Assembly (NCBI RefSeq): GCF_001509795.1
Contig: NZ_LLZN01000102.1
Location: forward strand, 62,001-126,000
DNA length: 64,000 nt
Source: Streptomyces sp. NRRL WC-3605
Lineage (GTDB): Bacteria > Actinomycetota > Actinomycetes > Streptomycetales > Streptomycetaceae
Direction: 5' to 3'
This document shows, piece after piece, positions 1 through 64,000 of this stretch (positions within the stretch are counted from its first letter, which is position 1; each line of letters begins with the position of its first letter). The notes under the pieces were generated by a model. That model searched no databases, was not told where the DNA came from, and saw nothing but the letters and a program-made list of their open reading frames with translations. Both the position numbers and the translations under genes were made by a program.

Positions 1-413
1 ACGGGCGAGCCGATGACCTGGGGCAGGGCGACGACGTCGGAGGAGAGGTCGGCGTAGGCGGTGACCGCCTTCTGGACGTCGTAGCCGTGGTCCTTGACGA
101 CGATCTCCACGCGCCGGTCGCAGATGCCGCCGTCGGCGTTGACCTCGTCGGCCCACATCTGCTGGGCCTGCACGATGCTCTTGCCGAGGGTCGCGTACGG
201 CCCGGTGAGGTCCGTCAGCGCGCCCAGCCTGAGCGTCTTGTCGGTGACGCCGGGGCCGGTCTTGATGCCGCCGGCGCCCTCCCCGGCGTTCTTGGAGGAG
301 TCGGCCTTGGAGCTGCATCCGGTGCCGGCGAGCAGCAGGGCGGCGAGGGCCGCGGCCAGGAGGGTCCTGGTGCGGGGGGCGGCGCGGTGCGCGGGGTCGT
401 GCGTGGGCTTCAC
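1..413 (-). CDS. Branched-chain amino acid/amide ABC transporter substrate-binding lipoprotein, C-terminally cut by window edge
   Basis: This is the extracytoplasmic substrate-binding component of a Liv-type ABC importer. About 137 codons are visible and the rest lies outside the window. It starts at GTG 413, and that codon overlaps the TGA of the permease gene upstream by four bases (GTGA), so translation is coupled. The N-terminus has basic residues, a hydrophobic run and LLLAGTGCSS, giving a lipidation cysteine near residue 33; the lipobox is slightly atypical (Gly at -3). After a Ser/Gly-rich linker comes LRLGALTDLTGPYATLGKS, typical of the periplasmic-binding-protein type 1 fold of the LivK/UrtA family. 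It is the last gene of the five-gene transporter operon. Substrate is inferred only from family: branched-chain amino acids, amides or urea. Confidence 0.88.
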   Translation of the reverse strand, partial: MKPTHDPAHRAAPRTRTLLAAALAALLLAGTGCSSKADSSKNAGEGAGGIKTGPGVTDKTLRLGALTDLTGPYATLGKSIVQAQQMWADEVNADGGICDRRVEIVVKDHGYDVQKAVTAYADLSSDVVALPQVIGSP

Positions 414-1549
414 GGGGTGGGCTCCTTGGCTCGTACGGCTGACGCGGGGGACGGGGAGGGCGCGGTGGCGCCGGCGGGCGGGGGCGCGGCGCGGATGCGG
501 CGCAGACGGGCGCGCAGGCGGCGGGCCAGGCCGTGCAGTCCGTCGGGGGCGAAGAGGAGGATCAGCACGATCGCGGCGCCGTAGAGGTAGCGGGCGGCCT
601 CGGTGGGGCCGACGGTGCCGTCGTCGGTGCCCGGGGCCGCGACGAGCGGGAGCTGGTCGGCGTAACGGGTCATCAGCAGGGGCAGCGCCGTGACGAAGAC
701 CGCGCCCGCGGTGGCGCCCGCGACCGAGCCGAGCCCGCCGATGACGATCATCGCGAGGTAGTCGATGGACAGGACGAGTCCGAAGTAGTCGGGCACCACC
801 CGGCGGAAGGCCAGCGCGAGCAGCACCCCGGCGAGGCCCGCGTACATCGACGACACCACGAACGCGGCCGCGCGGTGGCGGGCGACGTCGACGCCCATCA
901 CGGCGGCGGCGGTCTCGCTGTCGCGCAGCGCCACCAGGGCGCGTCCGGGACGGCCCCGCAGCAGCCCCCGGGCGGTGAACCAGGTGACCGCGAACAGGGC
1001 GAGCCCCAGGTACCACAGGCGCTCCTCGGCCCCGAACGGCACGCCCAGGAGCGTCAGTTCGGAGTCGCTGGAGAAGGAGAACCCGCCGAGTTCCAGCGGC
1101 GGCACGGAACGGCCGTTGAAGCCGCCGGTCACGGAGTCCGCGGTGAGCAGGACGTGGTGGCCGAGGAAGACCAGGGCCAGCGTGGCGACGCCCAGGTAGA
1201 CGCCGCGCACCCGGCCGGCGACGGGGCTGAACAGCCCGCCCGCCGCCCCGGCCAGCAGCACCGCCAGCACGGCGGCCACGGAGGTCGGGAGCCCCGGTCC
1301 GGGCTCGCCGGCCAGCCACACATAGCCGTAGGCGCCGACGGCGAGGAAGAAGGCGTGGCCGAGGGAGAGTTGGCCGGCGGTGCCGGACAGCAGGCCGAGG
1401 CCCACCGCGCCGACGGCCGCGGCCATCGAGAACAGGCCGATGCGCAGCCAGAACGCGTCCAGGTAGAAGGGCAGGGCGCACAGGACGGCCACGGCGGCAA
1501 AGGTCCGGCCGAGGCGCAGCGCGCGGGTGCGGGAGGGTCGTTCAGACAC
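410..1549 (-). CDS. Branched-chain amino acid/amide ABC transporter permease, LivM type
   Basis: Integral membrane permease of 379 residues, the length expected for LivM-type subunits. The sequence is a succession of hydrophobic segments with the family-typical stretch SGTAGQLSLGHAFFLAVGAYGYV near residue 55. The loop ALVALRDSETAAAVMGVDVARHR around residue 205 is the EAA-like cytoplasmic loop that contacts the ATPases. The GTG start at 1549 overlaps the 3' end of the preceding LivH-type gene by eight bases, and its stop overlaps the binding-protein start by four. The C-terminal 45 residues are Arg/Ala/Pro-rich and probably cytoplasmic. It should pair with the LivH-type permease to form the heterodimeric channel. 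Confidence 0.93.
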   Translation of the reverse strand: MSERPSRTRALRLGRTFAAVAVLCALPFYLDAFWLRIGLFSMAAAVGAVGLGLLSGTAGQLSLGHAFFLAVGAYGYVWLAGEPGPGLPTSVAAVLAVLLAGAAGGLFSPVAGRVRGVYLGVATLALVFLGHHVLLTADSVTGGFNGRSVPPLELGGFSFSSDSELTLLGVPFGAEERLWYLGLALFAVTWFTARGLLRGRPGRALVALRDSETAAAVMGVDVARHRAAAFVVSSMYAGLAGVLLALAFRRVVPDYFGLVLSIDYLAMIVIGGLGSVAGATAGAVFVTALPLLMTRYADQLPLVAAPGTDDGTVGPTEAARYLYGAAIVLILLFAPDGLHGLARRLRARLRRIRAAPPPAGATAPSPSPASAVRAKEPTP

Positions 1550-2441
1550 GGACCGCCGCCTTTCCGCCGAACAGCCCGGTGGGCCGGACGAGCAGCACGA
1601 GCACCATCACCGCGTAGGGGGCGACGTCTCCGAACCCCTCGCCGAGGACGTGCAGTTCGGACTGGTAGCCGGCGACGAGCGCCTCGGTGAGTCCGATCAG
1701 CAGGCTGCCGGCGAGCGCGCCCGGCGGGGACGCCATGCCGCCGAGGATCGCCGCGGGGAACGCCTTCAGGGCGATCTGCCCGGTCGTCCGTTCCAGGCCG
1801 GGGGCGGGGAACGCGGCGAGGAAGACGGCCGCGAGGGCCGCGAGGGCGCCGGCCAGGCACCAGGCGAGCATCCGGACCCGCACCAGCCGCACGCCCATGA
1901 GGGAGGCGGCCTCGACGTCCTCGGCGGCGGCCCGCAGCGACAGGCCCCAGGAGGTGTACCGGAAGAGGGCGAAGACGCCGGTGATGACGAGGGCCGAGAC
2001 GACGATGGCGGCGATCCGGCTGTCGGCCACGGTGACCGGGCCCAGCGCGCTGACGTCGTCGCCCCAGGGGTCGCCGAGCGAGAGGAGGTCGCCGCCGATG
2101 CGCCGGGACAGGTCGGTGAGGATGACGATGTCGACGCCGATGGTGACGATGGTCTGGACGTGGGCGGTGTGCGGGTCCGCTCCCCCGCCGGCCTGGAGCA
2201 GGAAGCGGTCCATGGCGCCGGCCACGGCCGCGGTGACCAGGACGGACACGGCGAGGGCGGCGGCGAAGCCGAGGTCGTCGTGGAGCACGGCGGTGAGGTA
2301 GCCGCCGAGCAGCAGCAGCGAGCCGTGCGCGAAGTTCATGACGCCGGACGCCTTGAAGATGATGACGAAGCCGAGGGCGACGAGGGCGTAGACCGCGCCC
2401 AGGGCGAGGCCGTTGAATAGGGTGTCCAGGAAGGTGGTCAT
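1542..2441 (-). CDS. Branched-chain amino acid/amide ABC transporter permease, LivH type
   Basis: Permease of 299 residues. The N-terminus TLFNGLALGAVYALVALGFVIIFKASGVMNFAHG is strongly diagnostic of LivH. The loop SLRAAAEDVEAASLMGVRLVRVRMLAW around residue 175 is the ATPase-contacting segment. I chose ATG 2441 because it overlaps the LivG-type stop by four bases (ATGA); the frame stays open further upstream, but that part lies in the opposite reading of the ATPase gene and does not look like protein. Eight hydrophobic segments can be traced. It is the third gene of the operon. Confidence 0.94.
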   Translation of the reverse strand: MTTFLDTLFNGLALGAVYALVALGFVIIFKASGVMNFAHGSLLLLGGYLTAVLHDDLGFAAALAVSVLVTAAVAGAMDRFLLQAGGGADPHTAHVQTIVTIGVDIVILTDLSRRIGGDLLSLGDPWGDDVSALGPVTVADSRIAAIVVSALVITGVFALFRYTSWGLSLRAAAEDVEAASLMGVRLVRVRMLAWCLAGALAALAAVFLAAFPAPGLERTTGQIALKAFPAAILGGMASPPGALAGSLLIGLTEALVAGYQSELHVLGEGFGDVAPYAVMVLVLLVRPTGLFGGKAAVRV

Positions 2442-3238
2442 GCGGCGTCCTCCTCGTCGGCGCCGGTGCCGAGGTAGGCGCGCAGCACCTCGGGGTCGCC
2501 GCGGACCTCGTCGGGGGTGCCGTGGGCGATGACCCGGCCGAAGTCGAGGACGGTGACCTCGTCGGCGAGCCGCATCACCAGGCCCATGTCGTGTTCCACG
2601 AGGACGACGGACAGGCCGAGTTCGGCGCGTACGGTGTGCACGACCTCGACGGCGCGGGCGCGTTCGGCCGCGTTCATCCCGGCGACCGGCTCGTCCAGCA
2701 GCAGGACGCTCGGTTCCAGGCACAGGGCGCGCGCGAACTCCACCCGCTTGCGGTCGCCGTAGGACAGCAGGGCGACGGGGCTGTCGAAGTGCTCGGCGAG
2801 GCCGGTGAGTTCGGCGATCTCGCGGGCCCGTGCGAGGTGTGTGCGCTGCTCGCGGCGGGCGTGCGGCAGGCGCAGCGCGCTGGCTGCGAAGCCGGCCCGG
2901 GACAGGGCGTGCCGGCCGAGCATCAGGTTGTCGGCGACGGTGCCCTGGGTGGTGACGATGTTCTGGAAGGTGCGGGCCACGCCGAGGGCGGCGATGCGGT
3001 GCGGGGCGAGCCGGGTCAGGTCGGCGCCGCCGAGGCGTACGGTGCCGGACGCCGGGCGGCACAGTCCCGAGAGGACGTTGAAGCAGGTGGACTTGCCGGC
3101 TCCGTTGGGGCCGATGAGCGCGTGGACGGTGCCCGGGGCGACGGTGAAGGACACCGTGTCCAGGGCGGTGAGACTGGCGAAGCGGACGGTCACGTCCGTC
3201 ACGGCCAGTTCCGGCGGTGCGGTGGTGCGGACGGTCAC
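2438..3238 (-). CDS. ABC transporter ATP-binding protein, LivG type
   Basis: Cytoplasmic ATPase subunit of 266 residues. Walker A is GPNGAGKST near residue 43, the signature is LSYGDRKRVEFARAL near residue 158 (the LSYG variant usual for LivG), Walker B is LLLDEP near 180, and VEHDMGLVM gives the switch histidine. Start GTG 3238 overlaps the TGA of the LivF-type gene by four bases. With the LivF-type protein it would form the heterodimeric motor of the importer. All motifs are intact. Confidence 0.95.
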   Translation of the reverse strand: MTVRTTAPPELAVTDVTVRFASLTALDTVSFTVAPGTVHALIGPNGAGKSTCFNVLSGLCRPASGTVRLGGADLTRLAPHRIAALGVARTFQNIVTTQGTVADNLMLGRHALSRAGFAASALRLPHARREQRTHLARAREIAELTGLAEHFDSPVALLSYGDRKRVEFARALCLEPSVLLLDEPVAGMNAAERARAVEVVHTVRAELGLSVVLVEHDMGLVMRLADEVTVLDFGRVIAHGTPDEVRGDPEVLRAYLGTGADEEDAA

Positions 3239-4053
3239 GCGGCTCCCTGCCCCTCGGTGGTCTTCGTCGCCCCGCCGGCGTCGCCGGGCTCCGGTGTCTC
3301 CCCCAGGTACAGCCGGCGTACGGCGTCGGTGCGGGCGAGTTCGTCGGCGGGCCCGGACAGCCGGACCTCGCCGACCTCCAGGACGTGGGCGGTGTCGGCG
3401 AGGGACAGCGCCATGCCCGCGTTCTGCTCGACCAGCAGGACGGCGGTGCCCTGCGCGTTGATCTCGCGGACGACCTCGGCGATCCGGTACACCATCTGCG
3501 GGGCGAGGCCCAGGGAGGGTTCGTCCAGCAGGAGCAGCCGTGGCGCGGCCATCAGGGCGCGGCCGATGGCGAGCATCTGCTGTTCGCCGCCGGAGAGCAG
3601 TCCCGCGGCCTGCCGGGTGCGTTCGGCCAGCCGCGGGAAGAGGGTGAAGACCCGGTCGCGGGCCTCGTCGACCTGCGCCGGTCTACGCCGCCCCAGGCCG
3701 AGGCCGCCGGTGCGCAGGTTCTCGTCGACGGTGAGCCCGGCGAAGACACGGCGGCCCTCGGGTACCTGGACGACCCCGGCGCGCACGGCGGCGACCGGGT
3801 CGCGTCCGTCGAGTTCCGTGGCTCCGTAGCGGATCCGGCCGGCCGTGACGGCGCCGCGGTGCAGGCGCAGCGTGCCGGACACGGCGCGCAGGAGGGTCGT
3901 CTTGCCGGCCCCGTTGGCGCCGAGCAGGGCGACGACCGAGCCGTGCGGGACGGTCAGGGACACGGAACGCAGGGCGGACACGGCCCGGCCGTAGGTCACG
4001 TCGAGGGCTTCGACGCGCAGGGCCGGCTCGTCGTCCGGTGGTGCTTCGGGCAT
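3235..4053 (-). CDS. ABC transporter ATP-binding protein, LivF type
   Basis: Second ATPase of the Liv-type importer, 272 residues. It has Walker A GANGAGKTT, signature LSGGEQQMLAIGRAL, Walker B LLLLDEPSLGL and the switch VEQNAGMAL, all family-typical. ATG 4053 is preceded by GGAGACGTG, a usable ribosome-binding site. The reading frame stays open for about 240 more bases upstream, but that stretch has no domain character. This is the first gene of the operon livF-livG-livH-livM-binding protein; all junctions are overlaps of four to eight bases. It is a leading candidate for control by the PucR-type regulator at 5001-6311, although no operator was identified. Confidence 0.94.
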   Translation of the reverse strand: MPEAPPDDEPALRVEALDVTYGRAVSALRSVSLTVPHGSVVALLGANGAGKTTLLRAVSGTLRLHRGAVTAGRIRYGATELDGRDPVAAVRAGVVQVPEGRRVFAGLTVDENLRTGGLGLGRRRPAQVDEARDRVFTLFPRLAERTRQAAGLLSGGEQQMLAIGRALMAAPRLLLLDEPSLGLAPQMVYRIAEVVREINAQGTAVLLVEQNAGMALSLADTAHVLEVGEVRLSGPADELARTDAVRRLYLGETPEPGDAGGATKTTEGQGAA

Positions 4054-4216
4054 CACGTCTCCTCGGATCCGTGCCGCGCGGCACGAGTGCGTCGGGGGGA
4101 GGGGCAGCCCACGACAGCACGCCCGCGACCGGCCGGTACAGGCCCGCGCCCCAGGTCGCTGCGCGGTCCCAACGGGGGTGGCCCGGGGTTGTGCGGGTGC
4201 CCACCAGGCCCTTGGC

Positions 4217-4257
4217 GCCGGGAGCCGGGCCAGCACCGCCGGGAGCCGGAACAGCAC
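4217..4257. repeat. Tandem 20-bp imperfect repeat in the LivF upstream region
   Basis: Two copies of a 20-base unit (4217-4236 and 4238-4257) match at 18 of 20 positions, each beginning gccgggagccgg and ending cagcac, separated by one base. They lie in the 280-base gap upstream of the transporter operon and downstream of the PH-SHOCT gene. No coding gene was recognised in that gap. Function unknown; a duplicated regulator half-site or simple slippage are both possible. Confidence 0.6.
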
Positions 4258-4293
4258 ACCTGGAGGCTCCGCGGCCGCGAGTCCGGACACCCC

Positions 4294-4337
4294 CTAGGGG
4301 GTGTGTTGCCGATCAGGCCGGGCAAGACACCCCCTAG
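4294..4337. repeat. Long palindromic repeat element, copy 1; carries the TAG stop of the PH-SHOCT gene and probably acts as terminator
   Basis: Left arm 4294-4310 reads ctagggggtgtgttgcc and right arm 4321-4337 reads ggcaagacaccccctag. They pair at 16 of 17 positions around a 10-base loop (gatcaggccg). On the minus strand the first bases of the element are the TAG stop codon of the upstream gene. A 30-base core (4294-4323) recurs with two differences at 18866-18895 behind an unrelated gene, so this is an interspersed element and not only a local terminator. Confidence 0.85.
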
Positions 4338-4900
4338 AGGCTCTTCAGGATCTCCGTCCTGCGGTCCCGGTACTCCTGGTCCGTGATGGTGCCGGACGCG
4401 CGCAGTCCGTCCAAGGTGGCCAGGCGCGCGGCGACGTGGCCGGCGGAGCCGGGCGCGGGCGGGCCGCCGGCGGCGAGGCGGTGGCCCAGCAGGTCGGCGA
4501 AGGCCGTGCCCTGGTCCCGGGGGACCTGCCGGAGCTCGGTCCCGCCACCGGCCGCGACGACGCGCAGCGTGCCCGTGAGCAGGCCGCCGGTCCACTGGAC
4601 GGAGCTGATCCGGTCGTACGGGAACTCCTGCACCGTCCGCGTCAGCAGGCCGTGGCCGTAGAGGAGCAGGCGCCGGTCCGTCATGACGAGGACGCCGGTG
4701 CCGCGGCCGTGGGCGCCCGTGGCGAGCAGCTGCACGGTCTCGCCCTCGCTGAGCACCTCGGGCAGCCGCCGTACCGCGTGCCGCACGCCGAGGGAGGCGA
4801 CGCGGAAGGCCACGGCGTTCACCCTGGTCCGCACGCCGCCGCGCGGCCAGGGCCGGGGCGCGGGCGGGAGGGGCCCGCGCCGGTGTCCCCTGTCAGCCAT
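4334..4900 (-). CDS. PH-like domain protein with C-terminal SHOCT motif
   Basis: Protein of 188 residues of unknown specific role. The middle part (about residues 40-135), including LATGAHGRGTGVLVMTDRRLLLYG and FPYDRISSVQWTGG, has the alternating strands of the bacterial PH-like (bPH/YokE-like) fold. The last 30 residues, RLATLDGLRASGTITDQEYRDRRTEILKSL, form a SHOCT motif, a short helical hairpin often found at protein termini. I chose ATG 4900 because GGAGG lies eight bases upstream. The stop codon TAG is part of the palindromic element at 4294-4337. No membrane segment is obvious. Confidence 0.8.
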   Translation of the reverse strand: MADRGHRRGPLPPAPRPWPRGGVRTRVNAVAFRVASLGVRHAVRRLPEVLSEGETVQLLATGAHGRGTGVLVMTDRRLLLYGHGLLTRTVQEFPYDRISSVQWTGGLLTGTLRVVAAGGGTELRQVPRDQGTAFADLLGHRLAAGGPPAPGSAGHVAARLATLDGLRASGTITDQEYRDRRTEILKSL

Positions 4901-5000
4901 GGCGCCTCCAGCCGACCGGCCCCCCGGCCTCCTCACCCGAGTGCACCATCCGGTGCCCGGCCGCGCATCTCCGTACGGCGGCCGGGGCGGGCGCGGCCGG

Positions 5001-6311
5001 TCAGCCGCGCAGCAGGCGCCGGGCCGTCAGGGCGAGGCTGATCTCGACCACGTCGACCGGGCGGGCCAGGGAGCGGCCGGTGAGCTGTTCGCAGCGGCGC
5101 AGCCGGTTCAGGACGGTGTTGCGGTGGCAGTACAGCCGCTCCCCGGCCCGCTGGGCGGAGCCGTCGCAGTCGAACCAGGCGGTCAGGGTGTCCAGCAGGA
5201 CGTCCCGGTCGGCCGGATCGAGGCGCAGCAGCGGGCCTAGCACCTGCTGGGTGAGGGTGGCGCCCAGCTCGGGGCAGGAGACCACGAGGGCCTCGGGCAG
5301 ATGCTCGGTGAGCCGGACGGTGCCGCCCCCGGGCGGGCAGATGCCGAGCGCGAGGTCGGCGAGACGGCGGGCGTCGCCGACCGCGGCCAGGCCGTTCACC
5401 GTGCCGCCGACGCCGACGCGCCGCCCGGGCACGCCGTCGGCGGTGAGGCCCAGCGCCTCCACGGGGTCGCGGCCGTCCGTGTCGTCGCCGTCGTCGCCGT
5501 CGTTTCCCTCGTCGCCGACCAGGACGATGCCGTGGTCCACATCCCCTCCTGAGTGCCAGTACACGCTCGCACCGGGCGGTACGGCGGTGGCGCGGACGCC
5601 CGCCGGCAGTTGCGGCCGGCCGCCGGCGACCGCGACGACGACGTAGCGGCCCTGCTCCGGCAGGCGCAGGCCCTCGGCGGTCTCCGGCAGGTCGGCGATG
5701 CGGCTCGTGCCGTCGAGGAGGGCGGCCGCGAGGAGCCGCACCCGGTTCTCGCGCCGCCAGGCGAGCTGCCGCTCGGTGTGTCGGTACGCCTCGGCGACGA
5801 TGCCGCAGTGTTCGTCGACGAAGTCCCACACGTCGGTGGCGACGTGCACGAGGAGCCGGACGTCCTCGGGCGCCGAGCGGGAGGTCTCCTCGACCAGCCG
5901 CTGCCAGACCAGGGAGCCGCCGAGCCGGAACGCGTGCAGCAGGGCGTCCAGCGGGAGCCCCTGCTCGGCGCGGGCGACCCCGATCCGCCAGGTGCAGCGG
6001 TGCGCGGCGTCGCGGGTGCCGCGCGGGTCGAGCAGGGAGGTGACGCTGTGCCGCAGGGAGCGGTGGGCCTCCTCCCAGGTGGCGCCGTGGTCGTGGGCCA
6101 GCGCGGTGCGGTAGGCGGGTTCCTGTTCGCCGAGGGCGGCCAGGAGCCGGTCGGTGAGCGCCGGGAGGTCGTCGAGCAGGACGCGGGCCGCCCGGTGCAG
6201 GACGCGCAGCGCGTCGGCGTCGATCAGCGACCGCAGGCGCGGGGCCCGCTGCCGCGGCACGGGCACCGGTCCGGTGCGGATCATGGCGCGTGCGCGTACG
6301 GCAGGATGCAT
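5001..6311 (-). CDS. PucR/CdaR-type helix-turn-helix transcriptional regulator
   Basis: DNA-binding regulator of 436 residues. The C-terminus (DTLTAWFDCDGSAQRAGERLYCHRNTVLNRLRRCEQLTGRSL) is the PucR-type HTH_30 domain. The N-terminal 200 residues are helical and resemble the sensory region found in this family. A GGDEF-like middle part carries an acidic low-complexity insert, DEGNDGDDGDDTDGRD, encoded by an imperfect GTC/GCC repeat at about 5481-5519. ATG 6311 is preceded by GGGGGAGG; ATG 6284 is an alternative. Regulators of this family often control neighbouring uptake or catabolic genes, so the Liv-type operon is a plausible target, but that is inference. Confidence 0.88.
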   Translation of the reverse strand: MHPAVRARAMIRTGPVPVPRQRAPRLRSLIDADALRVLHRAARVLLDDLPALTDRLLAALGEQEPAYRTALAHDHGATWEEAHRSLRHSVTSLLDPRGTRDAAHRCTWRIGVARAEQGLPLDALLHAFRLGGSLVWQRLVEETSRSAPEDVRLLVHVATDVWDFVDEHCGIVAEAYRHTERQLAWRRENRVRLLAAALLDGTSRIADLPETAEGLRLPEQGRYVVVAVAGGRPQLPAGVRATAVPPGASVYWHSGGDVDHGIVLVGDEGNDGDDGDDTDGRDPVEALGLTADGVPGRRVGVGGTVNGLAAVGDARRLADLALGICPPGGGTVRLTEHLPEALVVSCPELGATLTQQVLGPLLRLDPADRDVLLDTLTAWFDCDGSAQRAGERLYCHRNTVLNRLRRCEQLTGRSLARPVDVVEISLALTARRLLRG

Positions 6312-6526
6312 CGCGGTCCTCCCCCAGCCTCGGCTTCCCGGCAGGGCTCCGGCGCCGGGCCGGCTCAGCGGTGTCCGGCGGGGTGCGCTGCCCGTGCGGC
6401 GGTCGCCACCCGAATCGTCCTGCATCGAAGGATGGCATACCGTCCGGTCGGTCCCTAGGGGTGTGCAGCCGTATTCTTCGGTTGGGGCCGGTCGCGGCCG
6501 CCCGCGCGGGGCTGTCCCGGCACGGC

Positions 6527-8050
6527 TCACCGGTCCTCCTGGCCGACCATGAGCGCCAGTTCGATACGGGAACGGACGCCGAGCGCGGCGAAGACGTTGC
6601 GCAGGTGGTAGTCGACGGTGCGGGTGCTGACGGCGAGCCGCTGGGCCACCTCGCGGTTGGTGGCGCCCTCGGCCACGTACCGGGCGACGCGCAGCTGCTG
6701 CGGAGTGAGCCGGGCCAGGCCCGCGGCCCGCTCGGTCCTGGACGCGGCGCCGTTGGCCCGCAGTTCGCCGCGGGTCTGCTCGGCCCAGGCGCCGGCGCCG
6801 CAGCGCTCGAACCCGACCAGGGCGGCCCCGAGGCGGGCGCGGGCCTCGCGCAGACGCCGGCGCCGGCGCAGCCAGCGGCCGTACAGCAGCTCGGTGCGGG
6901 CGCGCTCGAAGTCACCGCCCGCCTCGTCGTGCAGGGCGAGCGCCCGCAGGTAGAGGGCGTCGGCGCGGTCGCCGGGGGTGAGCAGGGCCCGGCAGCGGGC
7001 CAGCTGCGCCGGGGCGTGCGGGTCGGCGCCGAAAGCCGCCCACAGCTCGAGGTCGCCGAGGACCGCCCGCGCGTCCTCGGGGTGCCCGGCGAGCACCGCG
7101 GCCTCCACGTGGCACGGTACGGCGAGCATCCACACGGCGAAGTGCCCGCGCCGGGCGCCGGGTCCGACGAGCGGCCCGAGCCGGTCGGCGGCGTCCAGAG
7201 GGCGGCCCCGGGCCAGATCGGCGCGGGCGACGGCCCATTCGGCGAGGGTCGCCGCCTGCGCCAGGCCGTGCCGGCGGGCGACGGCGAGGGCGGTCGCCGC
7301 GTGCCCCTCGACCGCGCCCGTGTCGCCCTCGATCGAGGCGGCCAGGGCCAGCATGGCGTGGTGGCTGGCCGCGGTGTTGCGGTGCCCGGCCAGCGCGGCG
7401 GCCCGGACGCCCTCCTCGGCGTGGGCGCGCGCCTGCGCGTGTCGGCCGGCCCGCAGTTCGCCGTAGGCGAGGTACTCCAGGGCACGCGCCTCCGACGCGG
7501 CGCAGTCCGCGTTGCGGGCCGAGGCCAGGGCGCGGGCGCCGGCGGCGCGGGCCTCCCTCAGGTCCCCGAGCAGCAGAGCCGCGGACGCCGCCCGCAGCAG
7601 GCGTTCGGGCCGGTCGTCCGCGCGGGCGCGGTCGAGCACCCGCCGCAGCGGGCCGACGGCCTGCTCGGGGCGCCGGGCCAGCAGCGCGCGCATGCCGTCG
7701 CGGTGGTCCCGCAGGAAGGCGTCCCGGGCCCACCGCGGTCCGGAGGAGGCGTCCGCCGGACCGTCGCCGTCAAGGGTGCTCAGGCAGGCCGCGATGTCGC
7801 CCGCCGCCCAGGCGGCCTCGGCCGCGGACATCCGGGCCGCCTCGGCCAGTTCGGGGGCGTCGGCGGCGAGCAGGGACGCGGCCAGCAGCAGGCTCTCCCG
7901 GGCGTCGTCCACCGGCCCGTCGAACAACTGCCGCCTGCCTCGAGCGAGTTCGAGGCGCCCCCGGTCGACCACGACCGGCCCGGCGCCGTCCTCACGGGTC
8001 CGGCCCCGCCCCGGGGGAGCCGTCCGCGTGCTGCTCCTGTCTGTGGTCAT
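6527..8050 (-). CDS. LuxR-family transcriptional regulator with helical-repeat sensory region
   Basis: Protein of 507 residues. The last 60 residues (LTPQQLRVARYVAEGATNREVAQRLAVSTRTVDYHLRNVFAALGVRSR) are a clear LuxR-type HTH. The preceding 430 residues are Ala/Arg-rich helical repeats of TPR type, as in the C-terminal half of LAL regulators, but there is no Walker A ATPase domain, so it is a short form. Start ATG 8050 has a weak ACGGGA upstream. It is the only gene in its transcription unit that can be recognised. Target unknown. Confidence 0.87.
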   Translation of the reverse strand: MTTDRSSTRTAPPGRGRTREDGAGPVVVDRGRLELARGRRQLFDGPVDDARESLLLAASLLAADAPELAEAARMSAAEAAWAAGDIAACLSTLDGDGPADASSGPRWARDAFLRDHRDGMRALLARRPEQAVGPLRRVLDRARADDRPERLLRAASAALLLGDLREARAAGARALASARNADCAASEARALEYLAYGELRAGRHAQARAHAEEGVRAAALAGHRNTAASHHAMLALAASIEGDTGAVEGHAATALAVARRHGLAQAATLAEWAVARADLARGRPLDAADRLGPLVGPGARRGHFAVWMLAVPCHVEAAVLAGHPEDARAVLGDLELWAAFGADPHAPAQLARCRALLTPGDRADALYLRALALHDEAGGDFERARTELLYGRWLRRRRRLREARARLGAALVGFERCGAGAWAEQTRGELRANGAASRTERAAGLARLTPQQLRVARYVAEGATNREVAQRLAVSTRTVDYHLRNVFAALGVRSRIELALMVGQEDR

Positions 8051-8209
8051 TCCCGTGACGTTACGGGCGCGTAACGCGACGCGGAAGGCCCGCGTCCGTG
8101 CGGGCCGGGCCGAAATACCGGGCGTCACCTGCGCGTTGGCGGGGGTGGCGGCGTGGCGGGACTGTGCCGGCGCCCAGCCGTCCGCGCCGGGGGCCGTGCC
8201 CGGGCACAA

Positions 8210-8246
8210 CGGGGCGGTGGACGCCGTGCGCGCGTCCACCGCCCCG
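8210..8246 (-). terminator. Strong hairpin terminator after the secreted polyester-hydrolase-like gene
   Basis: A 15-bp perfect stem (arms 8210-8224 and 8232-8246, left arm beginning cggggcggtgg) with a seven-base loop lies 13 bases past the stop codon of the hydrolase gene on its coding strand. It also separates that gene from the LuxR gene further along the same strand. Confidence 0.75.
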
Positions 8247-8258
8247 GTCTGTGCGATG

Positions 8259-9170
8259 TCAGGAGGTGTGGGGGCAGTTGCCCCGGTACTCCTCGATGGT
8301 CAGGCTCGGCCGGGGCAGCGGGCACAGGAACTGCTCGTAGCGGGTGTCGTTGTCGATGAACCGCTTGAGCCAGGAGATGCTGTACTTCGCGATCGTCGTG
8401 TTCGACGTGTTGGGCGTGAAGTGGGTCGCCCCGTTCAGCTCCAGGTACGCCCGGTCGAGGCTCGAGGACAGGCCGCTGTAGAACGGCTCGGCATGGGTGG
8501 CGACCGGGGCGATGGTGTCGCCGTCGGCGCCGAAGATCAGGGTCGGGGTGGTGAGTTCGGGCCAGCTCTGGTCGAGGTTCCACGGGGTCAGCGGGATCGC
8601 CGCCTGGAGCGACGGACGGGTCTTGGCGGCCTCCAGGCTGCCGCCGCCGCCCATGGAGTGGCCCATGACGCCGAGGCGGCTCGCGTCGACCCGCCCGCGC
8701 ACCGAACTGCGCTGGGTCAGGTAGTCCAGCGCGGCCAGGAGCTGGCGGCCCCGCGAGTCGGGCTGGTCGACGGTGGTGTTCGTGTCGATGGTGAACACCA
8801 CGAAGCCCTGCGAGGCGAGCCGCGGTCCCAGCCAGGCGATCGACGACTCGTAGGCGGTGAAGCCGGGCGAGACGGCCACGGCGCCGAAGGTGCCGTCGCT
8901 GGTCGAGGTCGGGTAGTAGATGGTGCCGCCGCCGAATCCGGTGACCGAGAGCGAGGAGACGGAGGTCTGCGACACGGCGTACGGGCCGCGCAGGGCCTCG
9001 ATGCTGGAGGTGGTCGGAGCCGGTCCGCGCTCGTACGGATTGTCGGCGGCGTGGGCGCCCGGACCACCGAGCGTGCCGAGTCCGAGGAGCGCGGCGAGGG
9101 CCACGGCGGCGCCGGCCAGGCGTCCGGTCCGGCGCCTCGCGGGCTCGGTGCTGTGGGGGTGCAGCTGCAC
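8259..9170 (-). CDS. Secreted cutinase / PET-hydrolase-type polyester hydrolase
   Basis: Secreted serine hydrolase of 303 residues. Residues 1-41 form a signal peptide ending AHA. The mature protein starts [12 protein letters not shown], the hallmark N-terminus of actinobacterial cutinases such as the Thermobifida enzymes. GHSMGGGG places the nucleophile at Ser172, GADGDTIAP gives Asp218, and NGATHFTPN gives His250. [10 protein letters not shown] contributes the oxyanion hole, TPWN matches the aromatic clamp, and Cys283/Cys299 near the C-terminus match the conserved disulfide. Compared with my recollection of TfCut2, the calcium-site Asp just before the catalytic His is Asn246 here. GTG 9170 follows GAGAGGA. 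Natural role is probably cutin or other polyester degradation; activity on PET is predicted from family only. Confidence 0.93.
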
Positions 9171-9390
9171 GGGTCGTCCTCTCTGTCATGGCGGGCGGCC
9201 GGCGCCACGGGCACGCGGGACATGGGGAGTCGGCCGCGTGCCCGCGGCGGGGCCCGCCGTGGGCTGGCCGTGTCACTGTCGGGGACCGTGCGGCCCGCGG
9301 GGACCGGCAATGTCACCGGTCTCGTGGCGGGCGCGACGCGCCGTGCGCCGTTTCGCTGCGCGGCGGACGCGGAGCGGCCAAGCTGGGGCG

Positions 9391-9436
9391 TGGAACCTCC
9401 GACCGCAGGAGCATGGAATCTCCGACCGCAGGAGCA
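9391..9436 (+). repeat. Perfectly abutting 23-bp tandem duplication containing a ribosome-binding site
   Basis: Two adjacent 23-base units (9391-9413 and 9414-9436) are identical except for one base; both contain ctccgaccgcaggagca. The unit includes a Shine-Dalgarno-like GCAGGAG. The second copy ends 12 bases before the ATG of the reductase gene at 9449, so the duplication has doubled the initiation region. Confidence 0.85.
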
Positions 9437-9448
9437 GGGAGCCGCCGC

Positions 9449-10096
9449 ATGTCACTCGCCCGTGTGCACAACTTCTCGGTCTCGCTCGACGGCTTCGCCA
9501 CGGGCGAGGGACTCAGCCGCGAGGCGCCGTTCGGGCATGCCGGGGAACGGCTGCACCAGTGGATGTTCGCCACCCGCTGGTGGCGCGAGAGGAGCGGCGA
9601 GAAGGGCGGGACCAGCGGCCCCGACGACGCGTTCGTCCGGCGGTTCGAACCCGGGATCGGCGCCGAGATCATGGGCGCCGGCAAGTACGGCTATCCCGGC
9701 TGGCACGAGGACCCCGAGTGGAAGGGGTGGTGGGGGCCGAATCCGCCGTTCCACACCCCGACGTTCGTGCTCACCCGGCACACCCGGCCGCCGGTCGCCA
9801 TGGAGGGCGGCACCACGTTCCACTTCCTCGACACCTCGCCGGCCGCCGCGCTGGAGACGGCGCGTGAGGCCGCGGGCGGGCAGGACGTGCGGATCGGCGG
9901 GGGTGCCACCGTGATCCGGGACTTCCTCGCCGCCCGGCTGATCGACCATCTGCACGTGGTGGTCGTGCCGATCGTGCTCGGCCGGGGCGTCCGGCTCTGG
10001 GACGGGCTGGAGGACCTGGAGAAGGACTACACCGTCGACACGGTCACCACGTCGAGCGGCGTCACCCATCTCACCTTCGACCGGACCGGCGGCTGA
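9449..10096 (+). CDS. RibD C-terminal / dihydrofolate-reductase-like protein
   Basis: Protein of 215 residues of the RibD_C/DHFR-like fold that binds NADPH. Characteristic parts are VHNFSVSLDGFATGEGLSREAPFGHAGERLHQWMFATRWW at the N-terminus, the late GGQDVRIGGGATVIRDFLAARLIDHLHVVVVPIVLGRGVRLWDGL, and a final strand pair. This architecture is common in stand-alone actinobacterial reductases of unknown substrate. ATG 9449 was chosen for its GGAG upstream; an in-frame start at 9188 would read through the tandem repeat and is unlikely. Stand-alone gene divergent from the cutinase gene. Confidence 0.88.
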   Translation: MSLARVHNFSVSLDGFATGEGLSREAPFGHAGERLHQWMFATRWWRERSGEKGGTSGPDDAFVRRFEPGIGAEIMGAGKYGYPGWHEDPEWKGWWGPNPPFHTPTFVLTRHTRPPVAMEGGTTFHFLDTSPAAALETAREAAGGQDVRIGGGATVIRDFLAARLIDHLHVVVVPIVLGRGVRLWDGLEDLEKDYTVDTVTTSSGVTHLTFDRTGG

Positions 10097-10220
10097 CCCC
10101 TCCGGCACACACGCCCCTCCCGGCACCCGCGTTCCCGCCGGTCACGTCCCGGACGGCCCGGATGGAAGCGCCGCGTGTGCGGTGGCCCCGCCGGGGCATC
10201 CGCATGTCCGGGAGGTCTAC

Positions 10221-11060
10221 ATGAACACGAGTGCGATGGCGTCGGCCGGAGGGCTGCGGGCCCGGCGGGCCGCGCGGGGTTCGGTCACGCGGGGGGCGGC
10301 ACGGGCCGGGTTGGCCGCGCGTGGGGTGATCTATCTGCTGGTCGGGGCGCTGGCCCTCCAGGTCGCGTTCGGCGGCACCGGCCGGCAGGCCGACCGCGGG
10401 GGTGCCCTGGCCGAGCTGTCGCAGCGGCCGTTCGGCGCGGTCCTGCTGTGGGCGCTGGGCATCGGGCTGGTCGGCATGGCGCTGTGGCGGCTGAGCGAGG
10501 CCGTCTTCGGTTCCCTCGGTGAGGACGGGCGCAGCCCGCGCAAGCGGCTGCTGGCCGCGGTCCGCTGCGGGTTCTATGTCTTCGTCGCCTATTCCGTGCT
10601 GTACTTCGCGGCCACCCGGCACCAGAGCGGCGGCGGGTCCAGCGACAAGCAGTCGCGGGACGTGACCGCACGGGCGCTGGAGCTGCCCGGGGGTCAGTGG
10701 CTGGTCGGTGCGGCCGGGATCGGCGTCGTGGCCGCCGGCGTCTGGATCGGGGCGCGGGCGGTCATGCGCAAGTACCACGACAAGCTCCAGCTGGGCCGGA
10801 TGAGCCGCCGCACCCGGCGGCTGGTCGACGTCACCGGGGTGGCCGGCGGGGCGGCGCGCGGTCTGGTGTTCGCCGCGGCCGGCGTCTTCGCGGTCCGTGC
10901 CGCCGTCGAGTACGAGCCGGACCGGGCGAAGGGGGTGGACGACACGCTGCGCAGCCTCGCCGACACGCCGCTCGGGCCGTGGCTGCTGGTGTGCGTGGCG
11001 GCGGGCCTGGTGCTGTTCGGGATCTTCTCCTTCGCACTCGCCCGCTGGCGTCGTGTGTGA
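10221..11060 (+). CDS. DUF1206 integral membrane protein
   Basis: Membrane protein of 279 residues with about six transmembrane helices arranged as three repeats of two. Each repeat begins with a pattern like RAGLAARGVIYLLVGALAL, VRCGFYVFVAYSVLYF or GVAGGAARGLVFAAAGVFAVRAA. The three-fold repeat is the hallmark of DUF1206. ATG 10221 follows GGGAGG at optimal spacing. Function is unknown. The downstream small acidic protein follows after 28 bases and may be co-transcribed. Confidence 0.9.
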   Translation: MNTSAMASAGGLRARRAARGSVTRGAARAGLAARGVIYLLVGALALQVAFGGTGRQADRGGALAELSQRPFGAVLLWALGIGLVGMALWRLSEAVFGSLGEDGRSPRKRLLAAVRCGFYVFVAYSVLYFAATRHQSGGGSSDKQSRDVTARALELPGGQWLVGAAGIGVVAAGVWIGARAVMRKYHDKLQLGRMSRRTRRLVDVTGVAGGAARGLVFAAAGVFAVRAAVEYEPDRAKGVDDTLRSLADTPLGPWLLVCVAAGLVLFGIFSFALARWRRV

Positions 11061-11088
11061 GCCGCGCCGCGCGGGAAACACGGGGCGA

Positions 11089-11520
11089 ATGAGCGAATTC
11101 GAGATTCCGCAAGGCGACGGCCGGCCCGTGGACGTGTACCTGGACCTCCTGCGCATTCGGATGGACACGGAGGACTACCGCCTCCTGCGACGCCTGGTGG
11201 AGCCCGTGCTCCAGGCGATCGAGGAGGAGCGCCTGTCCAGCCTCGACCTCGCGCTCGACTCCGGGGCCGACGACCTGCCCCAAGAGGTCCGTGAAGAGGC
11301 CGCCCTCGTGATCGCCACCGCGGTCACCGGCCGCATGGACAACGAGGTGGTCGAGATCGACGTCGACGAGACCGGTCCCGTTCGCATCGTCACCGACGCC
11401 ACCACCGCTTCCGACCCGGAACGCCTCGGCGAGATCGCCGAGTACATCAGGGAACGGCACAAGGAGACGGAGGAGCTGCGCGGCATCGCCGAGGTCAGCG
11501 GTCTCTCCACCGACTTCTGA
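11089..11520 (+). CDS. Conserved acidic protein of unknown function
   Basis: Soluble acidic protein of 143 residues (start MSEFEIPQGDGRPVDVYLDLL) with no signal peptide or membrane segment. Glu and Asp are abundant throughout, for example QAIEEERLSSLDLALDSGADDLPQEVREE. Family not recognised with certainty. ATG 11089 fits the coding frame and gap to the DUF1206 gene; no strong Shine-Dalgarno sequence is visible. It is followed by a strong bidirectional hairpin. Confidence 0.72.
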   Translation: MSEFEIPQGDGRPVDVYLDLLRIRMDTEDYRLLRRLVEPVLQAIEEERLSSLDLALDSGADDLPQEVREEAALVIATAVTGRMDNEVVEIDVDETGPVRIVTDATTASDPERLGEIAEYIRERHKETEELRGIAEVSGLSTDF

Positions 11521-11536
11521 ACCAGAGCGGCGACCG

Positions 11537-11574
11537 AGGGGTGTCCCCGGAGCCACGGCTCCCCGGGCACCCCT
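11537..11574. terminator. Bidirectional hairpin terminator between convergent genes
   Basis: Arms 11537-11554 and 11557-11574 pair over 18 positions with a two-base internal mismatch. The left arm begins aggggtg and the right arm ends cacccct. It lies between the stop codons of the acidic-protein gene and the WYL regulator gene. Confidence 0.65.
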
Positions 11575-11586
11575 TCGGCGTGCCGC

Positions 11587-12594
11587 TCAGGCCGGTCCCC
11601 GGGGCGAGGTGCGGCGCGCGGAGGCGGCCAGGCGGTCGGCGAGCGCCGCGACGAGGTCGCGCAGGGCGGCGGGGCGCTCGACGACGAAGGGCCGGTCGAG
11701 GGCGGCCAGCACCGGAGGGAGCCAGTCCAGCCGCTCCGCCCGCAGCTCGGCCCTCAGCCAGCTCCCGTCGGCCCCGTCCTGGCCGTCCATGGCCCCGGTG
11801 TCCTCCAGGACCGCGACGCCGGCGGGCAGGTGGGCGCGGATCTCGCCCGCCGTCGCCCGGATCCGCAGGGTCACCTCATGCCGGTATGCGGCCGTGGCGA
11901 ACCCGGACACGACGCGCTCGGCCGGACCGGGTCCCTCCGGCGCGGGGAACGAGCCGGGCAGGGCCCGCACGCCCGCGATGCGGTCGAGCCGGAGGGTGCG
12001 GTCCTCGTCGATCCCGGGGTCCCGGCCGGTGAGGTACCACCGACCCGCGTGCGCGACGATCCCGTACGCGTGCAGGGTGCGGTCGCTGCGGCGCCCCTCG
12101 CGGTCGGTGTAGCGGATCGCGACGGGCCGTCGGTGGCGCACGGCGTCGGCGAGGGCCAGCAGCACCCCGGCGTCCGGGGTGTCCTGCTCCTCGGGCGCGT
12201 CGGTGAAGGAGAGGGATTGCAGGAGGCCGTCGAGCCGGTGGGCGAGGTGCCGGGGCAGCACGCGCCGGATCTTCGCCGACGCCGTCTCGGCTGCCGTGCG
12301 CTGGGCCGCGGTCAGCCCCGCCCGGCGCCCGGCGACCAGGCCGAGCAGCACGGCCAGCGCCTCCTCGTCGCCGAGCATCAGCGGGGGAAGCCGGTGGCCG
12401 GGGCCGAGCCGGTAGCCGCCGTAGCGCCCGCGCACCGACTCCACGGGGACGTCCAGCTCGATCAGCTGTTCCAAGTACCGCCGCACGGTGCGCCCCTCGA
12501 CGCCGAGTCTTTCGGCCAGCTCGGCCACGGTACGGGTGCCGCCGGACTGCAGCAGCTCCAGGAGGGTCAGCACGCGGGCGGTCGGTCGGGACAT
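11587..12594 (-). CDS. YafY-type WYL-domain transcriptional regulator
   Basis: Regulator of 335 residues. The N-terminal winged helix (TARVLTLLELLQSGGTRTVAELAERLGVEGRTVRRYLEQLIEL) is followed by the YGGYRLGPG wing. The WYL core is at about residues 150-215 (RPVAIRYTDREGRRSDRTLHAYGIVAHAGRWYLTGRD), and a WCX-like C-terminal domain follows. ATG 12594 was chosen because the HTH starts immediately after it. It is divergent from the glyoxalase gene across 94 bases that contain an inverted repeat, which suggests control of that gene and of itself. Confidence 0.92.
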   Translation of the reverse strand: MSRPTARVLTLLELLQSGGTRTVAELAERLGVEGRTVRRYLEQLIELDVPVESVRGRYGGYRLGPGHRLPPLMLGDEEALAVLLGLVAGRRAGLTAAQRTAAETASAKIRRVLPRHLAHRLDGLLQSLSFTDAPEEQDTPDAGVLLALADAVRHRRPVAIRYTDREGRRSDRTLHAYGIVAHAGRWYLTGRDPGIDEDRTLRLDRIAGVRALPGSFPAPEGPGPAERVVSGFATAAYRHEVTLRIRATAGEIRAHLPAGVAVLEDTGAMDGQDGADGSWLRAELRAERLDWLPPVLAALDRPFVVERPAALRDLVAALADRLAASARRTSPRGPA

Positions 12595-12617
12595 ACGCCG
12601 AAACCTACCGCGGATAC

Positions 12618-12634
12618 AGGACCGATTCTGTCCT
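12618..12634. promoter_or_regulatory. Inverted repeat in the WYL regulator/glyoxalase divergent promoter
   Basis: aggac (12618-12622) and gtcct (12630-12634) are perfect inverted arms with a seven-base spacer; outside bases extend the match to six of seven. It sits centrally between the two divergent starts, the expected position for the regulator's operator. Confidence 0.45.
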
Positions 12635-12688
12635 CTATCTCGCCTAGCCTCGCGGTGCAAGCCGTCCAGCACGACCCGGGAGAGCCCC

Positions 12689-13090
12689 ATGCAGTTCGTC
12701 TCCGTCCGTATGATCACCGCCGACGTGGCCCGCCTCGTCGCGTTCTACGAGCGCGTCCTGGGGGTGCCCGCCGCCTGGGCCACCGAGGAGTTCGCCGAGC
12801 TCAGGACCCCGGCGGCGACCCTCGCGATCGCCGGCACCGGCACCGTCCCGCTGTTCGCCCCGGGGTCCGCCCGCCCGGCGGACAACCACAGCGTGATCAT
12901 CGAGTTCCTCGTCGACGACGTGGACCGCGTGCACGCGAACCTGGCGGGCGTCGTCGACGACGTCGTCGCCGGGCCCACCACGATGCCGTGGGGCAACCGG
13001 TCCCTGCTGTTCCGCGACCCCGACGGGACCCTCGTGAACTTCTTCACCCCGGTCACCCCCGCGGCCCGGGAGAAGTTCGGGCGGGGCTGA
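12689..13090 (+). CDS. Glyoxalase/bleomycin-resistance-fold (VOC) protein
   Basis: Protein of 133 residues with two beta-alpha-beta-beta-beta modules of the vicinal-oxygen-chelate superfamily. The first module is QFVSVRMITADVARLVAFYERVLG and the second starts NHSVIIEFLVDDVDRVHANL and ends GNRSLLFRDPDGTLVNFFTPV. The acidic residue in IEFLVDD and the terminal NFF motif fit the family. Substrate cannot be read from sequence; these proteins act as lyases, dioxygenases or antibiotic-binding proteins. GGGAG lies upstream of ATG 12689. Probable target of the divergent WYL regulator. Confidence 0.87.
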   Translation: MQFVSVRMITADVARLVAFYERVLGVPAAWATEEFAELRTPAATLAIAGTGTVPLFAPGSARPADNHSVIIEFLVDDVDRVHANLAGVVDDVVAGPTTMPWGNRSLLFRDPDGTLVNFFTPVTPAAREKFGRG

Positions 13091-13202
13091 CCCGCGGCCC
13101 CGGGGTCGCGTTTCGGTCACGGGGGCCACGTCCGAAGATCAACTCCGTCTATCCTTCCGCTGCCTGCCAACCCAAGGCCGGCCCAGGACGACGGGGGACG
13201 AC

Positions 13203-14330
13203 ATGACATACCGGCGCGCGGCGATACCGGCGGTGGCCGGGGCCATACTGATCACGTTGCTGCTGTGGTGGGCGGGCGCGAGCGCCCACGCCCTCCAGCT
13301 CCAGGGCGCCACCCGCGCGCTCGGCATCGAGTCCGTCCAGGAGCTGCGCCGCTGGCTCGCCCCCTGGGCCTACGACGCGTCGGTGCTGACCCCCGCCGGT
13401 GACGACACGGGGGTGAGCGGGACCCCGGGGTACTCCGATCTGCGACGCACCGGGATGCAGATCAGATTCGTGGCGCTCTTCGTCTTCTACGGGGCGGGCG
13501 CGCTGCTCCTCCTGCGCAGGATGCCGCCCTCGCACGGGCGGACGCCCGGCACGCTGCTCGCGCTGTGGGCGTGGGGGCCGGTGGCCGGCACGCTCGCGGC
13601 CGCCGTCTCCACCCCGTGGCTGATCGCCTCGGGCGGGCGGGGCAGCTACCGGTTCCTGCCGCAGCTGGCCGCCGGTGTCGAGTCGAGCGGACCGGTGGCG
13701 GTGCTCGTGGCCCTGCTGACCGCCGGGCTCACGGTGCTGGTGGGGCGAGCCGTCGCCAAGGACGGGGAGACACCGCCCCGGCCCGCAGTGCCGGCCCGCC
13801 CCGCCCGCCTGGCCGCGTCCCTCGGCACCGCCGTGGTCGCAGTGTCCCTGCTGATCCTCTCCTACGACCGGGTCGCGGCCCGCATCCACACCGCGTTCAG
13901 CGGCTCGGGCCGGCTGTCCGAGCCCGGCGACCTGCTGCGCCAGTGGCTGATCCTCGGCGGCTGGACGGGCCCGTCGACCACGCCGTTCGGCGACTGGCTG
14001 GTGTACCGCCTCGTCGACGTGCTGATGCTGGCGGTGGTGTGGTGGGCCCTGCGGCTGCTGCCGGGTCTGCTGACCCGGGTCACCTTCCCCGCGATGGCGG
14101 CCGGCGGCGTCTGCGCGACGGTGCTGGCCCTGCTGACGGGCCAGGTGCTGCGTATCCCGCTCGACGACACGCTGGGCGTCTGGGGCCCGACCCACTTCCT
14201 GGCCGCCCTCGGCGCCCACGTCCCGGCCGCGCTCACCTTCGGGACCCTGGCGGGCACGACGGCCTACGCGGCCCTCCGCCTGACAGGCGAACACCCGACG
14301 CCGGCTCCTCAGCCGGTCCCGACCGCCTGA
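13203..14330 (+). CDS. Conserved multi-pass membrane protein of unknown function
   Basis: Membrane protein of 375 residues with about seven to eight hydrophobic segments, the first at residues 9-27. Long extracytoplasmic and cytoplasmic loops separate them, for example LAPWAYDASVLTPAGDDTGVSGTPGYSDLRRTGMQIRF. I recognise no enzyme or transporter motif. GGGGGACGAC lies just before ATG 13203. The C-terminal stretch LAGTTAYAALRLTGEHPTP is echoed by a decayed copy about 160 bases further on (14408-14467). Confidence 0.8.
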   Translation: MTYRRAAIPAVAGAILITLLLWWAGASAHALQLQGATRALGIESVQELRRWLAPWAYDASVLTPAGDDTGVSGTPGYSDLRRTGMQIRFVALFVFYGAGALLLLRRMPPSHGRTPGTLLALWAWGPVAGTLAAAVSTPWLIASGGRGSYRFLPQLAAGVESSGPVAVLVALLTAGLTVLVGRAVAKDGETPPRPAVPARPARLAASLGTAVVAVSLLILSYDRVAARIHTAFSGSGRLSEPGDLLRQWLILGGWTGPSTTPFGDWLVYRLVDVLMLAVVWWALRLLPGLLTRVTFPAMAAGGVCATVLALLTGQVLRIPLDDTLGVWGPTHFLAALGAHVPAALTFGTLAGTTAYAALRLTGEHPTPAPQPVPTA

Positions 14331-14354
14331 GGCCCCCGAAACGCCGGACACACG

Positions 14355-14497
14355 CGCCGGATACCGGGAGCCGCCCTCAGCGGCGCCCGGCGCGCCCACC
14401 GTCGAGGCTGGCCGGCACGGCGGCCCACGCGGCCGTGCGCCTGACGGGCGAGCCCATCACGCCGGATGCCGGGAGCCGCCCTCAGCGGCGCCCGGCG
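14355..14497. repeat. Pair of 38-bp hairpin-forming direct repeats between convergent genes
   Basis: 14355-14392 and 14460-14497 are identical at 37 of 38 bases and contain ccgggagccgccctcagcgg. Each can fold into an imperfect hairpin through its outer ccggg and cccgg bases. Copy A lies just behind the plus-strand membrane-protein gene; copy B forms the last codons and stop of the minus-strand SDR gene. They probably serve as terminators for the two convergent units. Confidence 0.8.
14408..14467 (+). pseudogene. Relic of a duplicated 3' end of the upstream membrane-protein gene
   Basis: Reading from 14408 gives LAGTAAHAAVRLTGEPITPDAG, which aligns with LAGTTAYAALRLTGEHPTPAPQ at the C-terminus of the intact gene (DNA from 14247). 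The copy has no start and no rest of the gene. It sits between the two 38-bp repeats. I interpret it as a decayed tail duplication. Confidence 0.7.
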
Positions 14498-15363
14498 GAC
14501 GCCGTTCGGTCGGCCTCTCCGCCTGCGCCCAGGAGGCCGGTGTGGTCGAAGGGGATCTCCGCCTCCAGCCGGGGCATGGCGCGGCGGGCCACGCGCAGCA
14601 CGACCGGGGGCATCGCCGCGCGTACCGGCTGGGTCAGGCGCAGCCACGCCGGGGCGTAGACGGCCGTACGGCGGCGTTCGAGGCCGGTGACCAGACGGGC
14701 GGCGATCTGCTCCACCGGGTACACCCGGCGTGCGGGCGGTGGCATGTGGCCGCGCAGTTCGCGCAGGACGGCGTACCGGTCGGCGTCCCGGATCATGTCG
14801 GTGTCGGTCCAGTTGAGGTAGGCGATTCCCACGCCGACCCCGCGGTGCGCCACCTCTGCGCGCAGGGAGTGCGCGAAGGCCTCGACGCCCGCTTTGGAGG
14901 CGCAGTAGGCGCTCATCAGGGGCGCGGCGCCGATCGCGGCGAGCGAGGCGACCTGGAGGAGGAACCCCCGGGTGTCGAAGAGGTCCGGCAGGAAGGCACG
15001 TGCCGTGTGGGCGCTGCCGGTGAGGTTGACCTCCACGACGCGGGCCCAGTCTGCGGGGTCCGAGGAGGGGAAGGGCCCGCCCTCGGCGATCCCCGCGTTG
15101 GCCACCACGGCGGACACGGGACCGAGCCCGGCCCGTACCCGTGCGGCGGCGTCCGCGAGGGCGTCGGGGTCGGTGATGTCGGCCTCGACGGCCAGCGCCG
15201 GTCCCGGCAGTTCCTCGGCCAGTGCTTCCAGTTCCGGCTTCTCATGGCCCAGCAGGGCCAGGCGGGCGCCGCGTCCGGCGATCTGCCGGGCCATGGCGGC
15301 GCCCAGGCCGCGGGCGGCTCCGGTGACGACGACCGTCCGGTCGGCGAGCGGGCTGCTGCGCAC
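14482..15363 (-). CDS. Short-chain dehydrogenase/reductase
   Basis: NAD(P)-dependent oxidoreductase of 293 residues, classical SDR family. TGAARGLGAAMARQIAGRG is the cofactor-binding glycine motif, VANAGIAEGG the NAG motif, and VASLAAIGAAPLMSAYCASKAG carries the Ser and YxxxK catalytic residues. The C-terminal extension with RVYPVEQIAARLVTGLERRRTAVYAPAWLRLTQPVRA is usual in actinobacterial SDRs of this subgroup. GTG 15363 is preceded by GGAGGG. Last gene of a minus-strand unit with the unknown protein, CrtI-like enzyme and SRPBCC gene. Confidence 0.92.
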   Translation of the reverse strand: MRSSPLADRTVVVTGAARGLGAAMARQIAGRGARLALLGHEKPELEALAEELPGPALAVEADITDPDALADAAARVRAGLGPVSAVVANAGIAEGGPFPSSDPADWARVVEVNLTGSAHTARAFLPDLFDTRGFLLQVASLAAIGAAPLMSAYCASKAGVEAFAHSLRAEVAHRGVGVGIAYLNWTDTDMIRDADRYAVLRELRGHMPPPARRVYPVEQIAARLVTGLERRRTAVYAPAWLRLTQPVRAAMPPVVLRVARRAMPRLEAEIPFDHTGLLGAGGEADRTASAGRR

Positions 15364-15428
15364 GGGCGGTCCCTCCTCTCGGTTGCGACGGCGGTCGCGG
15401 TCGCCGGTGCGGCCGGGCACGGCCGGCG

Positions 15429-15890
15429 TCAGGACTCCTCGGTCGGCGGCACCGGCGTGTGGTGGGGGTGGCCGGGGGTCCGGCGCTCCTCCTTCATCTC
15501 CGCCTCGAACAGGTGGTCCGTGCCGTCGGCGAGCTCTCGCAGCGCACGCGCCTCCAGCTCCTGGAACGGGCGGTAGTAGGTGGCGTTGTAGGCCTCGACG
15601 ATCTGGAACGTCCAGTGCCCGGGGATGACGTTGCGGCCGAGGATCTCCTCGCGGACCTTCTCGGCCCACTCGGGATGCCCGGCCTCGCGCAGCAGCTCGA
15701 CCGCGCGGTCGAGCTGCAGGTCGGCGGTCCCGGTCAGCTGGTGGAAGTCGTAGAGGCGACCGCGGGCCCGCTCGGTGGTCTCCAAGGCCTTCGAGAGCGC
15801 CCCGAGTGCCTCGACGGTCTGGTCGTCGACCCCGGCGGGGCGGGGCCGGATGCGGTCGTGGGTCGCGGGGGCGTCGTCGTGCGCGGTCAT
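15429..15890 (-). CDS. Conserved protein of unknown function
   Basis: Soluble protein of 153 residues. The centre (TTERARGRLYDFHQLTGTADLQLDRAVELLREAGHPEWAEKVREEILGRNVIPGHWTFQIVEAYNATYYRPF) looks helical and well folded. No catalytic motif is visible and I do not recognise the family. GAGGAG precedes ATG 15890. Its position between an oxidoreductase and an SDR suggests an accessory role in the same pathway. Confidence 0.78.
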   Translation of the reverse strand: MTAHDDAPATHDRIRPRPAGVDDQTVEALGALSKALETTERARGRLYDFHQLTGTADLQLDRAVELLREAGHPEWAEKVREEILGRNVIPGHWTFQIVEAYNATYYRPFQELEARALRELADGTDHLFEAEMKEERRTPGHPHHTPVPPTEES

Positions 15891-15938
15891 CGTTCTCCTC
15901 GACGGCGTCGTGCGGTCAGCGGTGGGTGGGGCGTGAGG

Positions 15939-17558
15939 TCATCGTCGTGTGCCGGTGCGGTCGCGGCCGCTCAGGTAGCGCTGGGCGCGGGCCAGTCCGG
16001 GCGGCCGGTTGCGGTGCAGGGCGGCGCGTGCGGCGTTCGCGCCGGGCGCGCCGTGCACTCCGCCGCCCGGGTGAGCCCCGGAGGAGGCCAGGAACAGCCC
16101 GGGGACGGGGGTCTCCGGACGGCCGGTGCCGGGGACGGGCCGGAAGAAGAGCTGCTGGTGCATGGCGGTGGTGCCGCCGTTGATGGCACCGCCCATCAGG
16201 TTGCCGTTCAGGGCTTGCAGGGCCGGCGGTGCGAGGACGCGACGGGCCCGGATCAGCCGGCGGAAGCCGGGAGCGAAGCGTTCCACCTGGCGTTCCATCC
16301 GGTCGGCCATCAGTTCCTGGTCCTTTGCGTTCCAGATGCCGGTGATGTTCTCGTCCCCGGCGTCGGCGCGGATGTCGTGGGGCACGTGGGTGTAGGCCCA
16401 GGCGGACTCGGTGCCCAGCGGGGAGCGGGAGGCGTCGGAGGTGGTCATCTGGCCGAAGAGCAGGAAGGGGCGGTCCGGGACCTGCCGCATGGCGATCTGC
16501 GCGGCGAAGCGGGTGAGTTCGTCCACGCCGTCGGCGAGGTGCACGGTGCCGGCGCGGGCGGCCTGCTCGGCCTGCCAGGGCACCGGCCCGTCGAGCGCCC
16601 AGTCGACCTTGAAGGTGGCGAAGTCCCACTGGAAGCGCCGCAGGTCGTCCAGTGTCTGCGGGGGCAGATGCTCGGGTTCGACCAGGTCGCCGTAGAGGGC
16701 GGGCACGGACAGGTCGGCCAGGACCGCCCGGCGGGCCGCCACGGCGTCGCCGGTGGCGGTCCGTACGCCGACGGCGCGTCCGCCGCGCACGACGACCCGC
16801 TCCACACGCTGTCCGCAGCGCACCTCGCCGCCGAGCGAGCGGAGCCGCCGCACGAGGGCGTCGGTCAGCGCGCCGGATCCGCCGGCCGGCACCGGGAAGC
16901 CGTACGTCTGCCCCAGCATCGTCATCAGCCAGCCGAAGCCGCCGCTGCCGGCCGACTCCGGGGCGAGGTCGGCGTGCAGGGCGTTGCCGGCGAGCAGGAC
17001 CCGCCCGCCCTGGCCGCGGAACTCCTCCTCGCCGAGGCGGCGCACCGGCAGGACCAGGCTGCGGGCCATGCGCAGTCCGCCCGCGGCCCGCAGCCGCAGG
17101 GCGAGCCGCGCCCCCGCCCGCACCGGCGGGAACGGCGTGAACAGGGTGTCCAGCAGGTCGGGGCGCAGCCGCTCCCAGATGTCGTGCAGGCGCCGCCAGG
17201 CGTCCCCGTCGCCCGGTGCGAACGCCTCCAGCGACGCGGCGGTGACGTCGACGTCACGGTCCAGCAGGGCGCAGCTGCCGTCCGTGAGGGGGTGGGCGAC
17301 GACGCTGGGCGCGTGACTCCAGCGCAGTCCGTGGTTCTCCAGACGCAGCCCGGCCAGCACCGGCGACGCGGCGGCGAGCGGGTAGAACGAGCTGAACAGG
17401 TCGTTGACGAAGTCGGGGTCCACCCCCCGGTCGTGACGGACCGCGCCGCCCGGCTCCGGCTGCTCCTCCAGCACCTCCACGTGCCATCCGGCGTCGGCGA
17501 GGACGTTGGCGGCGACCAGACCGTTGGGGCCGGCGCCGATCACCACGGCGTCAGGCAT
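15939..17558 (-). CDS. Phytoene-desaturase-like (CrtI family) FAD-dependent oxidoreductase
   Basis: Flavoprotein of 539 residues. The N-terminus DAVVIGAGPNGLVAANVLADAGWHVEVLEEQPEPGGAVR is a dinucleotide-binding fold with the extended CrtI signature. The middle GQTYGFPVPAGGSGALTDALVRRLRSLGGEV and the C-terminal PGLFLASSGAHPGGGVHGAPGANAARAAL complete the FAD site and are typical of this family. No crtB, crtE or other carotenoid gene is nearby, so carotenoid synthesis is unlikely. The start overlaps the SRPBCC gene by eight bases. Confidence 0.9.
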   Translation of the reverse strand: MPDAVVIGAGPNGLVAANVLADAGWHVEVLEEQPEPGGAVRHDRGVDPDFVNDLFSSFYPLAAASPVLAGLRLENHGLRWSHAPSVVAHPLTDGSCALLDRDVDVTAASLEAFAPGDGDAWRRLHDIWERLRPDLLDTLFTPFPPVRAGARLALRLRAAGGLRMARSLVLPVRRLGEEEFRGQGGRVLLAGNALHADLAPESAGSGGFGWLMTMLGQTYGFPVPAGGSGALTDALVRRLRSLGGEVRCGQRVERVVVRGGRAVGVRTATGDAVAARRAVLADLSVPALYGDLVEPEHLPPQTLDDLRRFQWDFATFKVDWALDGPVPWQAEQAARAGTVHLADGVDELTRFAAQIAMRQVPDRPFLLFGQMTTSDASRSPLGTESAWAYTHVPHDIRADAGDENITGIWNAKDQELMADRMERQVERFAPGFRRLIRARRVLAPPALQALNGNLMGGAINGGTTAMHQQLFFRPVPGTGRPETPVPGLFLASSGAHPGGGVHGAPGANAARAALHRNRPPGLARAQRYLSGRDRTGTRR

Positions 17559-18054
17559 GGCCGGCTCCGTGAGCCTCCGCGGGACCGGCGGTGTCCTGCC
17601 GGTCCGGCCGCGCGTCCGGGTTCGCCTCGCTCTCGCAGAGCCGTGCGAGACGGGCGAGCATGGGTCGGTGCCGGAGCTGGATCAGTGCCTCGAAGCCGGC
17701 GTTGTGCAGCCGGCCGCCGGCGCCCTGAAGGGGGTGCTCGTCCACGATGACCAGGGTCTTCTCGCCCCACGACCGGACCTCGATGGAGATGCGGGCCGTG
17801 CCCAGCGGGCCCGCCTTGGCCTCCAGCTCCAGCAGGCGGCCCTCCTCGTACCGGCGGACGACCGTCTCGTTGACCAGGCGGACCGGGCCGATCCTGATCT
17901 CGAAGCGGATGGCCGAGCCCGTCTGCGGCCACTGTCCGCGTACGGGTTCGGACCGCGCGGTGCCCACGACCCATTCCGCGTACCGGGTGCCGTCCGAGAG
18001 GACGTCCCAGACGGCACTCGGCCCGACGTGGATCAGACGATGGCGTACGGCCAC
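17551..18054 (-). CDS. SRPBCC (START-like/polyketide cyclase) family protein
   Basis: Protein of 167 residues with the helix-grip fold pattern. The N-terminal RHRLIHVGPSAVWDVLSDGTRYAEWVVGT is followed by alternating strands. Such proteins bind hydrophobic ligands. GTG 18054 follows GGGAGG. The C-terminal tail ANPDARPDRQDTAGPAEAHGAG is encoded partly by 17590-17610, which matches the interspersed palindrome element (4294 and 18866) at 19 of 21 bases. First gene of the four-gene unit. Confidence 0.85.
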   Translation of the reverse strand: MAVRHRLIHVGPSAVWDVLSDGTRYAEWVVGTARSEPVRGQWPQTGSAIRFEIRIGPVRLVNETVVRRYEEGRLLELEAKAGPLGTARISIEVRSWGEKTLVIVDEHPLQGAGGRLHNAGFEALIQLRHRPMLARLARLCESEANPDARPDRQDTAGPAEAHGAGHA

Positions 18055-18182
18055 GGAGACCTCCCAGATGCCGGGACCGCGTCGGCGGTCCGCTTCGCCG
18101 CCCGGGTTCCCGCACTCCGGACGTCCAACCGGCGCCGTATGCTGCCCGCGCACAGCAGGGCGTGTTTCGACGGGAGGCCGTG

Positions 18183-18869
18183 ATGGCGGAGGCGGCGGGG
18201 ACCGGTACGACGGTGACCGGGGTGATGGCCGAGCTTGCCGCGCTGGAGGACCCCAGGGCACGCGCGGTGAACGAGCGGCACGGCGACGACCACGGCGTGA
18301 ACCTGGGCAGGCTCCGTGCGGTCGCCAAGCGGCTGAAGACGCAGCAGGAGCTCGCGCGCGAGCTGTGGGCGACGGGTGACTCGGCGGCGCGGCTGCTGGC
18401 CCTGCTGATCTGCCGTCCGAAGGCGTTCGGGCGGGACGAGCTGGACGGGATGCTGCGGGAGGCGCGCACCCCCAAGGTGCACGACTGGCTCGTGACGTAC
18501 GTGGTGCGCAAGAGCCCGCACGCCGAGGAGCTGCGCGTCGCCTGGTTCGCCGATCCGGACCCCGTGGTCGCGAGCGCCGGCTGGGCGCTGACCACCGAGC
18601 GGGTGGCGAGGCGGCCGGACGGCCTGGACCTGCCGGGGCTGCTCGACACGATCGAGGCGGAGATGAAGGACGCCCCGCCGCGGCTGCAGTGGGCGATGAA
18701 CCACTGCCTGGCCCAGATCGGCATCGAGCACCCCGGGTACCGGGCGCGGGCGATCGCCGTCGGCGAGCGGCTGGAGGTGCTGAAGGACTATCCGACGTCC
18801 CCCGGCTGCACCTCGCCGTTCGCGCCTGTCTGGATCGACGAGATGGTGCGCCGGCGCGCGGAGGCCTAG
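18183..18869 (+). CDS. AlkD-like DNA alkylation repair protein
   Basis: Helical protein of 228 residues of the HEAT-like-repeat DNA glycosylase family. Typical stretches are GVNLGRLRAVAKRLKTQQELARELWATGDSAARLLALLICRPK, VHDWLVTYVVRKSP and the C-terminal KDYPTSPGCTSPFAPVWIDEMVRRR. Members remove alkylated bases by flipping without a classical pocket. ATG 18183 was chosen for GGGAGG at 18172; GTG 18180 is too close to it. The stop codon TAG is the first part of the palindromic element at 18866. Confidence 0.88.
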   Translation: MAEAAGTGTTVTGVMAELAALEDPRARAVNERHGDDHGVNLGRLRAVAKRLKTQQELARELWATGDSAARLLALLICRPKAFGRDELDGMLREARTPKVHDWLVTYVVRKSPHAEELRVAWFADPDPVVASAGWALTTERVARRPDGLDLPGLLDTIEAEMKDAPPRLQWAMNHCLAQIGIEHPGYRARAIAVGERLEVLKDYPTSPGCTSPFAPVWIDEMVRRRAEA

Positions 18870-18931
18870 GGGGTGTCCTGCCGATCAGGCCGGGCTCGCG
18901 GGGTCCGGCCTGATCCGAACGAAAGACCCCA
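18866..18931. repeat. Palindromic repeat element, copy 2; supplies the TAG stop of the AlkD-like gene
   Basis: 18866-18895 matches 4294-4323 at 28 of 30 bases, beginning ctagggggtgtcctgcc. It is followed by an 11-bp perfect inverted repeat: gatcaggccgg (18883-18893) against ccggcctgatc (18905-18915). A gaccccc-like end then pairs with the ggggtgt at the start. The TAG at 18867-18869 is the stop codon of the AlkD-like gene. Likely acts as a terminator. Confidence 0.82.
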
Positions 18932-18997
18932 GCCGCCCGCGGCGTGAGCTTCGGCACAGGGGAAGGGAGTGGACCGGTCCGGGCGGCGGGGGTGATC

Positions 18998-19951
18998 GTG
19001 AACGGCATGACGGACCACCGCTCGCCGCAGAAGCCCCGCATCGGTTCCGCCGAGCCCGCCGTGCCGGGCCGCGGCGCCGAGGCGCTGGAGGTCCGCCGCT
19101 TCTGGGAGGGGCTCGGGCTGCCCGGTCTGATCGACGTCCACACCCACTTCATGCCGGAGCGCGTCCTGCGCAAGGTGTGGGCGTACTTCGACGCGCTGGG
19201 GCCGCTGACCGGCGGTGTCGAGTGGCCGATCACCTACCGGGCGGAGGAGCGCGAACGCGCGGACCTGCTGCGGGACTTCGGAGTGCGGGCGTTCACCGCG
19301 ATGCTCTACCCGCACAAGCCCGGCATGGCCCGCTGGCTCAACGACTGGGCCGTCGGCTTCGCCGGCCGCACCCCCGGCTGTCTGCACACGGCGACCCTCT
19401 TCCCCGAGCCCGGCGTGGAGACGTACGTCCGGGAGGCCGTCGACGCGGGCGCCCGGGTGTTCAAGGCGCATGTGCAGGTCGGGGCGTACGATCCGGCGGA
19501 CGAGCTGCTGGACGCGGCGTGGGGGCTGCTCGCGGAGGCCGCCGTCCCCGTGGTGGTCCACTGCGGTTCGGGACCCGCGCCCGGCAGGCACACCGGTCCC
19601 GGCCCGATCGGGCGGGTGCTCGCCCGCCATCCCGGACTGCGGCTGATCGTCGCCCATCTGGGCATGCCCGAGTACGAGGACTTCCTCGGTCTCGCCGAGC
19701 GGTACCCGCAGGTGCGGCTGGACACCACGATGGCGTTCACCGACTTCTCCGAGGACCTGATGCCGTTCCCGCGCGGGGCGCTCCCCCGCCTCGCGGCGCT
19801 CGGCGACCGCGTGCTGCTCGGCTCCGACTTCCCCAACATCCCCTATCCGTACGTCCATCAGCTCCACGCGCTGGAACGGCTGGGACTCGGGGAGGAGTGG
19901 CTGCGGGCCGTGTGCCACGACAACGCCGCGAAGCTGTTCGCCCTGCCCTGA
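18998..19951 (+). CDS. Amidohydrolase-family metal-dependent hydrolase
   Basis: TIM-barrel hydrolase of about 317 residues, amidohydrolase_2 (ACMSD-like) type. Metal ligands are visible as DVHTHFMP (HxH), VVVHCGSG, IVAHLGMPEYEDF and GSDFPNIPYPYVHQL. Such enzymes act as decarboxylases or hydrolases on small aromatic or keto acids. GTG 18998 is five bases after GGGGG; ATG 19007 is the alternative and would have a poor site. It is isolated between a repeat element and a convergent permease gene. Confidence 0.88.
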   Translation: MNGMTDHRSPQKPRIGSAEPAVPGRGAEALEVRRFWEGLGLPGLIDVHTHFMPERVLRKVWAYFDALGPLTGGVEWPITYRAEERERADLLRDFGVRAFTAMLYPHKPGMARWLNDWAVGFAGRTPGCLHTATLFPEPGVETYVREAVDAGARVFKAHVQVGAYDPADELLDAAWGLLAEAAVPVVVHCGSGPAPGRHTGPGPIGRVLARHPGLRLIVAHLGMPEYEDFLGLAERYPQVRLDTTMAFTDFSEDLMPFPRGALPRLAALGDRVLLGSDFPNIPYPYVHQLHALERLGLGEEWLRAVCHDNAAKLFALP

Positions 19952-19989
19952 GCTGCGGGGCTGCCGGGCGTCCGGTGAGCGGCGCGGGC

Positions 19990-20017
19990 GCCGGGCGCGG
20001 CTCGCGCAGCGCCCGGC
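19990..20017. terminator. Hairpin between convergent amidohydrolase and permease genes
   Basis: Nine-base perfect arms gccgggcgc (19990-19998) and gcgcccggc (20009-20017) with a ten-base loop lie between the two facing stop codons. A bidirectional terminator is the simplest reading. Confidence 0.55.
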
Positions 20018-20024
20018 CGCTCCC

Positions 20025-20807
20025 TCAGCCCAGTCCCCGCACCAGGTAGAGGCCCCCGACGCCGGCGGCCAGGGCGCCGAGGAGCAGACGCAGCGCCCGC
20101 TCGGGCAGCCGGGGCTGGAGGTACGCCCCGAGGTAGCCGCCGATCAGCCCGCCGACGCCGCAGGCCAGGCCGAGGGACCAGTCGGGGGCGACGTCGCCCG
20201 AGCCGGTGAGGGACAGCACGGCGAAGGCCGCCGCGCCGACCACCGACGTGGCGAACGTGGATGCGAGGGCGGCCGGGGCGACCACGGCGACCGGCATGCC
20301 GCGCCCCACGAGGACCGGTCCGAGCAGGGAGCCGCCGCCGATGCCGTAGATCCCGCCGACGATGCCGACCGCCAGGGCCAGCGCGGTGACGGCGCGCGGC
20401 GACGGCTGTGCGCGCCGGGGCGTCCGGGCGGGCCACAGGGTGCGCGCGACGAGCCACAGGCCCAGCGGTGCGAGCAGCCCGGCCACCAGGAGCCGGAACA
20501 CGGTGGCGCCGGGGACGGCGAAGACCCGGACGACGGCCCCGATCACCACGCCGGGGAGGGTGCCCAGCACCAGCAGCCGTACCAGCGGGCCGCCGAGGGT
20601 GCCCTCCCGCAGGTGCCGCAGGAGGGCGCCGGGGCCCGCGACCACGTTGTACAGCAGGTTGGTCGGCGTGACCGCCGGGCTGGGCACGCCGAACACGCTG
20701 AGCTGCACGGGCAGCAGGAACACCGCGCCCGACACGCCGACCGGCGCGGTGACGAGCGCGATCATCAGACCGGCGGCGAGACCGTACAGTTCCGTCGGCC
20801 CGTTCAT
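20025..20807 (-). CDS. TauE/SafE-family sulfite exporter-like permease
   Basis: Membrane protein of 260 residues with about eight transmembrane helices in two homologous halves. Diagnostic stretches are VTAPVGVSGAVFLLPVQLSVFGVPSPAVTPTNLLYNVVAGPGALLR in the first half and VGIVGGIYGIGGGSLLGPVLVGRGMPVAVVAPAALASTFATSVVGA in the second. The family exports or imports sulfonates, sulfite or other small anions; the substrate here is unknown. It stands alone behind a terminator of the MMPL unit. Confidence 0.92.
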   Translation of the reverse strand: MNGPTELYGLAAGLMIALVTAPVGVSGAVFLLPVQLSVFGVPSPAVTPTNLLYNVVAGPGALLRHLREGTLGGPLVRLLVLGTLPGVVIGAVVRVFAVPGATVFRLLVAGLLAPLGLWLVARTLWPARTPRRAQPSPRAVTALALAVGIVGGIYGIGGGSLLGPVLVGRGMPVAVVAPAALASTFATSVVGAAAFAVLSLTGSGDVAPDWSLGLACGVGGLIGGYLGAYLQPRLPERALRLLLGALAAGVGGLYLVRGLG

Positions 20808-20845
20808 CCCGGCTCCTTTCCACGGCCGGGGAACTGTATCCGTGA

Positions 20846-20873
20846 TCAGGCGCGGCGGGCCGCCCGCGCCTGA
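20846..20873. terminator. Palindromic hairpin upstream of the TauE-like gene
   Basis: tcaggcgcg (20846-20854) and cgcgcctga (20865-20873) are perfect arms around ten G/C bases that can pair further. It lies on the minus-strand path from the MMPL gene to the permease gene, so it may be a second terminator or an attenuating structure. Confidence 0.45.
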
Positions 20874-20936
20874 CGGCTGGTGCGCGGCGTCGGGTCCGGC
20901 CGGTGCGGCAGGCCGTCGGGGCTGGGCTCCGCTGCC

Positions 20937-20976
20937 CGGGCGGGGGTTCCCCGGTTGTCCGAGGAGCCCCCGCCCG
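20937..20976 (-). terminator. Terminator of the MMPL transporter gene
   Basis: Arms 20937-20950 (cgggcgggggttcc) and 20963-20976 (ggagcccccgcccg) form a 14-bp stem with one wobble and a 12-base loop. It starts three bases past the MMPL stop codon on the coding strand. Confidence 0.7.
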
Positions 20977-20979
20977 CTG

Positions 20980-23097
20980 TCACACCGTCTCCTTGACCGC
21001 CTCCGTCGGCTCGGTCTCGCGCCGGGCCAGGGAGCTGGGCCACCACGCCCGCCGCCCGATGTCGATCATCAGCGCGGGGACGAGCAGTGAGCGGACCACG
21101 AGCGTGTCCAGCAGGACGCCGAAGGCGACGATGAACGCGATCTGCACGAGGAACGCCAGCGGGATCACCATGAGGGCCGCGAAGGTCGCGGCGAGCACCA
21201 CGCCCGCGGAGGTGATCACGCCTCCGGTGGTGGTCAGGCCGCGCAGCACGCCCTCCCGGTGGCCGTGCAGCAGCGCCTCCTCGCGGACCCGGGACATCAG
21301 GAAGATGTTGTAGTCCACGCCGAGGGCGACCAGGAAGACGAAGCCGTACAGGGGGACGGACGCGTCCGTGCCGCTGAAGCCGAGCAGGTGCTCGAAGACG
21401 AGCGTGGACACCCCGAGCGTCGCCAGGAAGTTCAGGGCGACGGTCGCGACGAGCAGCACCGGGACGAGCAGGGAGCGCAGCAGGAGCATCAGGATCAGCA
21501 GGATGATCGCGAGGACGACCGGCACGATGACCGTGCGGTCGCGAGCCGCGGTCTCCTGGGTGTCGTACTGCTGCGCCGTATAGCCGCCGACCAGGGCGTC
21601 CGCGCCGGGGATGGCGTGCACCTCCGCGCGCAGCCGCTCGACCGCCGCCTTGGCGGCGTCGCTGTCGGCGGCGGCCTTCAGCGTGGCGTCGACACGGACG
21701 CGCCCGTCGACGACGAGGGGTTCCCCGCCGCCGGGACGGCCGGACTTCGAGACGGCGCCGGCGGACGCCACGCCCTCGGTGTCCTCGGCCGCGGCTGTCA
21801 CCTCGTCGACGCGGTCGGCGGCGGCGATGATGACGGCCGGGTTCCCGGACCCGCCGGGGAAGTGCTCGCCGAGCGTGCGCTGGGCGGAGACCGACGGCGC
21901 GTCGTTGACGAAGATCTCGTCGAGCGGCACGCCCTTGGAGGACAGCTGGGGCGAGAAGGCCGCGAAGACCGCGAGGATCAGCGCGGTCACCACCCAGGTG
22001 CGGCGGGGCCTGCCGTCCACCGTGGCGGCGACCCGGCGCCACACGCCGCGGCCCTGCGCGGACTCCTCGGGCGGCTGCGGCTTCGACGGCCAGTAGGCGG
22101 CGCGCCCGAGGAGGGCCAGCACGGCGGGCAGGAAGGTGAGCGTCGACAGGACGGCGCACACGATGCCGATGGCGCCGACCGGTCCGAGCGCGCGGTTGTT
22201 GGTGAGGTCGCTGGCGAGCAGCGCGAGCAGGCCGAGCGCGACGGTGGCCGCGCTCGCGGTGATGGCCCCGAAGGAGCGGCGCACCGCGGCGAGGGCGGCG
22301 TCGGCCCGGTCACCGCTCCGGGCCAGTTCCTCCCGGAAGCGGGCGGCCAGCAGGAGCGCGTAGTCGGTGGCGGCGCCGATCACCAGGATGGAGAGGATGC
22401 CCTGCACCTGTCCGTCGACCCGGACGACGTCGTGGTCGGCCAGGACGTAGACCACGGCGCAGGCGAGAGAGAGGGCGAAGACGGAGCCCAGGATGATCAG
22501 CAGCGGCAGCAGCACGCTGCGGTAGACCAGCAGCAGGATCACCAGGACCGCGCCCAGGGCCACGCCGAGGAGCAGTCCGTCGATGCCCGCGAAGGCGTCC
22601 GACAGGTCGGCCTGGCTGGCGGCCGGTCCGGCGATCTGGGCCGTGGTGCCGGACACGCTTCCGGCGGCGTCGCGGACCGCGTCGAGGGTGGGCTCCAGGG
22701 CGTCGCCGAGGTCGGGCCTCAGCTGGACGACGGCCTGGAGGGCCTCGCCGTCGTCGGAGGGCAGCGCGGGCGACGGCCGGCCCACGATGCCGGGCTCTCC
22801 AGCGAGCTTGGCGACGGCCCGGGTGGCCTCGGCCTGCTCGGCCTTGGAGACCCGCCCACCGTCGGCCGTCCAGACGACGACGGCGGGCAGTGTCTCGGAC
22901 TGGTCGAAGGCCTCCCGCGCCTTGAGCACCTGGGTGGACTCGGCGCTCTGGGGCAGGAAGGCGGCCTGGTCGTTGGTGGCCACCTCGCCCAGCTTGCCTG
23001 CGTAGGGCCCGAGCGCTCCTCCGACGCCCAGCCAGACGAGCAGCAGGACGACGGGGACGAGCCACCGGGCCCAGCGCGGTGCGGTTCTCATGAGCAT
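20980..23097 (-). CDS. MMPL-family RND-type exporter
   Basis: Large inner-membrane transporter of 705 residues. It has two copies of an arrangement of one helix, a roughly 170-residue extracytoplasmic domain and five helices. The GXXXD-like stretches ILVIGAATDYALLLAARFREELAR and VALGVDYNIFLMSRVREE near the ends of both helical bundles are typical of the MMPL/HAE3 group. Members export lipids, siderophores or drugs by proton coupling. ATG 23097 is annotated; ATG 23091 has better spacing from GGGA. Divergent from a MarR gene across a perfect palindrome, which suggests repression by MarR. Confidence 0.94.
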   Translation of the reverse strand: MLMRTAPRWARWLVPVVLLLVWLGVGGALGPYAGKLGEVATNDQAAFLPQSAESTQVLKAREAFDQSETLPAVVVWTADGGRVSKAEQAEATRAVAKLAGEPGIVGRPSPALPSDDGEALQAVVQLRPDLGDALEPTLDAVRDAAGSVSGTTAQIAGPAASQADLSDAFAGIDGLLLGVALGAVLVILLLVYRSVLLPLLIILGSVFALSLACAVVYVLADHDVVRVDGQVQGILSILVIGAATDYALLLAARFREELARSGDRADAALAAVRRSFGAITASAATVALGLLALLASDLTNNRALGPVGAIGIVCAVLSTLTFLPAVLALLGRAAYWPSKPQPPEESAQGRGVWRRVAATVDGRPRRTWVVTALILAVFAAFSPQLSSKGVPLDEIFVNDAPSVSAQRTLGEHFPGGSGNPAVIIAAADRVDEVTAAAEDTEGVASAGAVSKSGRPGGGEPLVVDGRVRVDATLKAAADSDAAKAAVERLRAEVHAIPGADALVGGYTAQQYDTQETAARDRTVIVPVVLAIILLILMLLLRSLLVPVLLVATVALNFLATLGVSTLVFEHLLGFSGTDASVPLYGFVFLVALGVDYNIFLMSRVREEALLHGHREGVLRGLTTTGGVITSAGVVLAATFAALMVIPLAFLVQIAFIVAFGVLLDTLVVRSLLVPALMIDIGRRAWWPSSLARRETEPTEAVKETV

Positions 23098-23135
23098 CCC
23101 ATGCGGTAGTCAAGTTAACTCAATGGCAAAGTATC

Positions 23136-23150
23136 TCACTCATTGAGTGA
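23136..23150. promoter_or_regulatory. Perfect MarR-type operator palindrome
   Basis: TCACTCA (23136-23142), a single central T, and TGAGTGA (23144-23150) form a perfect 15-bp palindrome. It lies between the divergent MMPL and MarR starts and overlaps the promoter region of the regulator. Size and position fit a MarR dimer site. Confidence 0.75.
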
Positions 23151-23153
23151 TCT

Positions 23154-23166
23154 TATACTGCATTCA
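23154..23166 (+). promoter_or_regulatory. -10 element indicating a leaderless marR transcript
   Basis: TATACT at 23154-23159 is a good -10 hexamer and its expected transcription start, about seven bases downstream, coincides with the ATG at 23166. No Shine-Dalgarno sequence precedes that ATG. The mRNA is therefore likely to be leaderless. The operator palindrome lies directly upstream of the hexamer. Confidence 0.55.
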
Positions 23167-23663
23167 TGAGCGGTCCCGATGTGCCCTCCCCCACTGTTCC
23201 GGCGGACGACCCGACAGGGTTGCAGTCGTTCGCCGTTCTTCTGCGCCGGATGAACAGCGAGTTCAACCGCGTCACGCAGGAGTTCGCCCAGGCGCATGGA
23301 CTGCACCTGACCGACATGCAGGCGCTCATCGCGATCCTCGACGCCGATCCCGAGGCCGGTCCGATGACCCCCGGCCGGCTTCGCCGGCAGCTGAACCTCA
23401 CGTCCGGCGCCGTCACGGCGTGCCTCGACCGTCTGGAGCGGGCGGGGCACATCCACCGCGTCCGTGCTGCGGGCGACCGCCGGGTGGTGCACCTGCACTA
23501 CGCCGAGCCGGCCAGGGCCCTGGCCCGGGACTACTTCCGTCCCCTGGCGGAACGCACCGACACGGCCCTCGGCCGCTTCTCCCCCGACGAACTGGGCGTC
23601 GTCGTACGGTTCCTGCGCGAGCTGAACGCCGAACTCGTCCTCCTGCGCGCCGGCCCCGCCTGA
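23166..23663 (+). CDS. MarR-family transcriptional regulator
   Basis: Regulator of 165 residues. The winged helix spans about residues 55-110, with HGLHLTDMQALIAILD, MTPGRLRRQLNLTSGAVTACLDRLERAGHIHR and DRRVVHLHYAEPA. It most likely represses the divergent MMPL exporter and itself through the palindrome at 23136-23150. Family members respond to small phenolic or lipophilic ligands. The gene converges with the next unit and its stop codon is separated from the facing stop by a single base. Confidence 0.93.
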   Translation: MSGPDVPSPTVPADDPTGLQSFAVLLRRMNSEFNRVTQEFAQAHGLHLTDMQALIAILDADPEAGPMTPGRLRRQLNLTSGAVTACLDRLERAGHIHRVRAAGDRRVVHLHYAEPARALARDYFRPLAERTDTALGRFSPDELGVVVRFLRELNAELVLLRAGPA

Positions 23664-23664
23664 C

Positions 23665-25389
23665 TCACATGTCCAGGACGACGTCGGTGCGCGGCCGCGA
23701 GCAGCAGATGAGGGCCTGTCCGGCCGGCGGCGGCTCCAGCGGCGCGGGCGCGTAGCCGACCTCGCCCGACAGGACCGGGGTGACACAGGTGTGGCACACC
23801 CCGGTACGGCAGCTCCAGCGGGCCGGTACGTCGCAGGCGTCGGCGAGGTCGAGGAGGCTGCGCGCCCCGTCGGGGAACGGCGTGGTCACACCGCTGCGGG
23901 CGAAGGTGACCCGCGGTCCGGTGCCGGGCGGCCCTGCCGGCGGGTGGGGGGACGGAGCCTCGGTCCCGGTGAGGCCGGGGGTGATGGGTGGCAGGGTCGC
24001 GAAGAGTTCCGTGTGGACGCGGGCCGGGTCGACGCCCGCGTCGGCGAGGGCCTGCCGCATGTCGGTCATGAACGCCGTGGGCCCGCAGACGTAGGCGCTC
24101 GCCTCGGACGGCACGCCCAGGGCCCGGACGGCGTCCGGGGTGAGCCGTCCCGGGGCCGCGTGGGCCCGGTCCCGCTCCTCGGGGGTGGCGGCGCTGTAGA
24201 AGACGTGCTCGTGGGCGTGCGGCAGGGAGCCGAGCACGGTGTGGGCCTCGGCGGCCAGGGGGTGCTCGCGTGGGCCGCGGGCGCCGTGGAGCCACCAGAC
24301 GTCCCGGTCGGGGGAACGGGCGGCCAGTTCGTGCAGCATGCCCAGGACCGGGGTGACCCCGATGCCGGCGGAGACGAGGAGGACCGGTTCCGTGCCGCCT
24401 TCCAGGACGAAGTCGCCGCGCGGCGCCGCGACGTCGAGGACGGCTCCCGGCCGCAGTGCCGTCGTGAGGTAGCCGCTGGCGTTGCCGTGCGGTTCGTGTT
24501 TGACGCTGATGCGGTAGCCGTCGGCGCCGGGCACCGCGGAGAGCGAATAGCTGCGGATCGGGGCGGGCCCTCCGCTGCCCGGGACCCGCACGGTGAGGTA
24601 CTGGCCGGCGCGGGCGTCGGGCAGCGGTGTCCCGTCGGCCGAGGTCAGGTGGAGGGAGACGACCGTGTCCGTCTCGGCGACCACGTCGGACACCCGCAGG
24701 GTCCGGAAGCCCTCCCAGGCGGGCCCGTCGGCGGCGGGCCCGCCTTCCTCGGCGGCCAGCAGGTCGCGGAAGGAACCCTGCCAGCCGGGGCTCAGCGCGG
24801 GGACGGCGAGCGCGCGCCGCAGCAGGGCCGGGTCGCGGCCGGGGAGGTAGAGCAGGGCGTCCGTGGCGGCGACGGTCAGCGCGCCGGGGCCGGTCCGGGT
24901 CCGGACGATCGGGTCGCCCGCCCGGATCAGCCCCTCCTGGACGACCCGCATGTAGAAGCCGGGCCGGTGGTGGGCTACGAGCAGCGCGGGCATCTCGGGC
25001 ACGCCCATCCGCAGGCCGACGCGGTAGCAGGTCACCCGGGGCTGGCTCACCTCGAACTCCGCCTCGCCGATCCGGTACCGGTCGCCGATGCAGACCTCGT
25101 CGTCGGAGAGGCCGTCGACGGTGAGGTTCTCCCCGAACTGCCCGGGGACGAAGTCGTCCCGCCCGAGGTGCCGCTGCCAGTGACGGTAGGAGTCGATCTG
25201 GTAGACGAGCACCGCGCGCTGTTCCCCGCCGTGGCCCTGGGCGTCCCCCTGGCCGTCGCCGTCGAGGTTGAGCCGGCGGGCCATGACCGGTCCGGGCACG
25301 GGGTGTTTCCACACGCCCGTGTGGACGGTCCGGCCCTGCCAGGGCACGTCCTTGGGCAGTCCCACGTTGACCGACAGCAATGAGGGCAT
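23665..25389 (-). CDS. MOSC - ferredoxin reductase - 2Fe-2S ferredoxin fusion oxidoreductase
   Basis: Three-domain protein of 574 residues. Residues 1-215 are a MOSC/3-alpha domain (PGQFGENLTVDGLSDDEVCIGDRYRIGEAEFEVSQPRVTCYRVGLRMG). Residues 235-450 are a ferredoxin-NADP reductase-like module with RSYSLSAVPG for FAD and SAGIGVTPVLGML plus YVCGPTAFM for NAD(P)H. The C-terminal 90 residues are a plant-type 2Fe-2S ferredoxin with CRTGVCHTC and a later Cys in LICC. Electrons would flow from NAD(P)H through FAD and the cluster to an Mo-type or other partner. AAGGAG precedes ATG 25389. Third gene of the hydrolase-FMN protein operon. Confidence 0.93.
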   Translation of the reverse strand: MPSLLSVNVGLPKDVPWQGRTVHTGVWKHPVPGPVMARRLNLDGDGQGDAQGHGGEQRAVLVYQIDSYRHWQRHLGRDDFVPGQFGENLTVDGLSDDEVCIGDRYRIGEAEFEVSQPRVTCYRVGLRMGVPEMPALLVAHHRPGFYMRVVQEGLIRAGDPIVRTRTGPGALTVAATDALLYLPGRDPALLRRALAVPALSPGWQGSFRDLLAAEEGGPAADGPAWEGFRTLRVSDVVAETDTVVSLHLTSADGTPLPDARAGQYLTVRVPGSGGPAPIRSYSLSAVPGADGYRISVKHEPHGNASGYLTTALRPGAVLDVAAPRGDFVLEGGTEPVLLVSAGIGVTPVLGMLHELAARSPDRDVWWLHGARGPREHPLAAEAHTVLGSLPHAHEHVFYSAATPEERDRAHAAPGRLTPDAVRALGVPSEASAYVCGPTAFMTDMRQALADAGVDPARVHTELFATLPPITPGLTGTEAPSPHPPAGPPGTGPRVTFARSGVTTPFPDGARSLLDLADACDVPARWSCRTGVCHTCVTPVLSGEVGYAPAPLEPPPAGQALICCSRPRTDVVLDM

Positions 25390-25444
25390 CCGGGTGCTCC
25401 TTCCGGTACCAGTCAAGACGGTCCGGCGCCCGCGCTCATGTCGA

Positions 25445-26377
25445 TCACGGGCCGGGAGCCGCCTCGCGCAGCGGGACGAGGCCGCCGAGCACCCGCCGGG
25501 GCCGGAACCGGACCCGCCGCCCGGTGCCGCCCTCGTCCCCGGCGTCCGCGGGGTCGAGCCACTCGACCGTCGCCTCGCCGCCGAGGTGCAGGGTGCGGCC
25601 GGTGGTGAAGTCGAGGAACAGCAGGGCCGCGGCCGGGTCGACGGCGAGGTTGCCGAGGCTGGTGAACAGGTTGTTCCCGGCGTAGTCGGGCCACCAGAGC
25701 TCCCCGCCGTCGATCCGTACGAAGCCGGGCGCGCCACCCTTGTGGGAGGCGTCGGCGCCCCGGGCGGGATGGGTCGTGCCGAGGAAGAAGGTGTCGGCGC
25801 GTGAGATCAGCTCGCGGTCCCGGTCGTCGAGCGCGGCCCGGACGGCCTCGGGCGCAGGCGGGCCCGCCGGGGCGGTGGCGTCGGGGGTGAGGAGGCGGGG
25901 GCGGATGTGGGCGGGGCAGTTGCCGAACGCCTGCTCGGCCTCGATGGTCAGGACACCGTCCGTACGGTCCGTGAGTCTGCCGTTGACACGGATGCGGCGC
26001 CGCAGACCGAGGTCGATCGCGAGGAGCCCGGCGGGCTGCGGGACGGGCAGGCCGTGCAGCGGGTCACCGGCCGGGGGCGCGGCGATCACCGTCAGGGTGG
26101 TGCCGTCCCCGTCCAGGAACCCCGGCCGGCCGGTGAGGGGGGAGATCCACAGTGCCCCGTCCCGGTCGCGGGCGGTGAGGACGGCGAAGGTCCGCGCGGC
26201 GAGGGCCGCCCGCAGCCCGCCGCCCAGCCACGGCGGCCGCAGCATGCCGTGCAGCCGGGCCGCCTCCTCCGTGGCGCCCGCCCGCGCCTGGACAGTCCGC
26301 TCCCCCTCGTGGAAGCCCGACGCGTTCATACGGACCGTCTCCTCTCCTTCGGCCGCCGGTGCGGTGCTCGGGGTCAT
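25445..26377 (-). CDS. Pyridoxamine 5'-phosphate oxidase-like FMN-binding protein
   Basis: Protein of 310 residues with two split-barrel regions. The first is AARTFAVLTARDRDGALWISPLTGRPGFLDGDGTTLTVIAAPPAGDP and the second starts ISRADTFFLGTTHPARGADASHKGGAPGFVRIDG; both match PNPOx-like proteins that bind FMN or F420. ATG 26377 overlaps the stop of the upstream hydrolase gene by four bases; ATG 26329 has a clearer AGGAG and is a realistic alternative. In many bacteria this type is adjacent to a MOSC-ferredoxin reductase protein, as it is here, so the two may form a redox pair. Confidence 0.88.
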   Translation of the reverse strand: MTPSTAPAAEGEETVRMNASGFHEGERTVQARAGATEEAARLHGMLRPPWLGGGLRAALAARTFAVLTARDRDGALWISPLTGRPGFLDGDGTTLTVIAAPPAGDPLHGLPVPQPAGLLAIDLGLRRRIRVNGRLTDRTDGVLTIEAEQAFGNCPAHIRPRLLTPDATAPAGPPAPEAVRAALDDRDRELISRADTFFLGTTHPARGADASHKGGAPGFVRIDGGELWWPDYAGNNLFTSLGNLAVDPAAALLFLDFTTGRTLHLGGEATVEWLDPADAGDEGGTGRRVRFRPRRVLGGLVPLREAAPGP

Positions 26378-27243
26378 GCCAGGGCGCGGCCGAGGAAGTC
26401 GCGCACGGCGCCGGCGATGGCGCCCAGGTGCGACTCCAGGGCGAAGTGCCCGGTGTCCAGCAGACGGATCTCGGCGTCGGGCAGGTCCTGCCGGAACGCC
26501 TCCGCGCCCGCCGGGCCGAAGATCGGGTCGTTGGCCCCCCAGACGGCGAGCAGCGGGACCTGCGTGTCGCGGAACCAGCGGTGGACCTCCGGGTAGAGGG
26601 CCACGTTCATGGGGTAGTCGCGGAACAGCTTCAGCTGGATCAGGTCGTTGCCGGGCCGGTCCAGCAGGGCCAGGTCGTGGGTCCAGGCGTCGGGGCTGAC
26701 GAGGCTCGGGTCCGGCACGCCGGTGAGGTACTGCCAGCGCACGCCCTCCGGGGTGAGGGCGGTCCGCATGGGGGGCTCGGTGTCGGGGCCGGGGCGCTCG
26801 CCGTAGGCGAAGACGTCCTTCCAGAAGGCCGGGACGAGCCCCTCCTCGTAGGCGTTGCCGTTCTGGGTGACGATCGCCGTGATCCGGCCGGGGTCCCGCA
26901 GGGCGAGGCGCCAGCCGATCGGGGCGCCGTAGTCCTGCACGTACATCGCGAACCGGTCGACGCCCAGCTGCCGCAGGAGCCCCTCGGTGATGTCGGCGAG
27001 CGCGTCGAAGGTGTACGGGAAGTCCTGGAGCGCCGGCATCGCGGACCTGCCGAACGCGATGTGGTCCGGAGCGACGACGCGGTAGCGGTCGGCGAGCTCC
27101 GGGATCAGGCCGCGGAACATGTGCGAGCTGGTCGGGAAGCCGTGCAGCAGCACGACGGTGGGCGCGCCGGGATCGCCGGCCTCCCGGTAGAAGACCTCCA
27201 GGCCGTCGACGGTGGCGGTGCGGTGGTGCACTGCGTACTCCAT
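26374..27243 (-). CDS. Alpha/beta hydrolase with aspartate nucleophile (haloalkane dehalogenase/epoxide hydrolase type)
   Basis: Protein of 289 residues. HGFPTSSHMF carries the oxyanion-hole region. YVQDYGAPIG places Asp104 where lipases have serine, which is the arrangement of haloalkane dehalogenases and epoxide hydrolases. Asp239 (WGANDPIF) and His266 (DTGHFALE) complete the triad. The substrate is not predictable; epoxides or haloalkanes are family possibilities. Upstream AGAGGGG precedes ATG 27243. It is the first gene of a three-gene operon with FMN-binding and electron-transfer partners, and divergent from a CGNR regulator that probably controls it. Confidence 0.9.
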   Translation of the reverse strand: MEYAVHHRTATVDGLEVFYREAGDPGAPTVVLLHGFPTSSHMFRGLIPELADRYRVVAPDHIAFGRSAMPALQDFPYTFDALADITEGLLRQLGVDRFAMYVQDYGAPIGWRLALRDPGRITAIVTQNGNAYEEGLVPAFWKDVFAYGERPGPDTEPPMRTALTPEGVRWQYLTGVPDPSLVSPDAWTHDLALLDRPGNDLIQLKLFRDYPMNVALYPEVHRWFRDTQVPLLAVWGANDPIFGPAGAEAFRQDLPDAEIRLLDTGHFALESHLGAIAGAVRDFLGRALA

Positions 27244-27305
27244 TGTTCTAACCCCTCTAGAGCCGTTCGGCGGTTATAAGCACAGTCGACCACGGCCGAC
27301 CTAAC

Positions 27306-27333
27306 CTGTCAACACACTTTCAAGGGTTACAAT
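27306..27333 (+). promoter_or_regulatory. Candidate vegetative promoter of the CGNR regulator gene
   Basis: CTGTCA (27306-27311) and TACAAT (27328-27333) are separated by 16 bases and lie about 60 bases upstream of the ATG at 27395. Spacing and hexamers fit an HrdB-type promoter. Confidence 0.4.
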
Positions 27334-27394
27334 CGAGAGGCGGAGGCACGCTGTAGCCTGCGCTGGGCGAACTGATCGGTGAGGAGGCGGACGC

Positions 27395-27904
27395 ATGGAG
27401 CAGGACACGCTGGTGGAGCTCCTCAACACCACCCCGGTGGTCGACGGCACCCCGGCGGATGTGTTCGCCGACCCCGAGGCCGCCCGCGCCTGGCAGCGGG
27501 AGCACGGCGGCAGCGGCACCGCAGCCGAGCACCGGCATCTCGTCGAGGCACGCGACCTGCTCCAGCGGGTCGTCCGCGATGACGTTCCCGCCACCGCCCT
27601 GGGCCCGCTGCTGGAGGGCGTCACCTCGCATCCGCGCGTCGACGCCGAGGGCGTGACCTGGGAGCCGAGGCCGCCCGCCGACCGGCGCCTGGCCGTGGAG
27701 GCGGTCCTGGCCTGGGGCGCGCTCCAGCAGGCCATGCCCGGCAGACTGCGCCCCTGCGCCAACGACGAGTGCCGTCGGTTCCTGCTGGACCGCAGCAAGA
27801 CGAACAAGGGGCGCTGGTGCTCGATGGCCCTGTGCGGCAACCGCATGAAGGCCAGACGCCACTACGAGCGCACCCGCCAGGCGGCCGCCCGGCAGCCGGA
27901 CTGA
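27395..27904 (+). CDS. CGNR zinc-finger (ABATE-domain) transcriptional regulator
   Basis: Protein of 169 residues. The C-terminal zinc finger uses Cys121, Cys126, Cys142 and Cys147, the last within CGNR (147-150), followed by basic KARRHYERTRQ. The N-terminal helical domain (LLNTTPVVDGTPADVFADPEAARAW) corresponds to the ABATE ligand-binding region. Such regulators often neighbour and control hydrolase or oxidoreductase genes; the divergent three-gene operon is the likely target. A strong terminator follows. Confidence 0.92.
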   Translation: MEQDTLVELLNTTPVVDGTPADVFADPEAARAWQREHGGSGTAAEHRHLVEARDLLQRVVRDDVPATALGPLLEGVTSHPRVDAEGVTWEPRPPADRRLAVEAVLAWGALQQAMPGRLRPCANDECRRFLLDRSKTNKGRWCSMALCGNRMKARRHYERTRQAAARQPD

Positions 27905-27919
27905 CCCGGACGGCGGAAA

Positions 27920-27958
27920 GGCCCCGCCCCCCCACCACGGCCGGTGGGGGGCGGGGCC
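27920..27958 (+). terminator. Terminator after the CGNR regulator gene
   Basis: ggccccgcccccccacc and its complement ending gcggggcc (27920-27958) form a 16-bp stem with one bulged C and a short loop. It lies 16 bases downstream of the stop codon. Confidence 0.75.
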
Positions 27959-27983
27959 GCTCCTGGCGCCTTCCGGCGGTCCG

Positions 27984-28274
27984 TCAGCAGGTGCGGCCGA
28001 CGTAGTGCGCGCCCTGGATCTTGGCGGCGGAGCCCAGCCAGGTGCGGCCCGGCGCCACACAGCGCTCGTAGTCGGCGGCGTAGGCGACCCGCACCTGGAT
28101 CACCACACGGGAGCCGTCCGACGTGCAGTGGTTGTAGTACGCGTCGGAGCTGGTCTCGTAGAAGCCGCAGGGGTCGGCGGCGGCCGGGGCCGCATGGGCG
28201 GTCACCATCCCGAGGGAGGTCAGCGCGAGGGCGGCGGAACCGAGGACGCCGGTCAGCGTACGGCGAAAACTCAA
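27984..28274 (-). CDS. Small secreted cysteine-containing protein
   Basis: Secreted protein of 96 residues. Residues 1-28 are a signal peptide (MSFRRTLTGVLGSAALALTS then MVTAHA). The mature part has four cysteines (CGFYET, NHCTSD, ERCVAPG and the C-terminal RTC), suggesting two disulfides. It resembles the DUF6355 group of small secreted actinobacterial proteins, but I am not certain of this. No function can be deduced. Confidence 0.75.
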   Translation of the reverse strand: MSFRRTLTGVLGSAALALTSLGMVTAHAAPAAADPCGFYETSSDAYYNHCTSDGSRVVIQVRVAYAADYERCVAPGRTWLGSAAKIQGAHYVGRTC

Positions 28275-28387
28275 GGGAACTCCTTGGCCGGTGCGGGCGG
28301 CGGACCGGACGTCCCCGCCCGTCGATGGGTCGGTACGCCCCTCAGCATTCCGCCGGGCCCCCGGCGCTCCGGGCCCCGCGCGCCCCG

Positions 28388-28400
28388 TTCACCTGGTGAA
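28388..28400. promoter_or_regulatory. Small perfect palindrome upstream of the secreted-protein gene
   Basis: TTCACC, central T, GGTGAA form a perfect 13-bp palindrome about 115 bases upstream of the small secreted-protein start and downstream of the SDR gene. It may be an operator; no dedicated regulator lies next to it. Confidence 0.3.
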
Positions 28401-28475
28401 TCGTTCGGTCCGTAGGCCGTTGGGATGATCTCGACCCACGCGTGGGGCGCGCTCCCCCGGCCTCGTGTACGGCCG

Positions 28476-29270
28476 TCACGGCAGGATCGAGTCCACGTAC
28501 CCTCCGTCGACCCGGACCGCGCCGCCCGTCGTGGCCGACGCGTGGTCGGAGGCTAGGTAGACGACCATGTTGGCGATCTCCTCCGGCTCGATCAGGCGCT
28601 GCAGCAGGCTCTGCGGCCGGTGCTCGCGCATGAAGGCCCGCTGCGCCTCGTCCCAGGGCAGGTCCTTGTCCACCAGCTCGTAGACGAAGTCCTCCACACC
28701 GCCCGTGTGGGTGGGGCCGGCGAGGACGGAGTTCACGGTGACCCCGGTGCCGGCCGCCTGCTTGGCGAATCCGCGGCTCACCGCGAGCAGGGCCGTCTTG
28801 GACATGCCGTAGTGGATCATCTCGGCGGGAGTCACGATCGCCGAGTCGCTGGCGATGTTCTGCACCCGCCCCCAGCCCCGCTCGGCCATGCCGGGCAGGT
28901 ACCGGCGGATCAGCCGTACGGCCGACAGCACGTTGACGTCGAAGTAGCGCCGCCACTCCTCGTCGCTGATCTCCAACGGGTCGGCGGAGCCGAAGATGCC
29001 GAGGTTGTTGACGAGGATGTCCACCTCCGGGAGGAGCTCGGCCACCCGGTCGACGCCCTCCTGCGTGGTCACGTCCGCCGCCACCGGGACCAGGCGGGCG
29101 CCGGGCGCCCGGCTGCTGAACTCGGCGACACTGCGCTCCACACGGTCCGGGCTGCGGCCGTTGACGCCCACCCGCGCCCCCGCGCGGGCGAGCCCGACCG
29201 CGATCGCCGCGCCGATGCCCTGGGTGGAACCGGTCACCAGCGCGGTGCGGCCCGTCAGATCGATCTGCAT
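28476..29270 (-). CDS. Short-chain dehydrogenase/reductase
   Basis: Oxidoreductase of 264 residues, classical SDR. TGSTQGIGAAIAVGLARAG binds the nucleotide; NNLGIFG is the NAG-like motif; IASDSAIVTPAEMIHYGMSK carries the serine and YxxxK. The long loop before the C-terminus (THTGGVEDFVYELVDKDLPWDEAQRAFMREHRPQSLLQRLIEPEEIANMVVYLAS) is typical of a subgroup annotated as 3-oxoacyl-ACP reductase-like. ATG 29270 has AAAGGG upstream. Monocistronic by spacing. A 10-bp palindrome lies about 100 bases upstream. Confidence 0.92.
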   Translation of the reverse strand: MQIDLTGRTALVTGSTQGIGAAIAVGLARAGARVGVNGRSPDRVERSVAEFSSRAPGARLVPVAADVTTQEGVDRVAELLPEVDILVNNLGIFGSADPLEISDEEWRRYFDVNVLSAVRLIRRYLPGMAERGWGRVQNIASDSAIVTPAEMIHYGMSKTALLAVSRGFAKQAAGTGVTVNSVLAGPTHTGGVEDFVYELVDKDLPWDEAQRAFMREHRPQSLLQRLIEPEEIANMVVYLASDHASATTGGAVRVDGGYVDSILP

Positions 29271-29364
29271 GCCTACAGCCCTTTCCCGTGTCAGTTCGTA
29301 CGTGTTCGGGTACCCCGCGGCATCCCTTGCGTACGCCCACTGGACGCATCGGCTTCCAGAGCGC

Positions 29365-29374
29365 GCTTGCAAGC
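29365..29374. promoter_or_regulatory. Palindrome GCTTGCAAGC upstream of the SDR gene
   Basis: A perfect 10-bp palindrome, followed by a further AAG half, lies about 95 bases upstream of the SDR start. The core resembles sites of TetR-family regulators, but no such gene is adjacent. Confidence 0.3.
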
Positions 29375-29448
29375 AAGAGGGCTGGCGACACGCCACCGGC
29401 CGCCGGGGGACGGGCTCCCGGCGGCCGGCGGCGTGCGTTCGGTAGGGA

Positions 29449-30654
29449 TCAGTTGAAGGGCTCGAGGGTGATCGACGCCTGGCGCGGGTCCCCGTCGTGG
29501 ACCAGGGACTCGTGGTTGCCGACGTCGTCGAAGGCGAACGCGTACGCCTTGCCGTCGGCCATCTGGGAGTGGATCACCCGCGCGTAGTGGTCGGTGACGC
29601 CGTCCCGGTAGAAGGCGTCCGACGACGCGTCGGGCTGGTTGGGGTTGACCAGCAGGGTGGAGCGGTGGAATCCCGCGCACAGGGTGCGCGAGATCGGGCC
29701 GCGCACCTGGTCGTTGGGCGCGTCGAGCTTGCGGTGACAGCCGAAGACGGAGGAGGCGTCCGGCTTCTCGAACTGGGTCACGACCGCGCCCGCGCTGTTG
29801 GTGAAGCGCATGACGCCCCCCGAGACCCGGCCGAAGTACCTGGTGTTCGGCTGGTCCCTGAACGGTGTCACCGTCAGGGTGGCCGAGGAGTACTTCTGCC
29901 AGACCCGGTTGATGTAGTCGTCGAGCACCGAGGCGGGCAGCGCGCCGGTCTCCAGGCCGTACAGCGGGGACAGCGCGCGCAGCACGGTGCCGTCGGAGCG
30001 GGTCTGGATCAGGTTCCCCCAGCCGCCGGGCTGGTTCCTCAGTCCGTTCAGGACGGCGTTGTAGCCGCCCGCCCTGAGCCTGCCGGCGGTCGCGGTGCTG
30101 CCGTCGGGGCGCTGCACGCCGACGGAGTAGGGCGCCGAGAACATGTCGACCTGGGTGCTGTTGAGCCACACGCCGCCGTCGTTGAGCGTGTACTCGGACC
30201 AGTTGAACAGGATGTCGCGGTTCGGGTCGCTGGGGTTCTGCACGGCGGGCTGGACGAGCCCGCCGGTGGTCAGCTTGAACTCCAGCTTCCGCCCGTACGA
30301 GAAGTACACGCGGCCGGAGAACTTCGGCATCCGGATGGTCGTCGACTGTCCGGCGGCGGGGCCGGGGATGGAGGCGTCCGGCGCGGGAGTCGGCGGGTTC
30401 CCGCCCGCCGGCCAGGGGTGGAAGGTACCGCCGGCGTCGGCCCAGCCCTGGCGTCCGGTCGAGAGCTCGGTGCCGAGGTTGTAGATGTACACCTGGTCAC
30501 CGCGCGCCGAGTTGTTGGTGATCTTCAGCGGAATGGTCGCCGGGACGGCGGCGTGGGCGGGTGCGCCCGTCCCGGCCGCCAGCAGCGTGCCGCCGAGGAT
30601 CGTGGCGAGGGACAGGCCCGCGGCCGCGATCCGGCGTTCGAGTGTCTTGCCCAT
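29449..30654 (-). CDS. Secreted GH64 endo-beta-1,3-glucanase
   Basis: Secreted enzyme of 401 residues. Residues 1-35 are a signal peptide ending AHA. The rest is a single GH64 catalytic module: thaumatin-like N-terminal strands (IPLKITNNSARGDQVYIYNLG), then FNWSEYTLNDGGVWLNSTQVDMFSAPYSVGV, in which Glu154 and Asp170 match the catalytic acid and base of the laminaripentaose-producing glucanase family. The C-terminal half includes FAFDDVGNHESLVHDGDPRQASITLEPF. No carbohydrate-binding module follows. It should cut beta-1,3-glucan of fungal or plant walls. A LacI-type operator sits upstream. Confidence 0.93.
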   Translation of the reverse strand: MGKTLERRIAAAGLSLATILGGTLLAAGTGAPAHAAVPATIPLKITNNSARGDQVYIYNLGTELSTGRQGWADAGGTFHPWPAGGNPPTPAPDASIPGPAAGQSTTIRMPKFSGRVYFSYGRKLEFKLTTGGLVQPAVQNPSDPNRDILFNWSEYTLNDGGVWLNSTQVDMFSAPYSVGVQRPDGSTATAGRLRAGGYNAVLNGLRNQPGGWGNLIQTRSDGTVLRALSPLYGLETGALPASVLDDYINRVWQKYSSATLTVTPFRDQPNTRYFGRVSGGVMRFTNSAGAVVTQFEKPDASSVFGCHRKLDAPNDQVRGPISRTLCAGFHRSTLLVNPNQPDASSDAFYRDGVTDHYARVIHSQMADGKAYAFAFDDVGNHESLVHDGDPRQASITLEPFN

Positions 30655-30687
30655 GCTCCGTCTCCGTTCGAGTGGGGGATCGACGAT

Positions 30688-30730
30688 CTGAGAGCGCTCT
30701 CAGCGTCCCGCCCTGGTATGGACCTGTCAA
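30688..30730 (-). promoter_or_regulatory. Promoter and LacI-type operator of the GH64 glucanase gene
   Basis: CTGAGAGCGCTCTCAG (30688-30703) is a perfect 16-bp palindrome with the central GCGC typical of LacI-family sites, close to the CebR box TGGGAGCGCTCCCA. On the coding strand a perfect TTGACA (-35) lies at 30730-30725. With a 17-base spacer the -10 position falls at 30707-30702, so the operator overlaps the -10 and start site. This predicts sugar-responsive repression. Confidence 0.65.
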
Positions 30731-30841
30731 CGACTCAACCAATATCGACCGCGGTGAACTCCCGTACGGGGCACGGGAGACGGGCAACGGAAGACGGGAG
30801 ACGGGGCTGCCGGTAGACGGCGGGGGGCGGGCGACGGGCGG

Positions 30842-31822
30842 TCAGCGGCCCCGCAGGGCTCCCGCCGTCTCACCCGTCCGCTCGCGGAGCAGGACCCGGA
30901 GCGTGGTGGCGTGCTCGTAGCCGACCTTGCGGGCTATCACCTCGAGCGGCAGGTCCGTGGTGCGCAGCAGATGGGAGGCGCGTTCCACGCGCAGGTCCTG
31001 CACGAAACGGACGGGCGAGGTGCCGAGGGTGCGGCGTACGACCCGCTGGAGGGTGCGCTCGCTGACGCCGAGGGCCCGGGCCGCGTCGCCGATCGACAGC
31101 GGCTGGTCCAGATGGATCCTGGCCCAGCGCTCGAAGGCGGCCAGCGTCGGATCGCTCTGCGCGAGGGCCGAGGAGATCGTGTACGCGGCCTGGGAGGGCC
31201 GCTCGTCGATGACCAGATACCTGGCGACGAGCTCCGCGAGGGCGGGGCTCCTCATCCGCACCACCGCGAGCGCGAGGTCGACGTGCCCGAACGCCGCGCC
31301 CGCGGTGGTCACCCCGTCGGAAGTGGTCACCATGCGGGTCTGGTCGAGCGTCACCCGCGGGTAGCGCGTACGGAAGTACGGCGCCAGCCACCAGCTGGTG
31401 GTCGCCCGGCGCCCGTCGAGCACACCCGACTCGGCCAGCAGGAACGTGCCCGTGCAGGCCGACGCCACAGCGACACGGCGTTCCCGCGTCTCGGCCACCA
31501 GCTGCCGCAGGGGCGCCCCGGCCGGACCCGAGACCTGTGCGAGGAGGGCGTCGGGGCGGCGCTCGGCGAGGGCCGGGACGATCAGCAGGTCGGCGTCCTT
31601 CGCCGTGGCGGCCGGGCGGGTCTCGACCAGGTGCCCGGCGCCGGTGCGGACCCGCCGGCGGAAGCCCACGGTGGACACCGTCCAGGCGGGCGGCGGTTCG
31701 GGAAGCTCCTCGCGCATCGCGTTCGCCCCGTCGAGCACGTCGAGCAGGGCCGCGAGCCCGGAATCGAAGACACCGTCGTACGCCAGCACCGCCACATCCA
31801 TGTCGGGAACGGTATCGGACAC
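30842..31822 (-). CDS. GlxA-like transcriptional regulator (DJ-1/PfpI domain plus AraC-type HTH)
   Basis: Regulator of 326 residues. The N-terminal DJ-1/PfpI fold includes DADLLIVPALAERRPDALLAQ and VASACTGTFLLAESGVLDGRRATTSWWLAP with the cysteine elbow. The C-terminal AraC-type double HTH starts WARIHLDQPLSIGDAARALGVSERTLQRVVRRTLGTSPVRFVQDLRVERASHLL. Such proteins activate stress or catabolic genes. GTG 31822 and ATG 31801 are both possible starts. An inverted repeat spans the GTG. It is divergent from the ABM monooxygenase gene. Confidence 0.92.
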   Translation of the reverse strand: MSDTVPDMDVAVLAYDGVFDSGLAALLDVLDGANAMREELPEPPPAWTVSTVGFRRRVRTGAGHLVETRPAATAKDADLLIVPALAERRPDALLAQVSGPAGAPLRQLVAETRERRVAVASACTGTFLLAESGVLDGRRATTSWWLAPYFRTRYPRVTLDQTRMVTTSDGVTTAGAAFGHVDLALAVVRMRSPALAELVARYLVIDERPSQAAYTISSALAQSDPTLAAFERWARIHLDQPLSIGDAARALGVSERTLQRVVRRTLGTSPVRFVQDLRVERASHLLRTTDLPLEVIARKVGYEHATTLRVLLRERTGETAGALRGR

Positions 31823-31834
31823 GTCGTTCCCGAC
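31802..31834. promoter_or_regulatory. Perfect 10-bp inverted repeat across the GlxA-like start codon
   Basis: gtcgggaacg (31802-31811) and cgttcccgac (31825-31834) are exact inverted arms with a 13-base spacer. The spacer contains the GTG start of the regulator. The site could serve autoregulation or act as an RNA hairpin controlling translation. Confidence 0.5.
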
Positions 31835-31920
31835 GCTGGGCGGGTTCCGGACCGCGCCCTAGATTCAGGGGTGTCCGGACGACATCCGGTGCCCGGTACC
31901 GGCACCCCTCCCGTCACGGC

Positions 31921-31965
31921 CGTGACGACCGTGACGACCATCCCGACCATGACGACCATCACGAA
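31921..31965. repeat. Five imperfect 9-bp tandem repeats in the leader of the ABM gene
   Basis: Units are cgtgacgac, cgtgacgac, catcccgac, catgacgac and catcacgaa, lying directly upstream of the ribosome-binding site at about 31967. In the frame of the downstream gene they would read Asp/His-rich residues, but there is no start codon close enough, so they are taken as untranslated. Confidence 0.65.
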
Positions 31966-31977
31966 CTGGAGCACCAC

Positions 31978-32277
31978 ATGAGCACGTTGGGACTGCTGGC
32001 CCGCATCGAGGCGAGGCCCGAGCACGCGGAGAAGGTCGCGGAGCTGCTGCGGGACGCGGTGGAGCTGGCCCGGCAGGAGGAGCACACGGTGACGTGGTTC
32101 GCGTTCCGGCAGGGTGAGACCACCTTCGGCGTCTTCGACACGTTCGCGGACGAGCAGGGGCGTCAGGAGCACCTGCGGGGCCGGATCGCGGCCGCGCTGA
32201 CGGAGAACGCCGCGACGCTGCTCAGCGAGGCACCGGACATCCGGCCGGTCGACCTCCTGGCGGTCAAGCTCCCCTGA
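31978..32277 (+). CDS. Antibiotic biosynthesis monooxygenase (ABM)-domain protein
   Basis: Protein of 99 residues with the dimeric ferredoxin-like ABM fold: LGLLARIEARPEHAEKVAELLRDAVELARQEEHTVTWFAFRQGETTFGVFDTFADEQGRQEHLRGRIAAAL. Such small proteins act as quinol or cofactor-free monooxygenases, or as electrophile-stress proteins. ATG 31978 has GGAG at 31967. It is divergent from the GlxA-like regulator, which probably controls it. Confidence 0.87.
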   Translation: MSTLGLLARIEARPEHAEKVAELLRDAVELARQEEHTVTWFAFRQGETTFGVFDTFADEQGRQEHLRGRIAAALTENAATLLSEAPDIRPVDLLAVKLP

Positions 32278-32282
32278 TACAC

Positions 32283-32311
32283 GGCCGGGGGCGGTGCCGC
32301 CGCCCCCGGCC
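32283..32311. terminator. Perfect 12-bp bidirectional terminator
   Basis: ggccgggggcgg (32283-32294) and ccgcccccggcc (32300-32311) pair without mismatch around a five-base loop, between the facing stop codons of the ABM gene and the GMC oxidoreductase gene. Confidence 0.8.
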
Positions 32312-32328
32312 TTCCACGACCCGCCCGG

Positions 32329-34185
32329 TCAGGTCCGGGCCAGCCAGCGGTCCGTGACGGCCAGGGCCGCCGCCATGATGCTGAGCTGCGGGTTCACCTC
32401 GGGGCAGCTGGGCAGGACGGACCCGTCGGCGATCAGCACGCCGTGCGCGCCCCGCAGCCGTCCCTCCGGGTCGGCCGGTGCCCGGTCCTCGTCGGCGCCG
32501 GCCGCCGCCGTGCCGGTGGGGTGGAACGCGGACACATGCAGGTGCCGTACCGCCACGTCCGCCAGCAGGGCCTCCAGCTGCGCCATGTCGCCGGCGCGTG
32601 GGGCGTGCGGGACGCCGGTCAGGACCTCCTCGGCGCCGGCGGCGAACAGCAGGCGGCCCATGGCCCGCTGGGCGCGCAGCAGACGGCCCGCGTCACGGGG
32701 TGCCAGGGCGTAGCGCAGCAGGGTGCCGTGCCGGCCGAGGACCCGGCCCGACGGGCGGTCGGCGACCATCGCCCCGAGGGTCGCCAGGTGTTCGGTGTCC
32801 TCCAGCGCGTCGCGCAGGGCGCGTCCGACGCCCGGCAGCACGAATGAACTCATGCCCGGGGGTGCGGCGGTCGCCTCGATGAGGATGCCGTCGGCGTGCA
32901 GTTCCTCCACCGCGACGCTCTGCAGAACGGCCTGCCCGCCGCCGACGGGGGTGCCGAAGCGGCCCGCGACGCTGATGGCGGGGTGGACGCTGAGGTTCCG
33001 TCCGAGTCCCGGATGGCCGCCCAGGCCGGAGCGGCGCAGGAGCTGCGGGGTCCCCAGCGCGCCGGCCGCCACGACGACCAGGGGGCTGAGGATCTCCAGT
33101 TCGCTGCCGTCGGGGCGGCTCACCAGGACGCCCGAGGCCCGGGGGCCGCCCGGCCGGTCGCGGTCGACGAGGAGGCGCCGGACGCGGGCGGCCGTGACGA
33201 TACGGGCGCCTGCCGCGCACGCGTCGGGCAGCACCGAGAGCTGGACGCTCTGCTTGGCGCCGGTCGGACAGCCGACGACGCACTGGCAGGAGCCCTGGCA
33301 GCCGGGCGCGTTGCGGCGCAGGGGGCCCGCGGCCCAGCCGAGGCGCCGGGCGCCGGACAGGGCGAGCCGGCCGTTCTCGCCGAGGACGTCGAGCGGCTGC
33401 CGGGCGACGCGCAGGGTGCGTTCCGCCTCGTCGAGGTGGGTGGTGAGACCGTCGGCGGCGGCGAAGCCGTGGATGGTGCGCCAGCGGGTGAGGACGTGGT
33501 CCGGAGTGCGGTAGCAGGTCCCGGAGTTGACGACGGTGGTGCCACCCACCGCGCGGCCGGTGGGGACGACCAGCGGAGGGGCGCCGTACGCGATCGTGGC
33601 TCCGGCGTCCCGGTACAGCCCGGTGAAACGGTCGAGCGGCGTCCGGCCCGCGAACGAGGCCGTGGTGTGGTGCTCACCCTCCTCCACGACGACGACCCGC
33701 AGGCCGGCGCGGGCCAGGGTGCGCGCCGCCATGGCACCCCCGGCGCCGGACCCGACGACGACGGCGTCGGCGGTGGACCGGTTGGGCCAGGCCGCGGACG
33801 GCGTGCAGTCCAGCGGCGGGTCGTCGGCGGCGGGCCGCGCGGCCGGTGCCTCGCGGTGCAGCATCCGTTCCGTCCCGGCGGCGAGCAGCACCGGCACCTT
33901 GAGCGCGTCGAGGACCGGCAGGGCGGTCCGGTGGGCGGCGAGCCGGGCCAGCAGGCGCTCGCGTTCCCCGGGGGCCAGCGCGGTGAGACGGCGGCCGGTG
34001 CGGGCCAGAGCGTACGCGTCGACCGCGAGGGCCGCTCCGTGGACGGCGGTGCGGGCGGAGCGCGGCATCGCGTCCAGCAGCGTCCGCAGACGCCGTGGCA
34101 CACCCCGCACCCAGTCGGTGGTGCCGTCGTCCCCGAGGAACGCGGCGGTGAGTGCCGGCAGGGCGGTGTCCGTACGGGGGTTCAT
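32329..34185 (-). CDS. GMC-family FAD-dependent oxidoreductase
   Basis: Flavoenzyme of 618 residues. The FAD fold is DAVVVGSGAGGAMAARTLARAGLRVVVVEEGEHH near residue 140, preceded by a helical domain of about 135 residues. The GMC signature region is PTGRAVGGTTVVNSGTCYRTPDHVL. CQGSCQCVVGCPTGAKQS is a cysteine-rich insert found in cholesterol-oxidase-like GMC members. The catalytic histidine is in HVSAFHPTGTAAAG, and the closing NPQLSIMAAALAVTD completes the FAD site. Substrate is an alcohol or sterol by family. ATG 34185 overlaps the upstream stop by four bases. Operon with the next two genes. Confidence 0.92.
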   Translation of the reverse strand: MNPRTDTALPALTAAFLGDDGTTDWVRGVPRRLRTLLDAMPRSARTAVHGAALAVDAYALARTGRRLTALAPGERERLLARLAAHRTALPVLDALKVPVLLAAGTERMLHREAPAARPAADDPPLDCTPSAAWPNRSTADAVVVGSGAGGAMAARTLARAGLRVVVVEEGEHHTTASFAGRTPLDRFTGLYRDAGATIAYGAPPLVVPTGRAVGGTTVVNSGTCYRTPDHVLTRWRTIHGFAAADGLTTHLDEAERTLRVARQPLDVLGENGRLALSGARRLGWAAGPLRRNAPGCQGSCQCVVGCPTGAKQSVQLSVLPDACAAGARIVTAARVRRLLVDRDRPGGPRASGVLVSRPDGSELEILSPLVVVAAGALGTPQLLRRSGLGGHPGLGRNLSVHPAISVAGRFGTPVGGGQAVLQSVAVEELHADGILIEATAAPPGMSSFVLPGVGRALRDALEDTEHLATLGAMVADRPSGRVLGRHGTLLRYALAPRDAGRLLRAQRAMGRLLFAAGAEEVLTGVPHAPRAGDMAQLEALLADVAVRHLHVSAFHPTGTAAAGADEDRAPADPEGRLRGAHGVLIADGSVLPSCPEVNPQLSIMAAALAVTDRWLART

Positions 34186-35579
34186 CGCTCGCCGACCTCC
34201 GCGTGGGCGGTGCCCGCCAGCCGCCAGTGCGCCTCCGGCCGCCATCTCCCCCACCAGCGTTCCAGGTGGATCTCCGCGTCGGCGCTCTCACTGTTGCGGC
34301 AGACCGCGGCTGACCCGTCGGGGTCGGTGTAGTCCAGGGCCAGGGTCCGCTCCTCGGGCTGGGTCACCGTCACCCGGATCCGGCGCAGTCCGGCCCGGCC
34401 GGTCACCCGCCAGCGGGGCAGGGCGAGGTCGGCCGTGAACCGGCCGGCTCCCGCCCAGCCCACCGCGCTGCGCTCGGCGCGCCCCGGCCAGGTCCGTCCG
34501 CCGCGCAGCAGGCGCAGGAAGACGAGCGGGGGCAGCCGGTCGAGTCCGGGGCGGGTGGACACGGCGGCCACGATCTCGAGGACGTCGCCGCCGCCCAGGT
34601 CCGCGTGGAGCCACGCCCAGCGTGCGGCGTTGCCGTGGCCGTAGATGCGGGCGCTCGCCCCGAACGCGCCGTCCAGGCGCAGCTCTTCGCCGTCGCCGTG
34701 CCGGACGGTCCCGGTGTAGCGGCAGCGGGAGGCCGGGAGCATGTGGCTGGCGGGCAGCCAGGGGTGACGCCAGGACCAGCGGGGGAAGGTGCGCACCGGC
34801 GGGCCCTGCGGTGTCTCGGTGAGCGACCAGGTGAGCGGGCCGGCGCTGCCGGACAGCGCTCCGGGGGCGACGCGGACGTCGCCGGCGGTGAAGCCGTCGG
34901 TGCCGCCGGTCGCGGGGACGGGCCCGAACCGGGCGTGCCGCACCGGGCCGTCCTGGGGGAAGAGGGCGGCCCAGCCGTGCGCGTAGGCGGCCGATCCGTC
35001 CGTGGGGGCGACGACTTCGTGGTGCAGCCAGACCCCGGTGCCGGTCGCCGGGTCGGTCAGGGTCGTGTACCAGACCTCCGTGCGGCCCGGCCGCCCGTCC
35101 CAGCGGGCCGCGAGGTCCCGTCCGGGGTCGTGCGCGGAAGTCCGGGGGAAGCGGAAGCTCGCGACGAACGGCAGCAGCCCGGTGCCGAGCGGGAAGCGGA
35201 GCGTGCCCTGACCGGCCGGCCGCCCGTCCTCGTGGAGGCTGTACGGCAGGACGGTCATCGAGGTGACGGGCCGCGCCGGTGAGAGGGACTTCCAGCCGTC
35301 GAGTTCGAGGCGCCGGCCCTCCAGGGTGAAGGTGATCCGGTAGCGGATCCTGCGCCGGGCCAGCGGGGATATCTCCAACTCCCCCACGGCTTCGGCGTCG
35401 TCGGCGCGACCCGCGATCCGGACGCGGCCGGTGAGCCGGGCCCGGGTGGTGCGGTGGGGCAGCACCACCGTGCCGGCGCGGGCCACGAGGTCGAGGCGGA
35501 CGGGGCGTTCGCGGTCCTCGCCGTCCAGCCGTACACGGCCCAGGAGGGTCTCCCGGAACTCCGTTCCGCGGGCGCTCAC
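34182..35579 (-). CDS. Conserved protein of unknown function encoded between GMC oxidoreductase and GntR regulator
   Basis: Protein of 465 residues. It is rich in beta strands and aromatic residues, for example YTGTVRHGDGEELRLDGAFGASARIYGHGNAARWAWLHADLGGGDVLEIVAAV. No signal peptide, membrane helix or nucleotide-binding motif is visible. Beta-rich pattern and the WAWLHADL stretch recall carotenoid-hydratase or tocopherol-cyclase-like lipid-binding barrels, but this is a loose impression. Start and stop both overlap their neighbours by four bases, so it belongs to the same pathway as the GMC enzyme. Confidence 0.8.
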   Translation of the reverse strand: MSARGTEFRETLLGRVRLDGEDRERPVRLDLVARAGTVVLPHRTTRARLTGRVRIAGRADDAEAVGELEISPLARRRIRYRITFTLEGRRLELDGWKSLSPARPVTSMTVLPYSLHEDGRPAGQGTLRFPLGTGLLPFVASFRFPRTSAHDPGRDLAARWDGRPGRTEVWYTTLTDPATGTGVWLHHEVVAPTDGSAAYAHGWAALFPQDGPVRHARFGPVPATGGTDGFTAGDVRVAPGALSGSAGPLTWSLTETPQGPPVRTFPRWSWRHPWLPASHMLPASRCRYTGTVRHGDGEELRLDGAFGASARIYGHGNAARWAWLHADLGGGDVLEIVAAVSTRPGLDRLPPLVFLRLLRGGRTWPGRAERSAVGWAGAGRFTADLALPRWRVTGRAGLRRIRVTVTQPEERTLALDYTDPDGSAAVCRNSESADAEIHLERWWGRWRPEAHWRLAGTAHAEVGER

Positions 35580-36292
35580 CGGTCCCCGCCGCGACCCCGG
35601 CCGGCGGAGGCCAGTCCTTCGAGCATGACGCGTTCCGTCGTGGACAGGTAGGCCCCGGCGGCCGTGCGGGCGGCGGTCTCGTCCCGCGCGGCGACGGCCT
35701 CGACGACGGGGGCCAGCCGGTCGTGGGCGGCCCGGGCGTCCTGGAAGGGCCCCACGAGGGCCGAGCGGACCGGCAGATAGGCGTTGAACAGGGTGTTGGT
35801 CAGCAGGACGTACACCCGGTTGCCGGTGGCTCGGGCGAGCGCGCGGTGCACCTCGGCGTCCGCGAGCTGCGCGTCCTCGCCACCGTCGGCCTCCGCGACG
35901 GCCGCGACGAGCCGGCGCAGTTCGGCGATCTGGGCGTCCGTGGCACGGGAGGCGGCGCGTTCGGAGATCAACGCGCCGATGCTGCGGCGCACTTCGAAGA
36001 TCTCCCCGATCCAGTCGGGGCTGTGCCGCACCAGCATCGGCAGCAGGTCCGCCCCGCCCAGCCGCAGGAAGTCGCGGACGCGCGTGCCCACTCCGTGCCG
36101 GGTCTCCAGGAGGCCCGCGTGCACCAGGCGGCCGAACGCGTGCTTGAGGGTGGTGCGGTTGACGCCGTACTCGTCGGCGAGTTCCCTCTCGGGCGGCAGA
36201 TAGCTCCCGGCGGGGTGGCGCCCGGCGAGGATCCGTTCGCGCAGGCGCTGCTCCAGTACGTCGACGACCGTCTCGCGCGGCAGTGCTCCCAT
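35576..36292 (-). CDS. GntR/FadR-type transcriptional regulator
   Basis: Regulator of 238 residues. The N-terminal winged helix is ETVVDVLEQRLRERILAGRHPAGSYLPPERELADEYGVNRTTLKHAFGRLVHAGLLETRHGVGTRVRDF. The C-terminal FCD domain starts VRRSIGALISERAASRATDAQIAELRRLV and carries DAEVHRALARATGN, whose Asp and His usually bind metal. It begins a three-gene operon with the unknown protein and GMC enzyme, and has palindromic operators directly upstream, so autoregulation is expected. Confidence 0.93.
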   Translation of the reverse strand: MGALPRETVVDVLEQRLRERILAGRHPAGSYLPPERELADEYGVNRTTLKHAFGRLVHAGLLETRHGVGTRVRDFLRLGGADLLPMLVRHSPDWIGEIFEVRRSIGALISERAASRATDAQIAELRRLVAAVAEADGGEDAQLADAEVHRALARATGNRVYVLLTNTLFNAYLPVRSALVGPFQDARAAHDRLAPVVEAVAARDETAARTAAGAYLSTTERVMLEGLASAGRGRGGDR

Positions 36293-36312
36293 TCGAGGCC
36301 CCCAGCCCGGGT

Positions 36313-36354
36313 GTGGTTCAGTGACTGAGCCACTGAACCACTGTGGTCGACCAC
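36313..36354. promoter_or_regulatory. Double palindromic operator upstream of the GntR-led operon
   Basis: gtggttcagtg (36313-36323) and cactgaaccac (36331-36341) are exact 11-bp inverted arms with a seven-base spacer. Next to it is the perfect 12-bp palindrome GTGGTCGACCAC (36343-36354). The TGGT...ACCA pattern fits FadR-subfamily GntR operators. They begin 21 bases before the ATG. Confidence 0.78.
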
Positions 36355-36397
36355 GCGTCAACAAGTCGTGCGCGCATGGTTCTTGGGGCGGTGCCGG

Positions 36398-38113
36398 TCA
36401 GGCCGGGGCGCGCAGCGCGAGGAGCGCCACGTCGTCGTCGTTGTCGGCGGGGCGGACGCGGCGCAGCACCTGGTCGGCGAGGACGGTGAGCGGCCGGTGC
36501 ACGTACGCGGCCGCGTGCCGGCGCAGTCGGTCCAGGCCCACGTCGAGGATCTGGCCGTGTTCCTCGACGAGGCCGTCCGTGTAGAGCACGAGGGTGGAGC
36601 CGGGCTCCAGCACGATCTGCGCGTCCGGCCGCCGGGCGCGCAGCCCGGTGCCCAGGGCCACGCCGTGCCCCTCCTCGAGGAAGCGGGCCACGCCGTCCCT
36701 GGCGATGAGCAGCATCGGCGGATGTCCCGCGTTGGTCCAGGACAGACGCCAGGTGCCGTCTTCCAGCGCCTCGATGCGAGCGAAGATCATGGTGGCCATG
36801 CTGACGTCGGTGATGTGCTCCATCGCCTCGTCGAGCCGGGTCACGATCCGGCTGGGGGGCTCGTTCTGCGACCAGGCGTAGGCCCGCAGCATGTTGCGCA
36901 GCTGCGCCATGCCGGACGCCGCCTCCAGGTCATGGCCGACGACGTCGCCGATGGCCAGCGCGGTCGCCCCGTCGGACAGCGGGAAGGCGTCGTACCAGTC
37001 GCCGCCCACCTGCGAGGCGTCGGGCGCGGGCAGATAGCGGGCCGTCATCTCCAGGCCGGGGACGCCCGGCATCTGCGGCAGCAGGTGGTTCTGCATGGTC
37101 TCGGCGACCTTGCGCTGGCGCTGGTACAGGCGGGCGTTGTCCAGGGCGAGCCCGGCGCGGCGCGCGATGTCCTCGACCAGCGGGAGGTCCGCGGGGGTGA
37201 AGGCCACCGGGTCCTCGGCGCGGCCCAGCGTCAGCGCGCCCAGCACCTCGCGGGTGCCGCGGATGGGGGCGATGGCCGCCGAGTGCATGCCCGTGCGGTC
37301 GAACAGGCGGCGCTGCTCGACCGCGATCCCGGAATCCGGCTCACGGTGGTACCTCTCGGGTCCGGTCACCGTGGACGACGCCCCGCGCAGGGCCCTCGAC
37401 AGCGGCCACTGGGACTCCGCCAGCACGGGCGGCATGGGCCCCTCCAGGTCCTCGTGCCGCTTGAGGGTCGCCCCGTCCGCGTGGGCGACGACGTCCCGCC
37501 ACACCTCGTCGCGCTCGGTGATCAGGTCCACGACCACCCAGTCGGCGAGCCGGGGCACCACCAGATGACCGAGCCGGCGCAGCGTCTCGTCGGTGTCGAG
37601 CGTCGAGGTCAGCTGGGCGGTGGCCTCGGCGAGCAGGGCCAGCCGCTCCAGCTCGGTCAGCGGGGCGGTCGGGGTCTCCGGCGGCGAGGCCGGCTCCTCG
37701 ACGATCTCCTGCGGATGGAAGAGCACCAGGGTGCGCTCCTCGTCGCCGCCGGCGGCGTACGGCGTGATCATCCAGCCTATGGGGCGGACGGAACCGTCGG
37801 GAAGCGCGAAGTACTCCCCCGCTCCCTGGGCCGGTCTGCCCGCGTGGAACGCATGACGCATGGCGCACTGGCTGTGCGGCAGCGGCTGGCCGTGCGGGCC
37901 GCGGTGCAGCAGGTCGTGGGCGTCCTGGCCGACGAGTTCGTCGGCGGATCTGCCGAGCATGCGCTCCGCCTGCGCGTTCACCGCGAGGATGCAGCCCCGC
38001 TCGTCGACGACGTAGGCGCCTGCGCCGAGGGCGTCCAGGGCCTGGGACAGCGCGGCGGGCGCCGACGCCACTGCCTCGCGGCGCGGGGTCTCCGTGTCCT
38101 GCGGCCCTTCCAC
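36398..38113 (-). CDS. PAS-GAF-SpoIIE (PP2C) serine phosphatase, probable anti-sigma pathway regulator
   Basis: Signalling protein of 571 residues. A PAS domain at about residues 22-130 is ALDALGAGAYVVDERGCILAVNAQAERMLGRSADELVGQDAHDLLH. A GAF domain at about 165-330 includes LTSTLDTDETLRRLGHLVVPRLADWVVVDL. The C-terminal PP2C-type phosphatase at about 350-571 has VGGDWYDAFPLSDGATALAIGDVVGHDLEAA and LEPGSTLVLYTDGLVE. Such proteins dephosphorylate STAS anti-anti-sigma factors. GTG 38113 was chosen from the GGGAGG upstream. Monocistronic; a STAS-domain protein is encoded at 53335-54555. Confidence 0.93.
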   Translation of the reverse strand: MEGPQDTETPRREAVASAPAALSQALDALGAGAYVVDERGCILAVNAQAERMLGRSADELVGQDAHDLLHRGPHGQPLPHSQCAMRHAFHAGRPAQGAGEYFALPDGSVRPIGWMITPYAAGGDEERTLVLFHPQEIVEEPASPPETPTAPLTELERLALLAEATAQLTSTLDTDETLRRLGHLVVPRLADWVVVDLITERDEVWRDVVAHADGATLKRHEDLEGPMPPVLAESQWPLSRALRGASSTVTGPERYHREPDSGIAVEQRRLFDRTGMHSAAIAPIRGTREVLGALTLGRAEDPVAFTPADLPLVEDIARRAGLALDNARLYQRQRKVAETMQNHLLPQMPGVPGLEMTARYLPAPDASQVGGDWYDAFPLSDGATALAIGDVVGHDLEAASGMAQLRNMLRAYAWSQNEPPSRIVTRLDEAMEHITDVSMATMIFARIEALEDGTWRLSWTNAGHPPMLLIARDGVARFLEEGHGVALGTGLRARRPDAQIVLEPGSTLVLYTDGLVEEHGQILDVGLDRLRRHAAAYVHRPLTVLADQVLRRVRPADNDDDVALLALRAPA

Positions 38114-38310
38114 GTCCTGCCTCCCTGCGATCGGTCCGGGTACTCCCGGAGGCGGGCCCGCCACGCCCTTGTGAGCCACGCCGTGCCGCCCCGGTGTGTC
38201 CTCCGTGTGCCCCCGGACGGCCGAAAGGCACCTTCCTTGCGCGGCCGGCCTCGGGGCCGGAGGATCCATGGCTACACCGTACGCACGCACCGGCGGAAGG
38301 AGCAGGGGGG

Positions 38311-39207
38311 ATGGAACCGCGGACGAGGGGCCGCCCGCGCGGGCTGTTCGTCGGACTGTGCACGCTCGACGTCGTCCAGCTCGTGGACCGGGTGCCCGGC
38401 CCCGACGAGAAGCTGACGGCACGGGACCAGCTCGTGACGGCCGGCGGCCCGGCGGCGAACGCGGCCGTGACCTTCGCCCATCTGGGAGGCGTGGCGCGGC
38501 TGCTCACCGCGGTCGGCTCGCACCCGCTGGGCGAGACCGTCCGCGCGGACCTCGACCGGGCGGGGGTGGCCGTGACCGACCTGGCGGCCGGCCGGGACGA
38601 GCCGCCCGCCGTGTCCTCGGTCCTGGTCACCGCCGGCACCGGGGAGCGTGCCGTCGCCTCCACCAACGCCCGCGGGCAACGGCTCGGCCCGCCCCCCGAT
38701 CCGGACGCCTTGGTATCCGCCTGCGACATCGTGCAGTTCGACGGCCACCACCCGGCCCTGGCGCTCGCCACGGCGCGTGCCGCGCGCGCGGCGGGGCGGC
38801 GGACCGTGCTCGACGGGGGCAGCTGGAAGCCGGGTACGGAAGACCTGCTCCCGTACATCGACGTGGCCGTGTGCTCGGCGGCCTTCCGGCCGCCCGGCAC
38901 CGCGGAAACCGACGGCACCCTGCGGTTCCTGCGGGACCACGGCGTCACCTGGGCGGCCGTCAGCCAGGGGCCGTGCCCCCTGGTGTGGGCCGGACCGGAC
39001 GGCGGCGGCACGGTGGAGGTGCCCGCGGTGCACGTGGTGGACACGCTCGGCGCCGGCGACGTCCTGCACGGCGCGCTCACCCACGGGCTGGCCCGACACA
39101 CCGAGCTGACCGGCCCGGCCTTCACCGACGCCCTGCGAGCGGCGACGGCTCTGGCGGCCCGCTCCTGCACCTCGTTCGGGACACGGGCGTGGATGCGGAA
39201 GGGCTGA
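38311..39207 (+). CDS. PfkB-family carbohydrate kinase
   Basis: Sugar or nucleoside kinase of 298 residues. It starts LFVGLCTLDVVQLVDRVPGPDEKLTARDQLVTAGGPAANAAVTFAHLGG, with the glycine-rich first PfkB signature, and ends with VVDTLGAGDVLHGALTHGL, the second signature with catalytic Asp in the anion hole. The substrate, a sugar such as ribose, fructose or ketodeoxygluconate, cannot be deduced. GGAAGGAG and six G lie upstream of ATG 38311. The gene stands alone. Its 3' end is copied as a relic about 100 bases downstream. Confidence 0.92.
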   Translation: MEPRTRGRPRGLFVGLCTLDVVQLVDRVPGPDEKLTARDQLVTAGGPAANAAVTFAHLGGVARLLTAVGSHPLGETVRADLDRAGVAVTDLAAGRDEPPAVSSVLVTAGTGERAVASTNARGQRLGPPPDPDALVSACDIVQFDGHHPALALATARAARAAGRRTVLDGGSWKPGTEDLLPYIDVAVCSAAFRPPGTAETDGTLRFLRDHGVTWAAVSQGPCPLVWAGPDGGGTVEVPAVHVVDTLGAGDVLHGALTHGLARHTELTGPAFTDALRAATALAARSCTSFGTRAWMRKG

Positions 39208-39534
39208 GGCGGGCACGCCCGATCCGGGGGCGCCCGGCGTCACCCCCCACCGCCCGGACGACACACCGACCCGACCCGGGCGGACTTCACCCGCAGGCCA
39301 CGAACGAGCTGCAGCCTCGGCCGTACGGCCCTGTGCCTCGTTCGGCACGCTGGCGCCTGCGAGTCGGGAGGGCTGAGGCGGCGCGCCGGCTCCCCGGATG
39401 TGCACGGCACACCCTGCCGGCCACCCGACGTGCGGGGCCCCCGGGCCGGATGCGGGCGGTGCGCCGGCCGCGGCCAGGCGTCCTCCTGTCCGGCTCTCTC
39501 GCGCTGCGCGGCGCACGGTCGCGACGAGGTGCGG
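39208..39534. other. 327-base intergenic stretch without an intact gene
   Basis: Between the pfkB-like and MpaB-like genes. It holds the tail relic at 39302-39376. No other gene, tRNA or strong hairpin was recognised. The MpaB-like gene, on the minus strand, ends at 39535. Confidence 0.6.
39302..39376 (+). pseudogene. Relic copying the 3' end of the upstream pfkB-like gene
   Basis: In one frame the stretch reads ERAAASAVRPCASFGTLAP then ASREG and a TGA. This aligns with the end of the intact kinase, RAATALAARSCTSFGTRAW then MRKG and TGA. Similarity covers about 25 codons including the stop, and the bases after both stops (ggctgaggcgg) also match. No upstream part of the gene is present. Confidence 0.72.
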
Positions 39535-40395
39535 TCAGCCCTGGCCGGGTGTGGTCGGGGGGCGCATCACCCAGCGGATGGTGCGGGTGAGGGCCTGACC
39601 GGTGGGGCGTACCGCTACGTCCTCGACGAGCGGGATGCGGGGCAGCCACAGCAGGCGCCGGGCCCACGGTGGCAGCAGGGCCACGGCGTTCGCGGCGAGG
39701 CCGCCGTACAGGGGGCGTACCGGCAGGGGCACGGGTGGCTGGAGGAGCAGGAAGCGGGCGGTCGCCCGGGCCTCGGGGGTGGCCCGCAGTTCAGGCCGGT
39801 AGGCGGCGAGGCGGGCCGCCAGTTCCCGGCGGTCGCGCGGCGGGTCGATCACGCCGAGTGCCCGTGCCACCCGCGCGGCGTCGGCGACGTAGCCGTCGTA
39901 GCCGTCCGCGTCCAGCGGGTGCGCGCCGAAGCGCTGGTGGGAGCGGAGGAAGCTGTCCGTCTCGGCGGCGTGCACCCAGCCGAGCAGATGCGGATCGGCC
40001 GCGTGGTACGGCTCCCCGTCGGCGGTCGTGCCCCGGATGCGCTCGTGGATGGCGCGGACCTGGTCGACGGCCCGCTGGGCGTCCTCGGCGGTGCCGTACG
40101 TCGTCACGGCGAGGAACGTGCTGGTGCGCTGGAGGCGGCCCCACGGGTCGCCCCGGTAGCCGGAGTGCCCGGCCACGGCCGCCATCGCGAGCGGGTGCAG
40201 GGACTGCAGCAGCAGCGCGCTGAGCCCGCCGATGAACATGGACGCGTCGCCGTGGACCGCGCGGATCGGCCGGTCGGGCCCGAACCAGCGGGGCCCGGGG
40301 GCCTGATGGATACGGGCCCGGGTCGCCGGGCCGTCGGGGCCCGCGACCCGGCGGAACAGGGCCTGTCCCAGATGGTCACGCACCACGCCCAGCAC
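39535..40395 (-). CDS. Oxygenase MpaB family (DUF2236) protein
   Basis: Protein of 286 residues. Family features are GPRWFGPDRPIRAVHGDASMFIGGLSALLLQSLHPLAMAAVAGHSGYRGDPWGRLQRTSTFLAVTTYGT and ADPHLLGWVHAAETDSFL. MpaB-type enzymes are haem-containing oxygenases, and latex-clearing proteins share the fold. The histidine-rich helices fit haem ligation. It is the last gene of a unit with the repair glycosylase and HVA1 genes; AAGGAG precedes the GTG start 40395. Function here is unknown. Confidence 0.9.
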   Translation of the reverse strand: MLGVVRDHLGQALFRRVAGPDGPATRARIHQAPGPRWFGPDRPIRAVHGDASMFIGGLSALLLQSLHPLAMAAVAGHSGYRGDPWGRLQRTSTFLAVTTYGTAEDAQRAVDQVRAIHERIRGTTADGEPYHAADPHLLGWVHAAETDSFLRSHQRFGAHPLDADGYDGYVADAARVARALGVIDPPRDRRELAARLAAYRPELRATPEARATARFLLLQPPVPLPVRPLYGGLAANAVALLPPWARRLLWLPRIPLVEDVAVRPTGQALTRTIRWVMRPPTTPGQG

Positions 40396-40422
40396 GCCCC
40401 GTCTCCTTTCCGCCGTCGCCGG

Positions 40423-40902
40423 TCAGCCGGCGGCGGCCGCGCGCTCCCGGTCGGAGGCCGGCCACACGTACGGCAGGTCGTCGGCCACGCCGGGGAACAG
40501 CGCGGCGTACACGTCGGGGTCCTTGCGGACCAGGGCCGAGCGGTGGCTCTCGTGGAAGGCCTCGTCGCCGAGCCACGGCGGCAGCTCGGCCGCCTCCGCC
40601 AGTTCCTCCTGCCCCCGGACGGGGCCGGGGCGGTGCGCCGCCAGCCCGGAGACCAGGGACGCGGCACAGCTGTCCTGGTGCCCCTGGTCCCTCCAGACCC
40701 GGCAGATCTCCAGGCCGTACCGGACGAGGGCCTCCTCGTAACCGGTCCACATGCGGACGGCCGGATGCCGCCGCCAGCCGTAGCCGGGCACGGTCAGGCC
40801 CCGCAGGACCTGGAGCGCCTCCACGCGCTGCTTGCCCAGCCGGCGCCGGTCCAGCAGCAGCGCGGTCCGGTGGAAGTCGGGGTCCGGCAGGAAGGTCTGC
40901 AT
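40423..40902 (-). CDS. Pyrimidine-dimer DNA glycosylase-like (MSMEG_6728 family) protein
   Basis: Protein of 159 residues starting MQTFLPDPDFHRTALLLDRRRLGKQRVEALQVLRGL. This is the conserved start of the MSMEG_6728 family, assigned to the T4-endonuclease-V-like Pyr_excise group. The later GYGWRRHPAVRMWTGYEEALVRYGLEICRVWRDQGHQD is also conserved in it. A role in UV damage repair or a related nucleic-acid function is a family inference. It follows the HVA1 gene by ten bases. Confidence 0.85.
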   Translation of the reverse strand: MQTFLPDPDFHRTALLLDRRRLGKQRVEALQVLRGLTVPGYGWRRHPAVRMWTGYEEALVRYGLEICRVWRDQGHQDSCAASLVSGLAAHRPGPVRGQEELAEAAELPPWLGDEAFHESHRSALVRKDPDVYAALFPGVADDLPYVWPASDRERAAAAG

Positions 40903-40912
40903 GCGGCCCCGC

Positions 40913-41143
40913 TCACTTCTTGCGCAGCGCGGACGGCTTGTGGACGGCGGACCTGCCGGACTTCTCGCTGCGCACCTCGTACTGCGGTTCCTCCGCGGAG
41001 GCGTCGACGGTCCGGCCGGCGGCCTCCGTACGGCGGGTAATCTTCCGCTCGACGGTGCCCTCGGCAGTGCTGCCGTGACTCTTCCACGTCACCTCGTCGC
41101 CTTTGGCGAGGCCGTCGTCGGACTTCTTCGCGTTCTTCGCCAC
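40913..41143 (-). CDS. HVA1/TUDOR-like (DUF2945) small protein
   Basis: Protein of 76 residues, highly charged. KGDEVTWKSHGSTAEGTVERKITRRTEAAGRTVDASAEEPQYEVRSEKSGRSAVHKPSALRKK matches the hypervirulence-associated Tudor-like DUF2945. Such proteins are thought to bind nucleic acid or act as scaffolds. GTG 41143 follows GAGGGATCAC. First gene of the unit that includes the glycosylase. Confidence 0.87.
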   Translation of the reverse strand: MAKNAKKSDDGLAKGDEVTWKSHGSTAEGTVERKITRRTEAAGRTVDASAEEPQYEVRSEKSGRSAVHKPSALRKK

Positions 41144-41371
41144 CGTGATCCCTCACTTTCCTGCGCGCGGAGACGTCGGGACCCGCTCCGAGTGCCCGCG
41201 CGGCACCGGCCCAACCGGCACCGCCGGCCCGTCGGCCGTCGGGCGGCGCCCCGGATGCAGGGGGGCGGGCCGAGTGCTGCAATGACTGCAGGGCCGGACT
41301 CGGGCTGCGTGCGTACGCCCCCGCCGCCCGCGTCGGGACCGGGCCCGAACCCGTTCGTGTGAGGAGAGGCC

Positions 41372-41836
41372 ATGCACCAGGACATCGCGGACATGGGGCC
41401 CGTCGACTACCTGATCGTCGAGTTCCCCGGCAGCCGGATGACGGGCGAGGGGCTTCCCCTGCTCGTCGACCTGGTCGACCGGGGCATCATCCGCGTCCTC
41501 GACCTGGCCTTCGTCCGCAAGGGCACCGACGGGTCGGTCGAGGCCCTGGAACTGCGCGACACCGGCGACGAGGTCGACCTGACGATCTTCGAGGGGGCCT
41601 CCTCCGGACTGCTGGACCAGGGCGACCTGGAGGACGCCTGCGCCGCGCTGGAGGCGGGCAACTCCGCCGCGGTACTGGTCTACGAGAACCTGTGGGCCGC
41701 TCCCCTCGCCCGTGCGCTGCGGCGCGGCGGTGCCGAACTCGTGGCGAGCGGCCGTATCCCCATGGACAGCCTGGAGGCGTCGCTGGACGCGGCCGAGGCG
41801 GCGGCCCCCGCGGGCGGCACCGCCGGCGCACGGTGA
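41372..41836 (+). CDS. DUF6325-family protein
   Basis: Protein of 154 residues with the conserved start MGPVDYLIVEFPGSRMTGEGLPLLVDLVDRGIIRVLDLAFVRKGTDGSVEALEL of DUF6325. The middle is acidic, and the end ENLWAAPLARALRRGGAELVASGRIP is also conserved. No enzymatic motif. GAGGAGAGGCC precedes ATG 41372. It is followed by a SHOCT protein, the arrangement commonly seen for this family, and then a ClC channel gene. Confidence 0.88.
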   Translation: MHQDIADMGPVDYLIVEFPGSRMTGEGLPLLVDLVDRGIIRVLDLAFVRKGTDGSVEALELRDTGDEVDLTIFEGASSGLLDQGDLEDACAALEAGNSAAVLVYENLWAAPLARALRRGGAELVASGRIPMDSLEASLDAAEAAAPAGGTAGAR

Positions 41837-41884
41837 CAGCGGCGGCCATCGCCCCGGGCACATCTCAGCAGGGAGACGAGTGAC

Positions 41885-42181
41885 ATGCCAGGACTGCTCC
41901 GCGGGGTCGCCCGCACGGCCGTCATCTCCGGGACCGCCACGGCGGTGTCCAACCGGGTCTCGCGCCGGCAGGCGGGCCGGTGGGCCGAGCAGGACCGTCA
42001 GCGGCAGTTCGCCTACGGGCAGGAGGCCGCGCCCGTGGCGCCCGCCCCGGCCGAGCCGGTGCCGAACGCCGACGACATGACCACCAAGATCGACCAGTTG
42101 AAGCAGCTCGGTGACCTCAAGGCCCAAGGGGTGCTCAGCGAGGAGGAGTTCGAGGCACAGAAGCGCCGGATCCTCGCTTGA
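41885..42181 (+). CDS. SHOCT-domain protein
   Basis: Protein of 98 residues. The C-terminal KIDQLKQLGDLKAQGVLSEEEFEAQKRRILA is a textbook SHOCT motif. The N-terminal part (LLRGVARTAVISGTATAVSNRVSRRQAGRWAEQDRQ) is basic and may be membrane-peripheral. Its gene lies between DUF6325 and the ClC channel and overlaps the latter by four bases. Confidence 0.9.
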   Translation: MPGLLRGVARTAVISGTATAVSNRVSRRQAGRWAEQDRQRQFAYGQEAAPVAPAPAEPVPNADDMTTKIDQLKQLGDLKAQGVLSEEEFEAQKRRILA

Positions 42182-43581
42182 CGCACGACGAGCAGGACGC
42201 GCGCGAGACGTCCCCGCCGGGCGGACGGACCCAGCCGGAGGAGGCCGACCGGCTGCGCGCGATGCTGCGCAACCCGGCGTACCTGAAGGCGCTCGTCTTC
42301 TCCGCGCTGATCGGTGTTCCGGTCTCCCTGCTGGCGTTCTGGTTCCTGGCCGGGCTGCACGAACTGGAGCACGCGCTGTGGGCGGACCTGCCCGACGCGC
42401 TGGGCTGGGACACGGCGCCGTGGTGGTGGCCGCTGCCGCTGCTGGCGGTCGCCGGCGTCTGCGTCGGCCTGGTGGTCCGTCATCTGCCCGGCGCGGGCGG
42501 GCATGTGCCGGCGGCCGGGCTGCACGCTCCCGGGATGACCGCGGCCACTCTTCCGGGGGTCGTCCTGGCCGCGTTCGCCAGCCTGCCGCTGGGTGCCACG
42601 CTCGGCCCCGAGGCCCCGCTGATCGCGCTGGGCGGCGGTCTGGCCATGCTGTTCGCGGGGCTGGCCCGGGCGCCGACGACGCCGCAGAGCGCCGCGCTGC
42701 TCGGTGCGGCCGGCGCGGCCGCGGCCCTGCCGGCGATCTTCGGCAACCCGCTGATCGGCGCGGTGATCCTGATAGAGGTCGCCGGGGTGGGCGGACCGCA
42801 GCTGTTCGCGGTGATGCTGCCGGCGCTCCTGGCCAGCGGCGTCGGCTCCCTCGTCTTCACCGGGTTCGGCCGCTGGACCGGCCTGTCCACCGGCAGCCTG
42901 ACCCTGCATTTGGGCGTGCCGACACCGCACATCGACGCCGGGGACGTCATCTGGTCGATCCCCCTGGCCGTCGCCGTCGGTTTCGCCGTGCACCTGATCA
43001 TGAACACCGGGCGGCTCGCCGCGGTCTTCGTCGCCGGGCGCCCGGTGCCCCGTACGGTGGTCTGCGCGCTGGCCGCCGGTGTCTGCGGGGCCGTGTACAC
43101 CCTCGCCACGGACCGGGACCCGGCGGACGTGGCGTCGTCCGGTCAGTCCACGCTGGCGCAGCTGGCGCAGGACCCGCACGCGTGGGGGGTCGGCGCGCTG
43201 ATCGCCGTCCTGCTCTGCAAGGGAGCCGCGTACGCCGCGTGTCTGGGCAGTCTGCGCGGCGGCCCGGTGTTCCCGGCCCTGTTCCTGGGAGCGGCGGCCG
43301 GTGTGCTCCTGTCACCCCTGCCCGGCCTGGGCGTCGTGCCGGGCATGGCGGCCGGCATGGCGGCGGCGGGCGGCGCCGCGCTGCGCCTCCCGGTCAGCAG
43401 CGCGGTACTGGTCGTCCTGCTCATGGGCGGGGCGGAGATGACGCCGGTGGTGCTCCTGGCGGCGGTCGTGGGCTTCGCGACGGTGGAACTCCTGCCCCCG
43501 GGCCGCGCGGTCCCACCCGTGGGCAAGCCGGCGGAGGCACCGGCGGCGCAGCAGGCGAGCGGGGGCACCCGGAGCTCGTAG
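42178..43581 (+). CDS. ClC-type chloride channel/antiporter
   Basis: Membrane protein of 467 residues with about 10-12 helices. GATLGPEAPLIALGGGLAML matches the GxEGP filter region with its gating glutamate, and LRGGPVFPALFLGAAAG matches the GxFxP filter. The N-terminal 40 residues are cytoplasmic. Start TTG 42178 overlaps the SHOCT stop as TTGA. The C-terminal cytoplasmic tail is short and lacks CBS domains. Role is chloride or fluoride transport or pH and osmotic control. Confidence 0.9.
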   Translation: MTHDEQDARETSPPGGRTQPEEADRLRAMLRNPAYLKALVFSALIGVPVSLLAFWFLAGLHELEHALWADLPDALGWDTAPWWWPLPLLAVAGVCVGLVVRHLPGAGGHVPAAGLHAPGMTAATLPGVVLAAFASLPLGATLGPEAPLIALGGGLAMLFAGLARAPTTPQSAALLGAAGAAAALPAIFGNPLIGAVILIEVAGVGGPQLFAVMLPALLASGVGSLVFTGFGRWTGLSTGSLTLHLGVPTPHIDAGDVIWSIPLAVAVGFAVHLIMNTGRLAAVFVAGRPVPRTVVCALAAGVCGAVYTLATDRDPADVASSGQSTLAQLAQDPHAWGVGALIAVLLCKGAAYAACLGSLRGGPVFPALFLGAAAGVLLSPLPGLGVVPGMAAGMAAAGGAALRLPVSSAVLVVLLMGGAEMTPVVLLAAVVGFATVELLPPGRAVPPVGKPAEAPAAQQASGGTRSS

Positions 43582-43731
43582 AGCGGCCGTCGCGTGGGCG
43601 AAGACGCTGCGCCGGTCGGCGCAACGACGGGCCCTGCCACGCGGAGACGGGGGCGTGGGGGTGGTTGGGTGGCGGGTGATCTCCGGGCGGTGGCCCGGGC
43701 AGTCGGCCGCGCAGCGCAGGAGACCGTGATC

Positions 43732-44571
43732 GTGAGTTCCCCCGAGGCCAGACCCCGTGACGTCATCCCCCCGCAGCTGCTGAAGGGGCAGAAGGCGCTG
43801 GTCACCGGGGCGAACTCCGGGATCGGGCGGGCGACGGCCGTGGCGCTGGGGAAGGCCGGCGCCGATGTCGTCGTCAACTACGTGACGGGGGCGGAGGAAG
43901 CCGAGGCCGTGGCCGAGGAGATCCGGTCCCACGGGGTGCGGGCGGCCGCCTACCGGGCCGACGTCTCCGACGAGGGCCAGGTCGTCGCCATGACGAACCG
44001 GATGATCGAGGAGTTCGGCACGGTCGACATCCTCGTCGCCAACGCCGGTCTCCAGCGGGACGCGTCGCTCACGGACATGACCCTCGCGCAGTGGCGCAAG
44101 GTCATCGACGTCAACCTCACCGGGCAGTTCCTGTGCGCGAGGGAGGTCACCAAGGAGTTCCTGCGGCGCGGCGTCGTCCCCGAGGTGTCCCGCGCCGCCG
44201 GGAAGATCATCTGCATGAGTTCGGTGCACCAGATCATCCCGTGGGCCGGGCACGTCAACTACGCGGCGTCCAAGGGCGGGGTGCAGATGATGATGGGGAC
44301 CCTCGCCCAGGAACTCGCGCCGAAGAAGATCCGCGTGAACGCCATCGCCCCGGGTGCCATCAGGACCCCCATCAACCGCGACGCCTGGCAGACCCCCGAG
44401 GCGCGCGCGGAGTTGCAGCGGCTCATCCCCTACGAGCGCATCGGCGACCCGGAGGACATCGCGTACGCCGCCGTCGGCCTCGCCTCCGACCTGTTCGACT
44501 ACGTGGTGGGCGCCACCCTTTTCGTGGACGGCGGGATGACGCTGTTCCCGGGGTTCGCCACCGGCGGCTGA
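43732..44571 (+). CDS. SDR, glucose 1-dehydrogenase-like
   Basis: Oxidoreductase of 279 residues. TGANSGIGRATAVALGKAGADVVVNY binds NAD(P); NAGLQRDASLTDMTLAQWRKVIDVNLTGQFLCARE is characteristic of the glucose 1-dehydrogenase group; and MSSVHQIIPWAGHVNYAASKGG carries the Ser-Tyr-Lys triad. GTG 43732 was chosen because it is nine bases after AGGAG; GTG 43726 is too close. It converges with the GH15 gene. Confidence 0.92.
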   Translation: MSSPEARPRDVIPPQLLKGQKALVTGANSGIGRATAVALGKAGADVVVNYVTGAEEAEAVAEEIRSHGVRAAAYRADVSDEGQVVAMTNRMIEEFGTVDILVANAGLQRDASLTDMTLAQWRKVIDVNLTGQFLCAREVTKEFLRRGVVPEVSRAAGKIICMSSVHQIIPWAGHVNYAASKGGVQMMMGTLAQELAPKKIRVNAIAPGAIRTPINRDAWQTPEARAELQRLIPYERIGDPEDIAYAAVGLASDLFDYVVGATLFVDGGMTLFPGFATGG

Positions 44572-44587
44572 CGGGCCGGGAGGGGGG

Positions 44588-46426
44588 TCACTTCCGGTCG
44601 AGTGCGGCGTCCAGGGTGAGGGCCGCGTCGACGAGGGCCAGATGGGTGAACGCCTGCGGGAAGTTGCCCAGTTGCCGTCCGGTCGGCGCGATCTCCTCCG
44701 AGTACAGGCCCAGGTGGTTGGCGTAGCCCATCATCTTCTCGAACACCAGACGCGCCCGGTCGGTCCGTCCGGCGCGGGCCAGGGCGTCGACGTACATGAA
44801 GGTGCACAGCGAGAACGTGCCCTCCGAGCCGGCCAGGCCGTCCGGGGACGCCTCGGGGTTGTACCGGTAGACCAGGCTGTCGCTGACGAGTTCCTCCTCC
44901 ATGGCGGTGAGGGTGGACGTCCACAGCGGGTCCTGGGGCGTGATGAAGCCGACCGTCGCCATCCGCAGCAGCGAGGAGTCGAGGACGTCGCTGCCGTAGT
45001 GCTGCACGAACGCCCGCCGGGACCGGCTCCAGCCCTTGCTCATCACCTGCTCGTAGCAGGCGTCGCGCGCCCTGCGCCAGCGGTCGGGGTCGGCCGGCCG
45101 CCCGTTGGCCTCGGCGAGCCGCAGCGCCCGGTCGAAGGCCACCCAGGACATGACTCGGCCGTAGGTGAAGTCCTGGCGCCCGCCGCGGGTCTCCCACAGG
45201 CCCTCCTCCACCTGGTCCCAGTGGTCGACCAGCCAGTCGAGGTTGGTCAGCAGCGCGGTCCAGCCGTGGTGGCCCATCGGGTGCCCGTGCCGGTGCGCGA
45301 AGTAGATGCTGTCCAGGGCCTCGCCGTAGATGTCGAGCTGGAGTTGGCCGGCGGCGCCGTTGCCGATGCGCACGGGGGACGAGCCTGCGTAGCCCGCCCA
45401 GTGGTCGAGGGTCTGCTCGCCGAGGTCGGAGGAGCCGTCGACCCGGTACATGATGTTCAGGGGGCCGGTGGGGCCACGGGCTCCGGCGCGTTCCCTCACC
45501 CGGTCGGACAGCCAGTGGATGAACGCCTGCGCCTCCTCGGTGAAGCCCAGGCCGAGCAGGGCGTACACGGAGAAGGACGCGTCCCGGATCCACGTGAACC
45601 GGTAGTCCCAGTTGCGTTCGCCGCCCAGTTGCTCGGGCAGCGCGGCGGTGGGGGCGGCGACGACCGCCCCGGTGGGCGCGAACGTCATCAGTTTCAGGGT
45701 GATCGCGGACCGCTCCACCGTCTCCCGCCAGCGGCCGGTGTACCGGGACTGGTGCAGCCACGAGCGCCAGTACCGCACGGTCTCGCGGAACATATCCTCG
45801 TACTCGGCCAGCCGTATGGTCCGCGAGGTCCCGTCGCCGCCCCATTCGAGGACGAGGCCCCGCTCCTGCCCGGCCTCCAGCGTCATCGTGAAGTGCAGGG
45901 CGTCGCGCCGGTCGGCGAGGACGTCGAGCAGCCGCTCGTCGTGCGGCTCCCGGACGGGGTGCACGGTGAGGTTCGAGCCGTCGTCGGCGATGAACGTCGC
46001 CCCGTGCGTGGTGATGTGCAGGCGGTGCGGGCGGCGTCCGTAGTCGAACCGGGGGGCGATCTCCACCTCGAACGTCATCCTGCCCCGCACGCAGCGGACC
46101 ATCCGCACCAGCTGGTGCCGTTCGGTGACGGTGGTGCCGGTGACGGGCATGAAGTCGTGGATCTCGCCGGCGCCGGCCTCGGTCATGTACCGGGTCACCA
46201 GGATCGCGGTGTCCGGGAGGTACAACTGCTTGGTCGCGTACGCGCCGTGCCGGGGACGGACCGTGCAGTGCCCGCCCTTGTCCTTGTCCAGCAGGGCGCC
46301 GAACACGCTCGGCGAGTCGAACCGCGGGGCGCAGAACCAGTCGACGCTGCCGTCGGTGCTCACGAGGGCCGCGGTCTGCAGGTCACCGACCAGGCCGTGG
46401 TCCTCGATGAGGGGGTAGTCGTCCAT
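44588..46426 (-). CDS. GH15-family glycoside hydrolase, trehalase/glucoamylase-like
   Basis: Cytoplasmic enzyme of 612 residues. It starts YPLIEDHGLVGDLQTAALVSTDGSVDWFCAPRFDSPSVFGALLD, the usual start of actinobacterial GH15 proteins. The (alpha/alpha)6 barrel includes RNWDYRFTWIRDASFSVYALLGLGF, EEGLWETRGGRQDFTYGRVMSWVAFDRAL with the catalytic acid, and YANHLGLYSEEI with the base. The mycobacterial trehalase is of this type, so trehalose is the likeliest substrate, though glucoamylase or dextranase activity is possible. Intact length. Convergent with the SDR gene. Confidence 0.92.
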   Translation of the reverse strand: MDDYPLIEDHGLVGDLQTAALVSTDGSVDWFCAPRFDSPSVFGALLDKDKGGHCTVRPRHGAYATKQLYLPDTAILVTRYMTEAGAGEIHDFMPVTGTTVTERHQLVRMVRCVRGRMTFEVEIAPRFDYGRRPHRLHITTHGATFIADDGSNLTVHPVREPHDERLLDVLADRRDALHFTMTLEAGQERGLVLEWGGDGTSRTIRLAEYEDMFRETVRYWRSWLHQSRYTGRWRETVERSAITLKLMTFAPTGAVVAAPTAALPEQLGGERNWDYRFTWIRDASFSVYALLGLGFTEEAQAFIHWLSDRVRERAGARGPTGPLNIMYRVDGSSDLGEQTLDHWAGYAGSSPVRIGNGAAGQLQLDIYGEALDSIYFAHRHGHPMGHHGWTALLTNLDWLVDHWDQVEEGLWETRGGRQDFTYGRVMSWVAFDRALRLAEANGRPADPDRWRRARDACYEQVMSKGWSRSRRAFVQHYGSDVLDSSLLRMATVGFITPQDPLWTSTLTAMEEELVSDSLVYRYNPEASPDGLAGSEGTFSLCTFMYVDALARAGRTDRARLVFEKMMGYANHLGLYSEEIAPTGRQLGNFPQAFTHLALVDAALTLDAALDRK

Positions 46427-46522
46427 CGGGGCGGACCTCCCGGTGTGCCGGTACCGGTCTCCCCCTCCGCATCAGAGTAGGGCGGCGGTCCCGGATCGGC
46501 GCGCGGGACCGCGGGCGCCCGG

Positions 46523-47227
46523 TCAGCCGGCCAGGCCGTAGACGCTCCTCCCCACCAGGTACAGGCCGATGAGGACGCTGCCGGCGACGATCGCCTGCCC
46601 GGCGTGGTCCGCCATCCAGGTGCGCATGGCGAGCAGCCGCTGCCGGGCCCGCTCGGGGCGGACCGCGATGTACGTCTCGACGCAGAGCAGGCTGGCGGTG
46701 GCGAGCAGGCAGAACGCTACGAGGACGAACCACGTCGAGGTGTCGTCGCCGTCGGCGTCCACGACGGTGACGGCTCCGGCGGCGACCAGGCCCCACGGCT
46801 GGAGCAGCACGGCGAGGACGGCCGCCGGCCAGACGGCGCCCCGCTCCAGCCGGGAGCCGAGGAACGACGACGATCCATCGCGCGTGTCGCCGGCGGGTGC
46901 CTCGGCTCTGCGGTCGCGCCGTCCGCTCTCCTCGCGGCCGCGGCGGCGCAGCAGGTGCCTGCGCAGGCCGTAGGCGACCAGCGCGACGCCGATGGCGAGT
47001 CGGAGGGCGAGGCCGGCCGTGGACGGCGGTGAGCGCGGTTCCGGCGGTCTGCCGCCGGTCAGGGTCAGGACGAGGACCAGGACGGCGGCGAAGCACGCCA
47101 TCCATCCGGCGATGAACGCGAGCCCGGTGCGTACTCCCCTGGCCGACGCCACCACGAGGACGAACGCCATCAGCGGGAGGGGATCGAGTGTGATGGCGAG
47201 GGCGACGAGCATCAGGTCGAGGACCAT
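46523..47227 (-). CDS. GAP-family (Sap-like) membrane protein
   Basis: Membrane protein of 234 residues with six helices in two groups of three. The N-terminus MVLDLMLVALAITLDPLPLMAFVLVVASARGVRTGLAFIAGWMACFAAVLVLVL is typical of GAP (GPL/sulfolipid addressing) proteins of mycobacteria and relatives. The long cytoplasmic loop contains EESGRRDRRAEAPAGDTRDG. ATG 47227 has GGGA upstream; ATG 47239 would have no site. Substrate unknown. Confidence 0.85.
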   Translation of the reverse strand: MVLDLMLVALAITLDPLPLMAFVLVVASARGVRTGLAFIAGWMACFAAVLVLVLTLTGGRPPEPRSPPSTAGLALRLAIGVALVAYGLRRHLLRRRGREESGRRDRRAEAPAGDTRDGSSSFLGSRLERGAVWPAAVLAVLLQPWGLVAAGAVTVVDADGDDTSTWFVLVAFCLLATASLLCVETYIAVRPERARQRLLAMRTWMADHAGQAIVAGSVLIGLYLVGRSVYGLAG

Positions 47228-47373
47228 GGGCGATCCCATCGGGCACGGTACGCGTCGAGGGTACGCGCGCGCGCCTGGCGCCCGCATCTTCGCGTGGCCG
47301 CGCACACGGGGCGGCCGACGGGGTGCCGGGCACCGCGTCCTCGCGCACTCTGGACGTGGGAAGGAGCGGCTCG

Positions 47374-48288
47374 ATGGAGACTCGCCGGCGTCGGGCGTCA
47401 CCGCTGCGCGCCACCTGGTGGCGGGAGCGTGCCCGGGCGGCGACCGAGTGGGCGACGGCCGTCCACGCGCGGCTGGAGCGCCGGTTCCCGGTGATCACCG
47501 GGATCGTGGACCGCCTGGTGTCGGTGAACATCTTCGACTCGGCCACCCGGATCGCCGCGCAGTGCTTCCTGACGGCCGTGCCGCTGCTGTTCGTGCTGAG
47601 CGCGTACGCGCCGGAGTCGGTGCAGGAGCAGGTGACGACGTCCATCACGACGGTGTTCGGGCTGACCGGGCAGGCCAAGGCGGACGTGGAGCAGACGTTC
47701 CACCCGCCGTCGGAGGATCTGCGGCAGGCGACGGGCGTGGTGGGCGGTCTGATGGTGCTGCTGTCGGCCACCGCGGTGAGCCGGGCCGTGCAGCGGCTGT
47801 GCCGCAGGGCCTGGGTCATGCCCCGTTCGCGGGCGAAGGTGGCGCCGTGGCGGTGGCTGGCCTGGATCGCGCTGTGGCTGGCCGCGCTGGTCGTGCAGGG
47901 GCTGCTGCACAACGGGTTCGGGCTGGGGGCGACGCTGGGCTTTCCGATCGTGCTGCTGATGCAGGCCCTGATGTGGTGGTGGACGCAGCATCTGCTGCTG
48001 GGCGGGGCCGTGCCGTGGAAGCCGCTGCTGCCGGGTGCCGTCATCACGGCGGTCGCGGTCAGCGGTCTGTCCGTGTCCGCGCACTTCTACATGCCGCGGG
48101 CCCTCAACCGGGCGCTGGCCGACTACGGTTCGGTCGGCTCGGTCTTCGTGATGCTGTCCTGGCTGATCGTGGTGTGCGTCGCCGTGGCGATCGCCCTGAG
48201 CGTGGGTGCCGTCCTCTCCCAGGAGCCGTTCCTCCGCAGCCGGTTGGGGCCGCTGCCGGCGGCTCCGGACACCTCCGCGCCCGAGTGA
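47374..48288 (+). CDS. YihY/BrkB-family membrane protein
   Basis: Membrane protein of 304 residues. About six helices follow a basic N-terminus. The typical stretch AAQCFLTAVPLLFVLSAYAP corresponds to the YihY/virulence factor BrkB family (formerly misnamed RNase BN). The C-terminal half has HLLLGGAVPWKPLLPGAVITAVAVSGLSVSAHFYMPRALNRALADYGSVGSVFVMLSWLIVVCVAVAIALSVGAVL, also characteristic. ATG 47374 follows GGGAAGGAG. Function unknown. Confidence 0.9.
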   Translation: METRRRRASPLRATWWRERARAATEWATAVHARLERRFPVITGIVDRLVSVNIFDSATRIAAQCFLTAVPLLFVLSAYAPESVQEQVTTSITTVFGLTGQAKADVEQTFHPPSEDLRQATGVVGGLMVLLSATAVSRAVQRLCRRAWVMPRSRAKVAPWRWLAWIALWLAALVVQGLLHNGFGLGATLGFPIVLLMQALMWWWTQHLLLGGAVPWKPLLPGAVITAVAVSGLSVSAHFYMPRALNRALADYGSVGSVFVMLSWLIVVCVAVAIALSVGAVLSQEPFLRSRLGPLPAAPDTSAPE

Positions 48289-48423
48289 CGCGCCCGGGGC
48301 GGCGGGCGGCCCGTGCGCAGCCGCCGCGAACCGCGTGGACGGGGCCGCCGTCCTCGCCTATCGTTCCTCCGCACGCGATCTCCGCGGGCCGTTTCCACTC
48401 GTCGCCCGTGGGGGGTCGTCGTC

Positions 48424-49104
48424 ATGTCCGTTTCCTCTGATCCGCTTCCGCAGCCGCAGCCGCACACGCGTCTGCCCGGCGCCGTGCGGCCCGCGTCCCA
48501 GGTGCTCCTGGCCGTCGTCTGCGTGCTGTTGGCGGGCATGGCCCTGACCGACCTGTTCGCGGTGTTCGCCGGTCTCCGGATCCGCATGCTGACCGAGGGC
48601 GACCCGGGCAGGGCGCTCGACGGCGCCTACACGCTGTACGAGCGGGCCGGTGACCTCCAGGGGATGGTGACCCTGCCCGGCATGGTCGTCTTCGTCGTCT
48701 GGTTCTTCCTGATGCGCCGGGACCTGGGCGTGCTGACACCCGACGCCTTCCGGAACGGCCGCGGATGGGCCATCGGGGGCTGGCTGATCCCGCTGGTGAA
48801 CCTCTGGATGCCGTACCGCGTCGCCGTCGACATGTGGGGCGCGGCCGCGCCGCTGCCCCGGCGGCCGTCGTTCTGGCCGGTGAACGTGTGGTGGGGGCTG
48901 TTCGTCGGCGGCACGCTGCTCGGCCGGTACGCCGCGTCGCGGTACGCCGACAGCGACAGCCTCACCGAGGTGCGGGAGGCCGTGGCGCAGTACATGGCGG
49001 CCGACCTCCTGAACGCCGGTGCCGCGGTGGCCGCCGCCTGCTTCGCGGTCCGGCTGACGGCGATGCAGCGGTTCAAGGCGGTCCGCGGACCGTTCGCGGG
49101 CTGA
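48424..49104 (+). CDS. DUF4328 membrane protein
   Basis: Membrane protein of 226 residues with four to five helices. The stretch MVTLPGMVVFVVWFFLMRRDLGVLTPDAFRNGRGWAIGGWLIPLVNLWMPYRVAVDMW is the DUF4328 signature. A 30-residue Pro/Gln-rich N-terminal segment precedes the first helix. ATG 48424 follows a run of G. Function unknown. Confidence 0.9.
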   Translation: MSVSSDPLPQPQPHTRLPGAVRPASQVLLAVVCVLLAGMALTDLFAVFAGLRIRMLTEGDPGRALDGAYTLYERAGDLQGMVTLPGMVVFVVWFFLMRRDLGVLTPDAFRNGRGWAIGGWLIPLVNLWMPYRVAVDMWGAAAPLPRRPSFWPVNVWWGLFVGGTLLGRYAASRYADSDSLTEVREAVAQYMAADLLNAGAAVAAACFAVRLTAMQRFKAVRGPFAG

Positions 49105-49130
49105 GCCGGGCAGGCGCGTGCCCGCCCGGC
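49105..49130. terminator. Hairpin between convergent genes
   Basis: gccgggc (49105-49111) and gcccggc (49124-49130) are perfect seven-base arms with a G/C-rich 12-base loop, between the stop codons of the DUF4328 gene and the permease gene. Confidence 0.4.
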
Positions 49131-49140
49131 CCGCCGGGTG

Positions 49141-50580
49141 TCAGCGCCGCGCCTGGCGTTCCGTGTCGTCGGTGGCGGAGGAGGTGGCGGAGGGGGTGCG
49201 GTCGCGGGTGAACCAGGCCACCGCCCACAGGGCGACGCCGATGAGCAGCAGCACGCCCGCGATGCGGTACTCGTCGCCGGGGCGTCCCGACGACCACGGC
49301 AGCACCAGGTAGAGGCAGGCGACCGCCCCCACGACGGGCAGGACGCGGCCGGCCCGGAAGTGCGGTGCCGCCACCGTGTCCTTGCGCAGCACCAGGACGG
49401 CCACGTGCACACCGGCGAAGACGGTGAGCAGCAGCAGCGAGGTCGTGCCGCCGAGCAGGGCGACGACCGGGCTGTCGGGGTTCAGCGAGACGAACGTGAT
49501 GAGGCCGAAGGCGATGACGGTGGTGAACAGGATCGCCGCCTGCGGGGTGCGCCGTACCGCGTGCACCTTGGACAGGAACGGCGGCAGGACGCCCTTGCGG
49601 CTCATGCCGTACAGCAGACGGCTGGCCATCATCATGTTGATCAGCGCCGAGTTGGCCACGGCGAACATGGAGATGAACGGCAGCAGGTCGGAGATGGGGA
49701 AGTCGGGGGCCGCCGTCTGCACGACGGTGGCGAGCGGCGTCTCGCTGTCGGCGAGGCGGCCGACGGGCACGACCGCGACCGCGCACACGGACACCAGGAC
49801 GTAGATCAGGCCGGTGATGCCGAGCCCGGTGAACATCATGCGGGGGAAGATCCGGGTCGGTTCCCTGGTCTCCTCCGCCATGTTGACCGAGTCCTCGAAG
49901 CCGACCATGGCGAAGAACGCGAGCGACGTGGCGGTGCTGACGGCGAGGAAGACGTTCTTGTCGGAGGCGCTCTCGAAGGCGACGACGCGGGAGAAGTCGG
50001 CGTTCCCCCCGGCGATGAACCAGCCGCTGACAAGGACGACGAGCAGCAGACCCGACAGCTCCACGGCCGTCAGGAACACGTTGACCTTCAGGCTTTCGCT
50101 TACACCCCGCAGGTTGACGAGCAGCACCAGTGCCATGAAGCCGAGGGCGATCGCCAGGATCAGCCCGTCGCCGCCGTCCAGGCCGAACCCGGTGACGAGG
50201 TTGGCCGCGAAGGCTCTGGAGGCCGCCGACGCCGAGGTGATGCCGGAGCACATCACGGCGAAGCACACCAGGAACGTCAGGAAGTGCTTGCGGAACGCCT
50301 TGTGCACGTACAGCGCGGCACCCGCGGCCTCCGGGTACTTGGTGACCAGCTCCAGATAGGAGCAGGCGGTGATCAGGGCCACGGTGAACGCGATGACGAA
50401 CGGCAGCCACGCCGCTCCCCCGACCTCGCCGGCGACCTGTCCGGTAAGGGCGTAGATGCCGGTGCCGAGGATGTCCCCGACGATGAACAGCAGCAGCAGA
50501 CCGGGACCCATGACCCGCTTGAGCGTAGGTTCGCCGTCGGCGTCGGTGGCGGGTGAATCCTTCTGTCCCGTGGATGACAT
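49141..50580 (-). CDS. APC-superfamily amino-acid permease
   Basis: Membrane transporter of 479 residues with 12 helices. The first helix GPGLLLLFIVGDILGTGIYALTG is the substrate-binding unwound helix of APC proteins. FFAMVGFEDSVNMAEETREPTRIFPR is the conserved cytoplasmic loop after helix 6. Substrate could be an amino acid or polyamine. ATG 50580 has GAGGAG upstream. It lies 93 bases downstream of the terminator of the tRNA-Gly gene on the same strand. Confidence 0.93.
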   Translation of the reverse strand: MSSTGQKDSPATDADGEPTLKRVMGPGLLLLFIVGDILGTGIYALTGQVAGEVGGAAWLPFVIAFTVALITACSYLELVTKYPEAAGAALYVHKAFRKHFLTFLVCFAVMCSGITSASAASRAFAANLVTGFGLDGGDGLILAIALGFMALVLLVNLRGVSESLKVNVFLTAVELSGLLLVVLVSGWFIAGGNADFSRVVAFESASDKNVFLAVSTATSLAFFAMVGFEDSVNMAEETREPTRIFPRMMFTGLGITGLIYVLVSVCAVAVVPVGRLADSETPLATVVQTAAPDFPISDLLPFISMFAVANSALINMMMASRLLYGMSRKGVLPPFLSKVHAVRRTPQAAILFTTVIAFGLITFVSLNPDSPVVALLGGTTSLLLLTVFAGVHVAVLVLRKDTVAAPHFRAGRVLPVVGAVACLYLVLPWSSGRPGDEYRIAGVLLLIGVALWAVAWFTRDRTPSATSSATDDTERQARR

Positions 50581-50672
50581 GGCGTACTCCTCGTCGTGGT
50601 GGCGGCCGGGACCCTCACTGATGACGACTACTGCCCTGATCCATGCGCCGCATGTGCGCCACGGGGAAACGC

Positions 50673-50705
50673 CGAGGCCCGTCCGCGTCATGCGGACGGG
50701 CCTCG
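50673..50705 (-). terminator. Terminator of the tRNA gene
   Basis: cgaggcccgtccgc (50673-50686) and gcggacgggcctcg (50692-50705) form a perfect 14-bp stem with a five-base loop. On the minus strand it begins two bases after the CCA end of the tRNA and is followed by TTT. Confidence 0.85.
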
Positions 50706-50707
50706 TC

Positions 50708-50780
50708 TGGAGCGCCGGGCAGGCCTTGCACCTGCATCTCCCCGCAGGAAGCGGGGCGTCTTTCCTTGGACCACCAACGC
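50708..50780 (-). tRNA. tRNA-Gly (anticodon UCC), divergent form
   Basis: The minus strand folds as a complete cloverleaf of 73 nt. Acceptor GCGTTGG pairs with CCGGCGC (two G-U). The D arm GTC/GAC has loop CAAGGAAA including GG. The anticodon stem CCCCG/CGGGG has loop CTTCCTG, giving UCC for glycine. The variable region is AGAT. The T arm GCAGG/CCTGC has loop TGCAAGG. The 3' end is U73 and encoded CCA. U8, A14, A15, G18, G19, A21, U33, C56 and A58 are as expected. Unusual are U37 in place of a purine and G55 in place of pseudouridine 55. A terminator follows at once. It could serve translation or a special non-ribosomal glycyl-transfer role. Confidence 0.82.
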
Positions 50781-50860
50781 AGGGTCGGCGACCGCGAGTT
50801 GCGGTGACCGGCTCTGGGAGCAGCTTAGTACATCCGGGTGAGTGCCCGCGCCCCCGGAGA

Positions 50861-51862
50861 TCAGCCGCCCAGCAGGGGCAGGGTGATCCCGCACCGGACG
50901 GGCCGGGCGTGCGCCGGGTCGAGGGCGTTGCGCACGAGCTGGGCGGCGTTGGTGTCGTAGGCGAGCGACAGATGGTCCGAGACGTCCTGCGGGCAGACGT
51001 CCTGGATCAGGATGTTCCGCACGGTGGCGCCCGGGCCGGCCGTCAGGAAGTTGTTGCGGTAGGGCGTCGCGAACAGGTCGTACCGGGTGGAGACGACCGT
51101 GTACGAGACGCCCGGCCGGGTGTCACCGTCGCGGTCGAGGGTGCGGTTCACCTCGGAGCCCGGCATCTGGTCCGACCACGCCTGGCCGACCACCGCGGAC
51201 ACGGTGGGGTCGAGGCCCAGCCGGCCGGTCACCGTGCCGACCCCGGAGAGGTTCCCGCCGTGGTTGGACGGGGCGAGGGCGATCAGGCGGCGCACCTTGC
51301 CGCGCTCGGGGTGCGCCGGGTCGGTGCCGCCCTCGAAGCGCAGATACCAGCGCGGGGTCGGGCCGCCGCCCTGCGAGTGCCCGACGAGGTCGACCTTGCG
51401 GGCGCCGGTCGCCTTCAGGACGCGGTCGACGTACCGGGCGATCTGCCGGGCCGACTTCGGCACGGGCCCGGTCGCCTTGAACGGGTTGCCGGGCGTGCCG
51501 CCGTAGTTGGGGGCGAAGACGCAGTACCCGAGGCTCTTCAGATAGGGGGCCAGCATGCTCCAGTTGTTGTAGGCGTTCGCCGCCGAGCCGTGCAGCAGGA
51601 CGACCGGGCGGGGGTGCGCGCGCGAGGGGCGGCACGACCAGTCGTCGGCCCCGGCGGGGGCCGCCTCCGGGTGGACGAGCCCGTACGCCACCGCCGTGGC
51701 GAGGTCGAGGGCGGGGACGGGGGCGGGAGGCGCGGGGGCGGCGGACGCGGCGGCCGGGCCCGTCAGGCCGAGGGCCAGCGGCAGGGCGACCGACGCGCAC
51801 AGCGCGGCCCAGCGGCCGCCCGGCCGGTTCGCACGGCTGCGGGAAAGCGTCCGGTCCGCCAT
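50861..51862 (-). CDS. Secreted triacylglycerol lipase-like alpha/beta hydrolase
   Basis: Secreted protein of 333 residues. A signal peptide spans about residues 1-42 (ending ASA). RPVVLLHGSAANAYNNWSMLAPYLKSLGYCVFAPNYGG is the oxyanion-hole region of Lipase_2 proteins. VDLVGHSQGGGPTPRWYLRF carries the nucleophile Ser, and the histidine is within QDVSDHLSLAYD. Two pairs of cysteines fit extracellular disulfides. GAGGAG is upstream of ATG 51862. Substrate is lipid ester by family. Confidence 0.9.
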   Translation of the reverse strand: MADRTLSRSRANRPGGRWAALCASVALPLALGLTGPAAASAAPAPPAPVPALDLATAVAYGLVHPEAAPAGADDWSCRPSRAHPRPVVLLHGSAANAYNNWSMLAPYLKSLGYCVFAPNYGGTPGNPFKATGPVPKSARQIARYVDRVLKATGARKVDLVGHSQGGGPTPRWYLRFEGGTDPAHPERGKVRRLIALAPSNHGGNLSGVGTVTGRLGLDPTVSAVVGQAWSDQMPGSEVNRTLDRDGDTRPGVSYTVVSTRYDLFATPYRNNFLTAGPGATVRNILIQDVCPQDVSDHLSLAYDTNAAQLVRNALDPAHARPVRCGITLPLLGG

Positions 51863-52009
51863 CGTCACTCCTCGTCTCCGGGCCGGCCCAGCGCCGACGC
51901 GAAGATCATCGGGGACTGCCGGGGCACCGGGTGCCGGGGCCGCTCCCGGCACCTCCGATGGAGCAGGCGCTTTTCATCCGGCCGGCCCAGCCGGCGCTCC
52001 GCGCGGGGG

Positions 52010-53061
52010 TCAGGCCGCGGCCTTCTTGCGCCGGCGGCCGCCTCCCGCGAGGGCGTCGATCAGCTCCTGGCGGCTCATCCGGGACCGTCCGGGGATCTCC
52101 CGCTCGGTGGCCCGTTCGTACAGCTCGGCCTTGCTGAGCTCGCGCAGCTCGCTCTTCTTCGGGGCGTCGGAGGTCTTGCGTGCCGAAGTCTTGGGCCTGG
52201 CGGCGGACTTGGACGCCGGCTTCCTGCCGCTCCGGGCACCGCCGCGTTCACCGCCGCGCTCCCCGCCCCGCTTCTCGCGGCCGGAGCGGGCGCGGTCGAT
52301 GCTGCCCTGGAGGACCTCCATGAGGTCGACGACGTTGGTGGCGGTCGGCGCCTCCTCGGCCGGGGCCACCTCCTGGCCCTCCGCCTTGGCCTGCATGAGT
52401 TCGCGCACCTTCTCCTCGTAGGTGTCGTGGTAGCGCGACGGGTCCCACGGGCCGCTCAGGGCGTCGACCAGTTGCAGCGCCATGTCGAGTTCCTTTCCGC
52501 TGCCCGCCCGCCGCTCGGGGAGCTGCGGCAGCTCGCGGGTGGGGTCACGGACCTCGTCCGCCCAGTGCAGGGTCTGGAGCATCAGCACCTTGTCCTCGGC
52601 GCGCAGCGCGGTGAGGTACTGCTTGCCCCGCATCACGAAGGTGGCGACACCGATCCGGTTCGCCTTCTCCAGGGCGGCGCGCAGGAGTTCGTACACCTTG
52701 AGGTGCTCCTCGCCGCGCGGCGCGAGGTAGTAGGTGCGGGCGAAGTAGACCGGCTCGATCTCGTCCAGGTCGACGAAGTCGGAGATCTCGATGGTGCGGC
52801 TGCGGCCCGGCGCGATCTCGTCCAGCTCGTCCGGCTCGACGATGACGTACTCGCCGTCGGCGACCTCGAAGCCCTTGACGATGTCGTCGCCGGACACCTC
52901 CTCGCCGGTGCGCTCTTCACGCGGCGGTTGCGGATGCGGTCGGAGGTGCCGCGCTGGAGCTGGTGGAAGTGCACGGTGTGGTCCGAGGTGGCCGTGTACA
53001 GGCCGACCGGCACGCTGACCAGCCCGAACGTGATCACACCTGTCCAGATCGCCCGTGCCAT
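52010..53061 (-). pseudogene. ku: Ku DNA-end-binding protein gene disrupted by a one-base deletion
   Basis: Ku bridges broken DNA ends for ligase D in bacterial non-homologous end joining. The first 48 codons from ATG 53061 read [20 protein letters not shown] and onward as normal Ku. The rest of a normal Ku, from [40 protein letters not shown] to the SAP-like tail [41 protein letters not shown], continues in a different frame. One base is missing just after GTGAA at about 52915-52916. Without it the first frame runs into KSAPARRCP and an unrelated sequence. Everything else is intact and well conserved, so this is either a recent mutation or a sequencing error. No ligD lies nearby. Confidence 0.9.
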
Positions 53062-53334
53062 GACCGTCCCGCTCCGTCGTCTCCGTCCGGGTCCCGGCAC
53101 CCTCGCACCGGCCCGCTCCCGCCCTCCACGCTGGCACCACCGGGGCGGTGGCGCGCGGTGAGCCGGGTGGGCCGGGGGCCGACTGGTGGAAAACGGGCCA
53201 GGCGGAGGGGGACCGGGACGACGAGGACCGTCGGACCGTTCGTCCGCTCCGGGGACAGACGATCCGTCGGACCACCCGCCCCGGGAACGCCGGCCGGAGT
53301 GGGCAAACGGCTGGCCGGGGCCGTGAGCCCCGCT

Positions 53335-54555
53335 TCAGCCGCTCTCGGCGCCCCGGCCCGGCCGGCTCTGGTGGAGGTGTTCCAGGGCGTCCAGGACGAC
53401 GGTGCGGCGGTACCAGGAGCGCCAGGCGGCGACGTCCGCCGCGAGGCGCGCGAGTTCGGCCCGCCGGGTGGGCCCCGGCCAGATGCCCGGCGCGTTCCTG
53501 TGCACGGTCAGCGTGCCGGTGCAGTACCTCTCGGCGGTGATCAGGGGCACGCTGTACACGGCCCGGCAGCCCGCCGCCAGCAGGGACCGACCGGCCGGGT
53601 GGGCCGAGAGTGCCTCGTCGGCGGCGACGTCGGGCACAGCGACCGGCTCCAGCCGTTCCTGGGCCACGGCGCAGACCACGGGCGGTTCGGTGACGAGAGC
53701 GACCTCGTCCCAGTAGGCGGCGTCCAGCCCCCGGTGCCCTTCGAGGAACAGCGCGTGGTCCTGGGCCGGGTCCGTGAAGTGCAGCTCGCCCGCGTCGGCC
53801 TCGGACACGGCGATCGCCGTGTCCAGGGCGGCGGCGAGGATCTGCCGCCGGTCCGTGACGTCTCCGCCGTACGAGCGCAGGAACGCGGTGTCGGGGTGCG
53901 GGGCGTGGGTGCCGCGGCCCGCGAACCAGCGGGTGTCCGTCTGCGGCGGGGGTGCCGTGACGACGGCGGACGCGAGGACCCGCAGCGGCACGTTGCACCG
54001 CTGGGAGCCCTCGCGCAGCAGCGAGAACGCGGCGTCGGGGCCGGGCAGACCGTAGCGGGCGATGAGCATGCCCTGCGCGATGCCGATGAGTCCGCTGGTG
54101 CGTGCCTTGGCGCGGAGCCCGAAGATCTCCCGGCGCAGGCTCTCGGCGTCGGCGGGCGGCTTCCCGGCCCGGCGCGGTCGTGCGGGCCCGGCGCCGGGCG
54201 CGGGCGTGGGGGGCAGGGACGTCAGGGCCTCGATGAGGGTGCCGTGCAGGCGGAGGCCGGGGAGGTCGTCCTGCTCCAGCTCCTTGCGGAGCTCGGGCGT
54301 CGCCACCACCAGGACGGGGGTGGCCGCGAGGTCCAGGGTCTCCCTCCGCAGGGTCCGGCGGGCCGCCTCGTCGACCGTGGGAACCGCCGTCATGTCGAGA
54401 ACCAGCCGATGCCCCTGGCGGGCGGCGCGGTCCAGCTGCCGCGTCAGCTCCCGGGTCAAGACGACGCCGGCCTCGGCGTCCAGTGCTCCGGCCAGGCACA
54501 CCACCGTGACTCGGTCGGTGGCCGGCACCATGGTGAGGGGGGAACGACTGGTCAT
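53335..54555 (-). CDS. STAS-ANTAR-GAF signalling protein
   Basis: Signalling protein of 406 residues with an uncommon domain order. Residues 1-115 form a STAS (anti-anti-sigma-like) domain: [26 protein letters not shown] and [19 protein letters not shown]. Residues 138-200 form an ANTAR RNA-binding domain ([53 protein letters not shown]). Residues 225-400 form a GAF domain ([25 protein letters not shown]). ANTAR binds antiterminator RNA. ATG 54555 has a GAGG nearby. In the same window, the PAS-GAF-SpoIIE phosphatase at 36398-38113 acts on STAS substrates in its family. Confidence 0.9.
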
Positions 54556-54966
54556 CGTGCCTCGCTCTTCCGCTCCTGTCGGCCGCGTGCGTCGGACGGG
54601 CGGGTAGTCGGTGTGCCCGCCGCCCGACCGCATCTCCACCCTCGCTCGCCTGTGGCGTGAGGGCAAGGAGAGAAAACCGTCGAGGGGCACGCGGCCGTGG
54701 CCGAACGCCGGAGCGGCCGGTCACGAACGGGTGCGGGCGCCGGACGCCGGTTCCCTCGGTGCCGTGCGGGGTCGCGGGCGGGGCGGGCAGCAGCGACCAG
54801 GCCACGAGGACGACCTTGTTGGCGCCGATGGCGCAGCAGACACGGGCCGGGGGTGTCGCCGTGCGGGTCTCCGGGTGGTCGCACCCGCCGCTGCCGCGCG
54901 CCCGGCGCACCCCCACCGGCGGCGAGGCGCGCCCGGCACGGGCCGCGGCGCGCCCGGCGCCGGCGG
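54556..54966. other. 411-base intergenic stretch, no gene recognised
   Basis: Between the STAS-ANTAR-GAF gene start and the ferritin-like gene end. Open frames pass through, including one continuous with the ku frame on the minus strand, but none has a recognisable start region or protein character. The part nearest 54555 is the likely promoter of that gene. Confidence 0.5.
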
Positions 54967-55470
54967 TCAGGCCTCGCGGGACGCTGCTCCCGCCTTCGAC
55001 AGCAGCTGGGGCGAGAGCGTTTTGATCATCGTGTTGGTCCAGCGCATCTGCCGCAGCGTCTGCGGATGGCAGGCCGTGGCGAGGTCCAGCAGGGAGCTGT
55101 CCTTGTCGGCCTGTGCCGCCTGGGCGAGCATCTCCCAGTCCAGGGAGTTGCCGGTCGCCGCCAGATGGAGTTCGCGCAGGTCGTTCAGCAGGTCCAGGCC
55201 GGAGCGGGTGTCGGCCAGGGCGCGGGCCGCCCGTTCACCGCGGTCCTCCGGACCGGGCGGCTCCTCGGCGGACCGGGACAGGCGCAGCCCGTACGGCTCG
55301 GCGGCCTCGGCGAGGCGTTCCGCGTGCTCGTGGGACCAGCGGGCGAGGTCGACCGCCACGTGGTGCACCTCGTGCTCGGCGGCGTCACGCGCGGCCGTCT
55401 CCAGCAGCTTGCGTTCCATCGCGCGTTCGCCCTCGTACAGGGCCCGCAGCACGGCGGGGACGGCGCTCAT
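54967..55470 (-). CDS. Ferritin-like helical protein of unknown function
   Basis: Helical protein of 167 residues. The stretch [53 protein letters not shown] is typical of ferritin-like (DUF892-type) four-helix proteins with Glu and His ligands for metal. The start, ATG 55470 (or GTG 55473), overlaps the stop of the molybdopterin oxidoreductase gene, so expression is coupled and the proteins probably act together. No iron-binding loop can be proved. Confidence 0.78.
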
Positions 55471-57941
55471 CACCGCTCACCTCCCCGCGCGCCGGCGCTG
55501 TGCCGGGCCATCGCGGCCGGGCCGCCCGTCGTCGGCGGGGCGGCGCCCGGGTCGACCGGCGCGGAGGCCGTCGTCGTCGGGGCGGGCGACACCGCCCCGT
55601 GGGCGCGTTCGACCAGGGTGAGACGGGCGGCCGCGGTCTTGAAGAGGGGCTGTTTGGAGACCGGGTCCCAGTCGGTGACGGTGGTCTCGTTGGCGGCGCG
55701 GCCGCCGTCCTCGCCGGGGCCGTCGCCGCCCGGGGTGTCCCAGTAGCCGTAGTGGAACGGCAGGAACACCAGGCCGTCGCGGATCGCGGTGACGCGCAGC
55801 CGGCCGCGCACGGAGCCGCGGGGGCTGGTGACCTCGACCAGATCGCCCTCGGCGACCTGGTGGCGCCGCGCCCCGGCGGCGGAGATCTCCACCCAGACCT
55901 CGGGGGCGGCGGCCTGGAGCTGGGGGCTGCGGCCGGTCTTGGTGCGGGTGTGGAAGTGGTACAGGGTGCGGCCCGTGGTCAGCTGCAAGGGGTACTCGTC
56001 ATTCGTCGGTTCGTGTGGCGGCAGGTGCTCGGCCGCCTTGAGGACGGCCTTGCCGTGCGGGTTGAGCGCCCGGTACTCGGTCTCGGACACCGAGGCGCCG
56101 GTGACCAGGTCCCTGCCGTAGGTCTCGCAGTCGTCGGGGGCGGCCCAGCCGACGCCGTCGGTGTGGAGGCGTTCCGTGCCCTCGGGCGCCTCGTCCGTGC
56201 AGGGCCACTGGATGCCCCCGGTCGTCCGCAGCCGCTCGTAGGTCAGCCCCGTGTAGTCGCAGGGCCGCCCCCGGCTGCACTCCTTCCACGCCTCGAACGC
56301 CGACTCGGGGTCGTGCCAGCCGACGAGCGGGCGGCCGTCCTGGTCACGGAAGTCCATCCAGCTGGCGTACTCCAGCCAGATGTCCAGGTCGGAGCGGGCG
56401 TCGCCGGGCGGCTCGACCGCGCGTTCGCAGAGGTGGACGGTGCGGTCGGCGTTGGTGAGGGTGCCGGTCTTCTCGGCCCAGGTCGCGGCGGGCAGGACGA
56501 CGTCCGCGAACCGGGCGGTCTCGGTGAGGTACAGGTCCTGGACGACCGTGAAGAGCCCGTCGCGGCGCAGGATGCCGCGGACGCGTTCCAGCTCGGGCAG
56601 GGAGACGGCCGGGTTGGTGCCGGAGATCCACAGCATCCGGATCGAGCCCTGCTCGGCGTAGCGGAAGATCTGCATCGCCGGGGTGGGCGGCGTGTGGCTG
56701 GGGATGCGGGAGGGCTCGACGTTCCAGACCCGGGCGAGGTCGGCCACATGGGCGTCGTTCTCCCAGTTCCGGAAGCCGGGCAGGTCTCCGTCGGCACCGC
56801 ACTCGCGGGTGTTCTGCGCGCTGGGCTGGCCGTTCATCTGGAGTACGCCGCAGCCGGGGCGTCCGAGCATGCCGCGGATCAGCTGCAGGTTGTTGACCTG
56901 GACGGCGGCAGCGGTGGCCTGATGGGACTGGTAGACGCCCTGGAGCACGGTGGACAGCAGCCGCCGGGCGTCCCCGAGCACCTCGGCGGCCTCGGTGACG
57001 GCCGCGGCCGGGACGTCGCAGATGCCGGCCGCCCATCGCGGGGTGCAGCCGGCGACGCGCTCGGAGAGTTCGTCGAAGCCGACGGTGTGCGCGTCGATGA
57101 AGGCGCGGTCGATCCGGTCCGTGCGGATGATCTCGTGCAGCAGGGCGTTCAGCAGGGCCACGTTGGTGCCGGCGCGGGGCGCGAGGTGGACGGTGGCGTG
57201 CCGGGCGGCCTGGGTGGGGCGTGGATCGACGCAGACCAGGCGGGGCGGGTCGCCGCCGGCCAGCCGGTCGAGCACCCGCATCCACAGCACCGGCTGGGTC
57301 TCGGCCATGTTGTGCCCGAACAAGGCAAGGACGTCGGCGTGGTCGACGTCGGTGTAGGAGGCGGGCTGGCCGTCGCAGCCGAAGGTCTCCTTCAGCGCCT
57401 CGGCGGCCGTCGCCGTGCACAGCCGGGTGTTGCCGTCGACGTGGTTGGTGCCGATCCCGGCCCGCGCGATCACGGCGAGCGTGTAGTACTCCTCCAGGAA
57501 CAGCTGACCGCTGGTGTAGAAGCCGATCGAGCCGGGCCCGTACGTCTCCAGCAGGGCCTTGCTGCGGTCGACGATCCGGGCCAGCGCGGTGTCCCAGTCG
57601 CAGGGCACCAGCCGCCCGTCCCGGCGGACGAGGGGCGTGGTCAGCCGGTCCTCGGACCGGTTGGCCTGCCAGCCGAAGAGGTCCTTCGGACCGAGTCTGC
57701 CGTGGTTCACCCGGTCCCGGGCGCTGCCGCGGACCCCGACGATCCGCCCGTCGGCGACGGCGACGTCCAGCGCGTCGCCGTTGGAGTGCAGGACGGAGGC
57801 CGTCGGCACCCACGCGTCCACGTCGGCGGCCGTGACGCCGGGCTCCAGATACGAGTCCACCCGGACCGGCCACGGGGTGCCGGGGCCGTACGGGGTGCGG
57901 TCCCCCCACGGTTCGGCGATCCGGTCCACCTCGGCGCGCAT
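55470..57941 (-). CDS. Molybdopterin-dependent oxidoreductase lacking the N-terminal Fe-S motif
   Basis: Cofactor-binding enzyme of 823 residues of the DMSO-reductase superfamily. Residues 45-110 align with the usual start of nitrate reductase/formate dehydrogenase (VLHSNGDALDVAVADGRIVGVRGSARDRVNHGRLGPKDLFGWQAN), but the CxxCxxxC...C cysteines are all replaced; the first Cys is residue 114. NTRLCTATAAEALKETFG places a probable Mo-ligand Cys175. The C-terminal domain starts LQLTTGRTLYHFHTRTKTGRSPQL and ends with the Mo-cofactor-binding VEVTSPRGSVRGRLRVTAI and FHYGYWD. Substrate unknown. Electron transfer must use a partner instead of its own cluster. Confidence 0.92.
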   Translation of the reverse strand: MRAEVDRIAEPWGDRTPYGPGTPWPVRVDSYLEPGVTAADVDAWVPTASVLHSNGDALDVAVADGRIVGVRGSARDRVNHGRLGPKDLFGWQANRSEDRLTTPLVRRDGRLVPCDWDTALARIVDRSKALLETYGPGSIGFYTSGQLFLEEYYTLAVIARAGIGTNHVDGNTRLCTATAAEALKETFGCDGQPASYTDVDHADVLALFGHNMAETQPVLWMRVLDRLAGGDPPRLVCVDPRPTQAARHATVHLAPRAGTNVALLNALLHEIIRTDRIDRAFIDAHTVGFDELSERVAGCTPRWAAGICDVPAAAVTEAAEVLGDARRLLSTVLQGVYQSHQATAAAVQVNNLQLIRGMLGRPGCGVLQMNGQPSAQNTRECGADGDLPGFRNWENDAHVADLARVWNVEPSRIPSHTPPTPAMQIFRYAEQGSIRMLWISGTNPAVSLPELERVRGILRRDGLFTVVQDLYLTETARFADVVLPAATWAEKTGTLTNADRTVHLCERAVEPPGDARSDLDIWLEYASWMDFRDQDGRPLVGWHDPESAFEAWKECSRGRPCDYTGLTYERLRTTGGIQWPCTDEAPEGTERLHTDGVGWAAPDDCETYGRDLVTGASVSETEYRALNPHGKAVLKAAEHLPPHEPTNDEYPLQLTTGRTLYHFHTRTKTGRSPQLQAAAPEVWVEISAAGARRHQVAEGDLVEVTSPRGSVRGRLRVTAIRDGLVFLPFHYGYWDTPGGDGPGEDGGRAANETTVTDWDPVSKQPLFKTAAARLTLVERAHGAVSPAPTTTASAPVDPGAAPPTTGGPAAMARHSAGARGGER

Positions 57942-58057
57942 GACCTGTCGCCACGCTTCCCACGGTCGGGGTCGTCGTCCGCCCGCCCTCACCGGACGGG
58001 CCGGCCGGCCGGCCCGCCGTCGTGCGGGCCGGCCGGCAGTGCTCCCGCCGGCGTCCG

Positions 58058-58531
58058 TCAGAGGACGGTGCCCGGGTCCTCCGGCCGGATGCGGCCGCGC
58101 CAGCCCCCGGTGCTGCCGCCCTTCTCGATGTACTCCTTGAACCGGTGCAGGTCGCCCTTGACCCGGCGGTCGATCATGCCGAGCGCGTCCGCGCCCTTCT
58201 CGGCCATGCCGGTCGGCTCGACGTCCATGGTGAGCTCCACGCGCGTGTGCGTGTCGTCCAGCTGCTCGAAGCGGACCGAGCCGCGCTGCTGGGTGTCGCC
58301 ACCCACGGACCGCCAGGTGATGCGGTCGTCGGCGAGCTGGTCGACGATCTCGGTGTCGAACTCGCGCTTCACGCCGCCGATGCTCGTCACCCAGTGGTTG
58401 TGCCGCTCGTCCAGCTGGCGGACCTCCTCGACGCCCTCCATGAAGCGCGGGAAGTCCTCGAACTGGGTCCACTGGTCGTAGGCCCGGCGCAGCGGGACCT
58501 CCACGTCGACCGTCTCCTTGACCGTGCTCAT
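58058..58531 (-). CDS. SRPBCC (cyclase/dehydrase-type) family protein
   Basis: Protein of 157 residues: STVKETVDVEVPLRRAYDQWTQFEDFPRFMEGVEEVRQLDERHNHWVTSIGGVKREFDTEIVDQLADDRITWRSVGG. This is the polyketide-cyclase2/START pattern. The family of this exact form is common near stress genes in Streptomyces. GGAGG lies nine bases before ATG 58531. It is divergent from the FAD-Rieske gene, and separated by 116 bases from the Mo enzyme gene. Confidence 0.9.
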   Translation of the reverse strand: MSTVKETVDVEVPLRRAYDQWTQFEDFPRFMEGVEEVRQLDERHNHWVTSIGGVKREFDTEIVDQLADDRITWRSVGGDTQQRGSVRFEQLDDTHTRVELTMDVEPTGMAEKGADALGMIDRRVKGDLHRFKEYIEKGGSTGGWRGRIRPEDPGTVL

Positions 58532-58688
58532 CGATCCTCCTGTGCGCTCGTCTCGCGGGCCGGTCCGCGCTGCGCGGACCGGCCCGCCGTGCGTGTTCGC
58601 GGGGCGGGTACCCGGGTCTCGGCATGTGAAAGATCGTGCGGGCGGGCGATTCGGGGTGTGGTGCCGTCCAGCCGGGAACCCGGCGCCC

Positions 58689-60221
58689 ATGAACGCTGAG
58701 AGAGTGCCGCACGAGTCGTACTGGCTGCAGACCGCGCCGCCCGGCGATCCCGCTCCCCCGCCGGACGTCGACCTCGAGGTCGACGTCGCCGTGGTCGGCG
58801 GGGGCGTCGCTGGCCTCAGCACGGCCTGGGAGCTGGCCCGGCAGGGCCGCGAGGTGGCCGTCCTGGAGGCAGGGCGGCTCGCCGCCTCGGTCACCGGGCA
58901 CACCACGGCCAAGCTCACCGCCCTGCACACCCTGGTCTACGACCGGCTGCGCCGCACCCGCGGCCCGGAGGCCGCCCGGCTGTACGCGCGCTCGCAGTCC
59001 GAGGCGATCCGGCGCGTCGAGGAGTGCGCCCGGGAGCTGGGCGTCGACTGCGAGTGGGAGGAGGCCGCGGCCCACACGTACGCCGAGGACCCGCGGCACG
59101 TCGGGGAACTGCGCGCCGAGGCGGACGCGGCCCGCGAGGCGGGGCTGGACGCGGAGTTCGTCACGGAGACGGACCTGCCCTTCCCGGTGGCCGGAGCGGT
59201 CCGTGTGAACGGGCAGGCCCAGTTCCATCCGCGCAAGTACCTGCTGGCGCTCGCGGAGGACCTGCGGCGGCTCGGCGGCGCGGTGTACGAGAACACGCGG
59301 GTGACGGGGCTCACCGAGGGCGAGCCCTGTGTGCTGACCACGGAGGCGGGCGTGCGGGTGCGCGCCACGAAGGTCGTCGTCGCCACGCACTACCCCGTGT
59401 TCGACCGCGCGCTGCTCTTCGCCCGGCTGTCCTCGCGGCGGGAGCTGGTCGTGGCCGGCCCGATCCCCGAGAGGCGGGCACCGCGCCACATGTACATCAC
59501 GCCGGAGCGGTCCACGCGCTCGGTGCGCACGGCACCCCTCGGAGAGGGACGCCGGCTCCTGATCGTCACGGGTGAGCACTTCACCCCGGGCACCGCCGAC
59601 GCGGAGGAACGCTTCGAGCGGCTGGCCGCCTGGGCCGAGCGGCACTTCCCGGAGGTGACGCTCACGCACCGGTGGGCCACCCAGGACAACGACTCGACGG
59701 ACACCGTGCCGCTCGTCGGGCCGTTCCACGCCGGCAGCCGCCACACCTACGTGGCGACCGGCTTCGGCGGCTGGGGCATGAGCGGCGGCGTGATGGCGGG
59801 CCGGCTGCTCGCGGACCTCGTCGGCGGGCGCGAGGTCGCGTGGAGCGGACTGTACGACCCGCGCCGGCTGGGCCCGGTCGTTCGCGAGGGGGGCCGGTTC
59901 CTCACCCATCAGGCACAGGTCGCGCGGCACTTCGTCGGCGATCGGATCGCCCCGCTGGCCGGGTCCGGTCCGTCGCCGGACGACATCGCGCCCGGGGACG
60001 GGGCGGTGGTGCGGGCGGGCGCGGGGCTGTGCGCCGTCCACCGGGACGAGGAGGGGCGGCTGCACACGCTGTCGGCGCGCTGCACCCACCTCGGCTGCAT
60101 CGTGTCGTTCAACCGTGCCGAGCAGGCGTGGGAGTGCCCCTGCCACGGCTCCCGGTTCGCCCCGGACGGCGCGGTCGTGCAGGGACCGGCGGTGCGGCCG
60201 CTGCCCCGGCGCGATCTCTGA
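58689..60221 (+). CDS. FAD-dependent oxidoreductase with C-terminal Rieske domain
   Basis: Flavoprotein of 510 residues. The N-terminus EVDVAVVGGGVAGLSTAWELARQGREVAVLEAGRLAASVTGHTTAKLTALH is a DAO-type FAD fold, and TYVATGFGGWGMSGGVMAGRLLADL is its C-terminal FAD motif. The last 46 residues are a Rieske 2Fe-2S domain: C465-T-H467, Cys470, then C483-P-C485-H486 in CPCHGSRF. Such fusions transfer electrons between a flavin substrate site and a Rieske centre. ATG 58689 has a GGGA nearby. The substrate is unknown. It may be a redox partner of the CDGSH and haem-oxygenase-like proteins downstream. Confidence 0.92.
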   Translation: MNAERVPHESYWLQTAPPGDPAPPPDVDLEVDVAVVGGGVAGLSTAWELARQGREVAVLEAGRLAASVTGHTTAKLTALHTLVYDRLRRTRGPEAARLYARSQSEAIRRVEECARELGVDCEWEEAAAHTYAEDPRHVGELRAEADAAREAGLDAEFVTETDLPFPVAGAVRVNGQAQFHPRKYLLALAEDLRRLGGAVYENTRVTGLTEGEPCVLTTEAGVRVRATKVVVATHYPVFDRALLFARLSSRRELVVAGPIPERRAPRHMYITPERSTRSVRTAPLGEGRRLLIVTGEHFTPGTADAEERFERLAAWAERHFPEVTLTHRWATQDNDSTDTVPLVGPFHAGSRHTYVATGFGGWGMSGGVMAGRLLADLVGGREVAWSGLYDPRRLGPVVREGGRFLTHQAQVARHFVGDRIAPLAGSGPSPDDIAPGDGAVVRAGAGLCAVHRDEEGRLHTLSARCTHLGCIVSFNRAEQAWECPCHGSRFAPDGAVVQGPAVRPLPRRDL

Positions 60222-60317
60222 CCGGCGTTTCCCTGCCGCAGGTGGGGGGCACCCGGTCGGCACCTCAGAGGGAGCCCCGACCGGGCTCCTCCCGGACAAG
60301 GAAGAAGTTGAAGCGCC

Positions 60318-60494
60318 GTGACCGCGCGGACCGCGAAGAAGGACGTCCTGCACACGCCCCGGACCGGCTGGCTGGGATCCAGGCCCCCGGAGAAGCGGGC
60401 GATACGCACCTGCGTCGCCGCCGTGGAGGACAGGAGCACACAGCCCTCGGCCCGCGCCGGAACCGAGTGGAACATCGTCCGCGGCGAGGACTGA
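60318..60494 (+). CDS. Small basic ORF of 58 residues, hypothetical
   Basis: GTG 60318 starts an ORF of 58 codons with an AAGGAAG about ten bases upstream. The predicted protein (TARTAKKDVLHTPRTGWLGSR and TEWNIVRGED at the end) is basic and probably disordered. It lies in the gap between the FAD-Rieske gene and the next small ORF. The family is not recognised and the coding assignment rests on codon pattern and ribosome-binding site only. Confidence 0.45.
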   Translation: MTARTAKKDVLHTPRTGWLGSRPPEKRAIRTCVAAVEDRSTQPSARAGTEWNIVRGED

Positions 60495-60546
60495 CCCCCT
60501 CCCCGGCCGGTGGCCGATCCCCCCGTCTTCGATCCCCGGAGCGACT

Positions 60547-60717
60547 GTGAAAGCACTTGTCATCAACTGCACCCTGAAGGGGTCTCCCGAGCCCTCCCAC
60601 ACCGACTCGCCGGCCTCGGTGGTCGCGGACCGGCTCGTCGAGCAGGGCGTGGAGGTGTCCTTCCCGGAACGCGGGGACGTGATGCTGTCCGAGCGGTCGC
60701 CGCAGGCCGCGGGCTGA
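60547..60717 (+). pseudogene. Truncated remnant of an NAD(P)H-dependent FMN reductase (flavodoxin fold)
   Basis: From GTG 60547 the peptide KALVINCTLKGSPEPSHTDSP followed by VVADRLVEQGVEVSFPERGDV matches the N-terminus of flavodoxin-fold NADPH-dependent FMN reductases, where VINCTLK(x)SPE is the phosphate loop. The family is about 190-200 residues, but here a TGA ends it after 56. The beta-strand and P-loop are preserved; the remaining two-thirds are gone. It has CGGAG upstream, so it might still be expressed as a short peptide. Confidence 0.75.
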
Positions 60718-60728
60718 GGAGCGCGTCC

Positions 60729-61406
60729 ATGACCACTGAGGCTCTCGCTCCGCACCCTCCCCTGCGCTGCTGGGTCCTGCCGGGCGTGTACCGCCCGCAG
60801 TTCGACACGCGGCTGCTGACCCGTGCCCTGCACCGCGAAGGGGTCACCGCCGGTACCGACGTGCTGGACCTGGGCACGGGCAGCGGCATGCTGGCCGTCG
60901 AGGCGGCCCGGCTGGGCGGGCGCGTCACCGCCGTGGACATCTCCCGGCGGGCGCTGGCCGCCGCCTGGTGGAACGCCCGGCAGAACGGGCAGACGCTGCG
61001 GCTGCGCCGCGGCGACCTGATGACGGCGGTTCCGGGCCGGCGGTTCGACCTGGTCGTCTCCAACCCGCCGTACGTGCCCGCTCCGGGCGGCCGTCCCCCC
61101 AAGGGCGCGGCCCGCGCCTGGGACGCCGGGGCCGACGGCCGGCTGCTGATCGACCGGATCTGCGACCACGCGCCCGCGCTGCTGCGCCCCTCCGGCAGGC
61201 TCCTGATGGTGCATTCGCACCTGTGCGGCGTCGACGCCACGCTGGCCCGGCTGACGGCGGCGGGCCTGCGCGCCCGGGTCGTCGAGCGCGCCCAGCTGCC
61301 GTACGGCCGGGTGCTGCGCTCCCGGGTGGACTGGCTGCGCGAACGCGGGATGGCGGACGAGGACCTGACGGAGGAACTGGTGGTGATCCGTGGTGAACGC
61401 GTCTGA
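60729..61406 (+). CDS. HemK/PrmC-like class I methyltransferase
   Basis: Methyltransferase of 225 residues. DVLDLGTGSGMLAVEAARLGGRVTAVDISRRAL is SAM motif I (47-53). SNPPY (111-115) is the motif of N6-adenine and glutamine methyltransferases. Substrate may be a release factor, protein glutamine or small molecule. ATG 60729 follows GCGCGTCC with no strong site. Its stop overlaps the CDGSH gene by 17 bases. The three genes methyltransferase-CDGSH-haem-oxygenase-like appear to be translated as one unit. Confidence 0.88.
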   Translation: MTTEALAPHPPLRCWVLPGVYRPQFDTRLLTRALHREGVTAGTDVLDLGTGSGMLAVEAARLGGRVTAVDISRRALAAAWWNARQNGQTLRLRRGDLMTAVPGRRFDLVVSNPPYVPAPGGRPPKGAARAWDAGADGRLLIDRICDHAPALLRPSGRLLMVHSHLCGVDATLARLTAAGLRARVVERAQLPYGRVLRSRVDWLRERGMADEDLTEELVVIRGERV

Positions 61407-61617
61407 ACGGCCCCGCCGCATCCGGGTCCAGCGGGACGGCCCGATGCTGGTGGAGGGGCCTGTGGAGGTGGTCGGCGAGGACGGCGAGGTGACCGTCTGC
61501 GACCGGTTCAGCGTGGCCGTGTGCACCTGCCGCCGCAGCAAGATCTTCCCCTGGTGCGACACCAGTCACCGCAAGCGCGCGAAGCGGACGACGAAGGACG
61601 AGGACGGGACTGCATGA
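61390..61617 (+). CDS. CDGSH iron-sulfur domain protein
   Basis: Small protein of 75 residues. C45-T-C47-R-R-S-K-I-F-P-W-C56-D-T-S-H60 is the 2Fe-2S CDGSH signature (with CDTSH instead of CDGSH, usual in actinobacteria). Three Cys and one His bind the cluster. GTG 61390 or 61393 is the start, overlapping the preceding gene. The C-terminus is basic (RKRAKRTTKDEDGTA). It probably transfers electrons or clusters to the following diiron-type oxidase. Confidence 0.92.
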   Translation: MVNASERPRRIRVQRDGPMLVEGPVEVVGEDGEVTVCDRFSVAVCTCRRSKIFPWCDTSHRKRAKRTTKDEDGTA

Positions 61618-62648
61618 CCACGACGACCGCCCGGCGCCTCTCACGGCGCACGGTGCCCGCGCTGCCCGAGCCGCGCGGCCCGCTGTCCGCCGCCGTCATG
61701 GGGCTGCTGCGCGGTGAGCGGGACGTCGACGTCCCCTCGCCGGCCGCGTCGGAGCCGTACGGCGACGACCTTCAGCTCGCCCTGTACGTCCTGTACGAAC
61801 TGCACTACCAGGGCTTCGACGGCGTGCCCGACGAGCGGGAGTGGGACAGCGGACTGCTCGCCGTGCGCGGCGCGCTGGAGGACCGGTTCCTGGGCGCACT
61901 GCGCGCCGACGTGCCGGTCGGCGCCGGCGACAGCGCGTGGGCGGCGCTGGACGAGCTGCAGGTCGAGCCGGTGGACGGCACCGGGAGCGTCTCGCACTTC
62001 CTGCGGGACGAGGGCACCGTCGCCCAGCTGCGCGAGTACGCGGCGCTGCGCTCGTTGTACCACCTGAAGGAGGCCGACCCGCACGCCTGGGTCATCCCCC
62101 GCCTCTATGGGCGGGCCAAGGCGGCGATGGTCGCCGTGGAGTTCGACGAGTTCGGCGGGGGCCGTGCGGACGAGATCCACGCCCAGCTGTTCGCCGACCT
62201 GATGACGGACCTGGGGCTGGAGACGGCGTACGGGCACTATCTCGACGCGGCACCCGCGGAGATGCTGGCGACGGTCAACCTGATGTCCCTGTTCGGTCTG
62301 CACCGGGCGCTGCGGGCCGCCCTCGTGGGGCATTTCGCCTCGGTCGAGGTCACCTCGTCGCCGGGTTCGCGGCGGCTCGCCGAGGCGCTGCGGCGGGTGG
62401 GGGCGGGCGCGGCTGCCGTGCGGTTCTACGCCGAGCACGTCGAGGCGGACGCGGTGCACGAGCAGGTCGTGCGGCACGACGTCATCGGCGGGCTCCTGGA
62501 GGAGGAACCCGCTCTGGAGGCCGACGTGGTGTTCGGCATCCGCGCCACCGGGCATCTGGAGGACCGGCTGGCGGACCGGCTGCTCGCCGCGTGGCGGGAC
62601 GGCAGGTCGGCGCTGCGGTCCCCGGAGCGGGCCGGCACGGCCGCCTGA
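61614..62648 (+). CDS. Iron-containing redox enzyme, haem-oxygenase-like fold (HDO type)
   Basis: Helical protein of 344 residues. LYVLYELHYQGFDGV, VEFDEFGGGRADEIHAQLFADLM and FYAEHVEADAVHEQVVRHDVIGGLL are the Glu/His-rich helices of haem-oxygenase-like diiron oxidases. The helix pair with EFDEFGGG and HAQLF supplies likely metal ligands. Such enzymes oxidise amino-acid or fatty-acid derivatives. ATG 61614 overlaps the CDGSH stop by four bases, a conserved gene pair in actinobacteria, so the CDGSH protein is the probable electron donor. Confidence 0.88.
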   Translation: MTTTTARRLSRRTVPALPEPRGPLSAAVMGLLRGERDVDVPSPAASEPYGDDLQLALYVLYELHYQGFDGVPDEREWDSGLLAVRGALEDRFLGALRADVPVGAGDSAWAALDELQVEPVDGTGSVSHFLRDEGTVAQLREYAALRSLYHLKEADPHAWVIPRLYGRAKAAMVAVEFDEFGGGRADEIHAQLFADLMTDLGLETAYGHYLDAAPAEMLATVNLMSLFGLHRALRAALVGHFASVEVTSSPGSRRLAEALRRVGAGAAAVRFYAEHVEADAVHEQVVRHDVIGGLLEEEPALEADVVFGIRATGHLEDRLADRLLAAWRDGRSALRSPERAGTAA

Positions 62649-62693
62649 CCTACGGCGCCGCATCGGGGACGGGACTCGGGGAACCCGGTCCCC

Positions 62694-64000
62694 ATGGTCA
62701 TCAACCACGCCGAAGCCCCTGTCCTCGAGGCGCTCGCCGCCTATCAGAACGCCGACGAACTGGCCTTCACGCCCCCGGGTCACAAGAGGGCCCGCGGCGC
62801 GGACCCGCGGGCGCGTGCCGTGCTGGGCGACGCCGTGTTCTTCGGGGACGTCCTCGCCAACGGCGGTCTCGACGACCGGCTCGCGCGCAACCAGGTCCTG
62901 GTCCGAGCCGAGCAGTTGATGGCCGACGCCGTCCACGCGGACCACACGTTCTTCTCGACCTGCGGCAGCTCCCTGTCGGTGAAGGCCGCGATGCTGACCG
63001 TGGCCTGCCCCGGCCACAAGCTCCTCGTCGGCCGCGACGCCCACAAGTCGGTCGTCGCCGGGCTGATCCTTTCCGGCGTGGCGCCGGTGTGGGTGGAGCC
63101 CCGGTGGGACGCCGAGCGGAGCATCGCGCACCCGCCGTCGACGGAGGCGTACGAGAAGGCGTTCGAGGAGCATCCGGACGCGGACGGAGCCCTGGTCACC
63201 AGCCCGACCCCGTACGGGGCGGCCGCCGACCTCGCCGGGATCGCGGAGGTCTGCCACCGTCGCGGCAAGCCGCTGGTCGTGGACGAGGCGTGGGGCGCGC
63301 ACCTGCCCTTCCACACCGACCTGCCGGCCTGGGCGATGGACGCGGGCGCCGACATCTGCGTGACCAGCATCCACAAGATGGGCAGCGGCCTGGAACAGGG
63401 TTCGGTCTTCCACCTCCAGGGTGATCTGATCGACCCGGCGGAGCTGGCCTCCCGCGCCGACCTCCTGGACACGACCAGCCCCAACGTGCTGATCTACGCC
63501 GGGATCGACGCGTGGCGGCGGCAGATGGTGCAGCACGGCCACGACCTCATCGGCGGGGCGCTCAAGCTGGCCGCGCGCACCCGTGAGGCCATCGAGGCGA
63601 TCGACGGGATGCACGTCCACGACGAGGCGGACTTCTGCGGCCCCGGCCTGGCCTCCGGCTTCGACCCGCTGCCGGTGGTCATCGACATCAGCGCGCTCGG
63701 CACGACCGGCTACCGGGCGGCGGACTGGCTGCGCGAACACCACCACATCGACGGGCACCTGTTCGACCACCGGAGGATCAGCGCGCAGCTCACCCACGCC
63801 GACGACGAGCAGACCACGGACCGTCTGCTGACGGCGCTGCGCGACCTCGCCGGCCACGCCTCCGAGCTCCACGACGCCCCGCGGGTGGCGGTCCCCTCCC
63901 CCGCCGAGCTGCGGATGGAGCAGGCCGACCTGCCCCGGGACGCCTACTTCGCCCGGCACGAGAAGGTCGCCCCGCGGGACGCCGTCGGCCGGGTCGCCGC
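62694..64000 (+). CDS. Orn/Lys/Arg decarboxylase-type PLP enzyme, cut by window edge
   Basis: The coding frame is open from ATG 62694 to the end of the window (about 435 codons). Signature stretches of the fold-type I Orn/Lys/Arg decarboxylase family are LAFTPPGHKRARGADPRARAVLGDAVFFGDV, THIS region FFSTCGSSLSVKAAMLTVACPGHKLLVGRDAHKSV, VVDEAWGAHLPFH with Asp198, and TSIHKMGSGLEQGSVFHLQGDL with the PLP-binding Lys228. The C-terminal domain lies beyond the window. It should form polyamines (cadaverine, putrescine or agmatine). ATG 62694 has a GGGGA about nine to fourteen bases upstream. Confidence 0.9.
   Translation, partial: MVINHAEAPVLEALAAYQNADELAFTPPGHKRARGADPRARAVLGDAVFFGDVLANGGLDDRLARNQVLVRAEQLMADAVHADHTFFSTCGSSLSVKAAMLTVACPGHKLLVGRDAHKSVVAGLILSGVAPVWVEPRWDAERSIAHPPSTEAYEKAFEEHPDADGALVTSPTPYGAAADLAGIAEVCHRRGKPLVVDEAWGAHLPFHTDLPAWAMDAGADICVTSIHKMGSGLEQGSVFHLQGDLIDPAELASRADLLDTTSPNVLIYAGIDAWRRQMVQHGHDLIGGALKLAARTREAIEAIDGMHVHDEADFCGPGLASGFDPLPVVIDISALGTTGYRAADWLREHHHIDGHLFDHRRISAQLTHADDEQTTDRLLTALRDLAGHASELHDAPRVAVPSPAELRMEQADLPRDAYFARHEKVAPRDAVGRVA

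Follow-up and report, generated by a model that had tools for sequence, protein, structure and literature searches.

A single tRNA gene, an atypical tRNA-Gly(UCC), was identified on the minus strand (50708..50780) of the window, by which we mean the whole 64,000-nucleotide stretch of Streptomyces sp. NRRL WC-3605 DNA that was analysed. On sequence grounds, the gene is real and not decayed, and it belongs to a conserved, dispersed family of single-gene cassettes in Streptomyces and its linear plasmids. We propose a function to which we give slightly less than an even chance: the product would be a functional, dispersed tRNA-Gly that is charged by the housekeeping GlyRS and serves mainly as a non-decoding pool of glycyl-tRNA, or as a stand-in for attack on it. 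The features of the locus are as follows.

50861..51952, minus strand: upstream neighbour, alpha/beta hydrolase or class 2 lipase (PF00561, 1.5e-13; PF01674, 5.6e-11)
50828..50832, minus strand: extended part of the -10 element, TGTAC (family consensus TGCGC; the second G is absent here), from the motif search
50822..50827, minus strand: -10-like element TAAGCT, from the sequence and the family promoter motif
50781..50821, minus strand: 5' leader with an inferred start site and a predicted hairpin at about 50786-50810, from the fold
50708..50780, minus strand: atypical tRNA-Gly(UCC), from ARAGORN, the fold, family members and stem pairing
50745-50751, minus strand: anticodon loop CTTCCTG, within the tRNA
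50724-50730, minus strand: T loop TGCAAGG, within the tRNA
50674..50704, minus strand: intrinsic terminator, a perfect 13-bp hairpin followed by GGCGTTTCC (short T run), from the sequence
49141..50580, minus strand: downstream neighbour, amino acid permease with an uncertain start codon (Pfam PF13520, 2.1e-39)

The permease and hydrolase genes showed no sign of belonging with the tRNA gene. A Ku-like gene elsewhere in the window, 52010-53100(-), appears to be broken across two reading frames. The beginning of the Pfam Ku domain is matched (29.1 bits) by the open piece 52633-53100, and Ku-like residues seem to continue in another frame of the ORF 52010-54916, reflecting a sequencing error or a broken gene.

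The gene was the sole tRNA that ARAGORN found in the window, reported as tRNA-Gly(tcc) at 50708-50780(-). Folded alone, the 73 bases formed a cloverleaf, whereas the minimum-energy fold of the whole transcript contained none. The fold energy of the 73 bases was unremarkable (z -1.55; 11 of 200 shuffles were equally stable). The acceptor stem (GCGTTGG/CCGGCGC) includes two U-G wobbles. The D stem has 3 bp, with a C-A mismatch at 13-22 and the D loop AAGGAAA, and the anticodon and T stems have 5 bp each. At the 3' end, T73 is followed by CCA, which the gene encodes. The anticodon loop contains U33, the anticodon UCC and U37, and its C32 and G38 are able to pair. In the T loop, position 55 is G, and U54, C56, A57 and A58 are retained; G18, G19, A14 and A21 are all present. 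The ordinary-elongator features missing from this tRNA are U54-U55-C56 (the GTTCRA arm) and a purine at position 37. The preliminary description had reported a cloverleaf with CCA and its own perfect terminator, which ARAGORN, the fold and the 13-bp hairpin bear out, as well as the UCC anticodon, U37 and G55, with which our reading of the sequence agrees. It contradicted itself at position 37: the U of its text is correct, but the purine of its title is not, since the base is a pyrimidine.

Comparison with ordinary tRNAs of the genome and genus

In a search of the NRRL WC-3605 genome (7.58 Mb, 136 contigs), the window tRNA was the lowest-scoring of 68 tRNA matches, with 39.8 bits against the RF00005 cut-off of 29. 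Rfam cmscan with default filters reported no tRNA at the locus, and RF00005 was absent from the matches listed in a permissive scan of the surrounding 501 bases; filters may be a cause of this discrepancy with the genome search. Rfam families other than tRNA gave chance-level matches only at the locus.

We compared the window tRNA with the other tRNAs of WC-3605. Of the 53 distinct tRNA sequences, 52 have a purine at position 37 and the window tRNA is the sole exception, and the GTTCRA T arm is missing only from this tRNA among the sequences listed. C32-G38 occurs in two of the 53, the window tRNA and a tRNA-Pro. When U32-A38 and A32-U38 are included, Watson-Crick 32-38 pairs occur in 11 of the 53, and U32-A38 is present in the ordinary tRNA-Gly(CCC) and tRNA-Gly(GCC). 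The genome also has one ordinary tRNA-Gly(UCC) gene, whose body is quite different. The two tRNAs share G1-C72, C2-G71, U73 and the anticodon UCC, but the ordinary one differs throughout its body (GCGGGCGTAGCTCAATGGTAG...) and has a GTTCGA T arm and A37. That the gene might be identical to a standard housekeeping tRNA-Gly elsewhere, a possibility named in the preliminary description, is excluded.

All 199 genomes of the genus, whether or not they carry the atypical gene, contain a match to the ordinary tRNA-Gly(UCC) of WC-3605 (E 6.6e-22 or better among the matches listed). We call these genes tRNA-Gly(UCC)-like by the match and not by the anticodon. GlyRS gave two matched stretches in each of the 199 genomes, which we read as one probable enzyme per genome; no dedicated GlyRS was therefore apparent among these matches.

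Conservation within the family and the six-base-loop branch

We collected 206 distinct instances of the family (distinct by 40-nt leader plus body), some of which may be the same species present in two collections. They comprise 47 distinct bodies up to the discriminator. The collecting pattern left the anticodon arm, acceptor stem and discriminator free; some positions of the D and T arms were prescribed by it, and the constancy of these arms in the 206 instances is therefore no evidence.

Standard pairs occupied 964 of 966 stem cells in 46 of the 47 bodies, where the body with an insertion was left out and the gap of the six-base loops was fixed in the loop. Among the 39 bodies with a seven-base loop, stem pair 29-37 was GC (26), AT (9) or GT (4), pair 27-39 was CG (38) or TA (1), pair 25-41 was CG (33), TG (5) or TA (1), and pair 5-65 was TG, CG or TA, with one TT. 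Between the loop branches, 28-38 changed from CG to AT, 29-37 to CG, and 6-64 from GC to CG or TG. These counts are of sequences, not events, and the changes at 28-38 and 6-64 may represent few events. The pair corresponding to C32-G38 was CG in all 46 bodies. The fold is evidently kept under selection in the family.

Bacterial GlyRS recognizes G1-C72, C2-G71, C35, C36 and U73 as identity elements. G1-C72, C2-G71 and G3-C70 were present in 46 of 46 bodies, T73 was present in 206 of 206 instances, and 205 of 206 have CC where C35 and C36 would stand, the remaining instance having an insertion. The family thus carries the glycine identity set across these bodies and instances. The window copy has a seven-base loop with U33 and the anticodon UCC, which is kept in 194 of the 206 instances and lacking in 11; the last has the insertion. 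Position 37 of the 194 seven-base loops was T in 172, C in 21 and G in one, a pyrimidine in 193 of 194. The insertion, found in Streptomyces huasconensis (L292 2912-2963), adds five bases (a second CGGGG) to the anticodon arm, and the loop there reads CTCCCCG.

The 11 instances, from two genera, have a six-base anticodon loop (CAGCCG, CAACCG or CATCCG), which lacks U33 and the UCC triplet; the CC remains. Five of them are in G342 and one is in G203, which belongs to another genus; the others come from Streptomyces sp. NRRL S-337, Streptomyces rhizoryzae and three additional stretches. G342 is a complete genome of 8.28 Mb, and its copies are L142-L146. ARAGORN found no tRNA at the six six-loop copies checked (L142-L147), and it also missed two seven-loop copies, L158 and L159. 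None of the five copies of G342 and the one of G203 was among the RF00005 matches of these genomes (66 and 63, respectively). Because both methods miss the six copies checked, annotation probably misses the six-loop copies.

Distribution, dispersal and transcription signals

A DNA search with the 73 bases matched 108 of the 199 Streptomyces genomes, many at 97-100% identity. Such recurrence of the 73-nt body in many other genomes argues that the window tRNA is not a chance sequence. The search scored four candidates per genome, so copy numbers are lower bounds, and the absence from 91 of the 199 genomes applies at that sensitivity. The matches lay at unrelated contig positions, with up to four scored copies per genome, and the genomes with the tRNA were larger than those without (9.07 vs 7.99 Mb).

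A covariance model of the atypical tRNA was built from nine variants. With stricter filters in both searches, it matched 53 of 200 genomes of Streptomycetaceae (E 1e-8 or better) and, at the level of the class, 16 of 296 genomes. The latter set spans 114 genera, and all 16 were Streptomyces. The weaker matches in Streptomycetaceae, of about 47 to 64 bits, came mostly from genera g7 and g14 and are divergent relatives or other tRNAs, some with ordinary T loops. A pattern scan of named genomes gave at least 120 stretches, and the 80 listed were all from Streptomyces except one from Actinacidiphila. Among 72,556 plasmid records, 71 carry the atypical tRNA (69 Streptomyces and 2 Streptantibioticus), at 137 places. 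The carriers include large linear plasmids, and strains of S. clavuligerus account for 16 of the 60 plasmid records listed. A phage origin was rejected, as 50,697 phage records yielded no match and viral contigs none to the exact pattern. G067 and G090 are single-contig genomes with copies at about 31-49 kb from one end and further copies towards the opposite end, an arrangement that may reflect terminal inverted repeats. A literature search covering titles and abstract starts of the best matches, with few subscription papers, found no description of the family.

To see how far the similarity between copies extends, 50 within-genome pairs from nine genomes were compared over 2 kb on each side. 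In 40 pairs, the shared stretch was confined to -60..+130 of the tRNA start, and in several it was the tRNA body alone. The other ten share longer stretches (to -135 or +255). Six of these are in G342, and one consists of two G094 copies 1.1 kb apart, whose compared stretches overlap. A second shared stretch was seen in eight pairs, seven of which involve the two-copy G094 locus. In an ungapped test, 69 of 115 pairs with similar leaders had unrelated flanks. Since within-genome copies share mostly a gene-sized stretch and many flanks are unrelated, we conclude that the gene disperses as a unit of about its own size. An empty-site comparison at the window locus was not clean, as the nearest permease-bearing relative has different DNA upstream of the permease.

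We examined 150 non-redundant upstream regions for promoter elements. The motif search recovered TGCGC-TANRRT-TGATC, whose median start is 52 nt ahead of the tRNA; in most copies the -10 itself lies at about 47 nt. A TANNNT hexamer with its first base 42-52 nt upstream was present in 132 of 150 family members, compared with 1 of 150 at 70-80 nt upstream and 2 of 150 shuffled sequences. The hexamer is not family-specific, being at about the same place in 11 of 36 ordinary tRNA genes of WC-3605. Exact TGNGNTANNNT was found in 84 of the 150 family upstreams, 7 of 750 shuffled sequences and 5 of the 36 ordinary tRNA genes. No strong -35 element was seen in the 150 upstreams. Perfect leader stems of at least 5 bp were present in 69 of 150 family leaders vs 147 of 750 shuffled ones, and perfect downstream stems of at least 7 bp in 119 of 182 distinct family flanks vs 22 of 910 shuffled ones. 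CCA is encoded in 82 of the 206 instances. With 964 of 966 stem cells paired and the promoter and terminator conserved, a tRNA pseudogene was rejected.

Candidate functions and related systems

We propose that the cassette is transcribed from its own extended -10 promoter, and that the transcript would then be trimmed, with CCA added where it is not encoded. The identity positions suggest that the single housekeeping GlyRS would charge it with glycine. It would be used poorly or not at all in decoding, and would form a separate glycyl-tRNA pool for non-ribosomal glycyl transfer or a stand-in for attack on glycyl-tRNA. Poor or no decoding is suggested by the departure from elongators of the anticodon loop (C32-G38, the pyrimidine at 37, and one branch without U33 and UCC) and of G55. 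The stronger points are the pyrimidine at 37, G55 and, above all, the six-loop branch; its lack of U33 and U34, with C35 and C36 present, strengthens the non-decoding idea. C32-G38 is weak evidence. The available part of one source states that Watson-Crick 32-38 pairs often accompany GC-rich anticodons and weaken codon binding (PMC6720975), which the glycine tRNAs of WC-3605 bear out, so that tuned decoding could also account for C32-G38. A non-decoding role has against it that 194 of 206 instances retain U33 and UCC, which allow decoding of GGA and GGG.

In a more specific form, which we hold tentatively and at appreciably less than an even chance, the cassette product would be a glycyl-tRNA released from decoding. 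Its anticodon would be kept only as a mark for GlyRS (in one branch, CC), and it would feed a patchy glycyl transfer or protect against attack. Candidate consumers are the modification of a specialised metabolite, a protein or the envelope. If this is true, roughly half the Streptomyces species sampled have a glycyl-tRNA pool that is set apart and in part invisible to annotation, which would suggest that a tRNA-dependent transfer of glycine has gone unrecognised in the leading genus of antibiotic producers. The family would also be a natural test of which parts of a tRNA are needed for charging and not for decoding, given that U33 and U34 are gone from one branch in which everything else is retained.

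The same loop could belong to an accessory elongator that takes part in ordinary GGA/GGG translation with a tuned-down loop, perhaps under special conditions or for plasmid or cluster genes. We judge this unlikely. The retention of U33 and UCC in 194 of 206 instances suits it, and the location on large linear plasmids fits an accessory tRNA supply. Tuning of GC-rich anticodons by Watson-Crick 32-38 pairs, described in the available part of PMC6720975, and U32-A38 in ordinary glycine tRNAs of WC-3605 point the same way. However, G55 and the pyrimidine at 37 are unlike the other tRNAs of WC-3605, U33 and the UCC triplet have disappeared from an entire branch that is otherwise conserved, and none of the 199 genomes lacks a gene like the ordinary tRNA-Gly(UCC).

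Streptomycetes have a glycine cross-bridge, which favours a dedicated glycine donor for peptidoglycan cross-bridges via FemX-type enzymes, the link suggested by the preliminary description. FemAB was present in all 199 genomes of the genus. The number of FemAB matches was 3.63 in the genomes with the tRNA (n=108) and 3.62 in those without (n=91; p=0.71), and it was unrelated to tRNA copy number (rho -0.09, p=0.22). These equal numbers remove co-occurrence as support for the Fem idea, although use by FemX is compatible with them. The genus-wide cross-bridge also fails to explain a patchy tRNA, not found in 91 of 199 FemAB-bearing genomes. Thus, the cross-bridge link proposed earlier was not supported; what stood of that proposal was the combination of glycine identity and poor-decoding features in a gene additional to the ordinary tRNA-Gly(UCC)-like one. 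We regard a FemX donor as improbable, even with the Staphylococcus aureus precedent given in the available part of PMC8007984.

According to that part of the source, S. aureus has an extra tRNA-Gly(UCC) with loop changes, which is charged well, binds EF-Tu poorly and supplies the pentaglycine bridge (Giannouli et al. 2009, via PMC8007984). As far as this account goes, the Streptomyces gene resembles it as an extra gene beside ordinary ones, with UCC, a low tRNA score and a changed T loop, and its sequence likewise appears fit for glycylation. On the same account, the Streptomyces family differs in that it keeps G18 and G19 of the D loop and has a pyrimidine at 37. Its copies are dispersing single-gene cassettes with their own promoter and terminator, also on plasmids; the gene was not found in 91 of 199 genomes, shows no link to Fem gene number, and has one branch that lost U33 and UCC.

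We searched for other partners of the tRNA. The available part of a review names DhpK and Orf11 as Streptomyces enzymes that use Gly-tRNA in natural-product synthesis (PMC12945691). A strong copy of PF13480 (Acetyltransf_6; E below 1e-30) was present in 71 of 108 genomes with the tRNA vs 36 of 91 without it (Fisher p 3e-4). After adjustment for genome size, the association was weakly positive (logit 0.65, bootstrap 0.11 to 1.37), and it arises partly, not wholly, through genome size. Because these statistics ignore phylogeny, the association is a lead and not a finding. The strong copies are often about 370-400 aa. Those of WC-3605 (two proteins) have no NCBIfam name, and one of them showed no relative among solved structures. 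A LanB/PEARL partner (Lant_dehydr_C, PF14028) was rejected, as it was present in 65 of 108 genomes with the tRNA vs 70 of 91 without it (p 0.015) and is absent from WC-3605.

For a comparison of gene neighbours, 47 sources (the WC-3605 genome, 40 other genomes and 6 plasmid records) supplied 67 stretches of 11-24 kb. Genes were called with a home-made gene finder and clustered by protein similarity; in two of the stretches, the tRNA escaped the pattern used. No widely shared neighbour was found in this set. The most frequent family, which appears LCP-like, occurred in 8 of the 47 sources at varied distances. Subgroups of copies share sites, for example next to genes that, by their sequences, appear to be tsaD and groEL.

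A decoy or spare against enzymes that attack glycyl-tRNA, with a changed loop that resists or absorbs the attack, seems to us about as improbable as the FemX donor. Such attackers include anticodon nucleases and glycyl-tRNA-acetylating toxins. The tRNA is patchy, multi-copy, plasmid-borne and site-changing in the manner of defence and counter-defence genes. However, the absence of a widely shared neighbour family means that no toxin or nuclease partner was seen either, and the searches of the 50,697 phage records and, by exact pattern, of viral contigs were negative. A selfish or neutral tRNA-derived repeat with no host function is the least probable reading: the gene-sized sharing in 40 of 50 within-genome pairs, the patchy presence and the larger carrier genomes (9.07 vs 7.99 Mb) agree with it, but the paired anticodon and acceptor changes and the constant glycine identity and promoter position are unexpected for a neutral repeat, and no mobility gene or end repeats were seen in the aligned stretches.

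Accessory tRNAs have been described in streptomycetes. Like the present family, tRNA-ProX of Streptomyces and Kitasatospora is a patchy, non-standard family beside the ordinary set; it is mistranslating, has a tRNA-Pro body and often adjoins a special ProRSx (PMC10365949). In the window tRNA, by contrast, identity positions and anticodon agree (Gly), and one GlyRS is apparent per genome. Membership in tRNA-ProX was rejected on the basis of the Gly-type ends and anticodon and the permease and hydrolase as nearest neighbours. The tRNA-Asp(AUC) of a desert streptomycete is likewise an accessory tRNA but, in the available part of its source, acts in decoding (PMC9262613).

Genus g14 has a second type of atypical tRNA (L154 2045-4919 and L157 2024-5101), with neighbouring copies about 0.8-2 kb apart. 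It has the T loop TGCRACC, the anticodon loop CTTTCAG and U73. ARAGORN found none in L154 and L157, and called a relative in L156 (T loop TTCAACC) tRNA-Glu(ttc). Genus g7 (L149-L152) has related tRNA-Gly(UCC) genes in which the C32-G38 pair is combined with a T loop of the ordinary TTCRA type; they may represent an intermediate form.
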